This document shows positions 1-49,771 of a DNA stretch of 49,771 bases, piece after piece. Every line of letters begins with the position of its first letter. Positions within the stretch are counted from its first letter, which is position 1. Origin of the DNA: Leptolyngbya sp. FACHB-261 (GTDB taxonomy: Bacteria; Cyanobacteriota; Cyanobacteriia; FACHB-261); the NCBI RefSeq assembly GCF_014696065.1, contig NZ_JACJPL010000030.1, positions 1-49,771 of the forward strand, given 5' to 3'. The translations under genes and the position numbers were made by a program. The notes below the pieces were generated by a model. That model was not told the DNA's origin and made no database searches. It saw only the letters and a program-made list of their open reading frames with translations.

Positions 1-722
1 GAGTAGGTCAGCAGTTTTGATAGAAATCCTGGCAGCACGGTGGGCTTTCGACCCAATGCTTTCAAAGTTCCTTGAGCCACTTCTCCTGCGCTCAAGACCT
101 TGCCCATCTTCATCCCCGCGCGATCGCCGAAACCACTGTTAGTGGGACCTGGTGCAGAGGCAATCACATCAACACCCTTGGATGCAAGTTCTACATGCAG
201 GGCTTCCGCTAAGGTCTGCACATACGCTTTGCTCGCTGCATAGTTGGCAGCAAATGGCATCCCTTGAAACCCCACGAGCGAACTCATCAACACGATGCCG
301 CCCCGCCGCTGCTGGGCAAACCGCTGCGAGAAGTGCCAAGTTAGCCCCAAGAGCGCTCGACAATTAACAGCCAGCATCTCCATCTCTTGTTCCAATCGGG
401 AATTGAGAAACGCTCCTGATGTCCCAAACCCTGCCGCCGCTACCAGTAACCCCACATCCAAATCGTCGGTCTGCGCCACAAGGGTGCCCACGCTCATCTC
501 CACTGCCAAACCCCTGACTACCAGGCGCACCTCAGTCCCATAGCGATCGCGTAAATCCTTCGCCATCTGCTCTAGAACAGCTTGGCTTCGCGCCACTAAG
601 ACGAGATTTAACCCTGCCTCAGCCAACCTCACAGCCATCTCACGCCCGATGCCAGATGATGCACCTGTGACGACAGCCCAAGACCCATATCGGGTTTTTA
701 ATCGATTTTGCAAATTCCCCAT
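1..722 (-). CDS. SDR family oxidoreductase (C-terminus cut by window edge)
   Basis: Short-chain dehydrogenase/reductase, 240 codons visible from an ATG at 722; the 3' end runs off the left edge. The Rossmann glycine motif TGASSGIG is at residues 19-26, an AAG turn around 96-98, the catalytic Ser in LMSSL near 147-148, and the Tyr-x-x-x-Lys pair in NYAASK (Tyr161, Lys165). It therefore has a complete NAD(P)-dependent SDR active site. The substrate cannot be read from sequence. The gene is divergent from a PadR-type regulator, with a palindromic operator between them, so PadR control of this enzyme is the natural inference. Confidence 0.9.
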   Translation of the reverse strand, partial: MGNLQNRLKTRYGSWAVVTGASSGIGREMAVRLAEAGLNLVLVARSQAVLEQMAKDLRDRYGTEVRLVVRGLAVEMSVGTLVAQTDDLDVGLLVAAAGFGTSGAFLNSRLEQEMEMLAVNCRALLGLTWHFSQRFAQQRRGGIVLMSSLVGFQGMPFAANYAASKAYVQTLAEALHVELASKGVDVIASAPGPTNSGFGDRAGMKMGKVLSAGEVAQGTLKALGRKPTVLPGFLSKLLTY

Positions 723-732
723 ATAAATACTC

Positions 733-768
733 TGGTCATTTTATTCAAAAAATTGAATACAACGACCA
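733..768. promoter_or_regulatory. Large nested palindrome, probable PadR operator
   Basis: The inverted repeat TATTCAA-AAAA-TTGAATA (742-759) is nested inside TGGTC (733-737) and GACCA (764-768), all centred on 750.5. It lies between the SDR start (722) and the PadR start (834). Dyad operators between a padR gene and its divergent target are typical of the family; the assignment to this PadR is inference. Confidence 0.6.
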
Positions 769-801
769 AGGTACACTTAGATCATGGACTCGTCAAGAAT
801 T

Positions 802-815
802 ATTCAGTCCTGAAT
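802..815. promoter_or_regulatory. Short dyad ATTCAG-TC-CTGAAT upstream of padR
   Basis: A perfect 6-bp inverted repeat with a 2-nt spacer, 18 nt before the PadR start codon. Its half site resembles the ATTCAA half of the larger palindrome at 742-759, so it may be a second, autoregulatory site for the same protein. Confidence 0.4.
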
Positions 816-833
816 CGCTGAACCCTTACTGTT

Positions 834-1382
834 ATGGCTCTCAAGCACACAATCCTGGCTTTTTTATCGCATCAACCTCTGAGTGGCTATGAAGTAGCCA
901 AAGAATTTACCGAAGGATTTGGAGGTTGTTTTTGGAAAGCGAGCCAACAGCAGGTGTACGCTGAACTCGCCAAGCTAGAGCAACAAGGTTGCGTCATCTA
1001 CGAGGCAATTCCCCAAGCTGGACGTTTGGATAAGAAAATTTATTCCATCACTCCCGAAGGACACCAATCACTGATCGACTGGTTAACCCAACCCACAGAA
1101 CCCACTGTCATCCGTGAGGATCTAGGTGTGATGGGATTAGCAGGACATCTCGTTCCAAATCAGGTGGTTTATCACGAAATCAAGCGCCGCCAAAAACTCC
1201 ACAGGGAAATGGCACAACATTTAAAAAAAATGGATGAACATTTTGCCAAACATCTAGATTCGCTCGAACTCAAAGATCTCTATATGCACCTGATCATGCG
1301 TCGGGCGATTCGCTATCAAGAAGACTGGGTGGCATGGTGTGATGAATCACTTGCGGCAATCGATCGGGTTGTAAATCGTTAG
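834..1382 (+). CDS. PadR family transcriptional regulator
   Basis: A 182-aa protein starting MALKHTILAFLSHQPLSGYE, which is the classic start of a PadR winged-helix domain (about residues 5-80: LSGYEVAKEF, QVYAELAKLEQQG, KKIYSITPEG wing). The C-terminal half (about 95-180) is the helical Vir_C-like dimerisation region usual in the longer PadR proteins. These are mostly repressors released by small ligands. It is divergently transcribed from the SDR gene, with two palindromes between them, which suggests it controls that enzyme and itself. The inducer is unknown. Confidence 0.93.
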   Translation: MALKHTILAFLSHQPLSGYEVAKEFTEGFGGCFWKASQQQVYAELAKLEQQGCVIYEAIPQAGRLDKKIYSITPEGHQSLIDWLTQPTEPTVIREDLGVMGLAGHLVPNQVVYHEIKRRQKLHREMAQHLKKMDEHFAKHLDSLELKDLYMHLIMRRAIRYQEDWVAWCDESLAAIDRVVNR

Positions 1383-1522
1383 AGGCTTAGAAAGCAGAAC
1401 AAAAGGGCGATCGCTTCATCGGAGATCTCGAAAGGCGTTCCTAAAAGAGACTCTCAGGAAACCTGGCTCTGAGGACTGACAGATAAGTTTTCAACTACTG
1501 TCTCCGACCCAACTATGAAGTA

Positions 1523-1606
1523 GCCTAACGACCAAGTTGAGCGGCGACAGACAACACCGAAACAAAGCGAGAAGGTTCTAATTGCCGCTTCAACAACTCG
1601 TTAGCT
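1523..1606 (-). other. attC-like integron recombination site
   Basis: Read on the minus strand: R'' AGCTAAC, spacer GAGTTG, L'' TTGAAGCGGC, variable centre, L' GCCGCTCAA, spacer CTTGGTC, R' GTTAGGC. L'' and L' pair perfectly apart from one extra A in L'' (TTGA-A-GCGGC against TTGAGCGGC), the extrahelical base typical of folded attC sites. R' fits GTTRRRY exactly; R'' departs at one position. It starts 8 nt after the stop of the minus-strand ORF 1615-1902, the arrangement of a gene cassette. Confidence 0.75.
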
Positions 1607-1614
1607 GGCTGGCA

Positions 1615-1902
1615 CTACCAACCGACAACTAACTCTTGAATTCTAGATTGGGCTTGACTAAGTCTCCGTTTCTGCGCGTCATCTCCCATATCTAAACCGT
1701 TTGCATGAATGAATTGGACATCAGTAACACCCACGACGACTTGGCAATCTTGGTGACTAACCAGTTCCGTTATGCGTTGCGGCGAATATTCGCCAATGAC
1801 GTACTTAGCCATTGCATCACCAATGCCAGAGGTTGCATAGGTAATGCAGCCAAACCTGAATGGACAACGCAGAAAGTTTGAATGCATCTTCTTGACTAGC
1901 AC
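1615..1902 (-). CDS. Hypothetical protein, apparent integron gene cassette ORF
   Basis: A 95-aa product of unknown function. I recognise no family. The segment MAKYVIGEYSPQR to VVVGVTDVQFIHANG reads like a small alpha/beta protein, and a shorter start at that internal Met is possible. No signal peptide or TM segment is seen. What supports it as a real gene is context: its stop codon is followed after 8 nt by a well-formed attC-like site on the same strand, as in integron cassettes, which commonly carry one short ORF of unknown function. No integrase gene is visible nearby. Confidence 0.5.
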   Translation of the reverse strand: MLVKKMHSNFLRCPFRFGCITYATSGIGDAMAKYVIGEYSPQRITELVSHQDCQVVVGVTDVQFIHANGLDMGDDAQKRRLSQAQSRIQELVVGW

Positions 1903-2269
1903 TTCTCGTACTTAGTTCAATCGATATAACAACTTATTTTACAGAGTTTAGCTGTAGATCTCCGGGGTTCAGGTGGATCAACAAACGCTCTGCTGTAGAT
2001 TTAACTCCATACTAGCGACTATACAGCAAGGCTGCTGTTAATCTCCCTCAATTCGAGTACATCTACAGCAAGATTTCGCAGATGCGCTCAGGTTATCTCA
2101 GTAGAACGCCCTTGTGTGAAAATGTGTTTTATATAAGGGTGCTATGAGTATGTTAATGAGTCGTATACTTAATCACTTCAGATCCATGCTTTTTGCTGAC
2201 TATCTGCCCTGCCGATTTGAAACCTAACAGTCTTGAGCAGCAATTTCTATAACTTCGCACCGACAAACT

Positions 2270-2294
2270 AGCCCCTGGCAGAACGCTAGGGGCT
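2270..2294 (-). terminator. Probable terminator after the SNase-like gene
   Basis: Stem AGCCCCT (2270-2276) / AGGGGCT (2288-2294) with an 11-nt loop, starting 15 nt past the stop of the minus-strand gene at 2310. On that strand it is followed by AGTTTGTC, only a weak T tract. Confidence 0.5.
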
Positions 2295-2309
2295 GTTGAA
2301 AAAAGATGT

Positions 2310-3158
2310 TTATGCAAAGATAGAGGACGTAGTGATACTAGCAGCCAGACGCTCTAAGCGGACATCCGACTCAAACACCATCTCCTCGGGTCTATACAAC
2401 ATTGTTATCTTGTCTCCATCCACTTCCAGCGTGGTGGAAAACTTAATCGAACGTTGATCAGGAATGGTGAAAAGCCGATCTTTTCCTCTCGATAATTCTC
2501 GAATAAATACCTCAATTCCTTTATTGCGGTTAGATCGACGTTGATAAAACGATTGCAGCCGCCGCCAGAGTTTAGGAAAGATAGGTGGTATCTCTGAAAG
2601 ATCAGGAGGGATATCTACTTGAAATCCATCGGTTGAGCGATCAGCAGACCAGATTTCTCGCTTGGCTGCTCGTGCCTCCTTAGTTGCAAACACCATTTCA
2701 TCGCGCAACTCCTTATAAAGGGTTTCATAAAACATTGGGTAGACATGCCCCTCTAGAAGCAACCTGTAGTTGACGCTTTGACGCAGAAGGTCGGCTTGAA
2801 GTTCATCCCCTTTTCCATTGTTGTCCCAATCTGGTGGATCGCCAGTAAAGACAAAGCAAACAGGACGTCCATTACCGTCAGCATGGCTAGATAGGATATA
2901 TCCGGGCAAGTTGGGGCGCTTGCCCCCGAGTAATTCAATATTCCGTTCAGTCGCGTTTGAGGAGAATGGTTGAACCGCCGCTTTCTCAAGAGCATCGATG
3001 CCTTCGTAGCGAAGCTGAACTTGTCCACCGCTCTTAAATTCAATTCGCCCCTCTAACTTATCAAACAGTTCATCATCCTCTGCCTGAAACCGAACTGAAT
3101 CTCCATCAGGCTCTCCAGTGATTGGTTCAAAGGTCCCTTGAATCAGCACAAACGGCAT
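2310..3158 (-). CDS. SNase-like (thermonuclease-fold) protein
   Basis: A 282-aa protein whose N-terminal two thirds resemble the staphylococcal nuclease fold: GEPDGDSVRF (15-24), VQLRYEGIDALE (47-58), matching the usual VRLxGIDAPE with Arg50, Asp55 and Glu58, and a closing ATKEARAAKREIWS matching the common AxxAKxxxxGIWS end of the domain. About 100 further residues follow with no recognised domain. No signal peptide is obvious, so it would act in the cytosol. Whether all catalytic residues (Arg35/Glu43/Arg87 of the archetype) are kept cannot be settled by eye, so nuclease activity is likely but not certain. Confidence 0.7.
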   Translation of the reverse strand: MPFVLIQGTFEPITGEPDGDSVRFQAEDDELFDKLEGRIEFKSGGQVQLRYEGIDALEKAAVQPFSSNATERNIELLGGKRPNLPGYILSSHADGNGRPVCFVFTGDPPDWDNNGKGDELQADLLRQSVNYRLLLEGHVYPMFYETLYKELRDEMVFATKEARAAKREIWSADRSTDGFQVDIPPDLSEIPPIFPKLWRRLQSFYQRRSNRNKGIEVFIRELSRGKDRLFTIPDQRSIKFSTTLEVDGDKITMLYRPEEMVFESDVRLERLAASITTSSIFA

Positions 3159-3618
3159 AATCTTGTCCTTAATGTTGAAAAGTCCAATAGATCAACCAGC
3201 GATACAACTGGAACGCATCTAATCTAGTGCTACATTGACTGAAATACCTTGATTTTTCGTAAAATCTTGGTTAATTTCACGTTAAAGCAGCTACTTCTCA
3301 AAGTTTTGGAGTGTAGATGATTCAAGGTTTGGCAGTACTGTTTTGCGTCTATCTTGATTACTTTCCTAATATGTATAAAGGAACCTAATCTCACCAGTAC
3401 CCTTGTGGGTACTCTTCCTGACCGACAATTCAGTAGATTAACCGCAAAAGCTAGAGGTGGATGGGAACACGAAACGAAGCAGGATGAAACACGCTCTACC
3501 TCATCTTTCAGTTTTAGCAAGGCGATGTTATAAGCCAGCTCTCGCACTTTTACCTTGACTTTCTTGACTTTTCCAGAACAATTTCTGACCGTTTTAACTG
3601 ACCAACCTGTTCAGGGGC

Positions 3619-3769
3619 TATTGCTATTGACCGGCTGTTACTGGAACGGATTTTCCTGGCTGGCTTCTAAGCAAGTGCAACAATTGGACCCTTTCTTTGC
3701 CAGATGCTGTTTTTGGTGTCTCAGCAATTGCTTAAGGTCATCCTCACTCTCTTGAATTTCTAGTTTTTA
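3619..3769 (-). pseudogene. IS630-type transposase N-terminal remnant
   Basis: On the minus strand one frame reads LEIQESEDDLKQLLRHQK and a second frame continues KERVQLLHLLRSQPGKS before a stop. Together they match the N-terminal helix-turn-helix segment of IS630/Tc1-mariner-type transposases. A frameshift separates the halves and no DDE domain follows. The likely element terminus, TTTTGGAGAATTGGTAT, lies at 3829-3845. Confidence 0.55.
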
Positions 3770-3828
3770 AACCCCTGTCATACTCCATAGATGAACTCAC
3801 TACCAGTCTTATAGCATCTGTTGCTTAA

Positions 3829-3845
3829 TTTTGGAGAATTGGTAT
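3829..3845. repeat. IS/MITE terminal sequence TTTTGGAGAATTGGTAT
   Basis: This 17-nt sequence is the exact reverse complement of the left end of the small element at 34322-34509. It sits just upstream of the IS630-type remnant on the minus strand, so it is probably the terminal inverted repeat of that element. Confidence 0.5.
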
Positions 3846-3887
3846 AAGCCATGACTGCAAACCTACGTCAACCATAGATAGGATCAG

Positions 3888-4169
3888 GTGGCTCGCCAAG
3901 TTCAGCTCACCCCCAAAAAAAGGAAACTAATACTGCAATGTGACGAGTTGTGGTCGTTCGTGGACAACCAGGGCAATCAACAATGGGTCTGGTTAGCTTT
4001 CGACGTGCACACCCGCAAGATCGTTGGGGTTTGTATTGGCACAGGCGATGAAAGGGCGGCCCGTCAGTTGTGAAATGCTTTACCTGCGGTCTACCACCAA
4101 TGTGCTGTTGCCTACGCTGGCTTCTGGACAGTTTACTGCCTGCTTTTGCAAACCACCGACTGACTCAAT
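3888..4169 (+). pseudogene. IS1-family transposase fragment (middle part)
   Basis: Reads CDELWSFVDNQGNQQWVWLA and RKIVGVCIGTGDERAARQL, then an in-frame TGA where IS1-family InsB has Trp, then NALPAVYHQCAVAYAGFW. This is the catalytic-core start of an IS1 transposase with DELWSF carrying the first acidic residue. It lacks the InsA zinc-finger part and the C-terminus and carries a premature stop, so it is dead. Confidence 0.8.
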
Positions 4170-4187
4170 GGATTCTGCACCGTTGGC

Positions 4188-6656
4188 TCAGGGGTAGTAG
4201 CAACCACCAGTCGGACTCACCTGCCAGCCCGTTGCTTCGGTGATGGGCCTGTCACTAGCTGGGTGTAGGGTCTGAGTGCTGCCATCCAACCTTTGGCTTC
4301 TGACTTCTCTAGCCGGATTGGTCTGTTGAGCAACAGTTAGCCTGCGCCGGTCTTGCCACTCGGCATTATCGTCTAACTGTTGCTCAGGGGTGGGAGGTAA
4401 GCCACCTCGACCCGTGATGGTGAAAGAGTTGCCCTGGTTGGCAGGACAGCCCTGCGCAACCAGGCGAGATACATCAACCACAGCCGTGGGCAGTTCGACT
4501 AAGCCAGAAGTGGGGTTAGTTGCTTCGACGTTGAGTTGGACAGTGCCATTTAAGGCTGAGTTAGCTCCTGTAGCGGTGATGTCGCTCAAAGCAGTGCCTT
4601 GGGAGCGAAACTGAATGCCAAACATGCCAGCCACACTAGTAATGACATTGCCGCCACGAGCGTTCACAGAATTGGCACGAATGTCACTATTTTCGTTAGG
4701 AATGGCGACAAGTGAGGACGTATTAATCGTGATGTTGCCACCATTTCCACTGCCACTAGCCGAGGCAGTGATTTGACTGTTGTTTCGCAGGAGCAAAAGA
4801 TCTCGAACGTTGAGGTTGATGTTGCCACCTTCACCAGAGATGGTTTCTGCAGTGATGCTCCCTTGACTTTCTAGAACAATAGAGTTCACATTAACCCTCA
4901 GTGTCCCGCCATTGCCCGGTCCATCGTTCCGCACATCAATTACAGCACCATCTGTAACACTCAACCTTCCAGTGTTAATCGTCACGTCTCCAGAGCCTCC
5001 AGTTGGAACTGGAGGTAGTCCAAACAACTGCTGAAGGATTACATCTGTAAGCCTGGCAAAGGAGCCTATAGAACTAAGTCTATTCAATGAACCGCGTACT
5101 TGACCGCTTACTTCCACGGAAGAGGCATTCACAATCAAATTTCCAGCCCTACCGTCTGCTAAGGTCGCAGTATTAACGCTTCCTCCACTCCTCACTACTA
5201 ATCTAGACGTGTTGATTGTCAAGCTAGCACCGGCACCAGCGTTCCCAGCGCCAGCACTCAAAATGCTGGGCTGACGAAAGATTGGTTCGACTCCGCTTAC
5301 TTCTACAATTTCAGAAGCGTTTACCGTCACATTTCCTGAGTTGCCGGTTCCAGAGGGTCCAAAGCTTGTGGACACGAAGACTCCTCCATTCAGAATGGTC
5401 AACTGTCTCGTTGACACTGTAACGTTTCCGGCATTTCCAGAATTATAAGTGACAGCTGCGATATTGCTGGTAGCAAGAGGATTGACGGGTGAAACTCCAA
5501 TTAATCGAACGGATTGAGAAGCATCTAAAGTCAAATCCCCTCCATTCCCGGAACTGAAAGTGTTAGCCATTATCTGTCCTCCATCCCGGACAGCCACCCT
5601 TTCAGCTGAAATGGTAATGCCCCCTCCGTTACCATTTCCCAAAGTTTGGCTAATCAAGTTGCTAGTAATCCTTGCATTTGGAGTAGTTCCACTCACTTCC
5701 AGAGATTCTGATGCATTCACACGAATCTCTCCCCCTGATTGGCTGCTCTGATTTTGAAGCAAAATGACTGAGCCATCCCGTAATGAGATGTAATTGCCTT
5801 GCAAGAAAATAGATCCAGGAGGCATGCCACTAGCATCAACTAAGGACCCTTGGAATAGCTGAATATCCTTGAAAGAGGGTACATTCCTGTAGTCTAGAAT
5901 CCAACCGAAGGGCGCCGAACTGAGGCTAACGTAACCTTGCTCAACGCTACCTAACTCAATCCTTCCGCCCTCTGCCATTAGAGTACCGCCTTCTAAGGCA
6001 ACATCACCTCCAACTAAGGCTAGCGTCTTACCAGAAGGTACCTGTAGACCCTGTGTTGTGCCCCTGATCAGGGGTGCGAAGACTGGATCTTGAGCAGTTA
6101 AACTGTGACCCTCGCCAACAACACGAATTCCTTTGGAATTCTGTCCAAATTGCAAACCAATAGGAACACTGATGGTTAAGAGTGGTACAGATTGGGGATT
6201 GGTGGCGCTGTACTGAAAATTATCAGCAAAATTGATGCTGTTAGCGGTACTGGCCATAAAGGAACCGCCAATGTTGAGCGACGCATTGGGACCAAACAGA
6301 ATGCCATTCGGGTTGAGCAAAAACAGATTGGCAGTGCCATTTGCCCGAATCAAACCGTCAATATTTGAGATTGCTCTACCTGTGACGCGGCTGAAAATGT
6401 TTTGCACATCGGCTGCATTGTTGAAGTAGGCAGAGCCGCCAGTAGAAACAGAAAACTGCTGAAAGCTATGGAACAGATTGCCCCCCCGCCTTGCCCCACC
6501 ATCAATCTGAAAATTGGGATTGCCTGAAACCTGTGATCGCTCTCTCGCAGACAGCGTGCTATCAGGCACGACTTGTGCAGCGATTGATTGAGCGCAAAGC
6601 AACGCACTCAGGGTGCTACCAGTCAAAAACCATGCGCTCAAATACCACTGGTTCAT
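4188..6656 (-). CDS. TpsA-type exoprotein, filamentous haemagglutinin N-terminal domain
   Basis: An 822-aa secreted protein of the two-partner secretion class. Residues 1-27 form a signal peptide (hydrophobic core, AQSIAAQ cleavage region). Residues about 30-170 are the TPS domain, with NPNG in LLNPNGILFGPNA and an FHSF/FSV segment. The middle is a long beta-helix of Gly/Asn/Ser-rich strands (repeated GNGGxxTxxAxxxVxxxGG). The tail GCPANQGNSFTITGRGGLPP is the usual end of cyanobacterial members. It would cross the outer membrane through a TpsB pore; none is encoded in this window. No partner gene is adjacent and both flanks hold decayed transposons. The ligand or adhesion role is unknown. Confidence 0.9.
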   Translation of the reverse strand: MNQWYLSAWFLTGSTLSALLCAQSIAAQVVPDSTLSARERSQVSGNPNFQIDGGARRGGNLFHSFQQFSVSTGGSAYFNNAADVQNIFSRVTGRAISNIDGLIRANGTANLFLLNPNGILFGPNASLNIGGSFMASTANSINFADNFQYSATNPQSVPLLTISVPIGLQFGQNSKGIRVVGEGHSLTAQDPVFAPLIRGTTQGLQVPSGKTLALVGGDVALEGGTLMAEGGRIELGSVEQGYVSLSSAPFGWILDYRNVPSFKDIQLFQGSLVDASGMPPGSIFLQGNYISLRDGSVILLQNQSSQSGGEIRVNASESLEVSGTTPNARITSNLISQTLGNGNGGGITISAERVAVRDGGQIMANTFSSGNGGDLTLDASQSVRLIGVSPVNPLATSNIAAVTYNSGNAGNVTVSTRQLTILNGGVFVSTSFGPSGTGNSGNVTVNASEIVEVSGVEPIFRQPSILSAGAGNAGAGASLTINTSRLVVRSGGSVNTATLADGRAGNLIVNASSVEVSGQVRGSLNRLSSIGSFARLTDVILQQLFGLPPVPTGGSGDVTINTGRLSVTDGAVIDVRNDGPGNGGTLRVNVNSIVLESQGSITAETISGEGGNINLNVRDLLLLRNNSQITASASGSGNGGNITINTSSLVAIPNENSDIRANSVNARGGNVITSVAGMFGIQFRSQGTALSDITATGANSALNGTVQLNVEATNPTSGLVELPTAVVDVSRLVAQGCPANQGNSFTITGRGGLPPTPEQQLDDNAEWQDRRRLTVAQQTNPAREVRSQRLDGSTQTLHPASDRPITEATGWQVSPTGGCYYP

Positions 6657-6798
6657 TTTGCTATCTCAGCCCCTGGAGTGATACAGACAGGATAATTCCT
6701 TTGGGCTTAGTTAGAAGAGAAACTGCAAGTTAATTCGATTCGCCTTCCTAAAACTTCTATAGACCCAGCGTTAATGTCTAGGTCTATACAGCATCAAA

Positions 6799-7078
6799 AT
6801 AATAAACCTTTTACGGAATAGGAGTAAGTGAGTAGACTGAAATCTGAGTAGTCGTGGTAGGTAGAGTGCCTTAACTCCACGACTGGCCTCGACAGAGCTT
6901 TGTCATCGAACCGCTTGATGAAGCCCTCAGCGGACTCTCCACTTGCTGCCTCGCTTCGAGAGCTGCCTGCAAGCAGCTAGCCTCTTTCCAGCCATCGGCG
7001 TAACGAGCACCAGGGGCAGGATGCAAGCACAACCTCGCTGACGTCAATGGCAAACTCTTCTTCTCCGACAGGCAGCAT
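6799..7078 (+). mobile_element. IS5-type element left-end remnant (copy 1)
   Basis: About 280 bp closely matching 10125-10400, starting AATAAACC(T)TTTxCGGAATAGGAG and covering the 5' part of the transposase frame (LDRALSSN, LxxALxELS-type peptide). The match stops abruptly at about 7070, where the histidine-kinase tail begins on the other strand. Only the left end of the element is present. Confidence 0.65.
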
Positions 7079-7079
7079 T

Positions 7080-7561
7080 CTATTGAGGATTGAGGTCGAA
7101 CTTTCCTCCTTGTTCGTTAGAAAACTCAGTTTTCAGAGGCAACCAAACTAAGAATGTACTGCCTCGACCCGGCACTGAAGTGAACAAGACACCCCCTCCA
7201 TGCAGCTCCGCTAATGACCGGGTTAAAGCCAATCCCAAGCCGGTACCACCATACACGCGGCTTATTTCTCCATTAACTTGCTGAAAGGTTTGAAATAGCA
7301 AATGGTGTTTTTCAGTAGGGATGCCAATACCTGTATCACTAACTGATAGCACTAGGAAGTAGGGAGTTTGCTTGACCATTGTTTCAGGAATTGCCTGAAC
7401 TTCCAATTCTTGCAGTGACGCTCGTCGTGAACTTAGTGTAATGGTGCTCCTCTTAGGCGAAAATTTCACCGCGTTGGACAGATAATTTAATAACATCTGT
7501 ACCACACGCTGTCGGTCCATTTCCAGGGTTTTCTCTTCTGCAACATTGCCCAAAACTAGAT
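7080..7561 (-). pseudogene. Histidine kinase C-terminal fragment (HATPase_c)
   Basis: A 157-aa reading frame holding a nearly complete GHKL ATPase domain: N box QMLLNYLSNAVKFSP, G1 DTGIGIP, F box LFQTFQQV, G2 GGTGLGLAL, ending in typical fashion (GRGSTFLVWLPL). No sensor or HisKA phospho-acceptor domain remains. The frame is open upstream to the junction with an IS1 fragment at 7562, and an IS5-type remnant abuts its 3' end. It is therefore the stub of a kinase gene truncated by insertions and is not expected to signal alone. Confidence 0.85.
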
Positions 7562-7792
7562 GACTACCCTAACTTCTGGGCGGCTTATGCGGCAATTTTT
7601 CGAAGCAAGCGACATCGGGTAGTGGGCAAAGAGATCGGCAAGACCCGCTACATTGAGCGATCCAACAACACACTCAGACAACGAGTATCTCATTTAGTGC
7701 GGAAAGCCTTATCGTTTTCTAAGTCCCTGGAGAATCACATCAGTGCCATCTGGTATTTCATCCACCACTACAATTCATCGCTACCTCTTTAG
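7562..7792 (+). pseudogene. IS1-family transposase C-terminal fragment
   Basis: 76 codons reading YPNFWAAYAAIFRSKRHRVV, then GKTRYIERSNNTLRQRVSH and SLENHISAIWYFIHHYN to a TAG at 7790. This is the conserved last third of IS1 InsB, including the catalytic Glu region IERSNNTLRQR. It overlaps only slightly in content with the fragment at 3888-4169, so the two could come from one disrupted copy or from two copies. The left boundary coincides with the truncation point of the kinase fragment. Confidence 0.82.
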
Positions 7793-7901
7793 CACTACCT
7801 CAGTTTTTAACAGAAAAATATCAATTACTAATAGAATTATTTCTCAAGATTCTCATCAAACTAAATGGCTATCCTTAACATCTAAATTCCACTAAACAAT
7901 T

Positions 7902-8159
7902 CTAATTCAGGGAATGAAATGCAGAGGGAATTTCTAAGTTTTTGTAATTATAGGCAACCCATTCAGATACCTGTTTTAGGGGAACTGGATTGAGCCGATA
8001 GAGCCGCTGCCGTCCCGACTTCTGCCGACTAACGAGCCCTGCGCTGCACAGAATTTGCAGATGCTGAGAAATGGGCAGGCGGCAACATCTCAAAGGGCTC
8101 GGCAAGTTGTACTTTGCTTCGAAATGCCAACATAATCCCCAGCGGGGTGGCTGAGCCAT
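7902..8159 (-). pseudogene. ArsR-type regulator fragment
   Basis: Within an 85-aa frame, LPISQHLQILCSAGLVSRQK and SGRQRLYRLNPVPLKQVSEW match the recognition helix and wing of ArsR-family winged-helix repressors (usual form SxISxHLxxLxxAGLVxxxxxGRxxxYxLNPxPLxxVxxWL). The residues before this do not fit the family N-terminus, so the first helices are missing or frameshifted. Probably non-functional. Confidence 0.6.
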
Positions 8160-8317
8160 CAGTGAGAGATAGAGATTCCTAGGTTCTACTGGCGTTCAAT
8201 CTCAAGTCATATTCTTTGGAAAGAAGAAGGTACCCGTATAGGGTACTGCCATGGAGTAATGCTTCTTTATAGAGTGAAGGCGGTTCGGTTAAATCCACCT
8301 CACAAAGGAGATCAAAC

Positions 8318-9682
8318 GTGGCTACTAAATTTAGAGTCGCCCAACTGGACGATGAATCTAATTTCATGCAGTCCTCATTAGGTAATGGCTTTACGAATCA
8401 ATCCTCTGAAGTTCGAACTGGTAACGATTCGAGTCCTAACGATGAAGTTGCCGATGAGGTTATCGATGAGGTTATCGGCAGTGGTCTTGCTGAAGCGGAG
8501 CCTCTTGGTGCTGGTGAGGAGTTAAGTGAGACAGAATTAGACGATCACAAATCTGTCAGTAATCCCCCCGTCTCCCGTGCCCCTGGTACCAAAGGCAAAG
8601 GTGGGGAAGTAGATGAAACTGACGATACCGAGTCCCAGTATGAGTTAGTAGAAGGTTGGGACGAAAGCCAACTCATTGAGACGATAGAGGAAGGCGAACC
8701 TCTGATTGAAGCCTTCTATGCTGATACGGAAGCTGAGGAATTCTTTCCAGCTTTTGGGGCAGCTTTAGTGCCGTTGGCGAAGGCCGTTCTGCCAGCCTTG
8801 GCAGCTGCTGTAGTCAAACAGGGGGCTGGCAGTCTCAACCCTAGGCTTCGGAAGCTCCTAGCGCAATTCAGCAAATTGGGCATTAAACCCATGAAGCGGA
8901 TGAAGCGTCAGGAGTCCGACATTGAGTCGGATGACTTAGTAGAACTCGATGAAACTGCACTCACCGTGCTTGAACAGCAACTAGAAGCGCTGGAGGTTGT
9001 AATTGGTCGGGACGATCGAATTCGCATCCCCAACACTAAGGCAGCTCCGTGGAACAAAATCTGCCATTTGAAGATTCAAAGCGCTACTGGCAGCTCCTTG
9101 CTCGGCACAGGCTTCTTTATTGGTCCGCGCACCATCGTAACGGCTGGGCACTGTGTCTTTATTCACAATCAGGGTGGCTGGGCACGTCAGATCACCGTTA
9201 CGCCGGGGCGTAATGGCACAGAAGCACCTTTTAAGTCGTACACAGCGACATCCTTCAGCTCCGTGAGAGGTTGGACGGAGAAGAAATCGAGGAACCATGA
9301 CTACGGAGTGATTCAGCTGCCGAAAAACGCAGCGGTTCCTGTGGAAATCGGTGCTTTCGGCTTTGCCAACTACCCCAACAAAATCTTGCTGAACAAGCGG
9401 CTCAACCTGGCAGGGTACCCCGGGGACAAACCGGCTGGGACCCTGTGGTTCCACGGCAGTAAAGCCAAAGCAGTTCGCACTCGCGTGATCGAGTATCTCA
9501 CCGACACCGTGGGAGGGCAGAGCGGCTCGCCTGTCTGGATTCGGGGTCAGGGAACGAATGGCCAACGGATCGCTGTCGGTATCCACACGAACGGGGCACG
9601 GACTGGCAACTCGGCCACTCGGATCACGAAGCCAGTGTTCGATAATCTCAAGCGCTGGCGCGCGGAGGGTAGTAAGCCCTAA
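8318..9682 (+). CDS. V8/trypsin-like serine peptidase with acidic N-terminal region
   Basis: A 454-aa protein with a GTG start preceded by AAAGGAG (8304-8310). The C-terminal ~220 residues form a chymotrypsin-fold peptidase: His in IVTAGHCV, Asp in NHDYGVIQL, Ser in GGQSGSPVW, followed by GIHTNG. This is the glutamyl-endopeptidase/V8-like (S1B) pattern. Residues 1-230 are Asp/Glu-rich with no signal peptide at the very N-terminus and an alanine-rich hydrophobic stretch (AALVPLAKAVLPALAAAVV, about 145-165). The region could be a propeptide, an inhibitor segment or a targeting domain. A hairpin terminator follows, then a small beta-sandwich gene; the two may act together. Confidence 0.88.
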   Translation: MATKFRVAQLDDESNFMQSSLGNGFTNQSSEVRTGNDSSPNDEVADEVIDEVIGSGLAEAEPLGAGEELSETELDDHKSVSNPPVSRAPGTKGKGGEVDETDDTESQYELVEGWDESQLIETIEEGEPLIEAFYADTEAEEFFPAFGAALVPLAKAVLPALAAAVVKQGAGSLNPRLRKLLAQFSKLGIKPMKRMKRQESDIESDDLVELDETALTVLEQQLEALEVVIGRDDRIRIPNTKAAPWNKICHLKIQSATGSSLLGTGFFIGPRTIVTAGHCVFIHNQGGWARQITVTPGRNGTEAPFKSYTATSFSSVRGWTEKKSRNHDYGVIQLPKNAAVPVEIGAFGFANYPNKILLNKRLNLAGYPGDKPAGTLWFHGSKAKAVRTRVIEYLTDTVGGQSGSPVWIRGQGTNGQRIAVGIHTNGARTGNSATRITKPVFDNLKRWRAEGSKP

Positions 9683-9703
9683 GTCTAACGGCTAGCAGTA
9701 GAG

Positions 9704-9743
9704 GGGAGCCGAGGGTACTTGCTGCTCTTCGGCTTCCTTTCCT
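9704..9743 (+). terminator. Probable terminator after the protease gene
   Basis: Stem GGAGCCGAG against CTTCGGCTTCC with one bulge, loop around GGTACTTGCTG, followed by TTTCC. It lies 22 nt past the protease stop and before the next gene on the same strand, so read-through may be reduced rather than abolished. Confidence 0.45.
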
Positions 9744-9792
9744 GGTTAAATGCAAACGTTAGAGCTTGTTACTAATCCTAGGAGTACATCAC

Positions 9793-10095
9793 ATGAGTTT
9801 TACAGGAGCTATCAAAGGACGGGTTAGGAATGCTAATGATGTTCCGATGGAAGATGTCAACATCGTGATTGTGGCTGGTCCAAACCACCCAGATATTGCT
9901 GCAGTTACGGGGTGGGATGGGATCTTTGTTTTCAGCGGGCTTCAACCAGGCAACTACGTGATTAGAGCTTATTCCAGTAATAGGATAAGCGATGACATCC
10001 CGGTTCGCATTGTTGCTTGGAAGACTGCTTTTGTTGACATCTGGTTGGAAACAGATATCGTTGACGAAGAGGCTAATGTGGTCGATGAGATATAA
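9793..10095 (+). CDS. Carboxypeptidase regulatory-like (Ig-like beta-sandwich) protein
   Basis: A 100-aa protein starting MSFTGAIKGRV, with GGAG 8 nt upstream of the ATG. It has the pattern GAIKGRVRNANDVPMEDVNI, then VTGWDGIFVFSGLQPGNYVI, the hallmark of CarboxypepD_reg/DUF4480-type seven-strand sandwiches (GxVxDxxGxPLxGVxV, TxxDGxFxFxxLxPGxYxL). It forms a single domain, without signal peptide, ending in an acidic tail. It follows the V8-like protease by 110 nt on the same strand. It could be a substrate, chaperone or carbohydrate/surface adaptor for that enzyme; the function is not determined. Confidence 0.7.
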   Translation: MSFTGAIKGRVRNANDVPMEDVNIVIVAGPNHPDIAAVTGWDGIFVFSGLQPGNYVIRAYSSNRISDDIPVRIVAWKTAFVDIWLETDIVDEEANVVDEI

Positions 10096-10124
10096 GAAAG
10101 TAGGACAGGTTGGAGCTGCAAGCA

Positions 10125-10945
10125 CAATAAACCTATTGCGGAATAGGAGTAAGTAAGTAGAGTGAAATCTGAGTAGTCGTGGTAGGATGCCCCAACTCCA
10201 TGATTGACCTCGACAGAGCCTTGTCCTCGAACCTCTTGATGAAGGCTCTCACTGAACTCTCACCCACCGAGTGCCAACACTTGCTGCCTCGCTTCGAAAC
10301 CTGCCTATAAGCAGCTCGTCTCTCTCCAGACCATCAGCGTCAACGAGCGCCAGGGGGCAGGATGCAAGCACACCCTCGCTGACGCCAATGGCAAACTCTT
10401 CTTCAGCTTGTTCTACCTCAAGGGCTATCTCACCTTCAACTTGGCTGGCTTTTTCTTAGGCGTCAACCGTTCTCAATGCCATCGCTGGCAGCATCAACTG
10501 CTGCCCATCCTCGAACAAGCCTTAGGCCAAGAACTGGTACTGCCTCAGCGTAAGATTAGGAGCGTTGCGGAGTTCGTGCAGCTGCTCCCAGAAGTCAAAG
10601 ATAGGCGGTGGATGGCACAGAATGCCCTATCCAGCACCCCAAGCATCAAGACCGACAACAGGTCAACTATTCAGGCAACAAGAAGTGATACACGAAGAAG
10701 AACCTGGTGATCAGGGATGGGCAAAAGGTGCTGATGCTGAGCGCAACAGAAGCGGGAAGCGGCACGACTACCAAGTGTTTAGGTACTCAGGCTTAGGTCA
10801 TTGTCTTGCGGATGAGGTTTACCTGTGGGTGGGCTTAGGCTTTCAAGGGATATGCGACCACTACCCCCAGTTACAAGTGGTCATTCCTCACAAGAAGTTG
10901 ATTGCCTGCAGCTTGTGGAACTACCACCTGAAGTTGGCAAGGTAG
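10125..10945 (+). pseudogene. IS5-family (DDE_Tnp_4-like) transposase, frameshifted (copy 2)
   Basis: Three consecutive frames give one transposase: MIDLDRALSSNLLMKALTEL (from about 10199), then FYLKGYLTFNLAGFFLGVNR and the HTH region up to FVQLLPEVKD, then GTECPIQHPKHQDRQ, KKNLVIRDGQKVL, LADEVYLWVGLGFQGI and LQVVIPHKK. This is the HARBI1-like DDE superfamily transposase with its first Asp in (V)DGTE and second in the D/G-LGFQG region. It carries at least two frameshifts and a stop, and the C-terminal part with the third acidic residue is absent. The first 280 bp repeat the sequence at 6799-7078. Confidence 0.8.
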
Positions 10946-11043
10946 ATCAATTTGAACCAATGCGTTTTAAAGCTCCACTCAACAATTTCCTACTATTTTG
11001 CAATCCCTCTATTATTTATCTGTAGTTTTGTAGGCGTATAAGC

Positions 11044-11098
11044 TATAGCAACCAAACAGCTTTCGCTAGGATTTAGCCAAAGCTGTTTGGTTGCTATA
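11044..11098. repeat. Long perfect inverted repeat (hairpin or MITE-like)
   Basis: A 20-bp arm (11044-11063, TATAGCAACCAAACAGCTTT) is perfectly inverted at 11079-11098. After one mismatch the pairing resumes inside (GCTA 11065-11068 / TAGC 11074-11077), leaving a 5-nt loop GGATT. No T tract follows on either strand, so it is not an ordinary terminator. It may be a palindromic mobile remnant or a structured RNA. Confidence 0.7.
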
Positions 11099-11169
11099 AC
11101 AGGCAAGAAGTTATCGTAAAACTCGGTAGAAAAGCTTAATCTTGCTCGGCCCACCGCTGTGAATGGATA

Positions 11170-11195
11170 ACGTCTATCTCTAGAGAGATAGACGT
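11170..11195. promoter_or_regulatory. 26-bp palindrome upstream of the XRE/kinase operon
   Basis: ACGTCTATCTCT (11170-11181), spacer AG, AGAGATAGACGT (11184-11195), a perfect 12-bp dyad. It lies 56 nt upstream of the XRE-regulator ATG. An autoregulatory operator for that HTH protein is the simplest reading; this is inference from position and symmetry. Confidence 0.6.
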
Positions 11196-11251
11196 CCCGT
11201 CATATCTAGCCAAAAGTGGTAGATATAAAGCTCTTTATACCTGTCGTCGCA

Positions 11252-11518
11252 ATGACCCTTAAGGTAAAACGGCTAAATGCAGAACAACCCAAGATCGGCA
11301 AGCTTGTTCGAGAACTGAGGCAAGCGATGAACCTATCTCAGGAGAAGTTTGCCGATGCCATCGGAATGACTTTTCCTAGCATTAATCGTTGGGAGAATGG
11401 ACACGCGATTCCCTCCCCTCTGGCACTTCAGCAGATTGACACCTTACTGAAGCAGTTGGGCGAGCGCGGTGAAGCCCTGCGCACCAAGTATTTTCCAGAA
11501 GGTGAGCCAAAATCATGA
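11252..11518 (+). CDS. XRE-type helix-turn-helix regulator
   Basis: An 88-aa protein of essentially one HTH_3 domain: VRELRQAMNLSQEKFADAIG, then MTFPSINRWENGHAIPSPLA and a final helix. The start is uncertain: ATG at 11252 gives MTLKVKRLNAEQ, whereas an upstream GTG at 11216 would add 12 residues; neither has a strong Shine-Dalgarno sequence. Its TGA overlaps the ATG of the next gene (ATGA at 11515-11518), so it is translationally coupled to the giant hybrid kinase. A 26-bp palindrome lies just upstream. Confidence 0.85.
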   Translation: MTLKVKRLNAEQPKIGKLVRELRQAMNLSQEKFADAIGMTFPSINRWENGHAIPSPLALQQIDTLLKQLGERGEALRTKYFPEGEPKS

Positions 11519-14500
11519 CCTCAGCGCAACCAAGGGCGATCGCTAGAGACTTTTTTGTTGGGGGCGGCGAAATGGCGGCGTTGATGGGTTCGCTGGACTG
11601 GTCAAAAACTCCGTTGGGTCTAATTGAAACCTGGTCTCCCAGCCTACGAACTGCCCTCAGCATTTGCCTCAACTCCCGCTTTCCAATGGTGATTTGGTGG
11701 GGGAAGGAATTGGTGTTGCTTTACAACGATGCTTGGCGACCGATCCTGGGAAGCAAACACCCTAACTCATTGGGAAAGCCTGGTCAGCAGGTTTGGGCGG
11801 AGATCTGGGACATCATTGGTGCACAGCTTAACAGTGTCCTTGAGACAGGCGAAGCAACCTGGTCAGAGGATATGTTGCTGCTGGTGGACCGCTTTGGTTA
11901 TACAGAAGAAGCATACTTCACCTATTCTTATAGCCCTATCTTCTTAGAAACAGGAGCGATAGGAGGCGCGTTTACGGCAGTTACTGAAACAACCCAGCGA
12001 GTCATTGGGGAGCGACAGCTCCGTAGCCTACGAGAACTGGCAGCAAAGACCGCAGAGGTAAAGGCAGTTAAAGAGACCTGTCGCATTGCCTGTGAAACGC
12101 TGACCAGTAATCCTTACGACATTCCCTTTGCACTTCTGTACTTGATTGAGGATGAAGGGAAACATGCCCGCCTGGTTGGAACCACGGGTATCAAAGCTGA
12201 AACATCCGCCAGTCCTGCACAGGTTGATTTAACTCAGGACACTGATCACTGGGAACTATCTCAAGTCCAGAAAACAGCCGAAGCGGTGTTGATCAACGAC
12301 TTAACGACCCGATTCGGAGGGTTGCCGGGTGGCACTTGGCAGGAACCCGCCCGCAGCGCGATTGTTCTACCCATTGCTCAATCGGGGCAAAAACAACAGT
12401 TAGCCGGATTCCTGGTACTCGGCATTAGCCCTCGACGCGAATTTGATGATAAATATCGAGGCTTTTTTGACTTGGTGACCAGCCATGTGGCAACAGCGAT
12501 TGCCGATGCCTCTGCTTATGAAGAGGAGCGAAAGCGAGCCGACGCTCTGGCAGAACTGGATCGTGCCAAAACAGTTTTCTTTAGCAATGTCAGCCATGAA
12601 TTCCGCACCCCACTCACCTTAATGCTGGGGCCGTTAGAAGACTTGTTGAGCCAGCACTTAGAATTTCTGACAACTAATGAGCGAGAACAGCTACAAACGG
12701 TGCACCGCAATTCATTGCGTCTACTGAAGCTGGTTAATACCCTGCTTGATTTCTCTCGCATTGAAGCTGGGCGTAGCCAGGCAGTTTACGAGCCGACTGA
12801 TTTAGGCAGATTTACTGAAGAGCTCGCCAGTGTATTTCGCTCTGCAATCGAGCGGGCAGGTATGCAGCTGGTGGTGAACTGTCCTCCCCTCGCAGAGCCT
12901 GTCTATATTGACCGGGAAATGTGGGAGAAGATCGTGTTGAATCTTCTCTCTAATGCCTTCAAATTTACCTTTGAGGGTGAAATCACCGTGGCATTACACT
13001 GGGCGGAAGCTCAGGTTGAACTAGTGGTAAAAGATACAGGCACGGGTATTTCAGTAGATGAGATTCCCCATCTATTTAAACGGTTTCACCGAGTACCTGG
13101 AGCACGCGGACGCATCTACGAGGGATCTGGTATTGGTCTATCCCTTGTACAGGAATTAGTCAAACTGCACGGCGGTGAGATTAAGGTTACGAGCGTTGTA
13201 GGCCAGGGCACCTGCTTTACCGTGTCTATTGCAACCGGAACTGAACATCTTCCGCCGGAGCGCATTAGTGCAACTCCAACCCTTGCTTCTACACCAACTG
13301 GCGTGGCTTCTTATCTTGAAGAAGTGCTGCGCTGGTTTCCAGAAGGTAGGAGTGGGGAATTGGAAGTGCAGAGTGAAGCACTAGGACCTGATCCCAAAAA
13401 CAATTCTCCCCGTTCTTTGCCTTCTGCCCGTATTCTCTTGGCAGACGACAATGTTGACATGCGGGGCTATGTAAAACGTCTGTTGAGCCAACAGTATCAA
13501 GTAGAAGCAGTTGGAGATGGTGCTGCGGCTTTAGCAGCAGCTCAACAGCAACGCCCCGACCTCATTCTGACAGACGTGATGATGCCCCAACTGGACGGCT
13601 TTGGTTTGTTGCGTGAACTACGCAATCAGCCGTCAACCAGGGACATTCCTATTATTCTGCTTTCTGCTCGTGCAGGTGAGGAAGCTCGGATCGAAGGATT
13701 GACAGCTGGAGCCGACGATTATTTGATCAAACCCTTTTCTGCTCGTGAGTTGTTGGCAAGAGTGGAAGCAAGCTTGAAGCTTGCTTCCTTACGACGAGAA
13801 ACAACCCAACAAGAGCAGGCGCTACGGCTAGAAGCAGAAGTTGCCCAACAGAGTGTAGAAACGATTCTGTCGAGCATTAATGATGGTTTCTTGGTCCTCG
13901 ATCACAACTGGTGTTACACCTACACCAATGATCGCAACTGCGAAATTATCGGAATGCCACGCAGTGAGGTGCTAGGCAAGAATATTTGGGAGTTATTTCC
14001 TGATCTAGTTGGCACTGAAGCTTATGTGAATTTTCAGCAGTCAATGGCAGAACAAACCGCAGTTCAGTTTGAGTATTTCTATCCCACTTGGAATCGTTGG
14101 TTTGAGAATCGTGTCTACCCTTCTCCCAATGCACTAACGGTTTTTGTTGCTGATATCACGGATCGTAAGCAAATTGAAGAGAATCTCCAACAAACCAACC
14201 AAACTCTAAGAACGCTGATCGAAGCATCGCCTTTAGCGATCGTTGTCATCCAACCTGCCTGTATTGTGCAGCTCTGGAACCCTGCAGCTGAGCAGCTATT
14301 TGGCTGGAGTGAAGCGGAGGTTTTAGGTTTGCCCATCCCTATCGTTCCGGAAGAGAAACGAGAGGAGTGTCAACAGGTGCGGGAAGCGGTTGCCAAGGGA
14401 GAAACCTTTTTTGGCGTCGAAACCTACCGTAAAAAACGGGATGGCTCAGCTGTCATTGTCAATATTTCAGCAGCACCACTTTATGGTGACGACGGCAGCG

Positions 14501-16869
14501 TCAACCAAATCCTGCTCATTTTTCAGGACATCACAGAGCAGCAGCAGGCACAGGAAATTGTACGGCAGCAAAGAGAGCAGTTGCAGCTTTTTGTGCAGCA
14601 TGTTCCAGTAGAAGTTGCCATGTTTGATCAAGATATGCGCTACCTCTACGTCAGCAATCGCTGGCTTACAAGTTATGGTTTCAGCGGGCAGAATATCATC
14701 GGTCGATCACACTACGATGTGTTCCCGAATATGCCGCAGCAATGGAAAGACGTTCATCAACGCTGTTTAGCAGGAGCGGTGGAGGAGTGCAGCGAAGCTC
14801 CATTCTCCCATGCCAGTGGATTTGACTGGATACATTGGGAGATTCGCCCCTGGTACACAAGCACCAACCAGATCGGTGGCATCATCATCTTTTCCGAGGT
14901 GATTACCCAGCGCAAACAGGCAGAAGAAGCCTTGCGCCGGAGTGAAGAGCAGTTCCGCAACATGGCAGATAATGCCCCCTTCATGGTCTGGGTGACAGAT
15001 CCTACCGGCTGCTGCACCTACCTCAGCCAAAGCTGGTACGACTTTACAGGGCAGACCGAAGAATCAGGTCTAGGCTTTGGGTGGTTAGATCTCACCCATC
15101 CAGACGATCGTGAGCATGCTGAGCGTACATTCTTAGCAGCAAATGAGCGTAAGGAGGCTTTCCGTCTAGAGTATCGCTTACGGCGCAAAGACGGCGAGTA
15201 CATTTGGGCAATCGATGCTGCTAGCCCCTGGTTTGGAGGAGATGGTCAATTCAAAGGCTATGTCGGTTCCGTTGTTGACATTAGCGAGCGCAAATGTGCA
15301 GAAGAGGCATTGCGTTATGCTAATGAACGCTTCGAGTATGCGGCAGCAGCTGTTAATTGCCTGATTTATGACTGGGATATTGAGCAGGATTTCGTTGAAC
15401 GAACTGAAGGTTTAACTCGAATCCTGGGTTATATCTTCGAGGAAGCCGAACCCACTGGAGCTTGGTGGTGTGAGCGAGTGCATCCAGAGGATTTGCCGCG
15501 TGTGCAGGCTGAGGCAGCAGTCGTCTTAGCAACCAGAGATCGCTACACCGCCGAGTACCGAGTTCTCAATAAAGACAATCAGTATATCCATGTTGTGGAC
15601 CACGGAATTGTCGTTTCGCGAGCTGCGAATGGCAGTCCCACTCGTGTCATTGGTAGCACGGTTGATGTCGATGATCGTAAACGAGCAGAAGCCGAACGCG
15701 AACAACTTCTTGCTCGTGAACAAGCTGCCCGTGAACAAGCTGAGAGGTCAAACCGCATCAAGGATGAGTTCTTAGCGGTGCTGTCGCATGAGTTGCGTTC
15801 GCCCCTGAATCCGATTCTCGGCTGGTCAAAGTTGCTCCAGGACAACAAGCTTGATGAGGCAAAAACAAAGTATGCCTTAAAAACCATTGAGCGAAATGCC
15901 AAGCTGCAATCTGAACTGATTGAAGACCTCCTGGATGTTTCTCGCATTCTGCAAGGGAAACTCAACCTGAACGTTAGCTCGGTTAATTTGGCATCGACCA
16001 TCAAAGCCGCAATCGAAACGGTGCGTTTAGCAGCAGAGGCCAAGTCAATCAAGGTCGAGGCCAACTTTGCGCCGCAAGAAGTACAAGTTTTGGGAGATTC
16101 AACCCGCTTACAGCAAGTGATGTGGAATCTACTTTCCAATGCAGTTAAATTCACTCCAGCCAACGGGCAAGTTGCAGTGCGCTTAGAGCAAGTTAGCAAC
16201 GAGGCTCAGATTACTGTTAGTGACACGGGTAAGGGCATTCACTCTGACTTCCTACCCCATGTGTTTGACTACTTTCAGCAGGAAGATGGGAAGACCACGC
16301 GCAAGTTTGGCGGCTTGGGATTAGGACTGGCAATCGTGCGTCACTTGGTCGAATTGCATGGGGGTACAGTTTGGGCAGAGAGCCAAGGGGAAGGGTTGGG
16401 AGCGACCTTTACCGTCAGACTGCCACTCATGCCCATTCAGTTAACCGGAAGCCGAGACTACGAATCATCCAAATTACCCCTTGATTTGGCCGGTATTCAA
16501 GTTTTAGTGGTGGATGATGAAACGGATTCACGAGAGTTCGTTGCTTTTGTATTGGAGCAGGCTGGGGCAAATGTGGTTACAGCCAGTTCGGCAGGGGAAG
16601 CATTTGCAGCATTAACTCGGTTGCAACCAGACATCCTATTAAGCGACATTGGCATGCCGGAAATAGATGGTTACACACTGATGCAGCAGGTCAGAGCCTT
16701 GCCATTAGAACAGGGAGGGCAACTCCCAGCGATCGCTCTGACTGCCTACGCGGGAGATTTTAATCAGCAGCAAGCGATTGCATCAGGGTTTCAGATGCAT
16801 ATTGCCAAGCCTGTGGAACCAGACGAACTGGTTAGGGCAGTCACTAATCTGATTCAGGGTACTGGGTAA
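11515..16869 (+). CDS. Hybrid sensor histidine kinase with two transmitters and two receivers
   Basis: A 1784-aa cytosolic-looking kinase; no TM segment is seen. Approximate order: PAS (20-160), GAF (175-340), HisKA with His361 in NVSHEFRTP, HATPase (LLSNAFKF, DTGTGIS, GSGIGLSLV, to about 580), receiver 1 with Asp687 in LTDVMMP, five PAS domains (about 780-1390, several with D-I-T/S-E-R-K exits), second HisKA with His1425 in VLSHELRSP, second HATPase (LLSNAVKF, DTGKGI, GGLGLGLAI), receiver 2 with Asp1711 in LSDIGMP. The first transmitter plus receiver resembles a complete hybrid kinase fused in front of a second one. It is coupled to the XRE gene by an ATGA overlap, and its second half is closely paralogous to the next gene. 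The signal is unknown; multiple PAS/GAF domains suggest redox, light or small-molecule input. Confidence 0.95.
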   Translation: MTSAQPRAIARDFFVGGGEMAALMGSLDWSKTPLGLIETWSPSLRTALSICLNSRFPMVIWWGKELVLLYNDAWRPILGSKHPNSLGKPGQQVWAEIWDIIGAQLNSVLETGEATWSEDMLLLVDRFGYTEEAYFTYSYSPIFLETGAIGGAFTAVTETTQRVIGERQLRSLRELAAKTAEVKAVKETCRIACETLTSNPYDIPFALLYLIEDEGKHARLVGTTGIKAETSASPAQVDLTQDTDHWELSQVQKTAEAVLINDLTTRFGGLPGGTWQEPARSAIVLPIAQSGQKQQLAGFLVLGISPRREFDDKYRGFFDLVTSHVATAIADASAYEEERKRADALAELDRAKTVFFSNVSHEFRTPLTLMLGPLEDLLSQHLEFLTTNEREQLQTVHRNSLRLLKLVNTLLDFSRIEAGRSQAVYEPTDLGRFTEELASVFRSAIERAGMQLVVNCPPLAEPVYIDREMWEKIVLNLLSNAFKFTFEGEITVALHWAEAQVELVVKDTGTGISVDEIPHLFKRFHRVPGARGRIYEGSGIGLSLVQELVKLHGGEIKVTSVVGQGTCFTVSIATGTEHLPPERISATPTLASTPTGVASYLEEVLRWFPEGRSGELEVQSEALGPDPKNNSPRSLPSARILLADDNVDMRGYVKRLLSQQYQVEAVGDGAAALAAAQQQRPDLILTDVMMPQLDGFGLLRELRNQPSTRDIPIILLSARAGEEARIEGLTAGADDYLIKPFSARELLARVEASLKLASLRRETTQQEQALRLEAEVAQQSVETILSSINDGFLVLDHNWCYTYTNDRNCEIIGMPRSEVLGKNIWELFPDLVGTEAYVNFQQSMAEQTAVQFEYFYPTWNRWFENRVYPSPNALTVFVADITDRKQIEENLQQTNQTLRTLIEASPLAIVVIQPACIVQLWNPAAEQLFGWSEAEVLGLPIPIVPEEKREECQQVREAVAKGETFFGVETYRKKRDGSAVIVNISAAPLYGDDGSVNQILLIFQDITEQQQAQEIVRQQREQLQLFVQHVPVEVAMFDQDMRYLYVSNRWLTSYGFSGQNIIGRSHYDVFPNMPQQWKDVHQRCLAGAVEECSEAPFSHASGFDWIHWEIRPWYTSTNQIGGIIIFSEVITQRKQAEEALRRSEEQFRNMADNAPFMVWVTDPTGCCTYLSQSWYDFTGQTEESGLGFGWLDLTHPDDREHAERTFLAANERKEAFRLEYRLRRKDGEYIWAIDAASPWFGGDGQFKGYVGSVVDISERKCAEEALRYANERFEYAAAAVNCLIYDWDIEQDFVERTEGLTRILGYIFEEAEPTGAWWCERVHPEDLPRVQAEAAVVLATRDRYTAEYRVLNKDNQYIHVVDHGIVVSRAANGSPTRVIGSTVDVDDRKRAEAEREQLLAREQAAREQAERSNRIKDEFLAVLSHELRSPLNPILGWSKLLQDNKLDEAKTKYALKTIERNAKLQSELIEDLLDVSRILQGKLNLNVSSVNLASTIKAAIETVRLAAEAKSIKVEANFAPQEVQVLGDSTRLQQVMWNLLSNAVKFTPANGQVAVRLEQVSNEAQITVSDTGKGIHSDFLPHVFDYFQQEDGKTTRKFGGLGLGLAIVRHLVELHGGTVWAESQGEGLGATFTVRLPLMPIQLTGSRDYESSKLPLDLAGIQVLVVDDETDSREFVAFVLEQAGANVVTASSAGEAFAALTRLQPDILLSDIGMPEIDGYTLMQQVRALPLEQGGQLPAIALTAYAGDFNQQQAIASGFQMHIAKPVEPDELVRAVTNLIQGTG

Positions 16870-16934
16870 AGCTTCCATTAACCATCTACCACTCCATTTC
16901 CAAGCCCACTGTAGCCACTGCCCTACCAATTGAT

Positions 16935-19900
16935 ATGTCTGACGTGCTGCCTCAAAATCCCTTGACCATACCCGTGCCCCTCAACGAAAGCGAACGGTTA
17001 GCAGCACTTTATCGCTACAACATTCTCGACACACCACCCGAAGCAGCATTCGACCGCATCACCGCCTTAGCTGCCCGTCTGTTTGGAATGCCAATCGCCC
17101 TAGTTTCCCTGATTGATGAGTCGCGCGGTTGGTTCAAATCGGCTTATGGCATTGACCTAAAAGAAGTGCAGCGGGATGCCACCATTTGCAGCTTAGCGCT
17201 GTTGTCCAGTGAGGTTTTAGTCATTCCCGATACCCGCCAAGACTATCGCCTCACCTGTAACCCATTTGTGCAAAATGAACCAGGTCTACGATTTTATGCA
17301 GGTGCACCATTGCTGACCCGAGATGGCTTTAATCTGGGCACCCTTTGTCTGCTTGATACAAAACCACGCGATGCGCTGACCGATGAGCAACAGGAAGTTT
17401 TGTCAGATCTTGCAGCAATGGTGGTGGATGAACTAGAGCTACGATTGGCAGCCCGCAGAGTTGCTCAGATTGATAGAGCTTTACTACAGGTAACCCAAGG
17501 TGTTGCTGCAGCAATAGGTGAAGCCTTTTTTTCTGCCCTAGTGCAACACTTCACCCAAACCTTAGGAGTTGACTACACATACATTGGTTTGGTGAGCGGG
17601 GACCATCAAGAGTCGATTAGAACGATTGCCGCCTGTGCTAAAGGGCAAATCATCGACAACTTTGAATACCTATTGCAGGATACTCCGTGTCGGGAGATCA
17701 TCCAAAACCGAAAACTGTGTTCTTATCCCAAGGGAGTCCAGGCGCAATTTCCCAATGCACCACTGCTAGAGCCTCTGAATGTGGAAAGCTATGTAGCGAT
17801 TCCGTTTTTTGACTCAATAGGTACACCCCTCGGTTTGTTGGGGGTCATGGATGGCAAACCCTTAGAAAATATCCAGCTTGCAGAGTCTTTACTGACCATC
17901 TTTGCCCTGCGGATTGCCACCGAACTAGAGCGCCAGCAAACTGAAGCCGCACGGCAACAAGCGCAGCATGAGTTGGAGCGTCTGGTGCAACAACGAACGG
18001 CTGAATTATCCCGAGCAAACGAACTCCTTCACTTAGAAATTGCTGAACGCCAGCAAACCGAAGTCACCCTACAAAGAGAACAGGAGACGCTGAAGGTATT
18101 GCTAGATAACGTGCAAGCAGGGATTGTCGCCTGTAACGCTGAAGGAACCTTAACTCTATTCAACCAAGCGGCACGAGAATTTCATGGATTACCGGAGCAA
18201 CCGCCACCCACAGAGCAGTGGGCAACCCACTATGACCTATATCTGCCTGATGGTAAAACACGAATGCCGAAGGAGGAGATCCCCCTGTTTCGAGCATTAC
18301 AGGGAGAGACGGTTGACAACGTTGAGATGGTGATTGTTCCCAAGCAGGGCACAGCGCAAACTCTGCTCGCAAGTGGACAGACGATCCTTGATGCTCAGGG
18401 CAAAAAACAGGGCGCAGTCATCGTGATGCATGACATCACCGAACGCAAACGGGCTGAGGAGGAACGGGCGCAATTGGTGCGCGAGCAAGCTGCTCGGGCC
18501 ATGGCTGAAGTATCCCAGCAACAGGCAGCCTTTTTGGCAGAGGTCAGTTCTGTGCTGGCTTCTTCACTGGAGTATGAGCAAACCCTGCAAAGCGTTGCCA
18601 ATTTAGCCGTTCCCTATTTTGCAGACTGGTGCTCTGTAGATTTGCTCAATGATGATTGCAGCATCAGTCGGGTTGCTGTGGGGCATTCGGACCCCGAAAA
18701 AGTGAAGCTGGGGTGGGAAGTTGCTCAACGCTATCCCAGGCATCTGAGTGACGGGGATGGGATCTCGAAGGTGATGCAAACCGGGCAGAGTGAAATTGTC
18801 CCTGAAATTACCGATGAGCAGTTAGTGGCATCTGTTCCAGATCCTGGATACTTACAAATCCTACGAGGGTTAGGCTTAAAGTCTTGCATTGTGGCTCCTT
18901 TAAAGGCACGGGGACGAGTGCTAGGCAGTATCTCCTTTGTCTTTTCGGAATCTAATCGTCACTACAGCTTGGTTAACCTGGATTTGGCTGAGGAGCTGGC
19001 ACGTTGTGCTGCGGTCGCCATTGACAATGCCCGCCTCTATCACATGGCTCAACAGGCAAAGCAAGCTGCCGAAACAGCCGCTGAGCGCACGGCTCGTTTA
19101 CAAACAGTGACAGCTGCCCTTTCAGAATCCCTTACCCCTAAGCAAGTTGCAGGTGTAATCGTGGAACAGAGCATGGCAGCTTTAGAGGCTACGGCTGCCC
19201 TAGTGGTTTTAGTGAGTGCAGATAGGACGGAACTAGAAATTGTCAAATCGATCGGTTATCAAGCAGACCTAGTAGAGTCTTGGCGCAGGTTTTCGATCAA
19301 TGTTGATGTCCCACTGGCAGAAGCTGTCCGAACGGGGGAGCCTCAGTGGATGGAAACATTGGCAAACCGAATTGCTTGCTATCCTCATCTCGCTCATATC
19401 TACAGCCGATACGATTTCGACTCCTGGATGTCGCTTCCTTTAGTTGTGGAAGGCAAATCTGTGGGCGGCATGCTGCTCAGTTTTAAGGAGTTCAAGCAAC
19501 TGAGCCAGGATGAGCGCGAGTTTATTCTTGCCCTTAGCCGCCAGTGCGCTCAGGCAATTTCCCGGGCCCAATCCTATGAGGCAGAACGCAATGCAAGAGC
19601 CGAGGCAGAACAGGCCAACCGGGTGAAGGATGAATTTTTAGCGGTGCTGTCCCATGAGTTGCGCACGCCGCTCAACCCCATCTTGGGCTGGTCAAAGCTC
19701 CTGCAAAACCAGAAGCACGATAATGCTACCTTGACTCGTGGTTTGCAAACGATCGAGCGCAACGCCAAATTGCAAACTCAACTGATTGAAGATTTATTGG
19801 ATGTCTCCCGAATTCTGCGGGGCAAACTCAGTCTCAATGTGGCTCCCGTAGATCTAAAGCCCACCCTTGAAGCCGCAATGGAAACAGTGCGTCTGGCAGC

Positions 19901-20741
19901 AGAAGCGAAGGCAATTCAGATTCAAACCCAACTAAACCCAACTGTGGGGTGCGTCTCAGGGGATGCCGATCGCTTACAGCAAGTTGTTTGGAATCTACTC
20001 TCCAATGCTGTCAAGTTCACACCACGGGGTGGACAAGTGCAAATTACCTTAGAGCAGATTGATTCTCAAGCGCAGATTCAAGTTAGTGATACCGGAAAGG
20101 GCATTACACCAGAATTTCTTCCTTATATCTTTGAGCGCTTTCGCCAAGCCGATAGTAAAACCACCCGTGAGTTTGGTGGCTTAGGGTTAGGATTAGCGAT
20201 CGTGCGGCAACTGGTTGAACTGCATGGCGGTACAGTTCAGGTCGACAGCGCTGGTGAAGGACAGGGCACAACGTTCACAGTCAGACTACCGCTACTCCCG
20301 GGTAAGGTCAAAAACGTGAAGGATGAAAAAGATAATCTTCAGTCTCTCGCCTCCAGGGCGAATCCTTTACAAGGTGTTCGAATTTTGGTTGTGGATGATG
20401 AAACGGATGCTCGTGAATTGCTGGTTTTTGTACTGGAACAGGCTGGAGCAATCGTCGCTGAAGTTACCTCTGTAGCCGAAGCACTCCAAACGTTTGAGCA
20501 GACAAACTTTGATCTGCTAATCAGTGACATCGGGATGCCAGAGATGGATGGTTACATGCTGATGAAACAGGTGCGGGCTTTAGAAGCAGAAGCTAAGAAA
20601 ATTCCAGCCATTGCACTGACAGCCTACGCTGGAGACTTCAACCAACAACAAGCCTTGCAAGCAGGATTTCAGAAGCATATTTCTAAACCTGTAGAGCCTT
20701 CTGTACTAATTACTAACATTACAGCTCTGATTAATCGGTGA
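16935..20741 (+). CDS. Hybrid sensor histidine kinase (GAF-GAF-PAS-GAF-GAF-HK-REC)
   Basis: A 1268-aa kinase. Order: GAF (15-175, opening LAALYRYNILDTPPEAAFDR), GAF (180-340), coiled coil (340-385), PAS (390-500, exit HDITERKRAEE), GAF (530-700), GAF (725-890), HisKA with His907 in VLSHELRTP, HATPase (LLSNAVKF, DTGKGI, GGLGLGLAI), receiver with Asp1198 in ISDIGMP and a C-terminal Lys in HISKPV. No TM segment and no obvious bilin-binding Cys-His motif in the GAF domains. It follows the preceding kinase by 65 bp on the same strand and shares with it nearly the same HisKA-HATPase-REC half (PLNPILGWSKLLQ, AYAGDFNQQQA), so the two probably arose by duplication and may cross-talk. Confidence 0.95.
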   Translation: MSDVLPQNPLTIPVPLNESERLAALYRYNILDTPPEAAFDRITALAARLFGMPIALVSLIDESRGWFKSAYGIDLKEVQRDATICSLALLSSEVLVIPDTRQDYRLTCNPFVQNEPGLRFYAGAPLLTRDGFNLGTLCLLDTKPRDALTDEQQEVLSDLAAMVVDELELRLAARRVAQIDRALLQVTQGVAAAIGEAFFSALVQHFTQTLGVDYTYIGLVSGDHQESIRTIAACAKGQIIDNFEYLLQDTPCREIIQNRKLCSYPKGVQAQFPNAPLLEPLNVESYVAIPFFDSIGTPLGLLGVMDGKPLENIQLAESLLTIFALRIATELERQQTEAARQQAQHELERLVQQRTAELSRANELLHLEIAERQQTEVTLQREQETLKVLLDNVQAGIVACNAEGTLTLFNQAAREFHGLPEQPPPTEQWATHYDLYLPDGKTRMPKEEIPLFRALQGETVDNVEMVIVPKQGTAQTLLASGQTILDAQGKKQGAVIVMHDITERKRAEEERAQLVREQAARAMAEVSQQQAAFLAEVSSVLASSLEYEQTLQSVANLAVPYFADWCSVDLLNDDCSISRVAVGHSDPEKVKLGWEVAQRYPRHLSDGDGISKVMQTGQSEIVPEITDEQLVASVPDPGYLQILRGLGLKSCIVAPLKARGRVLGSISFVFSESNRHYSLVNLDLAEELARCAAVAIDNARLYHMAQQAKQAAETAAERTARLQTVTAALSESLTPKQVAGVIVEQSMAALEATAALVVLVSADRTELEIVKSIGYQADLVESWRRFSINVDVPLAEAVRTGEPQWMETLANRIACYPHLAHIYSRYDFDSWMSLPLVVEGKSVGGMLLSFKEFKQLSQDEREFILALSRQCAQAISRAQSYEAERNARAEAEQANRVKDEFLAVLSHELRTPLNPILGWSKLLQNQKHDNATLTRGLQTIERNAKLQTQLIEDLLDVSRILRGKLSLNVAPVDLKPTLEAAMETVRLAAEAKAIQIQTQLNPTVGCVSGDADRLQQVVWNLLSNAVKFTPRGGQVQITLEQIDSQAQIQVSDTGKGITPEFLPYIFERFRQADSKTTREFGGLGLGLAIVRQLVELHGGTVQVDSAGEGQGTTFTVRLPLLPGKVKNVKDEKDNLQSLASRANPLQGVRILVVDDETDARELLVFVLEQAGAIVAEVTSVAEALQTFEQTNFDLLISDIGMPEMDGYMLMKQVRALEAEAKKIPAIALTAYAGDFNQQQALQAGFQKHISKPVEPSVLITNITALINR

Positions 20742-20979
20742 CTGTAGCAAGCTAATCTGAGCACTACAAACCTGGTGACTAAAGCCGTGTCGCCCCTGTA
20801 GACTCAGAGACCCTGCAGGTGAGTTTAGATCTGGTCTGCGTGAGCAGAATGCTCAGATTCAGGTGCTTGAACTTAGCCGGAGCCACGAGCGCCGTCTGTA
20901 AAACCTAGAACAGGACCAAGGCTGATGAAGTTGTAGGCAGAGTGAAAAAGTGGAACGGCAGTGGCTGACGTCTCGACAA
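20742..20979. other. Gap after the kinase operon, possible coiled-coil gene remnant
   Basis: No intact gene. One plus-strand frame reads REQNAQIQVLELSRSHERRL, a stop, then NLEQDQG, which looks like a decayed coiled-coil sequence. Nothing else is recognisable. Confidence 0.25.
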
Positions 20980-21255
20980 TCAATTGTGGTGGCTGCGGGA
21001 ATCGCTCAGTCTCTTCAGCATTTTGCTATATTCTTGCCGAGCTGCCTGAAGTTCCTTACGGGTCTGTTGAAGCTCTAAACGCAGGTCCACCAATTCCTCC
21101 CGGGCGTGCAGAAGCTCCTGATGCATGTCTTGGATCTCCTGGCTGACCTCACTGTATTCAGATTGAAGCAGCCTGACCAGTTCTGGTTGCACCCCCTTTT
21201 CTTTATAGCTTCTCTCCAACGTTTTTCTGGATCCAACCGCTTCTGTCAATTCCAC
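20980..21255 (-). CDS. Short coiled-coil protein (paralog of 31349-31621)
   Basis: A 91-aa protein from a GTG start, almost entirely heptad-rich from residue 28 on: SEYSEVSQEIQDMHQELLHA, LRLELQQTRKELQAARQEY. No TM or signal peptide. It shares the pattern TEYSEVRQEL...LRxxLQQTRxELQxxRQxxxKxLxxLxxS with the product of 31349-31621; lengths are 91 and 90 residues. Both copies lie next to a stand-alone CheY-like receiver (here divergent from 21482), which suggests a functional link such as a scaffold or output partner. The function is unknown. Confidence 0.65.
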   Translation of the reverse strand: MELTEAVGSRKTLERSYKEKGVQPELVRLLQSEYSEVSQEIQDMHQELLHAREELVDLRLELQQTRKELQAARQEYSKMLKRLSDSRSHHN

Positions 21256-21481
21256 CTGTAACCAGCCTTTCCACTTGATACCCTCACCTATAAAATGAGA
21301 GGCATCTTCGCCTTAAGCATCCACCTCTAGGGCGAGACGCACAGGAAGCAGGCAAACCTCGCTAGGCTTGCAAAAGACCAAAGAATCAGGAACAATCACC
21401 CATCAGAGGTTAAGCATTTACCCTTAGGGAGGCAAACCAGGTGATTTCAAGACAGTTCTCCCCTCGCAGGAGTAGCAATTA

Positions 21482-21874
21482 GTGGAGGAGCGCCCGCTCA
21501 TATTGTTGGTTGAAGATCAGGAGGACAACCAACAGCTGCTCGCATTCATCTTGGAAAGCTTAGGATTCTCCTACGTTATTGCTGCTAACGGCGCTATAGC
21601 CCTAGAGCTAGCTCAGCAGCAGCCACTAGACCTAATTCTGCTTGATATTGCCATTCCGGAAATAGATGGGTTGGAGGTTGTGCGACAGCTCAAGGCGGAT
21701 TCGAAAACCTCTACTATTCCAGTAGTCGCGGTTACAGCAATGGCAATGGTGGGAGATAGAGACCGTATACTTGCCGCTGGCTTTGACGCCTATGTGAGCA
21801 AGCCCTACATACTGGACGACATAGAGGAAATCACCACACGCTATTTGGGTATACCTGATGCCATTAAATACTGA
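21482..21874 (+). CDS. Stand-alone CheY-like response regulator
   Basis: A 130-aa single receiver domain: acidic pair in LLVEDQEDN, phospho-acceptor Asp in LILLDIAIPEIDG, Thr in VAVTAMAM, Lys in YVSKPY. It has no output domain. The GTG start at 21482 is preceded by CAGGAG at a suitable distance and gives a normal receiver N-terminus (MEERPLILLVEDQ). Such receivers serve phosphorelays or act by protein contacts. The two hybrid kinases just upstream on the same strand are candidate partners. A coiled-coil gene is divergent from it. Confidence 0.93.
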   Translation: MEERPLILLVEDQEDNQQLLAFILESLGFSYVIAANGAIALELAQQQPLDLILLDIAIPEIDGLEVVRQLKADSKTSTIPVVAVTAMAMVGDRDRILAAGFDAYVSKPYILDDIEEITTRYLGIPDAIKY

Positions 21875-21921
21875 CCACTCTCCAGCAAAGCGTTAATTCT
21901 TGTAAAGGTGCAATTAAGAAC

Positions 21922-21943
21922 CCCCTAGCTGTGCTGCTAGGGG
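21922..21943. terminator. Hairpin after the response regulator
   Basis: CCCCTAGC (21922-21929) / GCTAGGGG (21936-21943), 6-nt loop, 48 nt past the receiver stop. No T tract on the plus strand, so termination strength is uncertain. Confidence 0.45.
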
Positions 21944-22254
21944 AAAGACAAAGTTCCTTATAGAGGATACATTAACCCTGGCTCCTTTTGGCAAAATACT
22001 AGGAACCATCATAAAGCGCAACTTATGGGTGCTACCTCAGGACTTATCAAGCCCGGCACTCTCGAGGTTTTTAGCTCCCTTTCCAATTTGTGCAAAAATT
22101 CGTGAAGCAATTGAACAAACAAAACATTAGGTGCAATAGAAGCACCCTTCAATAGCTTGTAAAAGCCTTGATGAAGCTAGTGGCATAATACTGAAAGACT
22201 GCCTATATTACTCCGGAAGAATGTGCATTCTATGCCTTGACCAGCGGAATTCCC

Positions 22255-22368
22255 AATAAAAAGCTCCCCGCAATGCCTCGGAGAGCCGAAAGGAGCCAAC
22301 TAAATGTCTCGCTCATCCCAGCGTTCCCCGTTCCTACAAGGAAACCCCTACCGTTGTGGCAGGGGCTT
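22255..22368 (-). terminator. Two tandem terminator hairpins after the secreted repeat gene
   Basis: On the minus strand, past the stop at 22434: AGCCCCTGCC / GGTAGGGGTTT (22342-22368), then GCTCTCC / GGGGAGC followed by TTTTTATTG (22255-22286), a good intrinsic terminator. Both recur after the paralogous gene (34755-34781 and 34677-34706). Confidence 0.6.
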
Positions 22369-22433
22369 AGATGTCTGAGGAAATCGTCAAGGTCGTGGCA
22401 GACGCGGCGATGGCGATTGCCTATCAATGATGC

Positions 22434-22898
22434 CTAGGCTTGCTGAATCGGACCCGTGTAGTAACCGTTGTCTTCAGGACTTGCTGAAGCCGTCAGCAGG
22501 TGGTCTCGGACTTGGGTCGGAATCGCAGCAGTCTCAAACCGTTCCCGTAACTTGTCAGGAATTGCGGCTTGCAGGTTGCGCACGTCGTATTGGCTGTCAG
22601 AGGGGCTGATCACACCAGCAGAGGCGGTCAGAAGGCGGTCCCGCAGTTGTTGGGGAATCTCAGCAGTCAGCATGTGGTTCCGCACGTCAGTCGGAATTGC
22701 TCCGATTGTGAACTGAAGGCGCTGGTCTTCAATACCAACAGAGCCGTCAGCGGTCAGCAGGTGGTCTCGCACTTGAGTGGAAATGGCGGCGGTCTCGAAG
22801 TGCTCGCGAATCTTCTCAGGGATGGCGGCTTGAGCAGTAGAAGCTAGACCAAGGGTGAAGAGGGTGGCTAGAGCAGCGTTGCGAAGAGTGGTTTTCAT
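22434..22898 (-). CDS. Small secreted protein with six 12-residue IPxxVRxHLLTA repeats
   Basis: A 154-aa protein. Residues 1-24 form a clear signal peptide (basic start, hydrophobic core, AQA cleavage), so it is periplasmic or extracellular. The mature part holds three pairs of a 12-residue repeat, I-P-x-x-[VIL]-R-[DEN]-[HR]-[LFM]-[LE]-T-A, at 26-37/39-50, 68-79/81-92 and 113-124/126-137; the spacing within each pair is exactly 13. The C-terminus is ASPEDNGYYTGPIQQA. I recognise no named family. A 67-aa paralog with one pair of repeats is at 34846-35049, with matching flanks. The repeats would form short amphipathic helices; the function is unknown. Confidence 0.8.
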   Translation of the reverse strand: MKTTLRNAALATLFTLGLASTAQAAIPEKIREHFETAAISTQVRDHLLTADGSVGIEDQRLQFTIGAIPTDVRNHMLTAEIPQQLRDRLLTASAGVISPSDSQYDVRNLQAAIPDKLRERFETAAIPTQVRDHLLTASASPEDNGYYTGPIQQA

Positions 22899-23283
22899 TT
22901 CCTTTACCTCAGACTGTTTGGGCTCGAACTCTCGATGTCTTTAATGTAGACCCTAATTGTTTGAGTGTCAACAGTTTGACTAGAGGATTTTAGACAAGTC
23001 CTGACAAACGTTGGAAAAGCAAGCTCGGCAGGGGCTGATTTGCTACTGGTTTCCCAACCCATCTCTGTTCCCTGTTCACTAGTGCTTAGCAGTAAGCAGG
23101 CTGTGGGGCGGCTGTAGGCTGAAATGGGGGTCTCATTCCAACACTCCTAAGCATCCTCAAGCAGCAGGCGCACGGGTCTCAATCGAACCGTTGTAGCTCT
23201 CATTTATGGGCTTGTGGCTCCGACGAGATTACTCGTCGTCAAAGCCAATCGAAAATTCCAAAGACCCTGCTCTGCTTATATCA

Positions 23284-23673
23284 TCAAGATATTATTGCAT
23301 CCCAGATTGTTTTTGTGTCCGCATACATGCGAAAGCGACAAATTTTCCCGGCGCGTAAATCGTAAATGTGTGCAGCAGATGCAGACATTAATTTGCTCGA
23401 AACACGGTGATGTCCGACATATTGCCCAAGGACAACGATCGAATCACCTGCATCAAGAAACTGTTCGATTTGATAGGCAAACCCTTCCCATTTACTATCG
23501 TTAGCTTTAAAGACCCCTTCAATCACCTCAGTAACACCTTTGCGAGTAGTACCATCTGGAAACCCCTTGTTCTGAATCCATTCAAGATCATCGGTGCAAA
23601 TGTGCAGGAAAGCATCGTAGTCCTTTTCGCGAAAGGCACGGTAAAGTTCTTGAACAGTCTCAAAGTTGCTCAT
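23284..23673 (-). CDS. NTF2-like / SnoaL-like domain protein
   Basis: A 129-aa protein fitting the SnoaL-like NTF2 fold: N-terminal helix FETVQELYRAFREKDYDAFL, then the beta-rich part DDLEWIQNKG, IEQFLDAGDSIVVLGQYVG and a final AHIYDLRAGKICRFRMYAD. Such proteins are small ligand-binding or isomerase-like units. No catalytic residues can be assigned by eye and no partner gene is obvious. The usual length for the family is 110-140 residues, so it looks complete. Confidence 0.85.
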   Translation of the reverse strand: MSNFETVQELYRAFREKDYDAFLHICTDDLEWIQNKGFPDGTTRKGVTEVIEGVFKANDSKWEGFAYQIEQFLDAGDSIVVLGQYVGHHRVSSKLMSASAAHIYDLRAGKICRFRMYADTKTIWDAIIS

Positions 23674-24113
23674 TGTCCCTTGTCATTCCTATCTATAGAT
23701 CAACACTGTCCGCAGCAACACAATCGATATTGCAAATTTGTCCTGTCTGGGACACTCTCGTAGTAGAACGATTGCTTTAATCTCAACCAAAAGCTCTGGA
23801 AATGCTAATCTGGATACTTGCAGCCCAGCGGACGAAGTAGGCAGTGTATGCCCCTGGTAGAACTCTGCCCGTTCGGGCATTACTCAGCTTTAAAACGATC
23901 CATATCGGTTGTAAAGATGGATTCTTTGATGACATCAATAAACGTCGTACTGTGCGCTTCCAAAATTCACTATGTTTCCAACTGGGACAGCTTGAGCATA
24001 ACCAAGGAATTTGGTGAAGTCTCTACCGTGAAAGAAGACTTCTTTCCGAATTGCTTACTTTATAGGTATGTGTTTCTGGATGTATTGATAAGGCTGTTGT
24101 ATAACAGGAAATC

Positions 24114-24758
24114 TCAACCTGAAAGCCGCACTGATCCTTGATGGATACATTTACTCGTCCGATCGGGACTGGTAAATGCTCGTCCTAGGTTTTCTGCGGT
24201 TTTCAAGTAGAGATGGCGACGCTCTGCATTTGCTTCACCCTCCACATCAAGAAAGTAATGGCTCTCAACATCTGTGAGTCCGCAATAAGCAAAGGTACCC
24301 ACCTCAAGCTGCGCCTTCATAGCATTGTCGTAGCCATACTTTTCATAGGTTGCTTTCCTTGAGCCACCTGTAGCAAGAATCAGGGTTGGGCGATTTTTCA
24401 GCAACCCTCGGCTGGTTGCTTGGGGATCAACAGACCAGGCCCAGCCTCCAGTAAGGACGCGATCAAGCCAACCTTTCATCAGGGCAGGCATCCCCCACCA
24501 GTAAACTGGAAAGATGAAGACTAGTGCATCTGATCGATCGACACGAGCGTGTTCTACTGCTATCTCAGTTGGCAGAGGTTCACCCCAAAAGTGAGCGTGA
24601 TCGGCTTGGGTAAATCGAGGGTCAAACCCCTCTTGATGCAGATCAACAATCTCAGCTGTGGTTCCAGGGTTATCTTCAATGCCCCTGACAAAAGCTTGTA
24701 AAACAGCATGAGGAAAGGTTCCCTCAACAGGGTGTGCAAAGATGATCAGAGTATGCAT
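24114..24758 (-). CDS. NAD(P)H-dependent oxidoreductase, flavodoxin-like fold (NQO/MdaB type)
   Basis: Starts MHTLIIFAHPVEGTFPHAVL, the standard opening of the NAD(P)H:quinone-oxidoreductase-like flavodoxin fold (beta1 and phosphate loop for FMN/FAD). FPVYWWGMPALMKGWLDRV is the conserved flavin-contacting motif, followed by ATGGSRKATYEKYGY. About 214 aa, close to the family length. An upstream in-frame ATG at 24806 would add 16 residues with no family match, so 24758 is preferred. It is divergent from an HxlR regulator at 24878; HxlR proteins often control such quinone or nitro-reductases in response to electrophiles. Confidence 0.88.
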   Translation of the reverse strand: MHTLIIFAHPVEGTFPHAVLQAFVRGIEDNPGTTAEIVDLHQEGFDPRFTQADHAHFWGEPLPTEIAVEHARVDRSDALVFIFPVYWWGMPALMKGWLDRVLTGGWAWSVDPQATSRGLLKNRPTLILATGGSRKATYEKYGYDNAMKAQLEVGTFAYCGLTDVESHYFLDVEGEANAERRHLYLKTAENLGRAFTSPDRTSKCIHQGSVRLSG

Positions 24759-24877
24759 TTCCTTCACTGATTCCTTTTCATGCACAATGGCGTTGATGTA
24801 CTCCAATTCTTACAGCTATGCAATAAGGTTCACAAGTAGGCAGTTTTCAGACAGATACTTACCAAAGGGATACCTTT

Positions 24878-25309
24878 ATGCAAGCACAGGACTTTCAGCC
24901 AACGGCGATCGCCAATCGCGACATAACTGGAATTGATGCCTGGGATACCTGTGACAATCGTCATTCAACGATAGCTTGTCCAACAAGCGAAGTACTTGAT
25001 TTAATCGCACATAAATGGACGGTGCAGATTATTTACTACCTACACCAGCAAAGAGTGCTTCGCTTCCGTCAACTGCATCGTCTTGTTGCACCGATCACTC
25101 AAAAAGAATTGACAAAACGGCTGCGGAAGCTAGAATCTGTGGGACTAATCAACCGTACGGCGTATGCAGAAGTTCCGCCTCGCGTTGAGTATCAATTAAC
25201 CGAGTTGGGGCTAACTTTAGTGCAACCATTGGCTGTCTTAGCTCAATGGGCTGAGGACAATCTTGATACGATTAAAGCTCACCAATCTCAAAATCAGAAT
25301 ATTGATTAA
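24878..25309 (+). CDS. HxlR family transcriptional regulator
   Basis: A 143-aa protein. The family signature CPTSEVLDLIAHKWTVQIIY (Cys at the usual redox/ligand position, then HKW) is followed by the winged helix LRFRQLHRLVAPITQKELTK, LRKLESVGLINRTAYAEVPP, VEYQLTELG. The N-terminal ~30 residues are an extension. It is divergent from the flavodoxin-fold oxidoreductase with about 120 bp between starts, so it most likely regulates that gene, possibly through the conserved cysteine as in YodB/HypR-type proteins. Confidence 0.93.
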   Translation: MQAQDFQPTAIANRDITGIDAWDTCDNRHSTIACPTSEVLDLIAHKWTVQIIYYLHQQRVLRFRQLHRLVAPITQKELTKRLRKLESVGLINRTAYAEVPPRVEYQLTELGLTLVQPLAVLAQWAEDNLDTIKAHQSQNQNID

Positions 25310-25392
25310 ATGAACTGGACGATCGCCTCCACGAAATCGATTGTGTCGCAAAAACTTTTAGAAATCCTATCCGTGGAGTTGAAGCAGACATA

Positions 25393-25521
25393 TTACAACG
25401 CTGCCAATAGTGCTTCAGGAATCTCTTGTGACACTGGCATTATTACTCCTAGCTCGATTGCAGCAGCTAGACATTCTTCTAAAAGCTCTTGCTTATTTTG
25501 GGGTTCAGTGACTCGGCTCAT
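25393..25521 (-). CDS. Small hypothetical protein, 42 aa
   Basis: Reads MSRVTEPQNKQELLEECLAA, then AIELGVIMPVSQEIPEALLA to a TAA. It is helical and acidic, without TM or signal peptide. An 11-bp palindrome, ATAACGGTTAT (25537-25547), lies 16 nt upstream of the ATG and could be an operator. No family is recognised; it could be a remnant of a longer regulator. Confidence 0.35.
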   Translation of the reverse strand: MSRVTEPQNKQELLEECLAAAIELGVIMPVSQEIPEALLAAL

Positions 25522-25812
25522 GAGCTGATAGTTAACATAACGGTTATAACATTAATGATTAACATAGTCGGATAGAAGAATATAGCTCATATGCTCCAAG
25601 AAAAAAGCCGCTCAATTTGTCGTTCGTGATTTTCGGCATCGCGCTTTGGTCTGAAGCATTTCTATCTATTCGGTTTGGCAGAGAGACGTTGTTTGTCAGT
25701 GGTAATCCTTGGCTCCTGTTGCTATTTTCGTGATCTTATACTTACAGCATAGGCTTTAGTCAGAGCGAGTTCAGTGATCGGCAAAGTTAGTGGGGAGAAT
25801 TTGCTGAGTGTT

Positions 25813-25947
25813 ATGGTATTGATGGCTTTGACGGCTCTGTTATTGGATGGTGTTACATTAACTTGGTTTCAGCGTTGGTGTGGTCTTGGGCAAACAGATT
25901 TGTTACTCGCAGATGCCTGGCTGCTATTAGGTGTTGTGTTGGGGTGA
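25813..25947 (+). pseudogene. Membrane-protein C-terminal fragment
   Basis: 44 codons reading MVLMALTALLLDGVTLTWFQ, then a short loop and AWLLLGVVLG to a TGA: two hydrophobic helices typical of the end of a small integral membrane protein. There is no complete N-terminal part upstream. The rest of 25522-26197 shows no other coding signal apart from this decay. Confidence 0.3.
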
Positions 25948-26197
25948 GTTTGACCGTTGGATATTGGGAATCCCACCGCTATGTTGACTAAAAATTCTGA
26001 GCATGCCGCAAGCTAACCAGCCGCTGGAGCAGCGATTTGAATACTTTGCACTTCGTTTTAGTTCTCTCATCACCGCTTAACTTGGCTGCTAGCCTGCTTT
26101 GCTCATTGGTTAGCGCGGTAGTCGCAGGGTTATCTGTGAGCGTTCAAGTCTACTGAGTGACGGTTATCTGTGGATAGTTTTGAAGTTGTTGATTAGA

Positions 26198-26944
26198 TTA
26201 GAGCTGACTGATACCACCATCAACGGCAATCTCAGTGCCTAAAACATAAGTAGAATCTGAGGTGCTGAGAAACAAGACTGCTTTTGCAATCTCCTCAGAT
26301 GTGCCAAATCGCTTCATGGGGACTTGATCAACAATGTTTTCTGCCAGTGCTTCAACCGCTTCTTGAGGCATATCCAACTTGCCATAAATAGGTGTTGTGA
26401 TTGCACCTGGACTGACCGCATTGACTCGAATACCACGGCTCACCAGTTCCGCCGAAAACGTTCTTACCATTGATCGTACCGCTGCTTTACTTGCCGATAA
26501 AGCACTCGTGCCAGGAATACCAATCTCGCCTAGAAAAGAGGTATTGAGAACGATTGCAGCATTGTCATTCAAATGGGATGCCGCTTTTTGAACGGTGAAG
26601 TATAGTCCCTTTACGTTGATGTTGAACAACTGGTCATACACTGTCTCAGTCATTGCTTCTAGTGTTGCAAATTTTGCAATGCCAGCGTTGGCAAAGAGAA
26701 CATCAATCTTGCCAAACTCCTTCGTGATCTCAGAGTAAAGCTGCTCAATTTGTCTCAAATCCACAACATCAGCTTGAAGTGCCAACACATCGCCACCGAT
26801 TGCTAAAGCTGCTTCATTCAAGGTGTTGCGGTCGCGGCCAGAAATAACAACCTTGGCTCCTTCTTGCCTGAACAGCTTAGCTGTTGCTAATCCAATCCCA
26901 CTGCCACCGCCTGTCACAAGGGCAACTTTTCCAGCTAATTTCAC
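26198..26944 (-). CDS. SDR family oxidoreductase with Leu at the catalytic Tyr position
   Basis: From a GTG at 26944 the 248-aa protein begins like other classical SDRs (KLAGKVALVTGGGSGIG; motif at 11-18). It has NAG (86-88), Ser136 in NTSFLGE, Lys153 in SALSASKAA and the C-terminal DGG. Where Tyr of Y-x-x-x-K is expected, residue 149 is Leu. An upstream start at 27001 would add 19 residues without family match. The gene is divergent from an HxlR regulator at 27079. With Tyr missing, normal dehydrogenase chemistry would be impaired unless another residue takes over; the substrate is unknown. Confidence 0.88.
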   Translation of the reverse strand: MKLAGKVALVTGGGSGIGLATAKLFRQEGAKVVISGRDRNTLNEAALAIGGDVLALQADVVDLRQIEQLYSEITKEFGKIDVLFANAGIAKFATLEAMTETVYDQLFNINVKGLYFTVQKAASHLNDNAAIVLNTSFLGEIGIPGTSALSASKAAVRSMVRTFSAELVSRGIRVNAVSPGAITTPIYGKLDMPQEAVEALAENIVDQVPMKRFGTSEEIAKAVLFLSTSDSTYVLGTEIAVDGGISQL

Positions 26945-27037
26945 GATATTTGCCCTCTCATTTGGAGTGACTGAATACTTTTTTATAGAAGCACAAGCCA
27001 CTATCGATCCGGAAGTGTTTACTAAAAAGTGATATAC

Positions 27038-27051
27038 TTACTAACTAGTAA
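27038..27051. promoter_or_regulatory. Probable HxlR operator between SDR and HxlR genes
   Basis: TTACTA-AC-TAGTAA, a perfect 6-bp dyad 27 nt before the HxlR start, with a further TTTACTA half site at 27018-27024. It resembles the TACT/AGTA type of operator described for YodB-like HxlR proteins. The assignment is by similarity and position. Confidence 0.5.
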
Positions 27052-27078
27052 AAATAGCGCTAGAACAAGACTTCGCTG

Positions 27079-27477
27079 ATGAATAATCAAACGAACAAAC
27101 AGGCAAGAGCATACCTTGCTGAAGCACAGGTGTTTGATACCACCTGTGCTGCTCCTCAAGCGCTCGAACATATTGCAAGCAAATGGGTGATTTTGATCAT
27201 CTATGCACTCTCTCAAGGCACAAAGCGATATAGTCAACTACAACAGCAAATTAAGGGTGTCTCACCAAAAATGCTGATTCAAAATTTGCGAAAGCTGGAA
27301 GCTTGTGGGCTGGTTCATCGGGTCGTGCATCCAGTTGTGCCACCACAGGTAGATTACTCACTCACACCGCTTGGCCAAACACTTGTTGATCCATTAACAG
27401 TTCTCTGTGAATGGGCAATAAACCATGTTCACGAATTGAAACCCGGTCAAAAGAATCGAGAACGTAGGTCTTCTTGA
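27079..27477 (+). CDS. HxlR family transcriptional regulator
   Basis: A 132-aa protein. The family core is CAAPQALEHIASKWVILIIY, then SQGTKRYSQLQQQIKGVSPK, LRKLEACGLVHRVVHPVVPP and VDYSLTPLGQTL. It carries the usual N-terminal Cys before the HKW-like SKW. It is divergent from the SDR gene at 26198-26944, with a palindrome between them, the second such enzyme/HxlR pair within 3 kb. It is distinct in sequence from the HxlR at 24878, so this is not a tandem duplication. Confidence 0.92.
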   Translation: MNNQTNKQARAYLAEAQVFDTTCAAPQALEHIASKWVILIIYALSQGTKRYSQLQQQIKGVSPKMLIQNLRKLEACGLVHRVVHPVVPPQVDYSLTPLGQTLVDPLTVLCEWAINHVHELKPGQKNRERRSS

Positions 27478-27993
27478 CAGAATAAAGTCTTTATGATGCC
27501 TTTGTAGCATAGATGCCGACGCTCAGTTTAGCCGATTTGGGTAGTGGTTGGCATTTGAAGCGGATCAGTTAGTATCTGAGCCCAAATTGTTTTGAGGCTA
27601 TTGAGGAGACAAAGTTTTTAGATTATTGGAAAGCAATCCTAGAGTCATTGCTTTCCCACCAGCACTCTACGCTAAGACATTATTCAGTTTCGTTTTCCCA
27701 ATCAGCCCGACATGGTTTACGGAAGCTTGGTGTGATAACTTCGCGTGAATAACAACCTCATCGTTGTTGGGTCGAGCAAGAGAAATGTTCACTGGGTTGC
27801 TCTAAGTGACATGGGCCGTTGGATCTCAAACGTCCTCATGAGGTTCAATACGATCAGCGTCATGACACTAACTGCTCAGGGACGAGACGCTCTGAGCTTG
27901 GCTGAGCGAGCACGGCTGAGGCACAACGAGCTTACGTCCTAGACAAAGAACTCAGACAGAGCCAGGTAATGGACTGAAATAGATTAAGCGGGA
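27478..27993. other. Gap with no supported gene
   Basis: A 65-codon frame from a GTG at 27745 has no family features and ordinary-looking composition, and I do not call it. No hairpin or repeat stands out until the attC-like site at 27994. Confidence 0.3.
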
Positions 27994-28079
27994 GTCTAAC
28001 GTTGCTGTTGAGCAGCTACAAGTAGCTTCTGCATCTGTAGTAATACTTGATTCAGTCCGCTTCAACAGCAACGTTAGGC
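27994..28079 (-). other. attC-like integron recombination site
   Basis: On the minus strand: R'' GCCTAAC, GTTGCTG, L'' TTGAAGC, about 40 nt of centre, L' GCTCAA, CAGCAAC, R' GTTAGAC. Both R boxes fit the RYYYAAC / GTTRRRY consensus. L'' pairs with L' except for one extra A (TTGA-A-GC against TTGAGC), the extrahelical base that sets strand choice in integron sites. The end of the membrane-protein ORF (stop at 28052) runs into R'', as is common in cassettes. Confidence 0.8.
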
Positions 28080-28486
28080 GGCATCTTAATTACAGGCGTA
28101 GCGTAGAATAATACAATCGCTTGCGCTAGCGAAAGGAAAAAGGTGGCAGCAAGTAATCCGAGTGAGACGGGTAGGCGGAAGGACTCGTCGCCATGCAGAA
28201 GGAAATACGAGTGAATACTAACTGCAATTACTCCTCCAGCCACGAGCAGCCAAGAAAAAACAATACCAGCGGTACGACCTTGAGTTAAACATCGCTGACC
28301 GAAAAGGATCAGCATGACCAGTGGAATGTTAAGTAGCAAGTTTAGTTGAATTCCCCCCGGCATCCCAAACAAATTCCACTCATGCCAATATGCAGCGTCG
28401 ATTTGGTGCGTAATAAGGATGGTTGCATTCACAAGATAGAGCCAAGAAAGCATAGGCTTGGCTACCACTGTCTCTTTAATCAACAT
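28052..28486 (-). CDS. Four-TM small membrane protein, integron cassette gene
   Basis: A 144-aa integral membrane protein with four predicted hydrophobic helices: about 13-30, 45-62 (NLLLNIPLVMLILFG), 73-95 (AGIVFSWLLVAGGVIAVSI) and 105-128. The segment THQIDAAYWHEWNLFGMPGG is distinctive and recalls small DUF6713-like proteins, but I am not certain of the family. The C-terminal PPNVAVEAD is encoded by the attC-like site itself. It stands between two attC-like sites on the same strand, as a complete cassette would. The function is unknown. Confidence 0.75.
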   Translation of the reverse strand: MLIKETVVAKPMLSWLYLVNATILITHQIDAAYWHEWNLFGMPGGIQLNLLLNIPLVMLILFGQRCLTQGRTAGIVFSWLLVAGGVIAVSIHSYFLLHGDESFRLPVSLGLLAATFFLSLAQAIVLFYATPVIKMPPNVAVEAD

Positions 28487-28565
28487 ACCGTTTTGTAGAA
28501 GAAAGCAGATCTGATCTGAATCTATATCAAATACTTACCATTAGCAATTACTTCATAGGTAATGT

Positions 28566-28650
28566 AGCCCAGGACCAAGCTCACCGGACACAGTTGACCT
28601 CCGCAACTCGCCAATCTCCCTGACAGTTCCGGTGCAGCGACTTGTTAGCT
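28566..28650 (-). other. attC-like site, R' degenerate
   Basis: On the minus strand: R'' AGCTAAC, spacer AAGTCG, L'' CTGCACCGGA, centre, L' TCCGGTGAG, spacer CTTGGTC, then CTGGGCT where GTTRRRY is expected. L'' and L' pair with one extra G in L'' (CT-G-CACCGGA against CTCACCGGA). The flanks (CCAGCC before R'', CTTGGTC after L') match the site at 1523-1606, so both belong to one attC family. Confidence 0.65.
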
Positions 28651-28734
28651 GGCTGGTGCTACTCGTTAAAACTAATTTAACCCAGTTTATCCAAAGCAAA
28701 AAATAGGGATGATGTACAATCAGAATCAATCAAC

Positions 28735-29103
28735 TTAGTAGAAATGATTCAATATCATCCAATCTGGGACAGTATCCATCACCCATATCAACTTCAAGTG
28801 TAGGAATGGGTAAAAGCGGCGGATCGTATTTCCTAACGGTATTTCGATTCCTTCTTGAGCAGCACGTACTCCCCAGTCCCCATGAAATTTGAGCCGATTT
28901 GGAGCAGATAAGCTGCGTTGAACAAAACGTGCTCTCGCTAAATGCGGGTCAACCGTGCAAACGATTATCTTGATTTGTGATGATCGGGAGAGCCATTCCA
29001 ACAGTGATACCCAGAGATGATGTTGAAATGCCGCTTCAGCGATCAGCGTGATTTGCTTTGTTAGCAGAAAGTCTAAAACTTCAAAAAATATGCTGTAAAT
29101 ACC
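28735..29103 (-). pseudogene. P-loop kinase-like (AAA family) C-terminal part, cassette gene cut by IS1
   Basis: The frame is open from the IS1 end at 29103 and reads GIYSIFFEVLDFLLTKQI, TLIAEAAFQHHLW, IKIIVCTVDPHLARARFVQR and PNRLKFHGDWG. This matches the second half of small P-loop NTPases of the zeta-toxin/chloramphenicol-phosphotransferase-like kind, but the Walker A end is missing. The stop is 85 nt before an attC-like site on the same strand, so it was the upstream cassette of the array. The IS1 element at 29104-29860 removed its 5' end. Confidence 0.7.
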
Positions 29104-29860
29104 GGCATTGCTGAATAAGGGTATGAAGCTAGGCTAGAACAGGCAGCTCCCGAAACTTGAGATAGTGCAGTAGCAATCGAATAGAGTGTGCCAGTATTTC
29201 TACGGTCTTGGAATAACACAAAGTCTTGCGATGCAAACGAGCCAGGTAGTGCCGCAGTCGTGTGTTTTCATTTTCAACCAGAGGCATGTATGTCTTGCTG
29301 ACAATTTGGTCACCTGGTGGAATGAAGCAAGGATAGACCTTCCAACCATCTGTGACATAAAAATAACAGTGCCAGGGTTCGACCAGATCCCACAACGTCT
29401 TGAAGGTCTTGCCGCTACGGTCACCTAAAACCCAGCCCAGAATCCCTTGCTTGAAATGGTCTACGACTGTCCAGAGCCAGATTTTGTTTTTTTCGAGCCA
29501 ACAAACGTTTCCAGCTCATCGAGTTCACCGACCTGGGGACCTGTGTCTGGATCATAGACATCGGGCAAGCGAGTAGCCACTTGCTTAACCCAGTGAATGA
29601 CTGTGGTATGGTCGACGCCTTTGCCCCGTTCAATCGCGCGAAAGCCGGAGCCACTGACGTACATCTTGAGGCATTCGGCTTTGACCTCATCGCTGTAACC
29701 ACGGGTGCTTTTGTAAGCATCGATAAACTGGCGACCATAGGCAGCGCAGATGTGATTCTGCTTACCTTTCTTCTTGCCGTTCTTACGGATATGAGTATCG
29801 CCACACTCGGGACAGTGCATTGTCGTCTGACCTCAACTCATACCTCTATTCTGCAACGCC
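29104..29860 (-). mobile_element. IS1-family insertion sequence, apparently intact
   Basis: 757 bp bounded by imperfect terminal inverted repeats: GGCATTGCTGAATAAGGGTA (29104 on) and, on the other strand from 29860, GGCGTTGCAGAATAGAGGTA. It holds a complete InsA/InsB' pair. The flanking 9-mers (GTAAATACC and ACTCCGCGC) do not match, so there is no target duplication; this suggests a deletion or recombination after insertion, in line with the truncated gene on its left. Confidence 0.82.
29129..29820 (-). CDS. IS1-family transposase InsA-InsB' (programmed -1 frameshift)
   Basis: InsA (29461-29820, 119 aa) begins MHCPECGDTHIRKNGKKKGK with a CxxC zinc finger and an HTH region. The slippery run AAAAAAAC (29486-29493, minus strand) moves ribosomes into the InsB' frame, KNKIWLWTVVDHFKQGILGW, which runs to a stop at 29129. 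InsB' carries the DDE region (DELETF before the shift, YVTDGW, and the E of the LVENENTRLRH segment). The two-frame arrangement is the normal expression mode of IS1, so this copy is probably functional. Confidence 0.85.
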
Positions 29861-30612
29861 ACTCCGCGCCAGTTTTTGTCGATGACCGATTCGGCTCAGC
29901 GTTGTCTGCCACTTGGTAGCTGACGCCTCGGGTTAAACAGAAGGTGCGGCCCTGCGAGATCGGTGTCCAATTCCCCTTTCAGGCAAAGCAAGATATACCC
30001 CTTCACACACCAGTGGTTTACAACATAGCCTGCCGTATACTCAACCATTCAGACCTGGAGCCTACCAAAGTGGCGTGTATGCCAATACGCATTTCCGGTT
30101 TCGCCAGGATGCTCGGTACACTCAACGTCCTTCCAAGCGGTGCTACCGAACGGGATTTCAGCAATATCCATAGCACCTACCTTTCCGCAGGTGCACGAAT
30201 GATGGCCTACAGTCGTGGTCGGAAACTGCACAAGGACGGTGGGACTCTACCACGAGCTGGCCGACCTCGATCTGGAGGTGGAGGCGTGTCTGATTGCGAG
30301 CAGCGGAGCAGAGACAATTGCCTATCGTCAGCACCTGAGGACAGCCGGAGAGGAAACCGAGTTGCATCACGGCTAGCAGATCGGTACAGGCCTGATTGGG
30401 CTGTCGCTAGACGACCTGGTGCAGCGGACGGTTGTTAGTTGCTGGTGCTGAGTTCAGTCTCATTTGCCGCCGACTACAACCGTTGTGCCGCATTGGTGAG
30501 CGAAGAGCAGGGCGACTTAGCTTTCAGCGATCGCGAAGATAAATGCCTTATAAAAAGTTAACGTTAGGCTATGAGATCTATGTCAAAAGGCTGATTATTT
30601 TCAAGTACTGTT
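29861..30612. other. Gap with decayed coding sequence
   Basis: No intact gene is supported. A plus-strand frame at 30239-30376 reads VGLYHELADLDLEVEACLIA, then SSGAETIAYRQHLRTAGEET to a stop, and continues GTGLIGLSLDDLVQRTVV. It looks like real protein broken by a stop, of no family I recognise. A 164-codon frame from 29944 overlaps it in another phase and is not convincing. Confidence 0.3.
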
Positions 30613-31098
30613 ATGATTTCCGTATTGAACGAGGGTACAAGAGTCGAGATGCTAGACATTGACCCTGATCAGTTTGGTCTTGAGCAAAAACTGCTGGTTC
30701 TCGTCGTTGAAGATGATGAGGACAACCTGTTTCTAGCGACGCAAATCTTGAGCTATTTAGGCTGTGTTTGTGCAAGCACAAACAACGTTCAGATAGCCGT
30801 CGAACTCAGTCAACGTCTAAAACCAGCCCTAATCCTGTTAGATCTAAAATTGTCAGGTGAGGATGGACTCAAAGTAGTTCGTCAACTAAGACTAGACCCA
30901 AGCACTGCTGCAATTGCGGTGATAGCAGTGACAGCGCAGGTGATGCCTGGGCACAGAGAGCGAGCCATCGCAGCAGGCTGTGATGACTATCTCAGAAAGC
31001 CTTATATGCTTGAGGAACTTGAGGCAGTTGTTCGACAACACCTCAACCTAGCAAGTCCAGCTACCCAAATAAGCGCCGATGTTGAGAGCTTACCGTAG
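30613..31098 (+). CDS. Stand-alone CheY-like response regulator
   Basis: A 161-aa receiver with a ~25-residue N-terminal extension: LVLVVEDDEDNLFLATQILS (acidic triad), LILLDLKLSGEDG (phospho-acceptor Asp), VIAVTAQVM (Thr), YLRKPYMLEEL (Lys). No output domain. It resembles the receiver at 21482 in layout (VEDxEDN...KPYxLxxxE). It is convergent with a coiled-coil gene that is the paralog of the one beside the first receiver, with a shared hairpin between them. Confidence 0.92.
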   Translation: MISVLNEGTRVEMLDIDPDQFGLEQKLLVLVVEDDEDNLFLATQILSYLGCVCASTNNVQIAVELSQRLKPALILLDLKLSGEDGLKVVRQLRLDPSTAAIAVIAVTAQVMPGHRERAIAAGCDDYLRKPYMLEELEAVVRQHLNLASPATQISADVESLP

Positions 31099-31262
31099 TT
31101 TGTGCTTAGGAGATTAGCAACTACTAGCAACAGCTTTTTCATGAGCCAAAAGATTGCAAATTTTCCCTTCTGCAAGGCAGAGTTTCTGTCACTTGTCAAA
31201 AGGATTGACAAGAGTACCACTTTCATCTACTCTTTGAGCTATAAAGGTCATGACTAATAAAG

Positions 31263-31290
31263 CGCCCCAATTCTAATTTAATTAGGGGCG
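31263..31290. terminator. Bidirectional terminator between convergent genes
   Basis: CGCCCC (31263-31268) / GGGGCG (31285-31290) with A/T-rich inner pairing (AATT/AATT). It lies between the receiver gene on the plus strand and the coiled-coil gene on the minus strand. Confidence 0.55.
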
Positions 31291-31348
31291 TACTTATATT
31301 GCCAAATTTAAGCTTGTCTTTAAGAAGCAGACTTACCTAACTCTGTTT

Positions 31349-31621
31349 CTACCCAGACTTACCTTCACAAGGTTGGCTAGGAGAACTACCGTTTGAGCCA
31401 TTTAATTGATCCAGTCTTTTTCTGAAGTCTTGTCGAAATGTCTGCAACTCTTGTCGGGTTTGCTGCAAGTCAGACCGCAGGCTCCCCAGTTCACTTCGCG
31501 TTTCCTGAAGCTCCTGTCGCATGCCTTGAAGCTCCTGCCTCACCTCACTGTATTCAGTTTGAGGTAGCTCTATGTCATAACGGCTGCCAAGGCCCTTTTG
31601 CTTGTGCGATGCCAGTTGCAT
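31349..31621 (-). CDS. Short coiled-coil protein (paralog of 20980-21255)
   Basis: A 90-aa protein. ATG at 31621 is preceded by GGAGG with 7-nt spacing, a strong site; a longer frame to 31678 is open but lacks this support. The sequence runs MQLASHKQKG, then heptads TEYSEVRQELQGMRQELQET, LGSLRSDLQQTRQELQTFRQ, and a short Ser/Gly-rich tail. It is clearly related to the 91-aa protein at 20980-21255, and both are next to a lone CheY-like receiver. No TM or signal peptide; function unknown. Confidence 0.7.
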   Translation of the reverse strand: MQLASHKQKGLGSRYDIELPQTEYSEVRQELQGMRQELQETRSELGSLRSDLQQTRQELQTFRQDFRKRLDQLNGSNGSSPSQPCEGKSG

Positions 31622-31812
31622 GCCCCTTCCTCCAGTTGTTCTCACCCAGCTTCTTCTGAAGCTAAGCAATTGTAGCAATGCTGGTTAAATTAAACTTAGC
31701 ACTTAAAACATCAACATAAGATAAGCAATATTTATGTGTAAGCCACCCTCCTCAAGGCAGAAACTCTGAAGCTATCAGTGACTCCAGACATTTCGTAAAC
31801 CAGTTAAAAAAC

Positions 31813-31926
31813 TTACAGTGACACAAAATTTTGAGTCAGTTCTTCAATCGTTTTCACTAGCTGATCAATAAAACGGACGTTTTGCCCTCGACTAAATCTG
31901 GGTCCTACAATATAGGGGCTACTCAT
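31813..31926 (-). CDS. Small hypothetical protein, 37 aa
   Basis: Reads MSSPYIVGPRFSRGQNVRFI, then DQLVKTIEELTQNFVSL. GGAGGAG ends three bases before the ATG, among the better ribosome sites in the window. The C-terminal half forms an amphipathic helix. No family is recognised. The surrounding 31679-32377 is otherwise AT-rich with no gene. Confidence 0.4.
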   Translation of the reverse strand: MSSPYIVGPRFSRGQNVRFIDQLVKTIEELTQNFVSL

Positions 31927-32377
31927 TAACTCCTCCACGCTAGGCTTGGCTCAGTAGATAGACGAACCTACAGTAGGTCAATCCAACAATCTCAGTTTGA
32001 GTGATGAATCTACTTCTTGCAGTTTTAGCGGGAATTGAATTTTGTTTTCCCCATCAGAAGTTGTACTTTCCTTGGGGATCGCGTGGAGCTGTGGGCATAG
32101 AATTTTGAAGCGAAGATCGCAATAAACAACACAACGCCTACTGAGGATTTTGGCTTCAGTGCGAGCATACTTTTGCCCGAGGTATTTTACCTAAAGTTTT
32201 GAGACCCATCGCCAATTAGCCTCATGATTGTATTGATTATCACAACTCAAGCTCTTTCACCCTAGAAGTAGGAAGGAGAAATTCAAATTTCTCGAATTTA
32301 TGTAATGTTGTAGCGTTAGAAACACAATCTTTTTACACACCCAAACGCTCTCTCTCTCTTTCTAGGAGTGTTGCATC

Positions 32378-32416
32378 ATGGCCATTGGGATAGAGTACTT
32401 CCGGTCGCAGGCTTAG
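32378..32416 (+). CDS. Possible 12-residue leader peptide
   Basis: MAIGIEYFRSQA then TAG, with TAGGAG eight bases upstream of the ATG, after a CT-dinucleotide tract (32349-32360). It ends 12 nt before the start of the 83-aa ORF at 32429. It could be a translated leader that couples to that gene, or chance. Confidence 0.25.
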   Translation: MAIGIEYFRSQA

Positions 32417-32428
32417 CGTGATCATGGG

Positions 32429-32680
32429 ATGGTAATCGTGGATGAATGGAATAATGATAAGTACCTAGATGACCTGCTAGCGAGGCAAGCGGAAACTCTA
32501 AAACGCATTAGGGACCTACTTGAGCAGATGCGCCAATTGTTAGCGCCCATCTTAGAACTGGCATATCAAGAGTTTGAGCAACAAGAACTTGAGCAACATT
32601 CAGACGACTCTGAGCTTAGGATGTGTCATTGCTGTGCTCCCAAAAAGCTATGGTCTGAATCAGAGGATGACGACACCTGA
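32429..32680 (+). CDS. Hypothetical protein, 83 aa, helical with CxCC motif
   Basis: Acidic and helical: VDEWNNDKYLDDLLARQAET, then a heptad-like stretch RIRDLLEQMRQLLAPILELA, Gln/Glu-rich segment and a C-terminal MCHCCAP. No signal peptide or TM. No recognised family. The start is uncertain (weak ribosome site), though a short leader ORF with a good site ends just upstream. The Cys/His cluster could bind metal. Confidence 0.45.
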   Translation: MVIVDEWNNDKYLDDLLARQAETLKRIRDLLEQMRQLLAPILELAYQEFEQQELEQHSDDSELRMCHCCAPKKLWSESEDDDT

Positions 32681-33055
32681 GGTTCTGTTGGCTGCTCCTT
32701 TAACTTCACTGGCCCTTTGATATGTTGTTTGTAAAAGTTCAACATAAGAGATGTGGTCAGCAGACCATTTTAGATTTCCAGCTAAACCAGAGATCATTGT
32801 GTCGGCGAACGTTGCACAAATAGTCAAGGTATTGGAGTATATCTGTCTCTCCTGAGTAAAAAGGCGAATCAGTCCAGGATAAGAAGCCGTTTCTGTGTTT
32901 TAACTAGTCATATTGCTTAAGATTAAGACTTCATCTTTACTGGTGCGGCCCAACTCACAAGGTTGGGTTTTTCTTTGGCTAGGGTCGAGAGCTAGAGAAA
33001 TATAAATATATTCCCCTAGGTGGTTGCTACCGATCTCCACTAAGTCAAAAATCCT

Positions 33056-33277
33056 ATGACGACTGATATGGGAAGAAGTGACTTGGAAAATTGGGTGAAC
33101 CCACTCCCGTTGGGGAAGTACATAGAGGTTCCTATCACGGTCTACTTCTATACCAGTAGATGGACTCCGGTACTGAAGCTCTCGCTAGCCGAAGGAATTG
33201 AGTTGAGCAACCACGCTTTAAAGGAAGGATTCGAAATTCTTGTTTTCCCTCACAAGTTGGATCCCAATAGCTGGTAA
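33056..33277 (+). CDS. Hypothetical protein, 73 aa
   Basis: Reads MTTDMGRSDLENWVNPLPLG, then a beta-like part IEVPITVYFYTSRWTPVLKL and a helix ELSNHALKEGFEILVF. The pattern resembles a small alpha/beta domain and codon use looks normal, but no family is recognised and the ribosome site is weak. Confidence 0.4.
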   Translation: MTTDMGRSDLENWVNPLPLGKYIEVPITVYFYTSRWTPVLKLSLAEGIELSNHALKEGFEILVFPHKLDPNSW

Positions 33278-33334
33278 AAAGAACTAGCACACAAACAGCA
33301 CACTTTATCAATCATTCCTGCCTCTGTCTGGTAA

Positions 33335-33356
33335 CGTACAGTGTACGCTCGCGTAC
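33335..33356. promoter_or_regulatory. Overlapping GTAC palindromes upstream of crp/fnr-type gene
   Basis: CGTAC-AGT-GTACG (33335-33347) overlaps GTACGC-TC-GCGTAC (33343-33356). Both are perfect dyads, 165 nt upstream of the regulator start at 33521. Likely protein-binding sites; the binder is unknown. Confidence 0.4.
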
Positions 33357-33520
33357 TTTGCCATAATTGGAGTAGTTAAATTCGCACATTTAAATCAAAC
33401 TTGCAATTTACGCTTCAGAAAATTCATCTTTTGACATCGAAACCAGGCTCCATGGCCTTCTATTGATGTTGTCAGTTGTCTTTTCCAGGTCAACTGCATC
33501 TAAAAGAAAGGTTTATTTTC

Positions 33521-34252
33521 ATGGTTATAACGACGGAGCCTTATAAGCTTAGTACCCAAAATAGTCTTCAAAACCAGATTCTCTCTGTCCTGCCGAGGGA
33601 GGAGTACGAGCGGCTTGCACCTCACTTGCAACTCGTCTCGCTCACCCAAGGTGAGTTTCTCTATGCACCTGGCGAGCCAATCGAATATGTCTATTTTCCG
33701 AACCAGGGCGTTATCTCGCTGGTCCTGACCCTAGAAGACGGCTCAATGGGCGAGGTTGGTTTGATTGGGCAAGAGGGAATGGTGGGTCTAGCAGTCATCT
33801 GGGGAAACCTGCCTCCTACCAGTCAAGCTCAGGTACAGTTGCCTGGGGACGCCTTCAGTCTGAAGGCGTCAGTAATCAAGACAGAATTCAGTCGCGGCGG
33901 GGCTTTACAGGATCTGCTGCTGCGCTACACCAAAGCGCTGTTTGCCCAGGTTTCGCAGTCAGCCGTTTGCAACGCTAAACACACGATCGAAGAGCGGCTG
34001 GCTCGTTGGTTGCTGATGAGCCAAGACCGGGTTCAATCCGATGAGTTTCCGCTCACGCAAGAATTCATCTCGCACATGCTGGGAGTGCGCCGCGCTGGGG
34101 TGACGGTGGCGGCGGGTGACCTGCAACGGGCAGGGCTAATTCGCTACAGCCGAGGCAAGATCGCAATCCGGGATCGTGAGAGCTTAGAGGCCACTGCCTG
34201 CGAGTGCTACCAAGTTGTCAAAACAGAATTTGAGCATTTGTTTGATGACTAG
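33521..34252 (+). CDS. Crp/Fnr family transcriptional regulator
   Basis: A 243-aa protein from ATG 33521, with GAAAGG upstream; an earlier in-frame start at 33476 is less likely. The cyclic-nucleotide-binding-like barrel covers about residues 25-140 (QGEFLYAPGEPIEYVYFPNQ, GLIGQEGMVGL) and the winged helix about 150-220 (EERLARWLLMSQDRV, LTQEFISHMLGVRRAGVTVA, LQRAGLIRYSRGKIAI). The barrel lacks the Arg/Ser cAMP-contact motif and no FNR-type cysteine cluster is seen, so it belongs to the large group of cyanobacterial and proteobacterial Crp-like proteins of unknown ligand. Confidence 0.93.
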   Translation: MVITTEPYKLSTQNSLQNQILSVLPREEYERLAPHLQLVSLTQGEFLYAPGEPIEYVYFPNQGVISLVLTLEDGSMGEVGLIGQEGMVGLAVIWGNLPPTSQAQVQLPGDAFSLKASVIKTEFSRGGALQDLLLRYTKALFAQVSQSAVCNAKHTIEERLARWLLMSQDRVQSDEFPLTQEFISHMLGVRRAGVTVAAGDLQRAGLIRYSRGKIAIRDRESLEATACECYQVVKTEFEHLFDD

Positions 34253-34321
34253 GGAAGCGGACAGCCCGATCTAGGTGCAAGGCGTCGTCTAGAAGACCAT
34301 TGGGATCTAAACAGGTCTCTC

Positions 34322-34509
34322 ATACCAATTCTCCAAAACTGAACGATAGATGATATAGGACTTGCAGTGGGTTCAGCCATACTTGACCAGTTGCGCCAGC
34401 AGTTAAGAGAACAACTGAAAGCACTGACGCCTGAGGTGGTCGCATCTATTACAGGACATCAGTCCATTTTGAATGCTCTATCTATTGCCAGGATCTAGAG
34501 AATTGGTAT
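34322..34509. mobile_element. MITE-like element with 12-bp terminal inverted repeats
   Basis: ATACCAATTCTC (34322-34333) and GAGAATTGGTAT (34498-34509) bound 188 bp. The left end continues as CAAAA, giving 17 nt identical to the terminus at 3829-3845. The inside has a 39-codon frame LDQLRQQLREQLKALTPEVV, ASITGHQSILNALSIARI but no transposase domain, so it would depend on a transposase in trans. Confidence 0.6.
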
Positions 34510-34512
34510 TAC

Positions 34513-34790
34513 ACCGGTTCTCAATAAAAAGCTTCCCACGATAGCTAAGGGAGCTGACGGGTCTTTCGAAATGGCTTACTCCAGGGTTCCCATTTGCAGC
34601 AAGAAAGACTCTGCTTGCGGGTGCTCCGCTGCACTCGCAGCCTGGACTCGACCTGAATGCCTTGCACCAATTCCCAACAAAAAGCTCCCACAATGCCTTG
34701 GAGAGCTGGTCGTTCTTGCGCAATGGCTTACTCTAGCGTTCCTTCTTACAACAAGAAAGCCCCTGCCGAGAGGTGGGGGCTCAGATGTCT
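34513..34790 (-). repeat. Tandem 3' units with terminator hairpins
   Basis: Past the 67-aa gene on the minus strand: AGCCCCCACC / GGCAGGGGCTTTCT (34755-34781), GCTCTCC / GGGAGC then TTTTTG (34677-34706), and a diverged repeat AGCTCCC / GGGAAGCTTTTTATTG (34521-34554). Each unit is preceded by a GGAACxCTxGAGTAAGCCATT-like string. The same hairpin pair occurs once at 22255-22368. Confidence 0.55.
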
Positions 34791-34845
34791 GAGAAAATCG
34801 TCAAAGTCGTGGGGCAGCGCGGCGCTGGCGATTACCTATTGATGC

Positions 34846-35049
34846 TTATGCTCTCTGAATCAGACCCGTGTAGTAATTGTTGTCCTCAGGGCTAGTTGAG
34901 GCGGTCAGCATGTGGTCCCAGACTTGGGTCGGAATCGCAGCAGTTTCGAAGTGATCCCGAACCTTCTCGGGGATGCCTGCTTGAGCAGCAGAGGCTAAAC
35001 CGAGGGTGAAGACGGTGGCTAGAGCAGCGTTGCGAAGGGTGGTTTTCAT
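34846..35049 (-). CDS. Small secreted protein, one pair of IPxxVRxHLLTA repeats
   Basis: A 67-aa protein with a near-identical signal peptide to the 154-aa paralog (MKTTLRNAALAT...AQA), then repeats at 26-37 (IPEKVRDHFETA) and 39-50 (IPTQVWDHMLTA), and tail SPEDNNYYTGLIQRA. Residues 51-137 of the longer protein are missing precisely between repeat units, so the difference is a unit gain or loss. One conserved Arg of the motif is Trp here. The upstream leader and downstream hairpins are also shared with 22434-22898. Function unknown. Confidence 0.75.
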   Translation of the reverse strand: MKTTLRNAALATVFTLGLASAAQAGIPEKVRDHFETAAIPTQVWDHMLTASTSPEDNNYYTGLIQRA

Positions 35050-35299
35050 TTCCTTTACCTCAGACTGTTTGGACTCGAACTCTCAATGTCTTTAATGTAG
35101 GCCCTAATTGTTTGAGTATTAACAGTCAGATACAAGCTTTTGTCCAAGCCCTGACCAAGGCTCGAAAAGCAAGACCGGCAAGGGACAGGTTTACACTTCC
35201 CAACTGCCCTCTCAAGCAGCAGGCGCAAAGTTCTCAATCGAACCGATATAGGTCTCATCTAGAGGCTTGTGGCTTTGGCGCAATTACTACTATCAAAGC

Positions 35300-35530
35300 C
35301 GTAGGCAGCATCCTGGCTGCATACAGGCTACTTTCGGCTGACTCTCGAAGGGTATAGGAGGCCGGGAATACCCGGTAGAGGATGGGAGGACAGTTCGTTT
35401 CGCCTCCTAGCAGACTCTTGATCACATGCCGTAGCAGCGCTGTTCTCCGCGTTGACGGCGTAACCGGCTTGCTGAAGAATCTGCTCGCAGCAGAGCCGTC
35501 TTCGGCAGGTTTAGACCCTGGTTCAGTGCA
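35300..35530 (-). pseudogene. Decayed C-terminal module related to 38575-39222
   Basis: One minus-strand frame reads EQILQQAGYAVNAENS and a second continues LLRHVIKSLLGGETNCPPIL, YRVFPASYTLRESAESSLYA. The intact protein at 38575 has ILKQSGYAVN...RIVKNLLGGESNYPGILYRV...GESDLYAM. So this is a frameshifted remnant of a third family member just downstream of the 485-aa protein. Confidence 0.7.
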
Positions 35531-35635
35531 AAATGCAAAAAACTGGCAGCCTACTTTGTCAGCTACCGGCTCCCCGAAAGAGGGGCGACCCATATTCAGT
35601 TGTGCAATCGGTATCGGACTCATCAATTTTGAGTC

Positions 35636-37093
35636 TCAGGCAAAAGGTACAAAGAGATTGCCCTGAATAGGAGTCCTATCAAGTTCCAGTTGACCTGCAT
35701 TCTCTGCTCCTTCAACGGCGGCGAGTAAGACCGTCGGATGCAATGCAGGCTGTCCCAGAGTGGAGCGCAATCTAACAGCGAAACGAGACATATTCTCAGG
35801 GGTCACACTGTACCCCTGCCAAGCCAGCCGCTGCTCCCACTCAGAGCGAACCCAAAACAGGGCGGCAACAATCTCCTCAGTCTTATTGAGCGCTTGGAAC
35901 AGGAGAGAAAGCGTGCCAGGGGCCTCCGCCCAGTACCTGAGTTCCAGAGGCCAGTCAGGCAGGTCGTTGATATAGTCGCTTAGGCTTTCCAGGTCATAGT
36001 TGTCGTCGTCGTTGTATTCGTCGCACTCAACTGGCTCAGCCACGAGGAACTGGTCCCGGAGCAAATCTTGGAGGTATTCCCGCTCGGTGGCCACCTCGTG
36101 TAGTTGAACCCCCAAGGCACGAGCGAGATAGCGGGCGAGATTATCAACAGCTTCTGCCAGGTCGTCGTCACCAGAACACTCATAGCGGTTGAACTCTTGC
36201 TTGAGGCTGTCAGTCGAGAGCACAACGATGTCATTGAGGAGAACCATGACCAGGCATTCACCCTCCTCAAAGTCCTTGATTTCAAGGGAGATGAGTGAAG
36301 AGAGGGCAAAAGTCTCAGGGAGGGCTGGATCCAGGTTCGCGTACTTTGCGGCCAGGTTGCCCATCACCCTCACATAGTCCTCAGGAGGACCCATCTGCAA
36401 CTGGAGGTGATGGGCAACAGCTTCCACATTTGCGTCTGTGAGGGCATAGCCTCTCCAGGGCAGCTGGCCTTGAATCTCTGCTTTGGTCCAAACCAGGCTC
36501 TCGAGAAGCTCTGTCTCCTGATCCAGACGGGGCATTAGGAGGTTCGTAAATTGATCGCGGAGTGTTAGGTCCGGTTCGCTAGGACCGACATGGACAGAAC
36601 TCCAGTCATTCAGCCGACTCGCCAAACTCAGCAGATAGTCAGGCTGAAACTCCTCATCGAACAGAGAGTCTCTATATTCCTTTAGCTTCTCCTCCTGCCA
36701 TTGGGGCAGCAGATATTCCCGTTCGGCGCGATTGTGCTCCCTTGTTTGACGGCGCTCCTCTCGTTCCGCCTGCTCCTCTTCAGTGAGTTCCTCGTCGTCA
36801 TCTTCGTCCTCAACAAGGCCGTCGTCATCGTCCTCCTCGTCCTCAGCAAGCTCTGGGTAGTCGTCGTCAAAGTCCAGGCTGTAGTAGTCCTTGATCAAGT
36901 CGAGAGTTTCTATATGAGCGGTTCTAAGGGGGATATTAAGCGCCCCTGCAACTTCACGGGCGAAGCTATCCAGAGCATCTGCTGGATCATTCATGAAGTA
37001 GAAACAATCAGAGCTAATTACGCTCCAACCAATGCTAAGGACGCTCCCGTTATATTCTGTCTCTACATAAATAACTTCGTCTATAGGATGCAT
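35636..37093 (-). CDS. Acidic protein with internally duplicated A/B modules, unknown family
   Basis: A 485-aa soluble protein, no signal peptide or TM. Module A (residues 7-77 and 268-352) is an alpha/beta segment ending ALNIPLRTAHIE / ALGVQLHEVATE. Module B (197-238 and 406-450) has VWTKAEIQGQLPWRGYALT / FWVRSEWEQRLAWQGYSVT. The same A-then-B order occurs once in the 215-aa protein at 38575. Between A1 and B1 lies an extremely acidic linker (76-105, mostly Asp/Glu) followed by a charged helix. I recognise no database family. Its place in the plasmid-type backbone suggests an accessory or maintenance role. Confidence 0.8.
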   Translation of the reverse strand: MHPIDEVIYVETEYNGSVLSIGWSVISSDCFYFMNDPADALDSFAREVAGALNIPLRTAHIETLDLIKDYYSLDFDDDYPELAEDEEDDDDGLVEDEDDDEELTEEEQAEREERRQTREHNRAEREYLLPQWQEEKLKEYRDSLFDEEFQPDYLLSLASRLNDWSSVHVGPSEPDLTLRDQFTNLLMPRLDQETELLESLVWTKAEIQGQLPWRGYALTDANVEAVAHHLQLQMGPPEDYVRVMGNLAAKYANLDPALPETFALSSLISLEIKDFEEGECLVMVLLNDIVVLSTDSLKQEFNRYECSGDDDLAEAVDNLARYLARALGVQLHEVATEREYLQDLLRDQFLVAEPVECDEYNDDDNYDLESLSDYINDLPDWPLELRYWAEAPGTLSLLFQALNKTEEIVAALFWVRSEWEQRLAWQGYSVTPENMSRFAVRLRSTLGQPALHPTVLLAAVEGAENAGQLELDRTPIQGNLFVPFA

Positions 37094-37149
37094 AGTACAT
37101 CAATTTTTATATTAATGAACGCTAGCTTATCACTAACAGAAAATTATGT

Positions 37150-37178
37150 AAGCACAAAAAACAGCCCTAAATGGGCTG
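37150..37178 (-). terminator. Intrinsic terminator
   Basis: On the minus strand CAGCCC-ATTTA-GGGCTG is followed by TTTTTTG, 8 nt past the stop of the gene ending at 37187. Confidence 0.75.
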
Positions 37179-37186
37179 CTGCTGGC

Positions 37187-37804
37187 TTAGCGTTTTTTGT
37201 TGCCACGGCCACGGTGTTTGTGTTTATTTTTTTTGTTTTTCTGAGCTTTCTCTTTAAGCTGAGCTTGTTCGACCCAAGGATCCAAAGCTTCAACCTCAGA
37301 GCCTGCTTCAGCAAACACCTCAGCGTCTTCTGAGATGTAGGGCTTAGATTGAAATTGCTGGAAAACACAGGAGAGCTTGTATTGGTCAAGCAGAACACTA
37401 ATCGCTTGATGCTCGCTCGGCAGCAGATATAAAAGGCCGGAACCTTCAGGGAGCACGAACTCTCTGTTAATCGCCCAGTCCTGAGACTCAGAACTGTAGG
37501 TCACGCTCCCGATAACTTCACCGCTCCACAGAACCGTGGACTGGCTAGCAGTAACCTTACGATAACCTAGCTCGGGATATTGAGTTGCTAGACTGCCCAT
37601 TGGCGAGTGATCTAGGGCCTGAGCTTTAAGTCTGGGGGAGGCGGGTTGTGCCTCAGTGGATTGAATCGGTTGCTGTTGGGGCTCCGCAATCAGGAGCGCT
37701 GGGGCTGAAACAGTAGAAGTAGAGTTGTTGTCACTCCTACTCATTGCTGCCCAGAACGCCGCGATGATCGCAGAGTCTACAACAAGAATGAATAAGAAAA
37801 GCAT
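37187..37804 (-). CDS. Single-TM anchored protein with basic C-terminus, unknown
   Basis: A 205-aa protein. Residues 1-20 are a hydrophobic anchor (MLFLFILVVDSAIIAAFWAA), followed by a Ser/Thr/Pro/Gln-rich linker (25-65) and a globular part (about 70-150, with VIGSVTYSSESQDWAINREF and a helix before the middle of the chain). The tail is strongly basic (KNKKNKHKHRGRGNKKR), which would favour contact with nucleic acid or lipid. It shares this plan with the next upstream gene (37866-38471). No known family recognised. Confidence 0.7.
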   Translation of the reverse strand: MLFLFILVVDSAIIAAFWAAMSRSDNNSTSTVSAPALLIAEPQQQPIQSTEAQPASPRLKAQALDHSPMGSLATQYPELGYRKVTASQSTVLWSGEVIGSVTYSSESQDWAINREFVLPEGSGLLYLLPSEHQAISVLLDQYKLSCVFQQFQSKPYISEDAEVFAEAGSEVEALDPWVEQAQLKEKAQKNKKNKHKHRGRGNKKR

Positions 37805-37865
37805 AAACTCTACTATGTTTGTTTATATGTGAATCAGCTATAGGTTTATTGACTGTTAGCTTCTG

Positions 37866-38471
37866 TTACCAGGCGGACAAGGTCTGCGCCGTTTTAGCAG
37901 CGGGCAAGGCAAGTTGGGGAATTACAGAAATCGGCTGCCAGGCATCACTTGCGATTGCTTGATTCATCAGGTTCTCATCGCGCTGGCGCTTGCGTCCTTG
38001 CCGGTCCTTCCCTTGGGGATGCTCACGCCATTGCCGAATCAGTTTCTCAACGGCATGGCGGAGCAGGATATAAGGCTCAGCCCCACGACTCCAATAGTTC
38101 CAGCCCTGTGTTCCCTTGGCGATGATCTGCCAGCCGCCTTCATTGGCCGCTTGGATCCAGCCAAGTTCTACATCGGGTTGGCCTTCTATTCTCTGAGCCA
38201 GACCATACATACCGCTCTCGTAAGGTGTGAGTGCAAACCCCTGCGGCAGGTCAGACTCAGCAAACTCTTGAGCTTCCTCGGTGACATCAGCGAGCTGAGC
38301 GTCAGTAGGGTCGGTCTGGTTCTCAGCCTCAGCTCCGTTATAGGGAGCAACGGGGAGAGGCACACGGGCAGTATCAGCACTACCAGAATCAGGAGCACTA
38401 TTGTTGTTCCGTCTACCTAACAATAGAGATAACAACAGTAAATCAATAAAGATTACAAAAAGAATTACCAT
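37866..38471 (-). CDS. Single-TM anchored protein, unknown, related layout to 37187-37804
   Basis: A 201-aa protein: N-terminal anchor MVILFVIFIDLLLLSLLLGR, acidic/Asn/Pro-rich linker (20-75), then a compact domain with YGLAQRIEGQPDVELGWIQA, EGGWQIIAKGTQGWNYWS and a helix RHAVEKLIRQWREHPQGKDR. The pattern ELGWIQAANEGGWQII parallels IGSVTYSSESQDWAI of the neighbouring protein, so the two may be distant paralogs. It lies 62 bp upstream of that gene on the same strand and is divergent from 38575. Function unknown. Confidence 0.7.
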   Translation of the reverse strand: MVILFVIFIDLLLLSLLLGRRNNNSAPDSGSADTARVPLPVAPYNGAEAENQTDPTDAQLADVTEEAQEFAESDLPQGFALTPYESGMYGLAQRIEGQPDVELGWIQAANEGGWQIIAKGTQGWNYWSRGAEPYILLRHAVEKLIRQWREHPQGKDRQGRKRQRDENLMNQAIASDAWQPISVIPQLALPAAKTAQTLSAW

Positions 38472-38536
38472 ACCTCTATTTTAGCTTATATCCACCCACT
38501 CTATCTACTTATAAAAATAGTAAAGGCTGAAAATGT

Positions 38537-38542
38537 TATAAT
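38537..38542 (+). promoter_or_regulatory. Candidate -10 box
   Basis: TATAAT, 32 nt upstream of the ATG at 38575, in an AT-rich divergent intergenic region. No clear -35 element at 17 nt. Confidence 0.4.
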
Positions 38543-38574
38543 AGAAGCAATACAATTTGATTTTAATAAAATAA

Positions 38575-39222
38575 ATGAAAGTCAAGTACATTTATATTAG
38601 GCTTGACCAGTTTGACGCAACTTACTCATTGTTCGCGATTGATGGCCTTGCGATTCTATCCTCTGAGGTGTTTAATCACAGCGCAGATTCTGAGAGTATC
38701 ATCGAGGCCGCAGCCAGTAACGCAGCCCAGTCATTAGGGGTACCGCTACTGTGCTGCGAGCTGACTTGGCGAGAGTTGGAGAATTACTACGGTCCAGATT
38801 GGTTAAGTGTGTTAGTCGGTGACCCCTACAGCAGCAATACAGGCCGCCTGGATGAGGAAGCTTTCCTAACCATGGCTGAGCAAGTTGGCTACACCGACGA
38901 AGATCACTATCCAGTCATGCATGATGACGACGACTATGAAAACGTCGATGATGTGCTCGATGAGGTTCGCAACCATCCTGATGTCCTGCTACTAGCCGTG
39001 TGGTCACGCCAGGAAGCAGAGGCGATTCTCAAGCAAAGCGGTTATGCCGTCAACCCGTACAATCTCAATCTCCTGCAGCGAATCGTCAAGAATCTACTGG
39101 GTGGCGAAAGCAATTATCCAGGGATTCTTTACCGGGTTGCTCTGTCCTCTGACAACTTCCGTGCAGAGGGAGAAAGCGATCTTTATGCAATGAGCGACGC
39201 CGCTTACGCGGACTACGAATAA
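38575..39222 (+). CDS. Acidic single-module (A+B) protein, relative of 35636-37093
   Basis: A 215-aa protein. Module A at about 4-77 (KYIYIRLDQFDATYSLFAID, AQSLGVPLLCCELTWRELEN) and module B at about 138-200 (AVWSRQEAEAILKQSGYAVN, RIVKNLLGGESNYPGILYRV), joined by an acidic stretch around 108-130 (DEDHYPVMHDDDDYENVDDV). This is one copy of the unit that occurs twice in the 485-aa protein and once as a decayed copy at 35300. Soluble, no signal peptide. A strong terminator follows. Function unknown; the conserved QSGYAVN / WRGYALT / WQGYSVT motif defines the family. Confidence 0.78.
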   Translation: MKVKYIYIRLDQFDATYSLFAIDGLAILSSEVFNHSADSESIIEAAASNAAQSLGVPLLCCELTWRELENYYGPDWLSVLVGDPYSSNTGRLDEEAFLTMAEQVGYTDEDHYPVMHDDDDYENVDDVLDEVRNHPDVLLLAVWSRQEAEAILKQSGYAVNPYNLNLLQRIVKNLLGGESNYPGILYRVALSSDNFRAEGESDLYAMSDAAYADYE

Positions 39223-39228
39223 GCCGTT

Positions 39229-39264
39229 AGCGCCCCCCTTGATCTCAGGATCAAGGGGGGCGCT
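39229..39264 (+). terminator. Strong terminator hairpin
   Basis: A perfect 16-bp stem, AGCGCCCCCCTTGATC (39229-39244) and its complement (39249-39264), 4-nt loop, 6 nt past the stop of the preceding gene, followed by ATTGTC. The T tract is short but the stem is very stable. Confidence 0.75.
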
Positions 39265-39396
39265 ATTGTCTAAGAACTGTGGATAAAGCTCTTCGCGTGA
39301 ACGAGAGACGGCCTGATTCTCAAGAACCTGGGGGAACGGCTGGGCTCAACTAAGCGAAGCTTCCTGACCACACTGAACTCTTCTTGGGCCTTTACT

Positions 39397-39591
39397 CTAA
39401 TGCCGCCATACCCTTTGGCAAGAATCTCTCAGTCCAGACTCTAGTCCAACGGCTTCCGCTACTGCCTTGTCATGCAAAACGCTGTCACTTTGACATGAAC
39501 GCTCAGCCGATTGGGGCTCAGCCCCTTCAATCTGGCCTGGAATTCCTGCAGCACCAGGGGTTGGGGCACGACGCCTTCGACGTTTGCTCAT
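39397..39591 (-). CDS. Small Arg-rich protein downstream of the replication gene
   Basis: A 64-aa protein starting MSKRRRRRAPTPGAAGIPGQ. Its ATG is 7 nt after the stop of the 1255-aa gene and GGAGG overlaps that stop, so it is probably translated from the same message. The N-terminus is basic (possible DNA binding), the rest is unremarkable. No family recognised; a frameshifted longer gene is possible. The stretch 39265-39396 holds nothing else. Confidence 0.45.
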   Translation of the reverse strand: MSKRRRRRAPTPGAAGIPGQIEGAEPQSAERSCQSDSVLHDKAVAEAVGLESGLRDSCQRVWRH

Positions 39592-39598
39592 GTCCTGC

Positions 39599-42500
39599 TC
39601 ACCTCCAGGCAGACACGAGACCGGCCTCGACTGGCTTACCCCTGACACTCAAAGCCAGCAACTCCCCCAACCGCTCCTGATGCTCAGGACTCAACTGCTC
39701 TATTGCTTGCTCTAAGCTCTCACTGCTGTAGCTTGAGGCCAGCTCCTGAAGCTGGGCAACGGTTTCACACTGCTGTAAGGCAGCACACAAGTCAGCCAGG
39801 GCAGGATTGGCCCAGTCAGGTAGCGACGGTGAAGCAGCTAAGGCTGGTGTCTGTGCAACAGCGTCAGGAGGCACTTTCAGCAAGTCCCAGACTCGCAACA
39901 CGTCTTGGCTACGACCGACCTGAACCTGGTAACTCGCAGTTTGTGGGTAGAAGCGGAGCACCACGCCTCGCTCTCCCGGTCGCTGGCGTAGCCCTACCAC
40001 TTCCTGTGGATCAAAGGCGGTTGCTGAAGGCGGCTCTGAGCCGTTTTTGCTCACCTGCTGCACCCAAGTCTGCTGCTCCGGTGTTAGCAGCTCGAAAGCC
40101 TGTTTCAAGTGGGGTGTAGGAGTCTTCTGTTGCAGCAGCTCTTGTTCCTGGTGAGTGCGACACTGCAGCAGGCGTTGAGCGAGGTGCAGCCGTAGTTGGG
40201 GCGAAAGGGGCTCAACTGCTTGAGCAGCAATGGTTGCGCTAGGTGGTTCAGACTTATTCCTAGTGTCACTACCTAGATCTAAAGCACTAGGAATAGTGTC
40301 TGACCACTGCTCCAACCTCTGTAAGTCCATGCTTCTGAGGATCTTGCTGATTGCTCCTTGTGTCAGACCGACCAGTTGAGCAATCACTTGCTGCGTTAGC
40401 TTCTCGCCGCGCTCCTTAAGCTGGGCAATGACCTGCACCACTCGCTCTCGGCTCAGCTCGGGCTTGGACTTTGCCTCTAGGCTCAGGTCTCCAGCCTTCA
40501 GCAGCTCCACGGGTTGGTTCAGGGGGTAGTCGCTCAACCAGTAGACCGTGAGCCGCTCTCCTGGCCTGCAGTTGGCTCGCAGTCGTCCTATCGCCTGCTC
40601 GATTTCGGCCAGGGTGCGCTGCCGGATGAACTGGGCGAGGCCTGGGTCAGCACTCTCCATCAGGTCCGCGACCCACCAGGGACCACCAGAGTCGAGGTTG
40701 GTCGCAGTCATGGGATAGGTGCGCAGGCTGCTGCCACTGGCCGGATGCCGCCCCTGCATCAGGGCATACTCGTCGCTTAAGGCACTGACATTGGCAATCG
40801 GTGCCCCGACTAGAACCAGGACGGTGCAGTGTTGGTGAGCATTACTGCCACGGCTGTCGCGGTGCCACAACCCATCCCCAGCCCGGCTGAAGTGCTTGCC
40901 ATCGATCACCCCCACTCGTGCTTTCGGATGACGCGCTCGGATAGCTTCAAGTACAGCCTCAGTGCGGCGCTGTTGTTCGTTGCCCCGGCGTGAGCCCAGT
41001 AGACCCAGACCCGTGACGTGCTGGATGGAAACTTGAGCGACCTGAGTAGGTAGGGCCTGCTGCAGGTGAGCTACCGGTGCTCCCAGCCAGGCCTCAAACT
41101 CTGCTGCTGGAGCCGTGGCATCAAGCAGAATGCAGGCAGCAACGTTCGGGTGCTGCAGTAGGTTGAGGAAGCGTTGGTTGCGGGCAGTGATTTGCAGACC
41201 GTTGGTGTTGAGCTGGAGCCTGCCGTTCCCCTGCACTGCTTGCCAGAACTCGGGCAGCCAGCGCAGGGCGATTTGCTCCTGGGCCTGGGCGCTCAACTGC
41301 TGCGCACTGGGACGGAACAGCTGCTGCAGCCGCCCTGGCAGGTCCGAGAGCTCGGTCTCGCCATCGGGGGCCAGGTTCAGGAACTCCAGGCCCTGATGCG
41401 ATAGCTCCTCAATCTGCTCGAGTGAGAGCTCTGGCAGGGGTGGTAGGTGGGCGAGGACCTGGTCGTGAGCCAGGCCGTGCAGTGGCAGCTCTAGCTGCAG
41501 AGCAGCGCGTAGGGCAACAAACAGGGGAGCTAGCAGCGCCGCCTGCTCGGGGTGGGTCTGCAGGAGGTCGGCAACGGTGCGCTCAAGGTCGGGCAGCTGG
41601 ACTCGGAAGCTGCGCAGCCAGGGGTGCCTGCTCGCCTCATCGACAATCAGCAAGGTCTTGCCCAGGAAGTCATCGGGGCTGAGGCTTTCGGGATGAGCAA
41701 TGTAACGGGGCTCGACGGTCACCCGGCGCCGCTGCTGCAGGTAGTTGATGGGGCCACTGCCCGTGCGGCAGCTTTTCTGAAACGAGCAGCTTTTGCAAAT
41801 CTCATCGCCGGTGGCCGGTCGGTTGCGGGCGGGAAGCAGTTCGGCCAGCTGCCAGCGGTCGCAGTTGGGCGGCACTACCAAGTCCTCGTCCCCGGGCTGA
41901 GCGCGACGCAGCTGCAGGGTCCCCTCCACCGGCACGCTCACCAGTCCCCCATGCCGTCCCTGCAGCACAGGCCACTCTCGCAGGGTGGGGGTACTGACAT
42001 TGCGCGGGTCGAGGGTGACATAGATGGCCTGCTCACAGCCGAACAGAGCTGGGTCGAGCAAGCCAGCGTCGTAGGACTTGCCCAGTCCTACCCCTGAGGT
42101 GTCGAGCACTAAGCGATGGCTGCGGCTGACAGCTCGCCAGGCAGGCAAGCGTTGGCCCTGCTGGTACTCCAGAGGCGGACGAGCCGCTGCGGCAGGATGA
42201 GGTAGTGGCACTGGAAACTCCACCTGCCGCAAGCCGGTGCGGTGGGGGCGAAAGGGCTCTAGTTTCTGCCGAGTGGCCAGCGGGTGTAGCTCGAAGAACG
42301 CCTCGGGGCTGATCTCCTCAATCTCCCCACCTCTGCCCGCGACCAGTAGCTCGTCGATATCCAGGTGGGCTTCCTTACGCTCCTGCCCCCACCAAGCAAC
42401 GCTGACCTCATAGCCCCAGCCCTGCAGATACCGAAATAGCTTGTGGGTATTAGCCGGAATGCTGCCAGTGTTGTTTACTGCACCAGCATCAGGGTAGAAG

Positions 42501-43366
42501 ATAATACGCAACTGTTCAAAGCCTGACCGCTGCTGCAGTTGCTCCAGATAACCTCTGAGGGTTGCTAGGCCAAAGTGTCCTCCCGAGGCACCGATGAAGA
42601 CTTGGCCTGAGATCTCAGCGGCAATCGCACTCTTGAGTACGCCCTCACACAGCCCGACAACGCCTAGCACTGGCTGAGCTGGAATCTGGCAGGCTAGGGG
42701 TAGCTCGCCGTTGGGCAGCTGAGGACCATTGCCTCCCCCTCTCTCGCTGCTCCACCAGAGGTACTTGGGCGAGCCTGAGTCCGTCTTGATTTGGGCTCCT
42801 AAGATACGACCGGTCGGGTCGCAGCACCACAAGAGAAGGCCGCGGCTACCGACCAGTCGCTCGCCTCGTTGGTCAATGCCAGCTAGAGCAGCGCTGACAC
42901 CTGCTATCTTGCGTCCAGGCATCAGGCTGCGGTAGCCCAAGCGTGCAATGACCTCCAGACTCAGGCCCCGTCGCAACAATTCTTGGCAGTGAGGTGTGCT
43001 AAGCCCTAACTGAGACTGAAGAGCCTGATACTGCCCATGCCGCTCGTCCTCATCCAGCAGCCTGCTGCGAGCTTCAGCAGCCTGCTGCTCTCGGTCTCGG
43101 CGTTGACGCTCGCGGTCGAGCTGGTCCTGCCAGGACAGCTCCCTGTGGCGAGGGGCAACACGTTCCCGGATATCACGGCTTGTGCAACCACCGCTCCAGC
43201 ACTTGTACTTGCCGCTGGTAGTAGAGCCTTTAAGGGAGTTGCCGCCACAGACGGGACAGGTCGCTTGCCAGGAGCGCCCTCGTAGCTTGAGGTTCTCTAG
43301 AGCTTCTAGGTGCCTCCGGATGTCGAAGGCGCTGTAGAACGTACTCTTCTTTCTGGAAGCTTGCAT
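39599..43366 (-). CDS. CyRepA1-type plasmid replication protein (primase/helicase-like)
   Basis: A 1255-aa protein. N-terminal CHC2-like zinc finger: Cys37, Cys40, Cys56, Cys61 (CPVCGGN...YKCWSGGC). About residues 230-300 form a Toprim-like (DUF3854-type) domain: VVGLCEGVLKSAIAAEISGQ, GASGGHFG, RIIFYPDAGAVNN. A P-loop-like motif DTSGVGLGKSYDAG lies around 430, a Cys cluster CKSCSFQKSC around 525, a Walker-B-like LLIVDEASRH after it, and an HTH-like segment QQVIAQLVGLTQGAISKI near 1005. This order fits the large replication proteins of cyanobacterial plasmids. An iteron field lies just upstream of its start. The gene is more GC-rich than its surroundings. Confidence 0.82.
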   Translation of the reverse strand: MQASRKKSTFYSAFDIRRHLEALENLKLRGRSWQATCPVCGGNSLKGSTTSGKYKCWSGGCTSRDIRERVAPRHRELSWQDQLDRERQRRDREQQAAEARSRLLDEDERHGQYQALQSQLGLSTPHCQELLRRGLSLEVIARLGYRSLMPGRKIAGVSAALAGIDQRGERLVGSRGLLLWCCDPTGRILGAQIKTDSGSPKYLWWSSERGGGNGPQLPNGELPLACQIPAQPVLGVVGLCEGVLKSAIAAEISGQVFIGASGGHFGLATLRGYLEQLQQRSGFEQLRIIFYPDAGAVNNTGSIPANTHKLFRYLQGWGYEVSVAWWGQERKEAHLDIDELLVAGRGGEIEEISPEAFFELHPLATRQKLEPFRPHRTGLRQVEFPVPLPHPAAAARPPLEYQQGQRLPAWRAVSRSHRLVLDTSGVGLGKSYDAGLLDPALFGCEQAIYVTLDPRNVSTPTLREWPVLQGRHGGLVSVPVEGTLQLRRAQPGDEDLVVPPNCDRWQLAELLPARNRPATGDEICKSCSFQKSCRTGSGPINYLQQRRRVTVEPRYIAHPESLSPDDFLGKTLLIVDEASRHPWLRSFRVQLPDLERTVADLLQTHPEQAALLAPLFVALRAALQLELPLHGLAHDQVLAHLPPLPELSLEQIEELSHQGLEFLNLAPDGETELSDLPGRLQQLFRPSAQQLSAQAQEQIALRWLPEFWQAVQGNGRLQLNTNGLQITARNQRFLNLLQHPNVAACILLDATAPAAEFEAWLGAPVAHLQQALPTQVAQVSIQHVTGLGLLGSRRGNEQQRRTEAVLEAIRARHPKARVGVIDGKHFSRAGDGLWHRDSRGSNAHQHCTVLVLVGAPIANVSALSDEYALMQGRHPASGSSLRTYPMTATNLDSGGPWWVADLMESADPGLAQFIRQRTLAEIEQAIGRLRANCRPGERLTVYWLSDYPLNQPVELLKAGDLSLEAKSKPELSRERVVQVIAQLKERGEKLTQQVIAQLVGLTQGAISKILRSMDLQRLEQWSDTIPSALDLGSDTRNKSEPPSATIAAQAVEPLSPQLRLHLAQRLLQCRTHQEQELLQQKTPTPHLKQAFELLTPEQQTWVQQVSKNGSEPPSATAFDPQEVVGLRQRPGERGVVLRFYPQTASYQVQVGRSQDVLRVWDLLKVPPDAVAQTPALAASPSLPDWANPALADLCAALQQCETVAQLQELASSYSSESLEQAIEQLSPEHQERLGELLALSVRGKPVEAGLVSAWR

Positions 43367-43508
43367 AACTATCGCTCTTCGGGTAGAACTAGCTCCCTTA
43401 AAACGGGTTCCTCAGTTGGCTAACTTTGGGGCTCCGTTCTAGTAGCAAGGTGCGTTTGATAGGTGATCTGGTGCTCACCAACTGGCGGTTGCTTGTGCTA
43501 CTGCACAG

Positions 43509-43530
43509 CCCCCTGTCAGCTGATAGGGGG
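43509..43530. terminator. Hairpin CCCCCT...AGGGGG
   Basis: CCCCCT (43509-43514) / AGGGGG (43525-43530) enclosing CAGCTG. On the plus strand it is followed by AATTATG, so it may act as a terminator or as part of the origin structure. Confidence 0.4.
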
Positions 43531-43592
43531 AATTATGTCAGAGGTTTATAGGTAAGTATTAATACCTAAAAATAGCAAAGGCTGGAGGAGGT

Positions 43593-43893
43593 TGTTATAT
43601 TGCTTGAAACCCGCTCCCAATCTGCTTTTCAGAGATTTTAATAGAAGAGAAATTGGAGTTTGTCCTGGGATCCTAGAATTTTTGTTATATCGGCCATAAC
43701 TCAAGCAGGACAGGGCTTTGACACGATTTAAGCCTTGTGAAGTCAGGGGGAGTTTGTCCTGGGATCCTAGAGCAAGTTTGTCCTGGGATCCTAGAGGTTT
43801 GTCCTGGGATCCTAGAGGTCTTGTTATATCGCTATAAGCCTTGTGTGGTAAGGCTTTAAGGCCGATTTTTGAGGGTAATTTTTTATAACAAGC
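43593..43893. other. Putative iteron-type replication origin
   Basis: Four 21-bp direct repeats of AGTTTGTCCTGGGATCCTAG plus A at 43657-43677, 43751-43771, 43775-43795 and 43796-43816 (the last with a first-base change), each centred on GGATCC. They are interspersed with TTGTTATAT-type repeats (43593, 43683, 43821, and inverted as TTATAACAAGC at 43883) and two AAGCCTTGTG strings. The adjacent start of the CyRepA1-type gene and an HTH protein downstream fit a plasmid origin. Confidence 0.75.
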
Positions 43894-43999
43894 TAAATAG
43901 ATCCAAGAGGCCTATGGAGGAGGGGATCTCAGGGCTGTTTGTAAGATGGACGACAGAAGCAGGGTTAGGAGAACCTGCGCACTATTTGGACGAGTGTTG

Positions 44000-45700
44000 T
44001 TAATTGGGTAGGGGTAACAACTGCCTCAATCTGGCTTCTAGCTCCAGTGTCACCGCGCGTCTACCATTCACGAGCTGTGAGATGAATGGCTGACTCACAC
44101 CCAGAAAGCCCGCGAGCTTCGCCTGATTCCAGCCTTTGGCCTTGAGACCTTGCTTAATCTGCTCACTTGTCAAGGTAACTTCTGAGATAGATGGAAGCTC
44201 TTGGGTCTCGAGTACCTCAGCTTGAGTTGTTGTCAACTCTGGAATCGATGATGGCTGTCGGATAGTGACTTCAGCCATCAACAGCTTGTCCAAGTAGCCC
44301 CGAGGCTTACGAGCGTCATTACCGGGCCTGAGCAACTCCGGGTAGGTTTGAGGATCAAACTCTATTCGCCAACCTAGCTGTGTAAGTAACTTCAGAGCAT
44401 TGTCCCAGTTTTGCTTCAAGTCATACGCTCGGCGACGGTCACTGCGAGCCATGTCAACAATAAGCCTAGGTTGTACTACTTCAAGCAGTCCACCAACTTG
44501 ATATCTACCGCTTGGATGGAAACGGTTATCAGTGGCAAGATGAATTGCAAGTCGTAGAGCTAGCTCGTCATGGTAAGGGTCCATTTTTAGGATTTCTTGA
44601 GCTAACCATCCAAATTGATACAAAGCTTCCTTTGCCGTACCACCTGCTTTACTCAGGAAATGCTGAGTCCACAAGCCCGGTTGAACAGTAATGTAAACTT
44701 CTCCCGGCTGATTAATCTCTCCTCCAAGAGTCAATTGCCCGTGTAGATCTATCAAAACGTTCCACACTCTACCTACAGGAGTACTGGCATCCGCTGCTTT
44801 TTTTCCTTTGCTCTCAATCCAAACTGCTTTTACTACCAGGCAATCCAAGATATAAGCAGCTTTTGCTACTTCATTGAGTTTTTGCGAGAGTAGCAAGTCA
44901 GTTCTTCTATCCCAACCCAATTCCTTGACAATATTGCTTGCTTTCAAAGTAAAGCTGCTCTTCCAGGGCTCTCTTTGTTGCATCGTATGAGCAGCAAAAA
45001 TGAGATGCAATTTTACAGTGTTAAAACCGAACTTATCGATGATTTGTTCAGCTGCCTCCCAAGGAAGCATCGTGATATCACCAGGAGTAGTTATGTAATG
45101 TTCGATATAGTTTTGAGAGCTAGTCTTAGTTTGATGGCGAAACTGTGCAATTCCACTGGAGCCCTGGCACCATAGGTCCTTTCTTAGTTGAGCAGCAATG
45201 CTGCTGACCATTGGATCTGCCGTGGGGATAGGTACAAATTTCTCGCTCTGAAATAACTGAGATTCTGTTTTTAATATTGGCTGGCTTGGTGTACCGTCAA
45301 TTAACCAATTAAGCTTCTTCAACTCAATATCAATATTGCTTGAAAGGGTATGAGCAGCCTTGAACCCAAACAAACTGATGAGATAGGATTCTTTCAGATC
45401 GACATCTGCGTCGTCTGGTAAGGACGGATTCAGATCAATCTCTGGAACTCCGGGAAGCAGTTCAGGTTTTTTGTTTCTTTGGACCCAGTCATCTAGTTCT
45501 CTTTGAAACTGTTGGCTTTGTTGCTTCCAAAAAGCCTCCGAAACTTGCAATAGATCTCCAAGTCTGTTCACTACTTCATCTGTAACAGTAGGTGAAGTAG
45601 ATTCTTGCCCCTTTTGTTCGGCTACTCTGCGATACAGCTCAGAGGCTAGATGAGATAAGGCCAAGTACCGGATGGCTTGAGTGCAGTCTCGGTTTACCAT
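44000..45700 (-). CDS. HTH protein beside the iterons, candidate replication initiator
   Basis: A 566-aa soluble protein. The C-terminal 55 residues are a clear XRE-type HTH (LTSEQIKQGLKAKGWNQAKL, AGFLGVSQPFISQLVNGRRA). The long N-terminal part holds HYITTPGDITMLPWEAAEQI and a mid region with TLKASNIVKELGWDRRTDLL (a possible second, winged-helix-like DNA-binding element), WNVLIDLHGQLTLGG and a helical segment. I do not recognise the family with certainty. Its position next to four iterons and the CyRepA1-type gene makes an initiator or copy-control role plausible, but this is inference. Confidence 0.6.
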   Translation of the reverse strand: MVNRDCTQAIRYLALSHLASELYRRVAEQKGQESTSPTVTDEVVNRLGDLLQVSEAFWKQQSQQFQRELDDWVQRNKKPELLPGVPEIDLNPSLPDDADVDLKESYLISLFGFKAAHTLSSNIDIELKKLNWLIDGTPSQPILKTESQLFQSEKFVPIPTADPMVSSIAAQLRKDLWCQGSSGIAQFRHQTKTSSQNYIEHYITTPGDITMLPWEAAEQIIDKFGFNTVKLHLIFAAHTMQQREPWKSSFTLKASNIVKELGWDRRTDLLLSQKLNEVAKAAYILDCLVVKAVWIESKGKKAADASTPVGRVWNVLIDLHGQLTLGGEINQPGEVYITVQPGLWTQHFLSKAGGTAKEALYQFGWLAQEILKMDPYHDELALRLAIHLATDNRFHPSGRYQVGGLLEVVQPRLIVDMARSDRRRAYDLKQNWDNALKLLTQLGWRIEFDPQTYPELLRPGNDARKPRGYLDKLLMAEVTIRQPSSIPELTTTQAEVLETQELPSISEVTLTSEQIKQGLKAKGWNQAKLAGFLGVSQPFISQLVNGRRAVTLELEARLRQLLPLPN

Positions 45701-45743
45701 AACTTGTGAAAATTAGAGAAGTTGACCAAGAAAGGTTTGAACT

Positions 45744-46053
45744 TTAATTCTGTCCCCTCTGGGGCTCTAACAAAGTAATGAGTCGATTGATGCTTTCAGC
45801 CTGCTGTGCTGCAACCTGGGCCTGTTGCTCAGTAGTAGCCTGTACCAATGCGCTGATCGAGAGCGGCATACCTTTGCTCACTACTCTCGTGCAGCCCTTG
45901 AACCTCAATTCGAGTTGCTGTTTGCTCCTCTGCAAGGCGGCCTGTCAAGTCAGTCAGTAATTCAAGATTTCGATCTAGGCGTTGCAGGATCTCTAGCAGG
46001 CCTTCAGGCTGCTCTGGGTAAGGGTGGCCATTTTCAGGAGTTTGACTAGTCAT
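45744..46053 (-). pseudogene. Coiled-coil protein gene, frameshifted
   Basis: Frame 1 (46053 to 45829) reads MTSQTPENGHPYPEQPEGLL, EILQRLDRNLELLTDLTGRL and EEQTATRIEVQGLHESSEQ; frame 2 (ending 45744) continues LVQATTEQQAQVAAQQAESI, NRLITLLEPQ. The two halves together look like one ~100-aa coiled-coil protein with a single shift near 45885. It lies 43 bp upstream of the HTH gene on the same strand. Whether the shift is a sequencing error, mutation or programmed cannot be told. Confidence 0.55.
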
Positions 46054-46329
46054 GGGAGAAATCTGTTTACAGACTTAGAATGTCCTAATCAGTTGTATAG
46101 GTCAATACCCACTGAGTTCTAGAGTTGTGAGCAGAAATTTTTGAAGGAGAGATGCATCTATTGAGTGCCTCTCTTATGTAGCCACTCCAGAAGTTTTCTT
46201 AATGGTCAATTATAGATCTGAGAATTTACAACAGTTTCAAAGATCGCTGCCAAATTAAGTTTGAAGGTTTCATTAGAATCGGAGATTTCTCTGGTAGAAA
46301 AGAGACAGCATGAGTCTAGAGTTGTCGCC

Positions 46330-46770
46330 ATGACCGATCCTGTCTTTTTAACTGCTAGTGCAACCGTTATGCTTGCCTTTCAGAAGTTTATCGAGTCTGG
46401 TGCGGGCGAGGTAGCCAAAAAAATTACGACAGATGCGATCGTGGCAATGGAAAGCCTGCTGAAGCGCATCTGGACGAAGCTGCGGGGCAGATCCCGGATC
46501 GAGGAAGTGAAAGCTGCCATTGAGCAGACCCAGAAAATCACCCCGGAACAGATCAATCAGATTGTGGCGTATTTGCAAGTGGCAATGGACGACGATCCGC
46601 AGTTTGCCAATGAAATTCGAGCGATGGCGCAACCGATTAACGCTGGGAGGATTGAGGACAATAGCTCGATGGTGCAAAACATTTCTGACAACGCCAGAGG
46701 CTGGCAGACCAAGGTGAAATGCGGCACGGCATACGTTGGTGAAATTCATATGCATGTTAAGGAGTCGTAA
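46330..46770 (+). CDS. Effector-associated-type partner protein of the STAND ATPase
   Basis: A 146-aa protein from ATG 46330 (a longer frame to 46261 exists, without better support). N-terminal helices MTDPVFLTASATVMLAFQKF (possible membrane-proximal hydrophobic helix), a charged helical middle KAAIEQTQKITPEQINQIVA, and a C-terminal motif NISDNARGWQTKVKCGTAYV to GEIHMH (117-142). The next gene has the same kind of motif at residues 43-63 (GNAKGYQVRVEGGTVYIGDH). The genes are 3 nt apart on one strand. I infer that it is an adaptor or effector that associates with the ATPase; its biochemical activity is unknown. Confidence 0.7.
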   Translation: MTDPVFLTASATVMLAFQKFIESGAGEVAKKITTDAIVAMESLLKRIWTKLRGRSRIEEVKAAIEQTQKITPEQINQIVAYLQVAMDDDPQFANEIRAMAQPINAGRIEDNSSMVQNISDNARGWQTKVKCGTAYVGEIHMHVKES

Positions 46771-46773
46771 GCG

Positions 46774-49203
46774 ATGGCTGCATTCCCACCCTTGCCAGAG
46801 GAGATTCAGCAATTTTTAAATTCGCTATCCAATGCCGACCTTCAGAGATTGGCGATGTGGTTTGTGGCTGGGCAGGCAGAAATACAGCAATGGAATGTGG
46901 GCAATGCCAAGGGGTATCAGGTACGGGTGGAAGGGGGAACGGTTTATATTGGTGATCATTACTCGATCGCTGCCGATACGTTAGAGCAAGTCTTAGAAAA
47001 ACTGCTGCGCGATCGCCAGTTGCCAACGATTGGCATTCCCCAGAACCTACCCTACAGCGGCGTGGCTAAATTTGTGGGGCGGCAAGCTGAGCTAGAACGC
47101 TTGCATCAGCAGCTACAGCCAGGAAGCCCCGTGGTGATTTCGGCAGTGTCTGGTATGGGCGGCATTGGCAAGACCGAATTAGCACTGGAATATGCTCGTC
47201 AACAGTGTCGAGCGGACGCTTATCCGGGTGGTATCTGTTGGCTGAGGGCACGCGAGGATGTGGGAAGCCAAATCATCAGTTTTGCTCGATCTCTCTTGAA
47301 CTTAACGCCACCGGACAATCTGGAATTAGCAGAAAAGGTGTCCTGGTGCTGGGGACGTTGGCGGGAGGGAACCGCGCTCGTGATTCTGGATGATGTGCAG
47401 GACTATGCAGAGGTGCAATCAGTTCTGCCGCCCACCGAATCACGCTTTAAGGTATTGATGACGACGCGATCGCGTTTCGGATCACCTGTGCAGGAAGTTC
47501 AGCTTGATGTCTTGTCGGAAGCAGAAGCACTGGAGTTATTGCGCCTGTTGGTGCAGGACGAGCGGATTGACCAACAGTTAGAGCAAGCCAAACAACTTTG
47601 TGACTGGTTGGGCTATTTGCCGTTAGGTGTGGAGCTAGTCGGGCGCTACTTGGCCAGGAAACCGGATTTGTCGATCGCGGAATTGCTGCAACGGTTGCAG
47701 AACAAACGGCTGGACGCGATCGCCTTGAAACAAGCCGAACCGGAAATGACCGCATCTTTAGGTGTCGCTGCCGCGTTTGAGTTGAGTTGGCAAGACCTGG
47801 AGGAATCGGCACAGCAATTGGCATCCGTCTTGAGCCTGTTTGCCTTGGTCGAGATTCCCTGGACGCTGGTGGAACAGTGTTTGCCAGCGATGGATGCAGA
47901 GGAGTTGGAGGAGATCCGCGATCGCGCCCTGTTAAGAGCTAGTCTACTGAAGCGCGTCGATCAGGGAATGTATCAACTGCATCAACTACTGCGAGAATTC
48001 TTGGCCGCCAAGCGATTGCAACGGACAGATGACCCGGAATTACAGCGGCAGTTTTATCAGGTGGTGATTGCCGAGGCAAAAAGAGTTGAAGAAAAACCAG
48101 AACGATCGCTGATCAAAGAATCAACGATCATGATTGCCCACTTGCAAGCAGCGATCGAACGGTTATCCAACACAGAGCAGGCACTAGATTTAGCCACCTG
48201 TTCAAGTTGGATTGCAGTACTATACAACTCGCAAGGACGCTACGCGGAAGCCGAACCGCTGTTTGTGCGATCGCTCTCGATTCGGGAGCAACAGCTAGGA
48301 GCGCAGCATCCCGATGTGGCACAAAGTCTCAACAATCTAGCAGAACTGTACTACTGGCAAGGACGCTACGCGGAAGCCGAACCGCTGTTTGTGCGATCGC
48401 TCTCGATTCGGGAGCAACAGCTAGGAGCGCAGCATCCCGATATGGCACAAAGTCTCAACAATCTGGCAGGACTGTACTACTCACAAGGACGCTACGCGGA
48501 AGCCGAACCGCTGTTTGTGCGGTCGCTCTCGATTTGGGAGCAACAGCTAGGAGCGCAGCATCCCGATATGGCACAAAGTCTCAACAATCTGGCAGGACTG
48601 TACTACTCACAAGGACGCTACGCGGAAGCCGAACCGCTGTTTGTGCGATCGCTCTCGATTCGGGAGCAACAGCTAGGAGCGCAGCATCCCGATGTAGCAC
48701 AAAGTCTCAACAATCTGGCATTCCTGTACGGTTCGCAAGGACGCTACACCGAAGCTGAACCGCTGTTTGTGCGATCGCTCTCGATTTGTGAGCAACAGCT
48801 AGGAGCGCAACATCCCAATGTGGCACAAAATCTCAGCAGTCTGGCATCCCTGTACAACTCACAAGGACGCTACGCGGAGGCAGAACCATTATTTCAACGA
48901 TCGCTCTCCATTCTGCAAAACCAGTTTCCTGCCGGTCATCCTGTAACAGCGAGAGTTGTGAGTAATCTGGCACACCTCTGCGATTTGCAAGGGCGTTACC
49001 CTGAAGCAGAATCCCTTTACCTGCAATCCTTACCCATCCTGTTTGCTCGGTTAGAAGAAAACCATTACTGGAGACAGGAAGCGACAAACAACTGGCGATC
49101 GTTCCTGCAAGAAGTGATTCAAGAACAGCGCACCGATGAACTCTCAGATGATCCGATGACGCAAGACCTGTTGCGACAGTTGCAGGAGGAGAATGGGGAG
49201 TAG
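46774..49203 (+). CDS. NB-ARC/TPR STAND ATPase
   Basis: An 809-aa protein with AAGGAG 9 nt before its ATG. Residues 1-85 form a small helical N-terminal domain with the YQVRVEGGTVYIG motif; 98-300 the NB-ARC ATPase: FVGRQAELERL, Walker A GMGGIGKT (128-135), Walker B LVILDD (202-207), sensor LMTTRSR (228-234), GxP-like GYLPLGVELV (280-289). A winged-helix/linker region follows, then seven 42-residue TPRs (about 487-780), of which the first five are almost identical. This is the NLR-like sensor layout: TPRs as ligand-sensing array, ATPase as oligomerisation switch, N-terminal part as effector contact. Defence or signalling is likely, but the trigger and output are not known. Confidence 0.9.
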   Translation: MAAFPPLPEEIQQFLNSLSNADLQRLAMWFVAGQAEIQQWNVGNAKGYQVRVEGGTVYIGDHYSIAADTLEQVLEKLLRDRQLPTIGIPQNLPYSGVAKFVGRQAELERLHQQLQPGSPVVISAVSGMGGIGKTELALEYARQQCRADAYPGGICWLRAREDVGSQIISFARSLLNLTPPDNLELAEKVSWCWGRWREGTALVILDDVQDYAEVQSVLPPTESRFKVLMTTRSRFGSPVQEVQLDVLSEAEALELLRLLVQDERIDQQLEQAKQLCDWLGYLPLGVELVGRYLARKPDLSIAELLQRLQNKRLDAIALKQAEPEMTASLGVAAAFELSWQDLEESAQQLASVLSLFALVEIPWTLVEQCLPAMDAEELEEIRDRALLRASLLKRVDQGMYQLHQLLREFLAAKRLQRTDDPELQRQFYQVVIAEAKRVEEKPERSLIKESTIMIAHLQAAIERLSNTEQALDLATCSSWIAVLYNSQGRYAEAEPLFVRSLSIREQQLGAQHPDVAQSLNNLAELYYWQGRYAEAEPLFVRSLSIREQQLGAQHPDMAQSLNNLAGLYYSQGRYAEAEPLFVRSLSIWEQQLGAQHPDMAQSLNNLAGLYYSQGRYAEAEPLFVRSLSIREQQLGAQHPDVAQSLNNLAFLYGSQGRYTEAEPLFVRSLSICEQQLGAQHPNVAQNLSSLASLYNSQGRYAEAEPLFQRSLSILQNQFPAGHPVTARVVSNLAHLCDLQGRYPEAESLYLQSLPILFARLEENHYWRQEATNNWRSFLQEVIQEQRTDELSDDPMTQDLLRQLQEENGE
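48232..49113 (+). repeat. Seven tandem 126-bp repeats encoding TPRs
   Basis: The string CAAGGACGCTAC (or a variant) occurs at 48232, 48358, 48484, 48610, 48736, 48862 and 48988, an exact 126-bp period. Units 1-4 are nearly identical at DNA level, including silent sites; units 5-7 diverge progressively. This points to recent expansion or gene conversion of the array. Confidence 0.9.
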
Positions 49204-49206
49204 TGA

Positions 49207-49431
49207 TTGTCTTTGGAGCCAATTCCTATATCTGCAAGTTTGCTGGATGATTATCGCGCCTGGTCACCAGGTTCCAAAATTGAATTGGTAAACGGGCAAT
49301 TGATCGTTGAAGACAGTCTCGTTCACAGCCGTCGATTACTGAGCCAAATTCTTCGAGGGTGGGGGATGGAAGCGATCTCTGCCTATTTTTTGGGATGGCG
49401 TCTGCGTAATCGTCTTCTAGGAGCTATGTAG
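49207..49431 (+). pseudogene. Uma2-family N-terminal fragment
   Basis: Reads SLEPIPISASLLDDYRAWSP, GSKIELVNGQLIVEDSLVHS, RRLLSQILRGWGMEAI, matching the start of Uma2-type (PD-(D/E)XK-like) proteins that are very common in cyanobacteria. After about residue 57 the match is lost and the frame runs into the 3' end of the opposite-strand gene. The catalytic core is absent, so it is a truncated copy. Confidence 0.65.
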
Positions 49432-49771
49432 TAGCCTGGTCGATTAGGTTTTCGATCGAGTGTTTCGAGTGCAGAACGGGTTTCCCTTAAGTTAAGAGCT
49501 AGTAATTGCTCGAAGATTTGTAGACCAATCTCACGGTAGAAAGGTTGACGATGTAATTTGATAGCAATCGTGGTTAAGCTTTCTGCAATCAGGGCAGTTG
49601 CTCGTGCTGGATTTGTAAGTTCTGTCGCTATACCGATCAGGCTTTGGCAAATCTCTACTATAGCTCTACGCGCATACGTTAGGACATTGCTTGAACGCAG
49701 CATCCACACAATCTCGAAAGTTCTCAAACTCATCCAATCGCTGTCGCATCCAATTCTTCAGCACAAACCAC
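49383..49771 (-). pseudogene. Helical protein of unknown family, partial or frameshifted, runs off window
   Basis: From 49733 down to 49383 the frame reads VLTYARRAIVEICQSLIGIA, LIAESLTTIAIKLHRQPFYR, IGLQIFEQLLALNLRETRSA and ends in a basic tail RRRLRRRHPKK. A different frame from the window edge reads WFVLKNWMRQRLDEFENFRD and stops at about 49670, so the gene may carry a shift near 49733-49690. All-helical pattern; similar ends are seen in helical-repeat proteins. It overlaps the lost part of the Uma2 fragment. Confidence 0.4.

Follow-up and report, generated by a model that had tools for sequence, protein, structure and literature searches.

A cluster of attC sites without an integrase in Leptolyngbya sp. 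FACHB-261, probably the remnant of a chromosomal integron system

Clusters of attC sites that lack an integron integrase are reportedly what Cury et al. named CALINs in 2016. Such clusters are common, with almost 6 sites each on average (PMC9024848), and their described origins are off-target insertion, loss of intI and rearrangement (PMC8618304). Cyanobacteria were recorded among the carriers of integrons in earlier surveys (PMC2426708, PMC8618304), a passage of PMC2426708 cites Boucher et al. 2007 for cyanobacterial integrons and an attC model specific to the Cyanobacteria has already been published (PMC8352920). An earlier, sequence-only reading of the locus described here held that integron-type arrays are little described in the group; this is qualified by these reports and by a sample of 59 genomes of the class, 21 of which carry an IntI above the family cut-off. 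The open-licence literature that was searched yielded no paper devoted to integrase-less attC arrays dispersed through cyanobacterial genomes.

The locus lies in the window, a stretch of 49,771 nucleotides that represents contig C30 in the 6.95 Mb genome of Leptolyngbya sp. FACHB-261 (a draft of 36 contigs, estimated to be 97.7% complete). It is a CALIN, having at least two attC sites less than 4 kb apart, in one orientation and in the order gene-attC, with no IntI nearby, but it departs from the kind as described in sharing its genome with many other attC loci, which together with it make up 21 multi-site groups and 18 single sites. The system shares with sedentary chromosomal integrons, or superintegrons, the similarity of attC sites within the genome, dozens of cassettes and a typical cargo (GNAT, glyoxalase, HAD, APH and GST proteins), but no functional intI was found here and separate arrays at many loci take the place of a single continuous one. 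Its attC sites are of the same 84-90 bp class as those beside intact IntI genes in other cyanobacteria, whereas the integrases of this genome have decayed. The complete integron has a functional intI adjoining attI and an array; the genome has N-terminal relics only, none of them in the window. With a probability of about 0.93 we consider the locus to be the remnant of a formerly active chromosomal integron system whose integrases have since decayed. The features of the window are given below, with scores from R1, an attC covariance model built here as a stand-in for the published IntegronFinder model.

27994 to 28079, minus strand: attC of the DUF6713 cassette, structurally intact by R1 and folding (R'' GCCTAAC, R' GTTAGAC; 56.8 bits, E 5.6e-12 in the window search)
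28566 to 28650, minus strand: attC of the preceding, kinase-like cassette (R'' AGCTAAC; 34.9 bits, E 1.8e-6 in the window search; also aligned with loci L156 and L157, introduced below)
28052 to 28486, minus strand: DUF6713 gene, cassette cargo (PF20460, E 1.6e-39), with its stop codon inside its attC
28547 to 28562, minus strand: inverted repeat TTACCTATGAAGTAAT in the 5' region of the DUF6713 cassette (alignment and sequence search of the genome)
27909 to 28002, minus strand: flank just downstream of the R' cut of the last attC, with 91% identity to the sequence behind a different attC on contig C35
28735 to 29110, minus strand: remaining C-terminal part of a kinase-type gene (P-loop, AAA_33-like) carried by the upstream cassette (open frame; AAA_33 E 0.024)
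about 29104 to 29860, minus strand: IS1-family insertion sequence, the 5' border of the array (DDE_Tnp_IS1 E 3.5e-13; terminal inverted repeats matching at 15/18)
1523 to 1606, minus strand: further attC site (33.7 bits)
30406 to 30488, plus strand: another attC-like site, degraded and oppositely oriented (33.7 bits, E 3.6e-6)
26011 to 26094, plus strand: weak attC-like site, possibly decayed (17.9 bits, E 0.034)

R1 was trained on 20 sites, all from other cyanobacterial genomes and from loci adjoining IntI genes, with the window excluded. As a detector, a plain R-box pattern lacked specificity, its backward control being matched more often, and a first score based on pairing was poor at calling orientation and gave many chance matches. 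A stricter score showed an excess only at 84-90 bp, and for this reason the covariance model was built; in our scan of retrieved loci sites of that length exceeded those in reversed sequence, the counts for lengths of 82-91 being 49 and 11 respectively. Within the L and R boxes of the training set 89% of the cells are paired and covariation is 0.300, compared to 0.115 in shuffles, and drops once the partners are slid; as the training sites were first picked partly by pairing, this covariation is supportive and not independent. L-box/R-box covariation is also found in the genome's own sites, in an alignment fitted to the model. Several cyanobacteria used as negative controls, including two of 4.7-5.1 Mb, gave no R1 match at E<=0.001.

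The minus-strand order proposed by the sequence-only reading, ORF, attC, ORF, attC, is correct, both sites lying where it had placed them, with an intersite distance of 487 bp and on the same strand, and R1 matches both. The R''/R' boxes, one R' degenerate, and the single extra base in L'' (A or G) were also seen as it had described them. The 27994 site is an exact fit to the R''/R' consensus RYYYAAC and GTTRRRY, and its arms are paired except for the extra base, an A; its fold z-scores are -5.9 for the bottom strand and -6.5 for the top strand, with 0 of 200 shuffles folding as well. At the 28566 site the L''/L' stem is perfect (GCT-G-CACCGGA / TCCGGTG-AGC, the extra base being G) and R'' approximates the consensus, but R' proper, at 28567-28573, reads CCTGGGC and does not fit GTTRRRY. 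L156 and L157 have GTTGGGC at the same position and, judged from the aligned sequences, the R' core has changed from GTT to CCT by two substitutions. Since the GTT of R' is lost this attC is predicted to be inactive. The expectation that the bottom strands would fold as attC sites holds for 27994; at 28566 the L stem does form, but the site as a whole folds no better than its shuffles (z -0.98 and -0.07, not significant). Searches of the window with Rfam at the gathering threshold gave no match, and no tRNA or tmRNA was found there.

The ORF preceding the 28566 site had been read as a P-loop kinase-like gene cut by IS1. The frame is open on the minus strand from about 29110 and has a weak similarity to AAA_33, below the cut-off, but the P-loop part is absent. 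An IS1-family element does adjoin the truncated end, but neither a kinase N-terminus nor a target duplication was seen on the far side of the element; that the element cut the gene is plausible. Beyond it lies the plus-strand site at 30406-30488, whose position hints at rearrangement around the IS.

That site and those at 1523-1606 and 26011-26094 were absent from the sequence-only reading. Positions 1-1555 of the window are 96% identical to positions 1-1555 of contig C16 up to the attC, after which the attC bodies differ, and inspection of the shared flank revealed SDR and PadR-like genes. The window contig and C16 start at the same point, probably because the assembly was interrupted by a longer repeat. 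An oxidoreductase with a divergent HxlR-type regulator is repeated near attC sites at 24114-25309 and 26198-27477 of the window and at about 1440-3314 of C35, the pair at 26198-27477 being confirmed by Pfam; each unit may be a large cassette equipped with its own regulator.

The ORF at 28052-28486 had been described as terminating inside its own attC, which was seen, and its product is DUF6713. Homologues were found directly after an attC in Leptolyngbyaceae cyanobacterium SM1_4_3 (locus L156) and Gloeocapsopsis crepidinum (locus L157), with the next attC behind the gene present in the former and truncated in the latter. Alignment revealed that homology to the window starts in the R' box (TGGGCT) in both loci and in L156 extends to the R' of the next attC, and that the DNA outside the cassette, upstream and downstream, is unrelated among the three. 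The comparison of cassette content in relatives, which the sequence-only reading had suggested, thus places the DUF6713 cassette in two other cyanobacteria, bounded at R'. By these alignments the DUF6713 unit is a genuine R'-bounded integron cassette that moves between contexts in three cyanobacteria. This exchange at the R' boundary is the decisive evidence that the sites belong to integron cassettes without an integrase in cis; what had been observed is confirmed and its interpretation as integron cassettes is supported. A second copy of the 93 bp past the R' of the 27994 site (91% identity) stands behind a different attC on C35, and the breakpoints at R', here and at the flank shared with C16, are those expected, from integron biochemistry, of IntI cleavage within the R box.

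The window copy of TTACCTATGAAGTAAT is the sole exact match in the genome. The consensus TTACCTnnGARGTAAT or a close variant is located 5' of DUF6713 in cyanobacterial cassettes and gammaproteobacterial copies alike, at position 3921 of locus L156, 3931 of L157 and L158, 3950 of L160 and 3910 of L161 and L162. Similar inverted repeats lie upstream of DUF6713 homologues from outside the cyanobacterial phylum, those of Alcanivorax and Oceanococcus, and beside these genes neither an R1 match nor a convincing attC match was seen. As a similar repeat precedes these attC-unlinked homologues, DUF6713 may be accompanied by an operator or promoter element of its own as it moves.

The two-cassette array of the sequence-only reading is real, but it is one remnant among about 118 sites and not an isolated oddity. 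When the best 150 of 1540 first-look candidates in the genome were scored, R1 gave at least 113 sites at E<=1, and re-searching the retrieved regions with R1 raised this to at least about 118 sites in 39 groups, a group being sites on the same strand with gaps of <=4 kb. Twenty-one groups have two or more sites and 18 a single one, the largest containing 18 sites (C13:143.7-160.6 kb); the median spacing is about 1.08 kb, and both AAC and GTT are kept in 84 of 114 sites. In 63 of the 78 inter-site intervals the longest ORF runs on the attC strand and in 14 on the opposite one, a single interval having none; for 45 of those 63 ORFs the stop codon, often the TAA of R'', lies at -60 to +150 bp relative to the attC. 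Pfam identified GNAT acetyltransferases, glyoxalases, HAD, GST, APH and VanZ proteins among the cargo, as well as an AAA_33 kinase, SDR proteins and alpha/beta hydrolases, which is the usual content of integron cassettes. PADLOC, run on ten cassette proteins, found nothing beyond one weak match (SngA, E 4e-4). Near-duplicate cassette genes occur at C16:2415 and C34:14791, encoding an uncharacterised family with the motif MRxYLTHCSKEKEPNLKGT, and at C5:11485 and C10:89122, encoding a beta-lactamase-fold protein. The site at C31:196197-196256, beside a small ORF, is a classical 60-bp attC (GCCTAAC/GTTAGAC), unlike the 84-90 bp sites elsewhere, and perhaps belongs to a foreign cassette.

That the window has no integrase gene, as previously stated, agrees with a search of its contig, which gave no integron-integrase match at E<=1. 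No IntI above the TIGR02249 cut-off was found in the whole assembly, and a genome search for IntI recovered five relics, all below the family cut-off.

C5:14704-14898: intI relic, N-terminal only
C26:190989-191314: intI relic, N-terminal only
C26:205041-205252: intI relic, N-terminal only
C26:213833-214038: intI relic, N-terminal only
C31:183093-183176: intI relic, N-terminal only

They are interrupted by stops or frameshifts or are truncated; what is left of them aligns with the N-terminal portion of intact cyanobacterial IntIs, and none of the five retains the catalytic C-terminal part. The idea that they had been split by cassette insertion was dropped, there being no C-terminal halves in the retrieved loci. 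A divergent layout of intI and attC array is normal for an integron. Minus-strand attC sites are found on the 5' side, within about 3.2 kb, of the relics at C5:14704, C26:205041, C26:213833 and C31:183093; the nearest such attC to the relic at C26:190989 is about 10 kb off.

From integron biochemistry and the homology breakpoints, an IntI tyrosine recombinase would have placed the cassettes through single-strand recombination, working on the folded attC bottom strand and cutting at the R box, and the intI genes of the genome would later have decayed to N-terminal pseudogene fragments. With the integrases reduced to fragments the cassettes would be immobile by any enzyme coded in this assembly. 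An integrase supplied in trans could in principle still mobilise the structurally intact 27994 attC; without its R' core the 28566 attC is probably immobile, and the upstream cassette was further damaged next to the IS1-family element.

The cassettes might alternatively have been inserted off-target, at scattered secondary sites, by an IntI elsewhere in the genome, the locus never having stood in an intI-adjacent array. This is one of the three published routes to a CALIN (PMC8618304), and the presence of 18 single-site groups besides 21 multi-site ones and the two loci with different cassettes beside one shared flank are in its favour; it is nevertheless rather unlikely, as the arrays 5' of four relics stand in the canonical divergent orientation and loss of intI in place, with rearrangement, explains them, the window array itself being compatible with either route. 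It is improbable that an intact intI resides on an unassembled plasmid or contig and keeps the arrays active: in its favour are the draft state of the assembly and the intact look of the 27994 attC and of the many sites that retain AAC and GTT, but the estimated completeness is high and every intI-specific match is a truncated or frameshifted relic. That the hairpins are transcription terminators or repeats of the REP or MITE type, which imperfect palindromes behind genes might suggest, can be dismissed almost entirely. It is contradicted by the fact that genomes have exchanged the DUF6713 cassette with R' as the boundary, by the attC-specific R boxes, the one-base asymmetric bulge and the L-box covariation, and by the R' breakpoints and the linkage to intI genes in relatives; the sites of this genome also differ strongly from each other in sequence, unlike a repeat family.

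Matches to attC were found in 47 of the 59 sampled genomes, and 26 of the 38 without an IntI above the cut-off still have them, the most among these being in Leptolyngbya sp. FACHB-261 (68 under a stricter filter). Orphan arrays appear to be more common in cyanobacteria than intact integrons. The CALIN itself is a known kind of locus, and it is the scale and scatter, in this genome and in the class, that are the notable part. A dispersed integron system may, tentatively, be common in the class, with many separate arrays at many chromosomal loci founded by several integron platforms, integrases repeatedly lost, arrays and cargo persisting and large integrase-free cassette reservoirs left that might be mobilised in trans, a view to which we give somewhat less than even odds. 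R1 provides a simple attC model that can be used for surveying cyanobacteria, and whether orphan arrays are dead relics or stores that can be mobilised in trans is now testable. With about 118 sites, the imprint of integron gene capture on a cyanobacterial genome is large, and cassettes can outlast every integrase.
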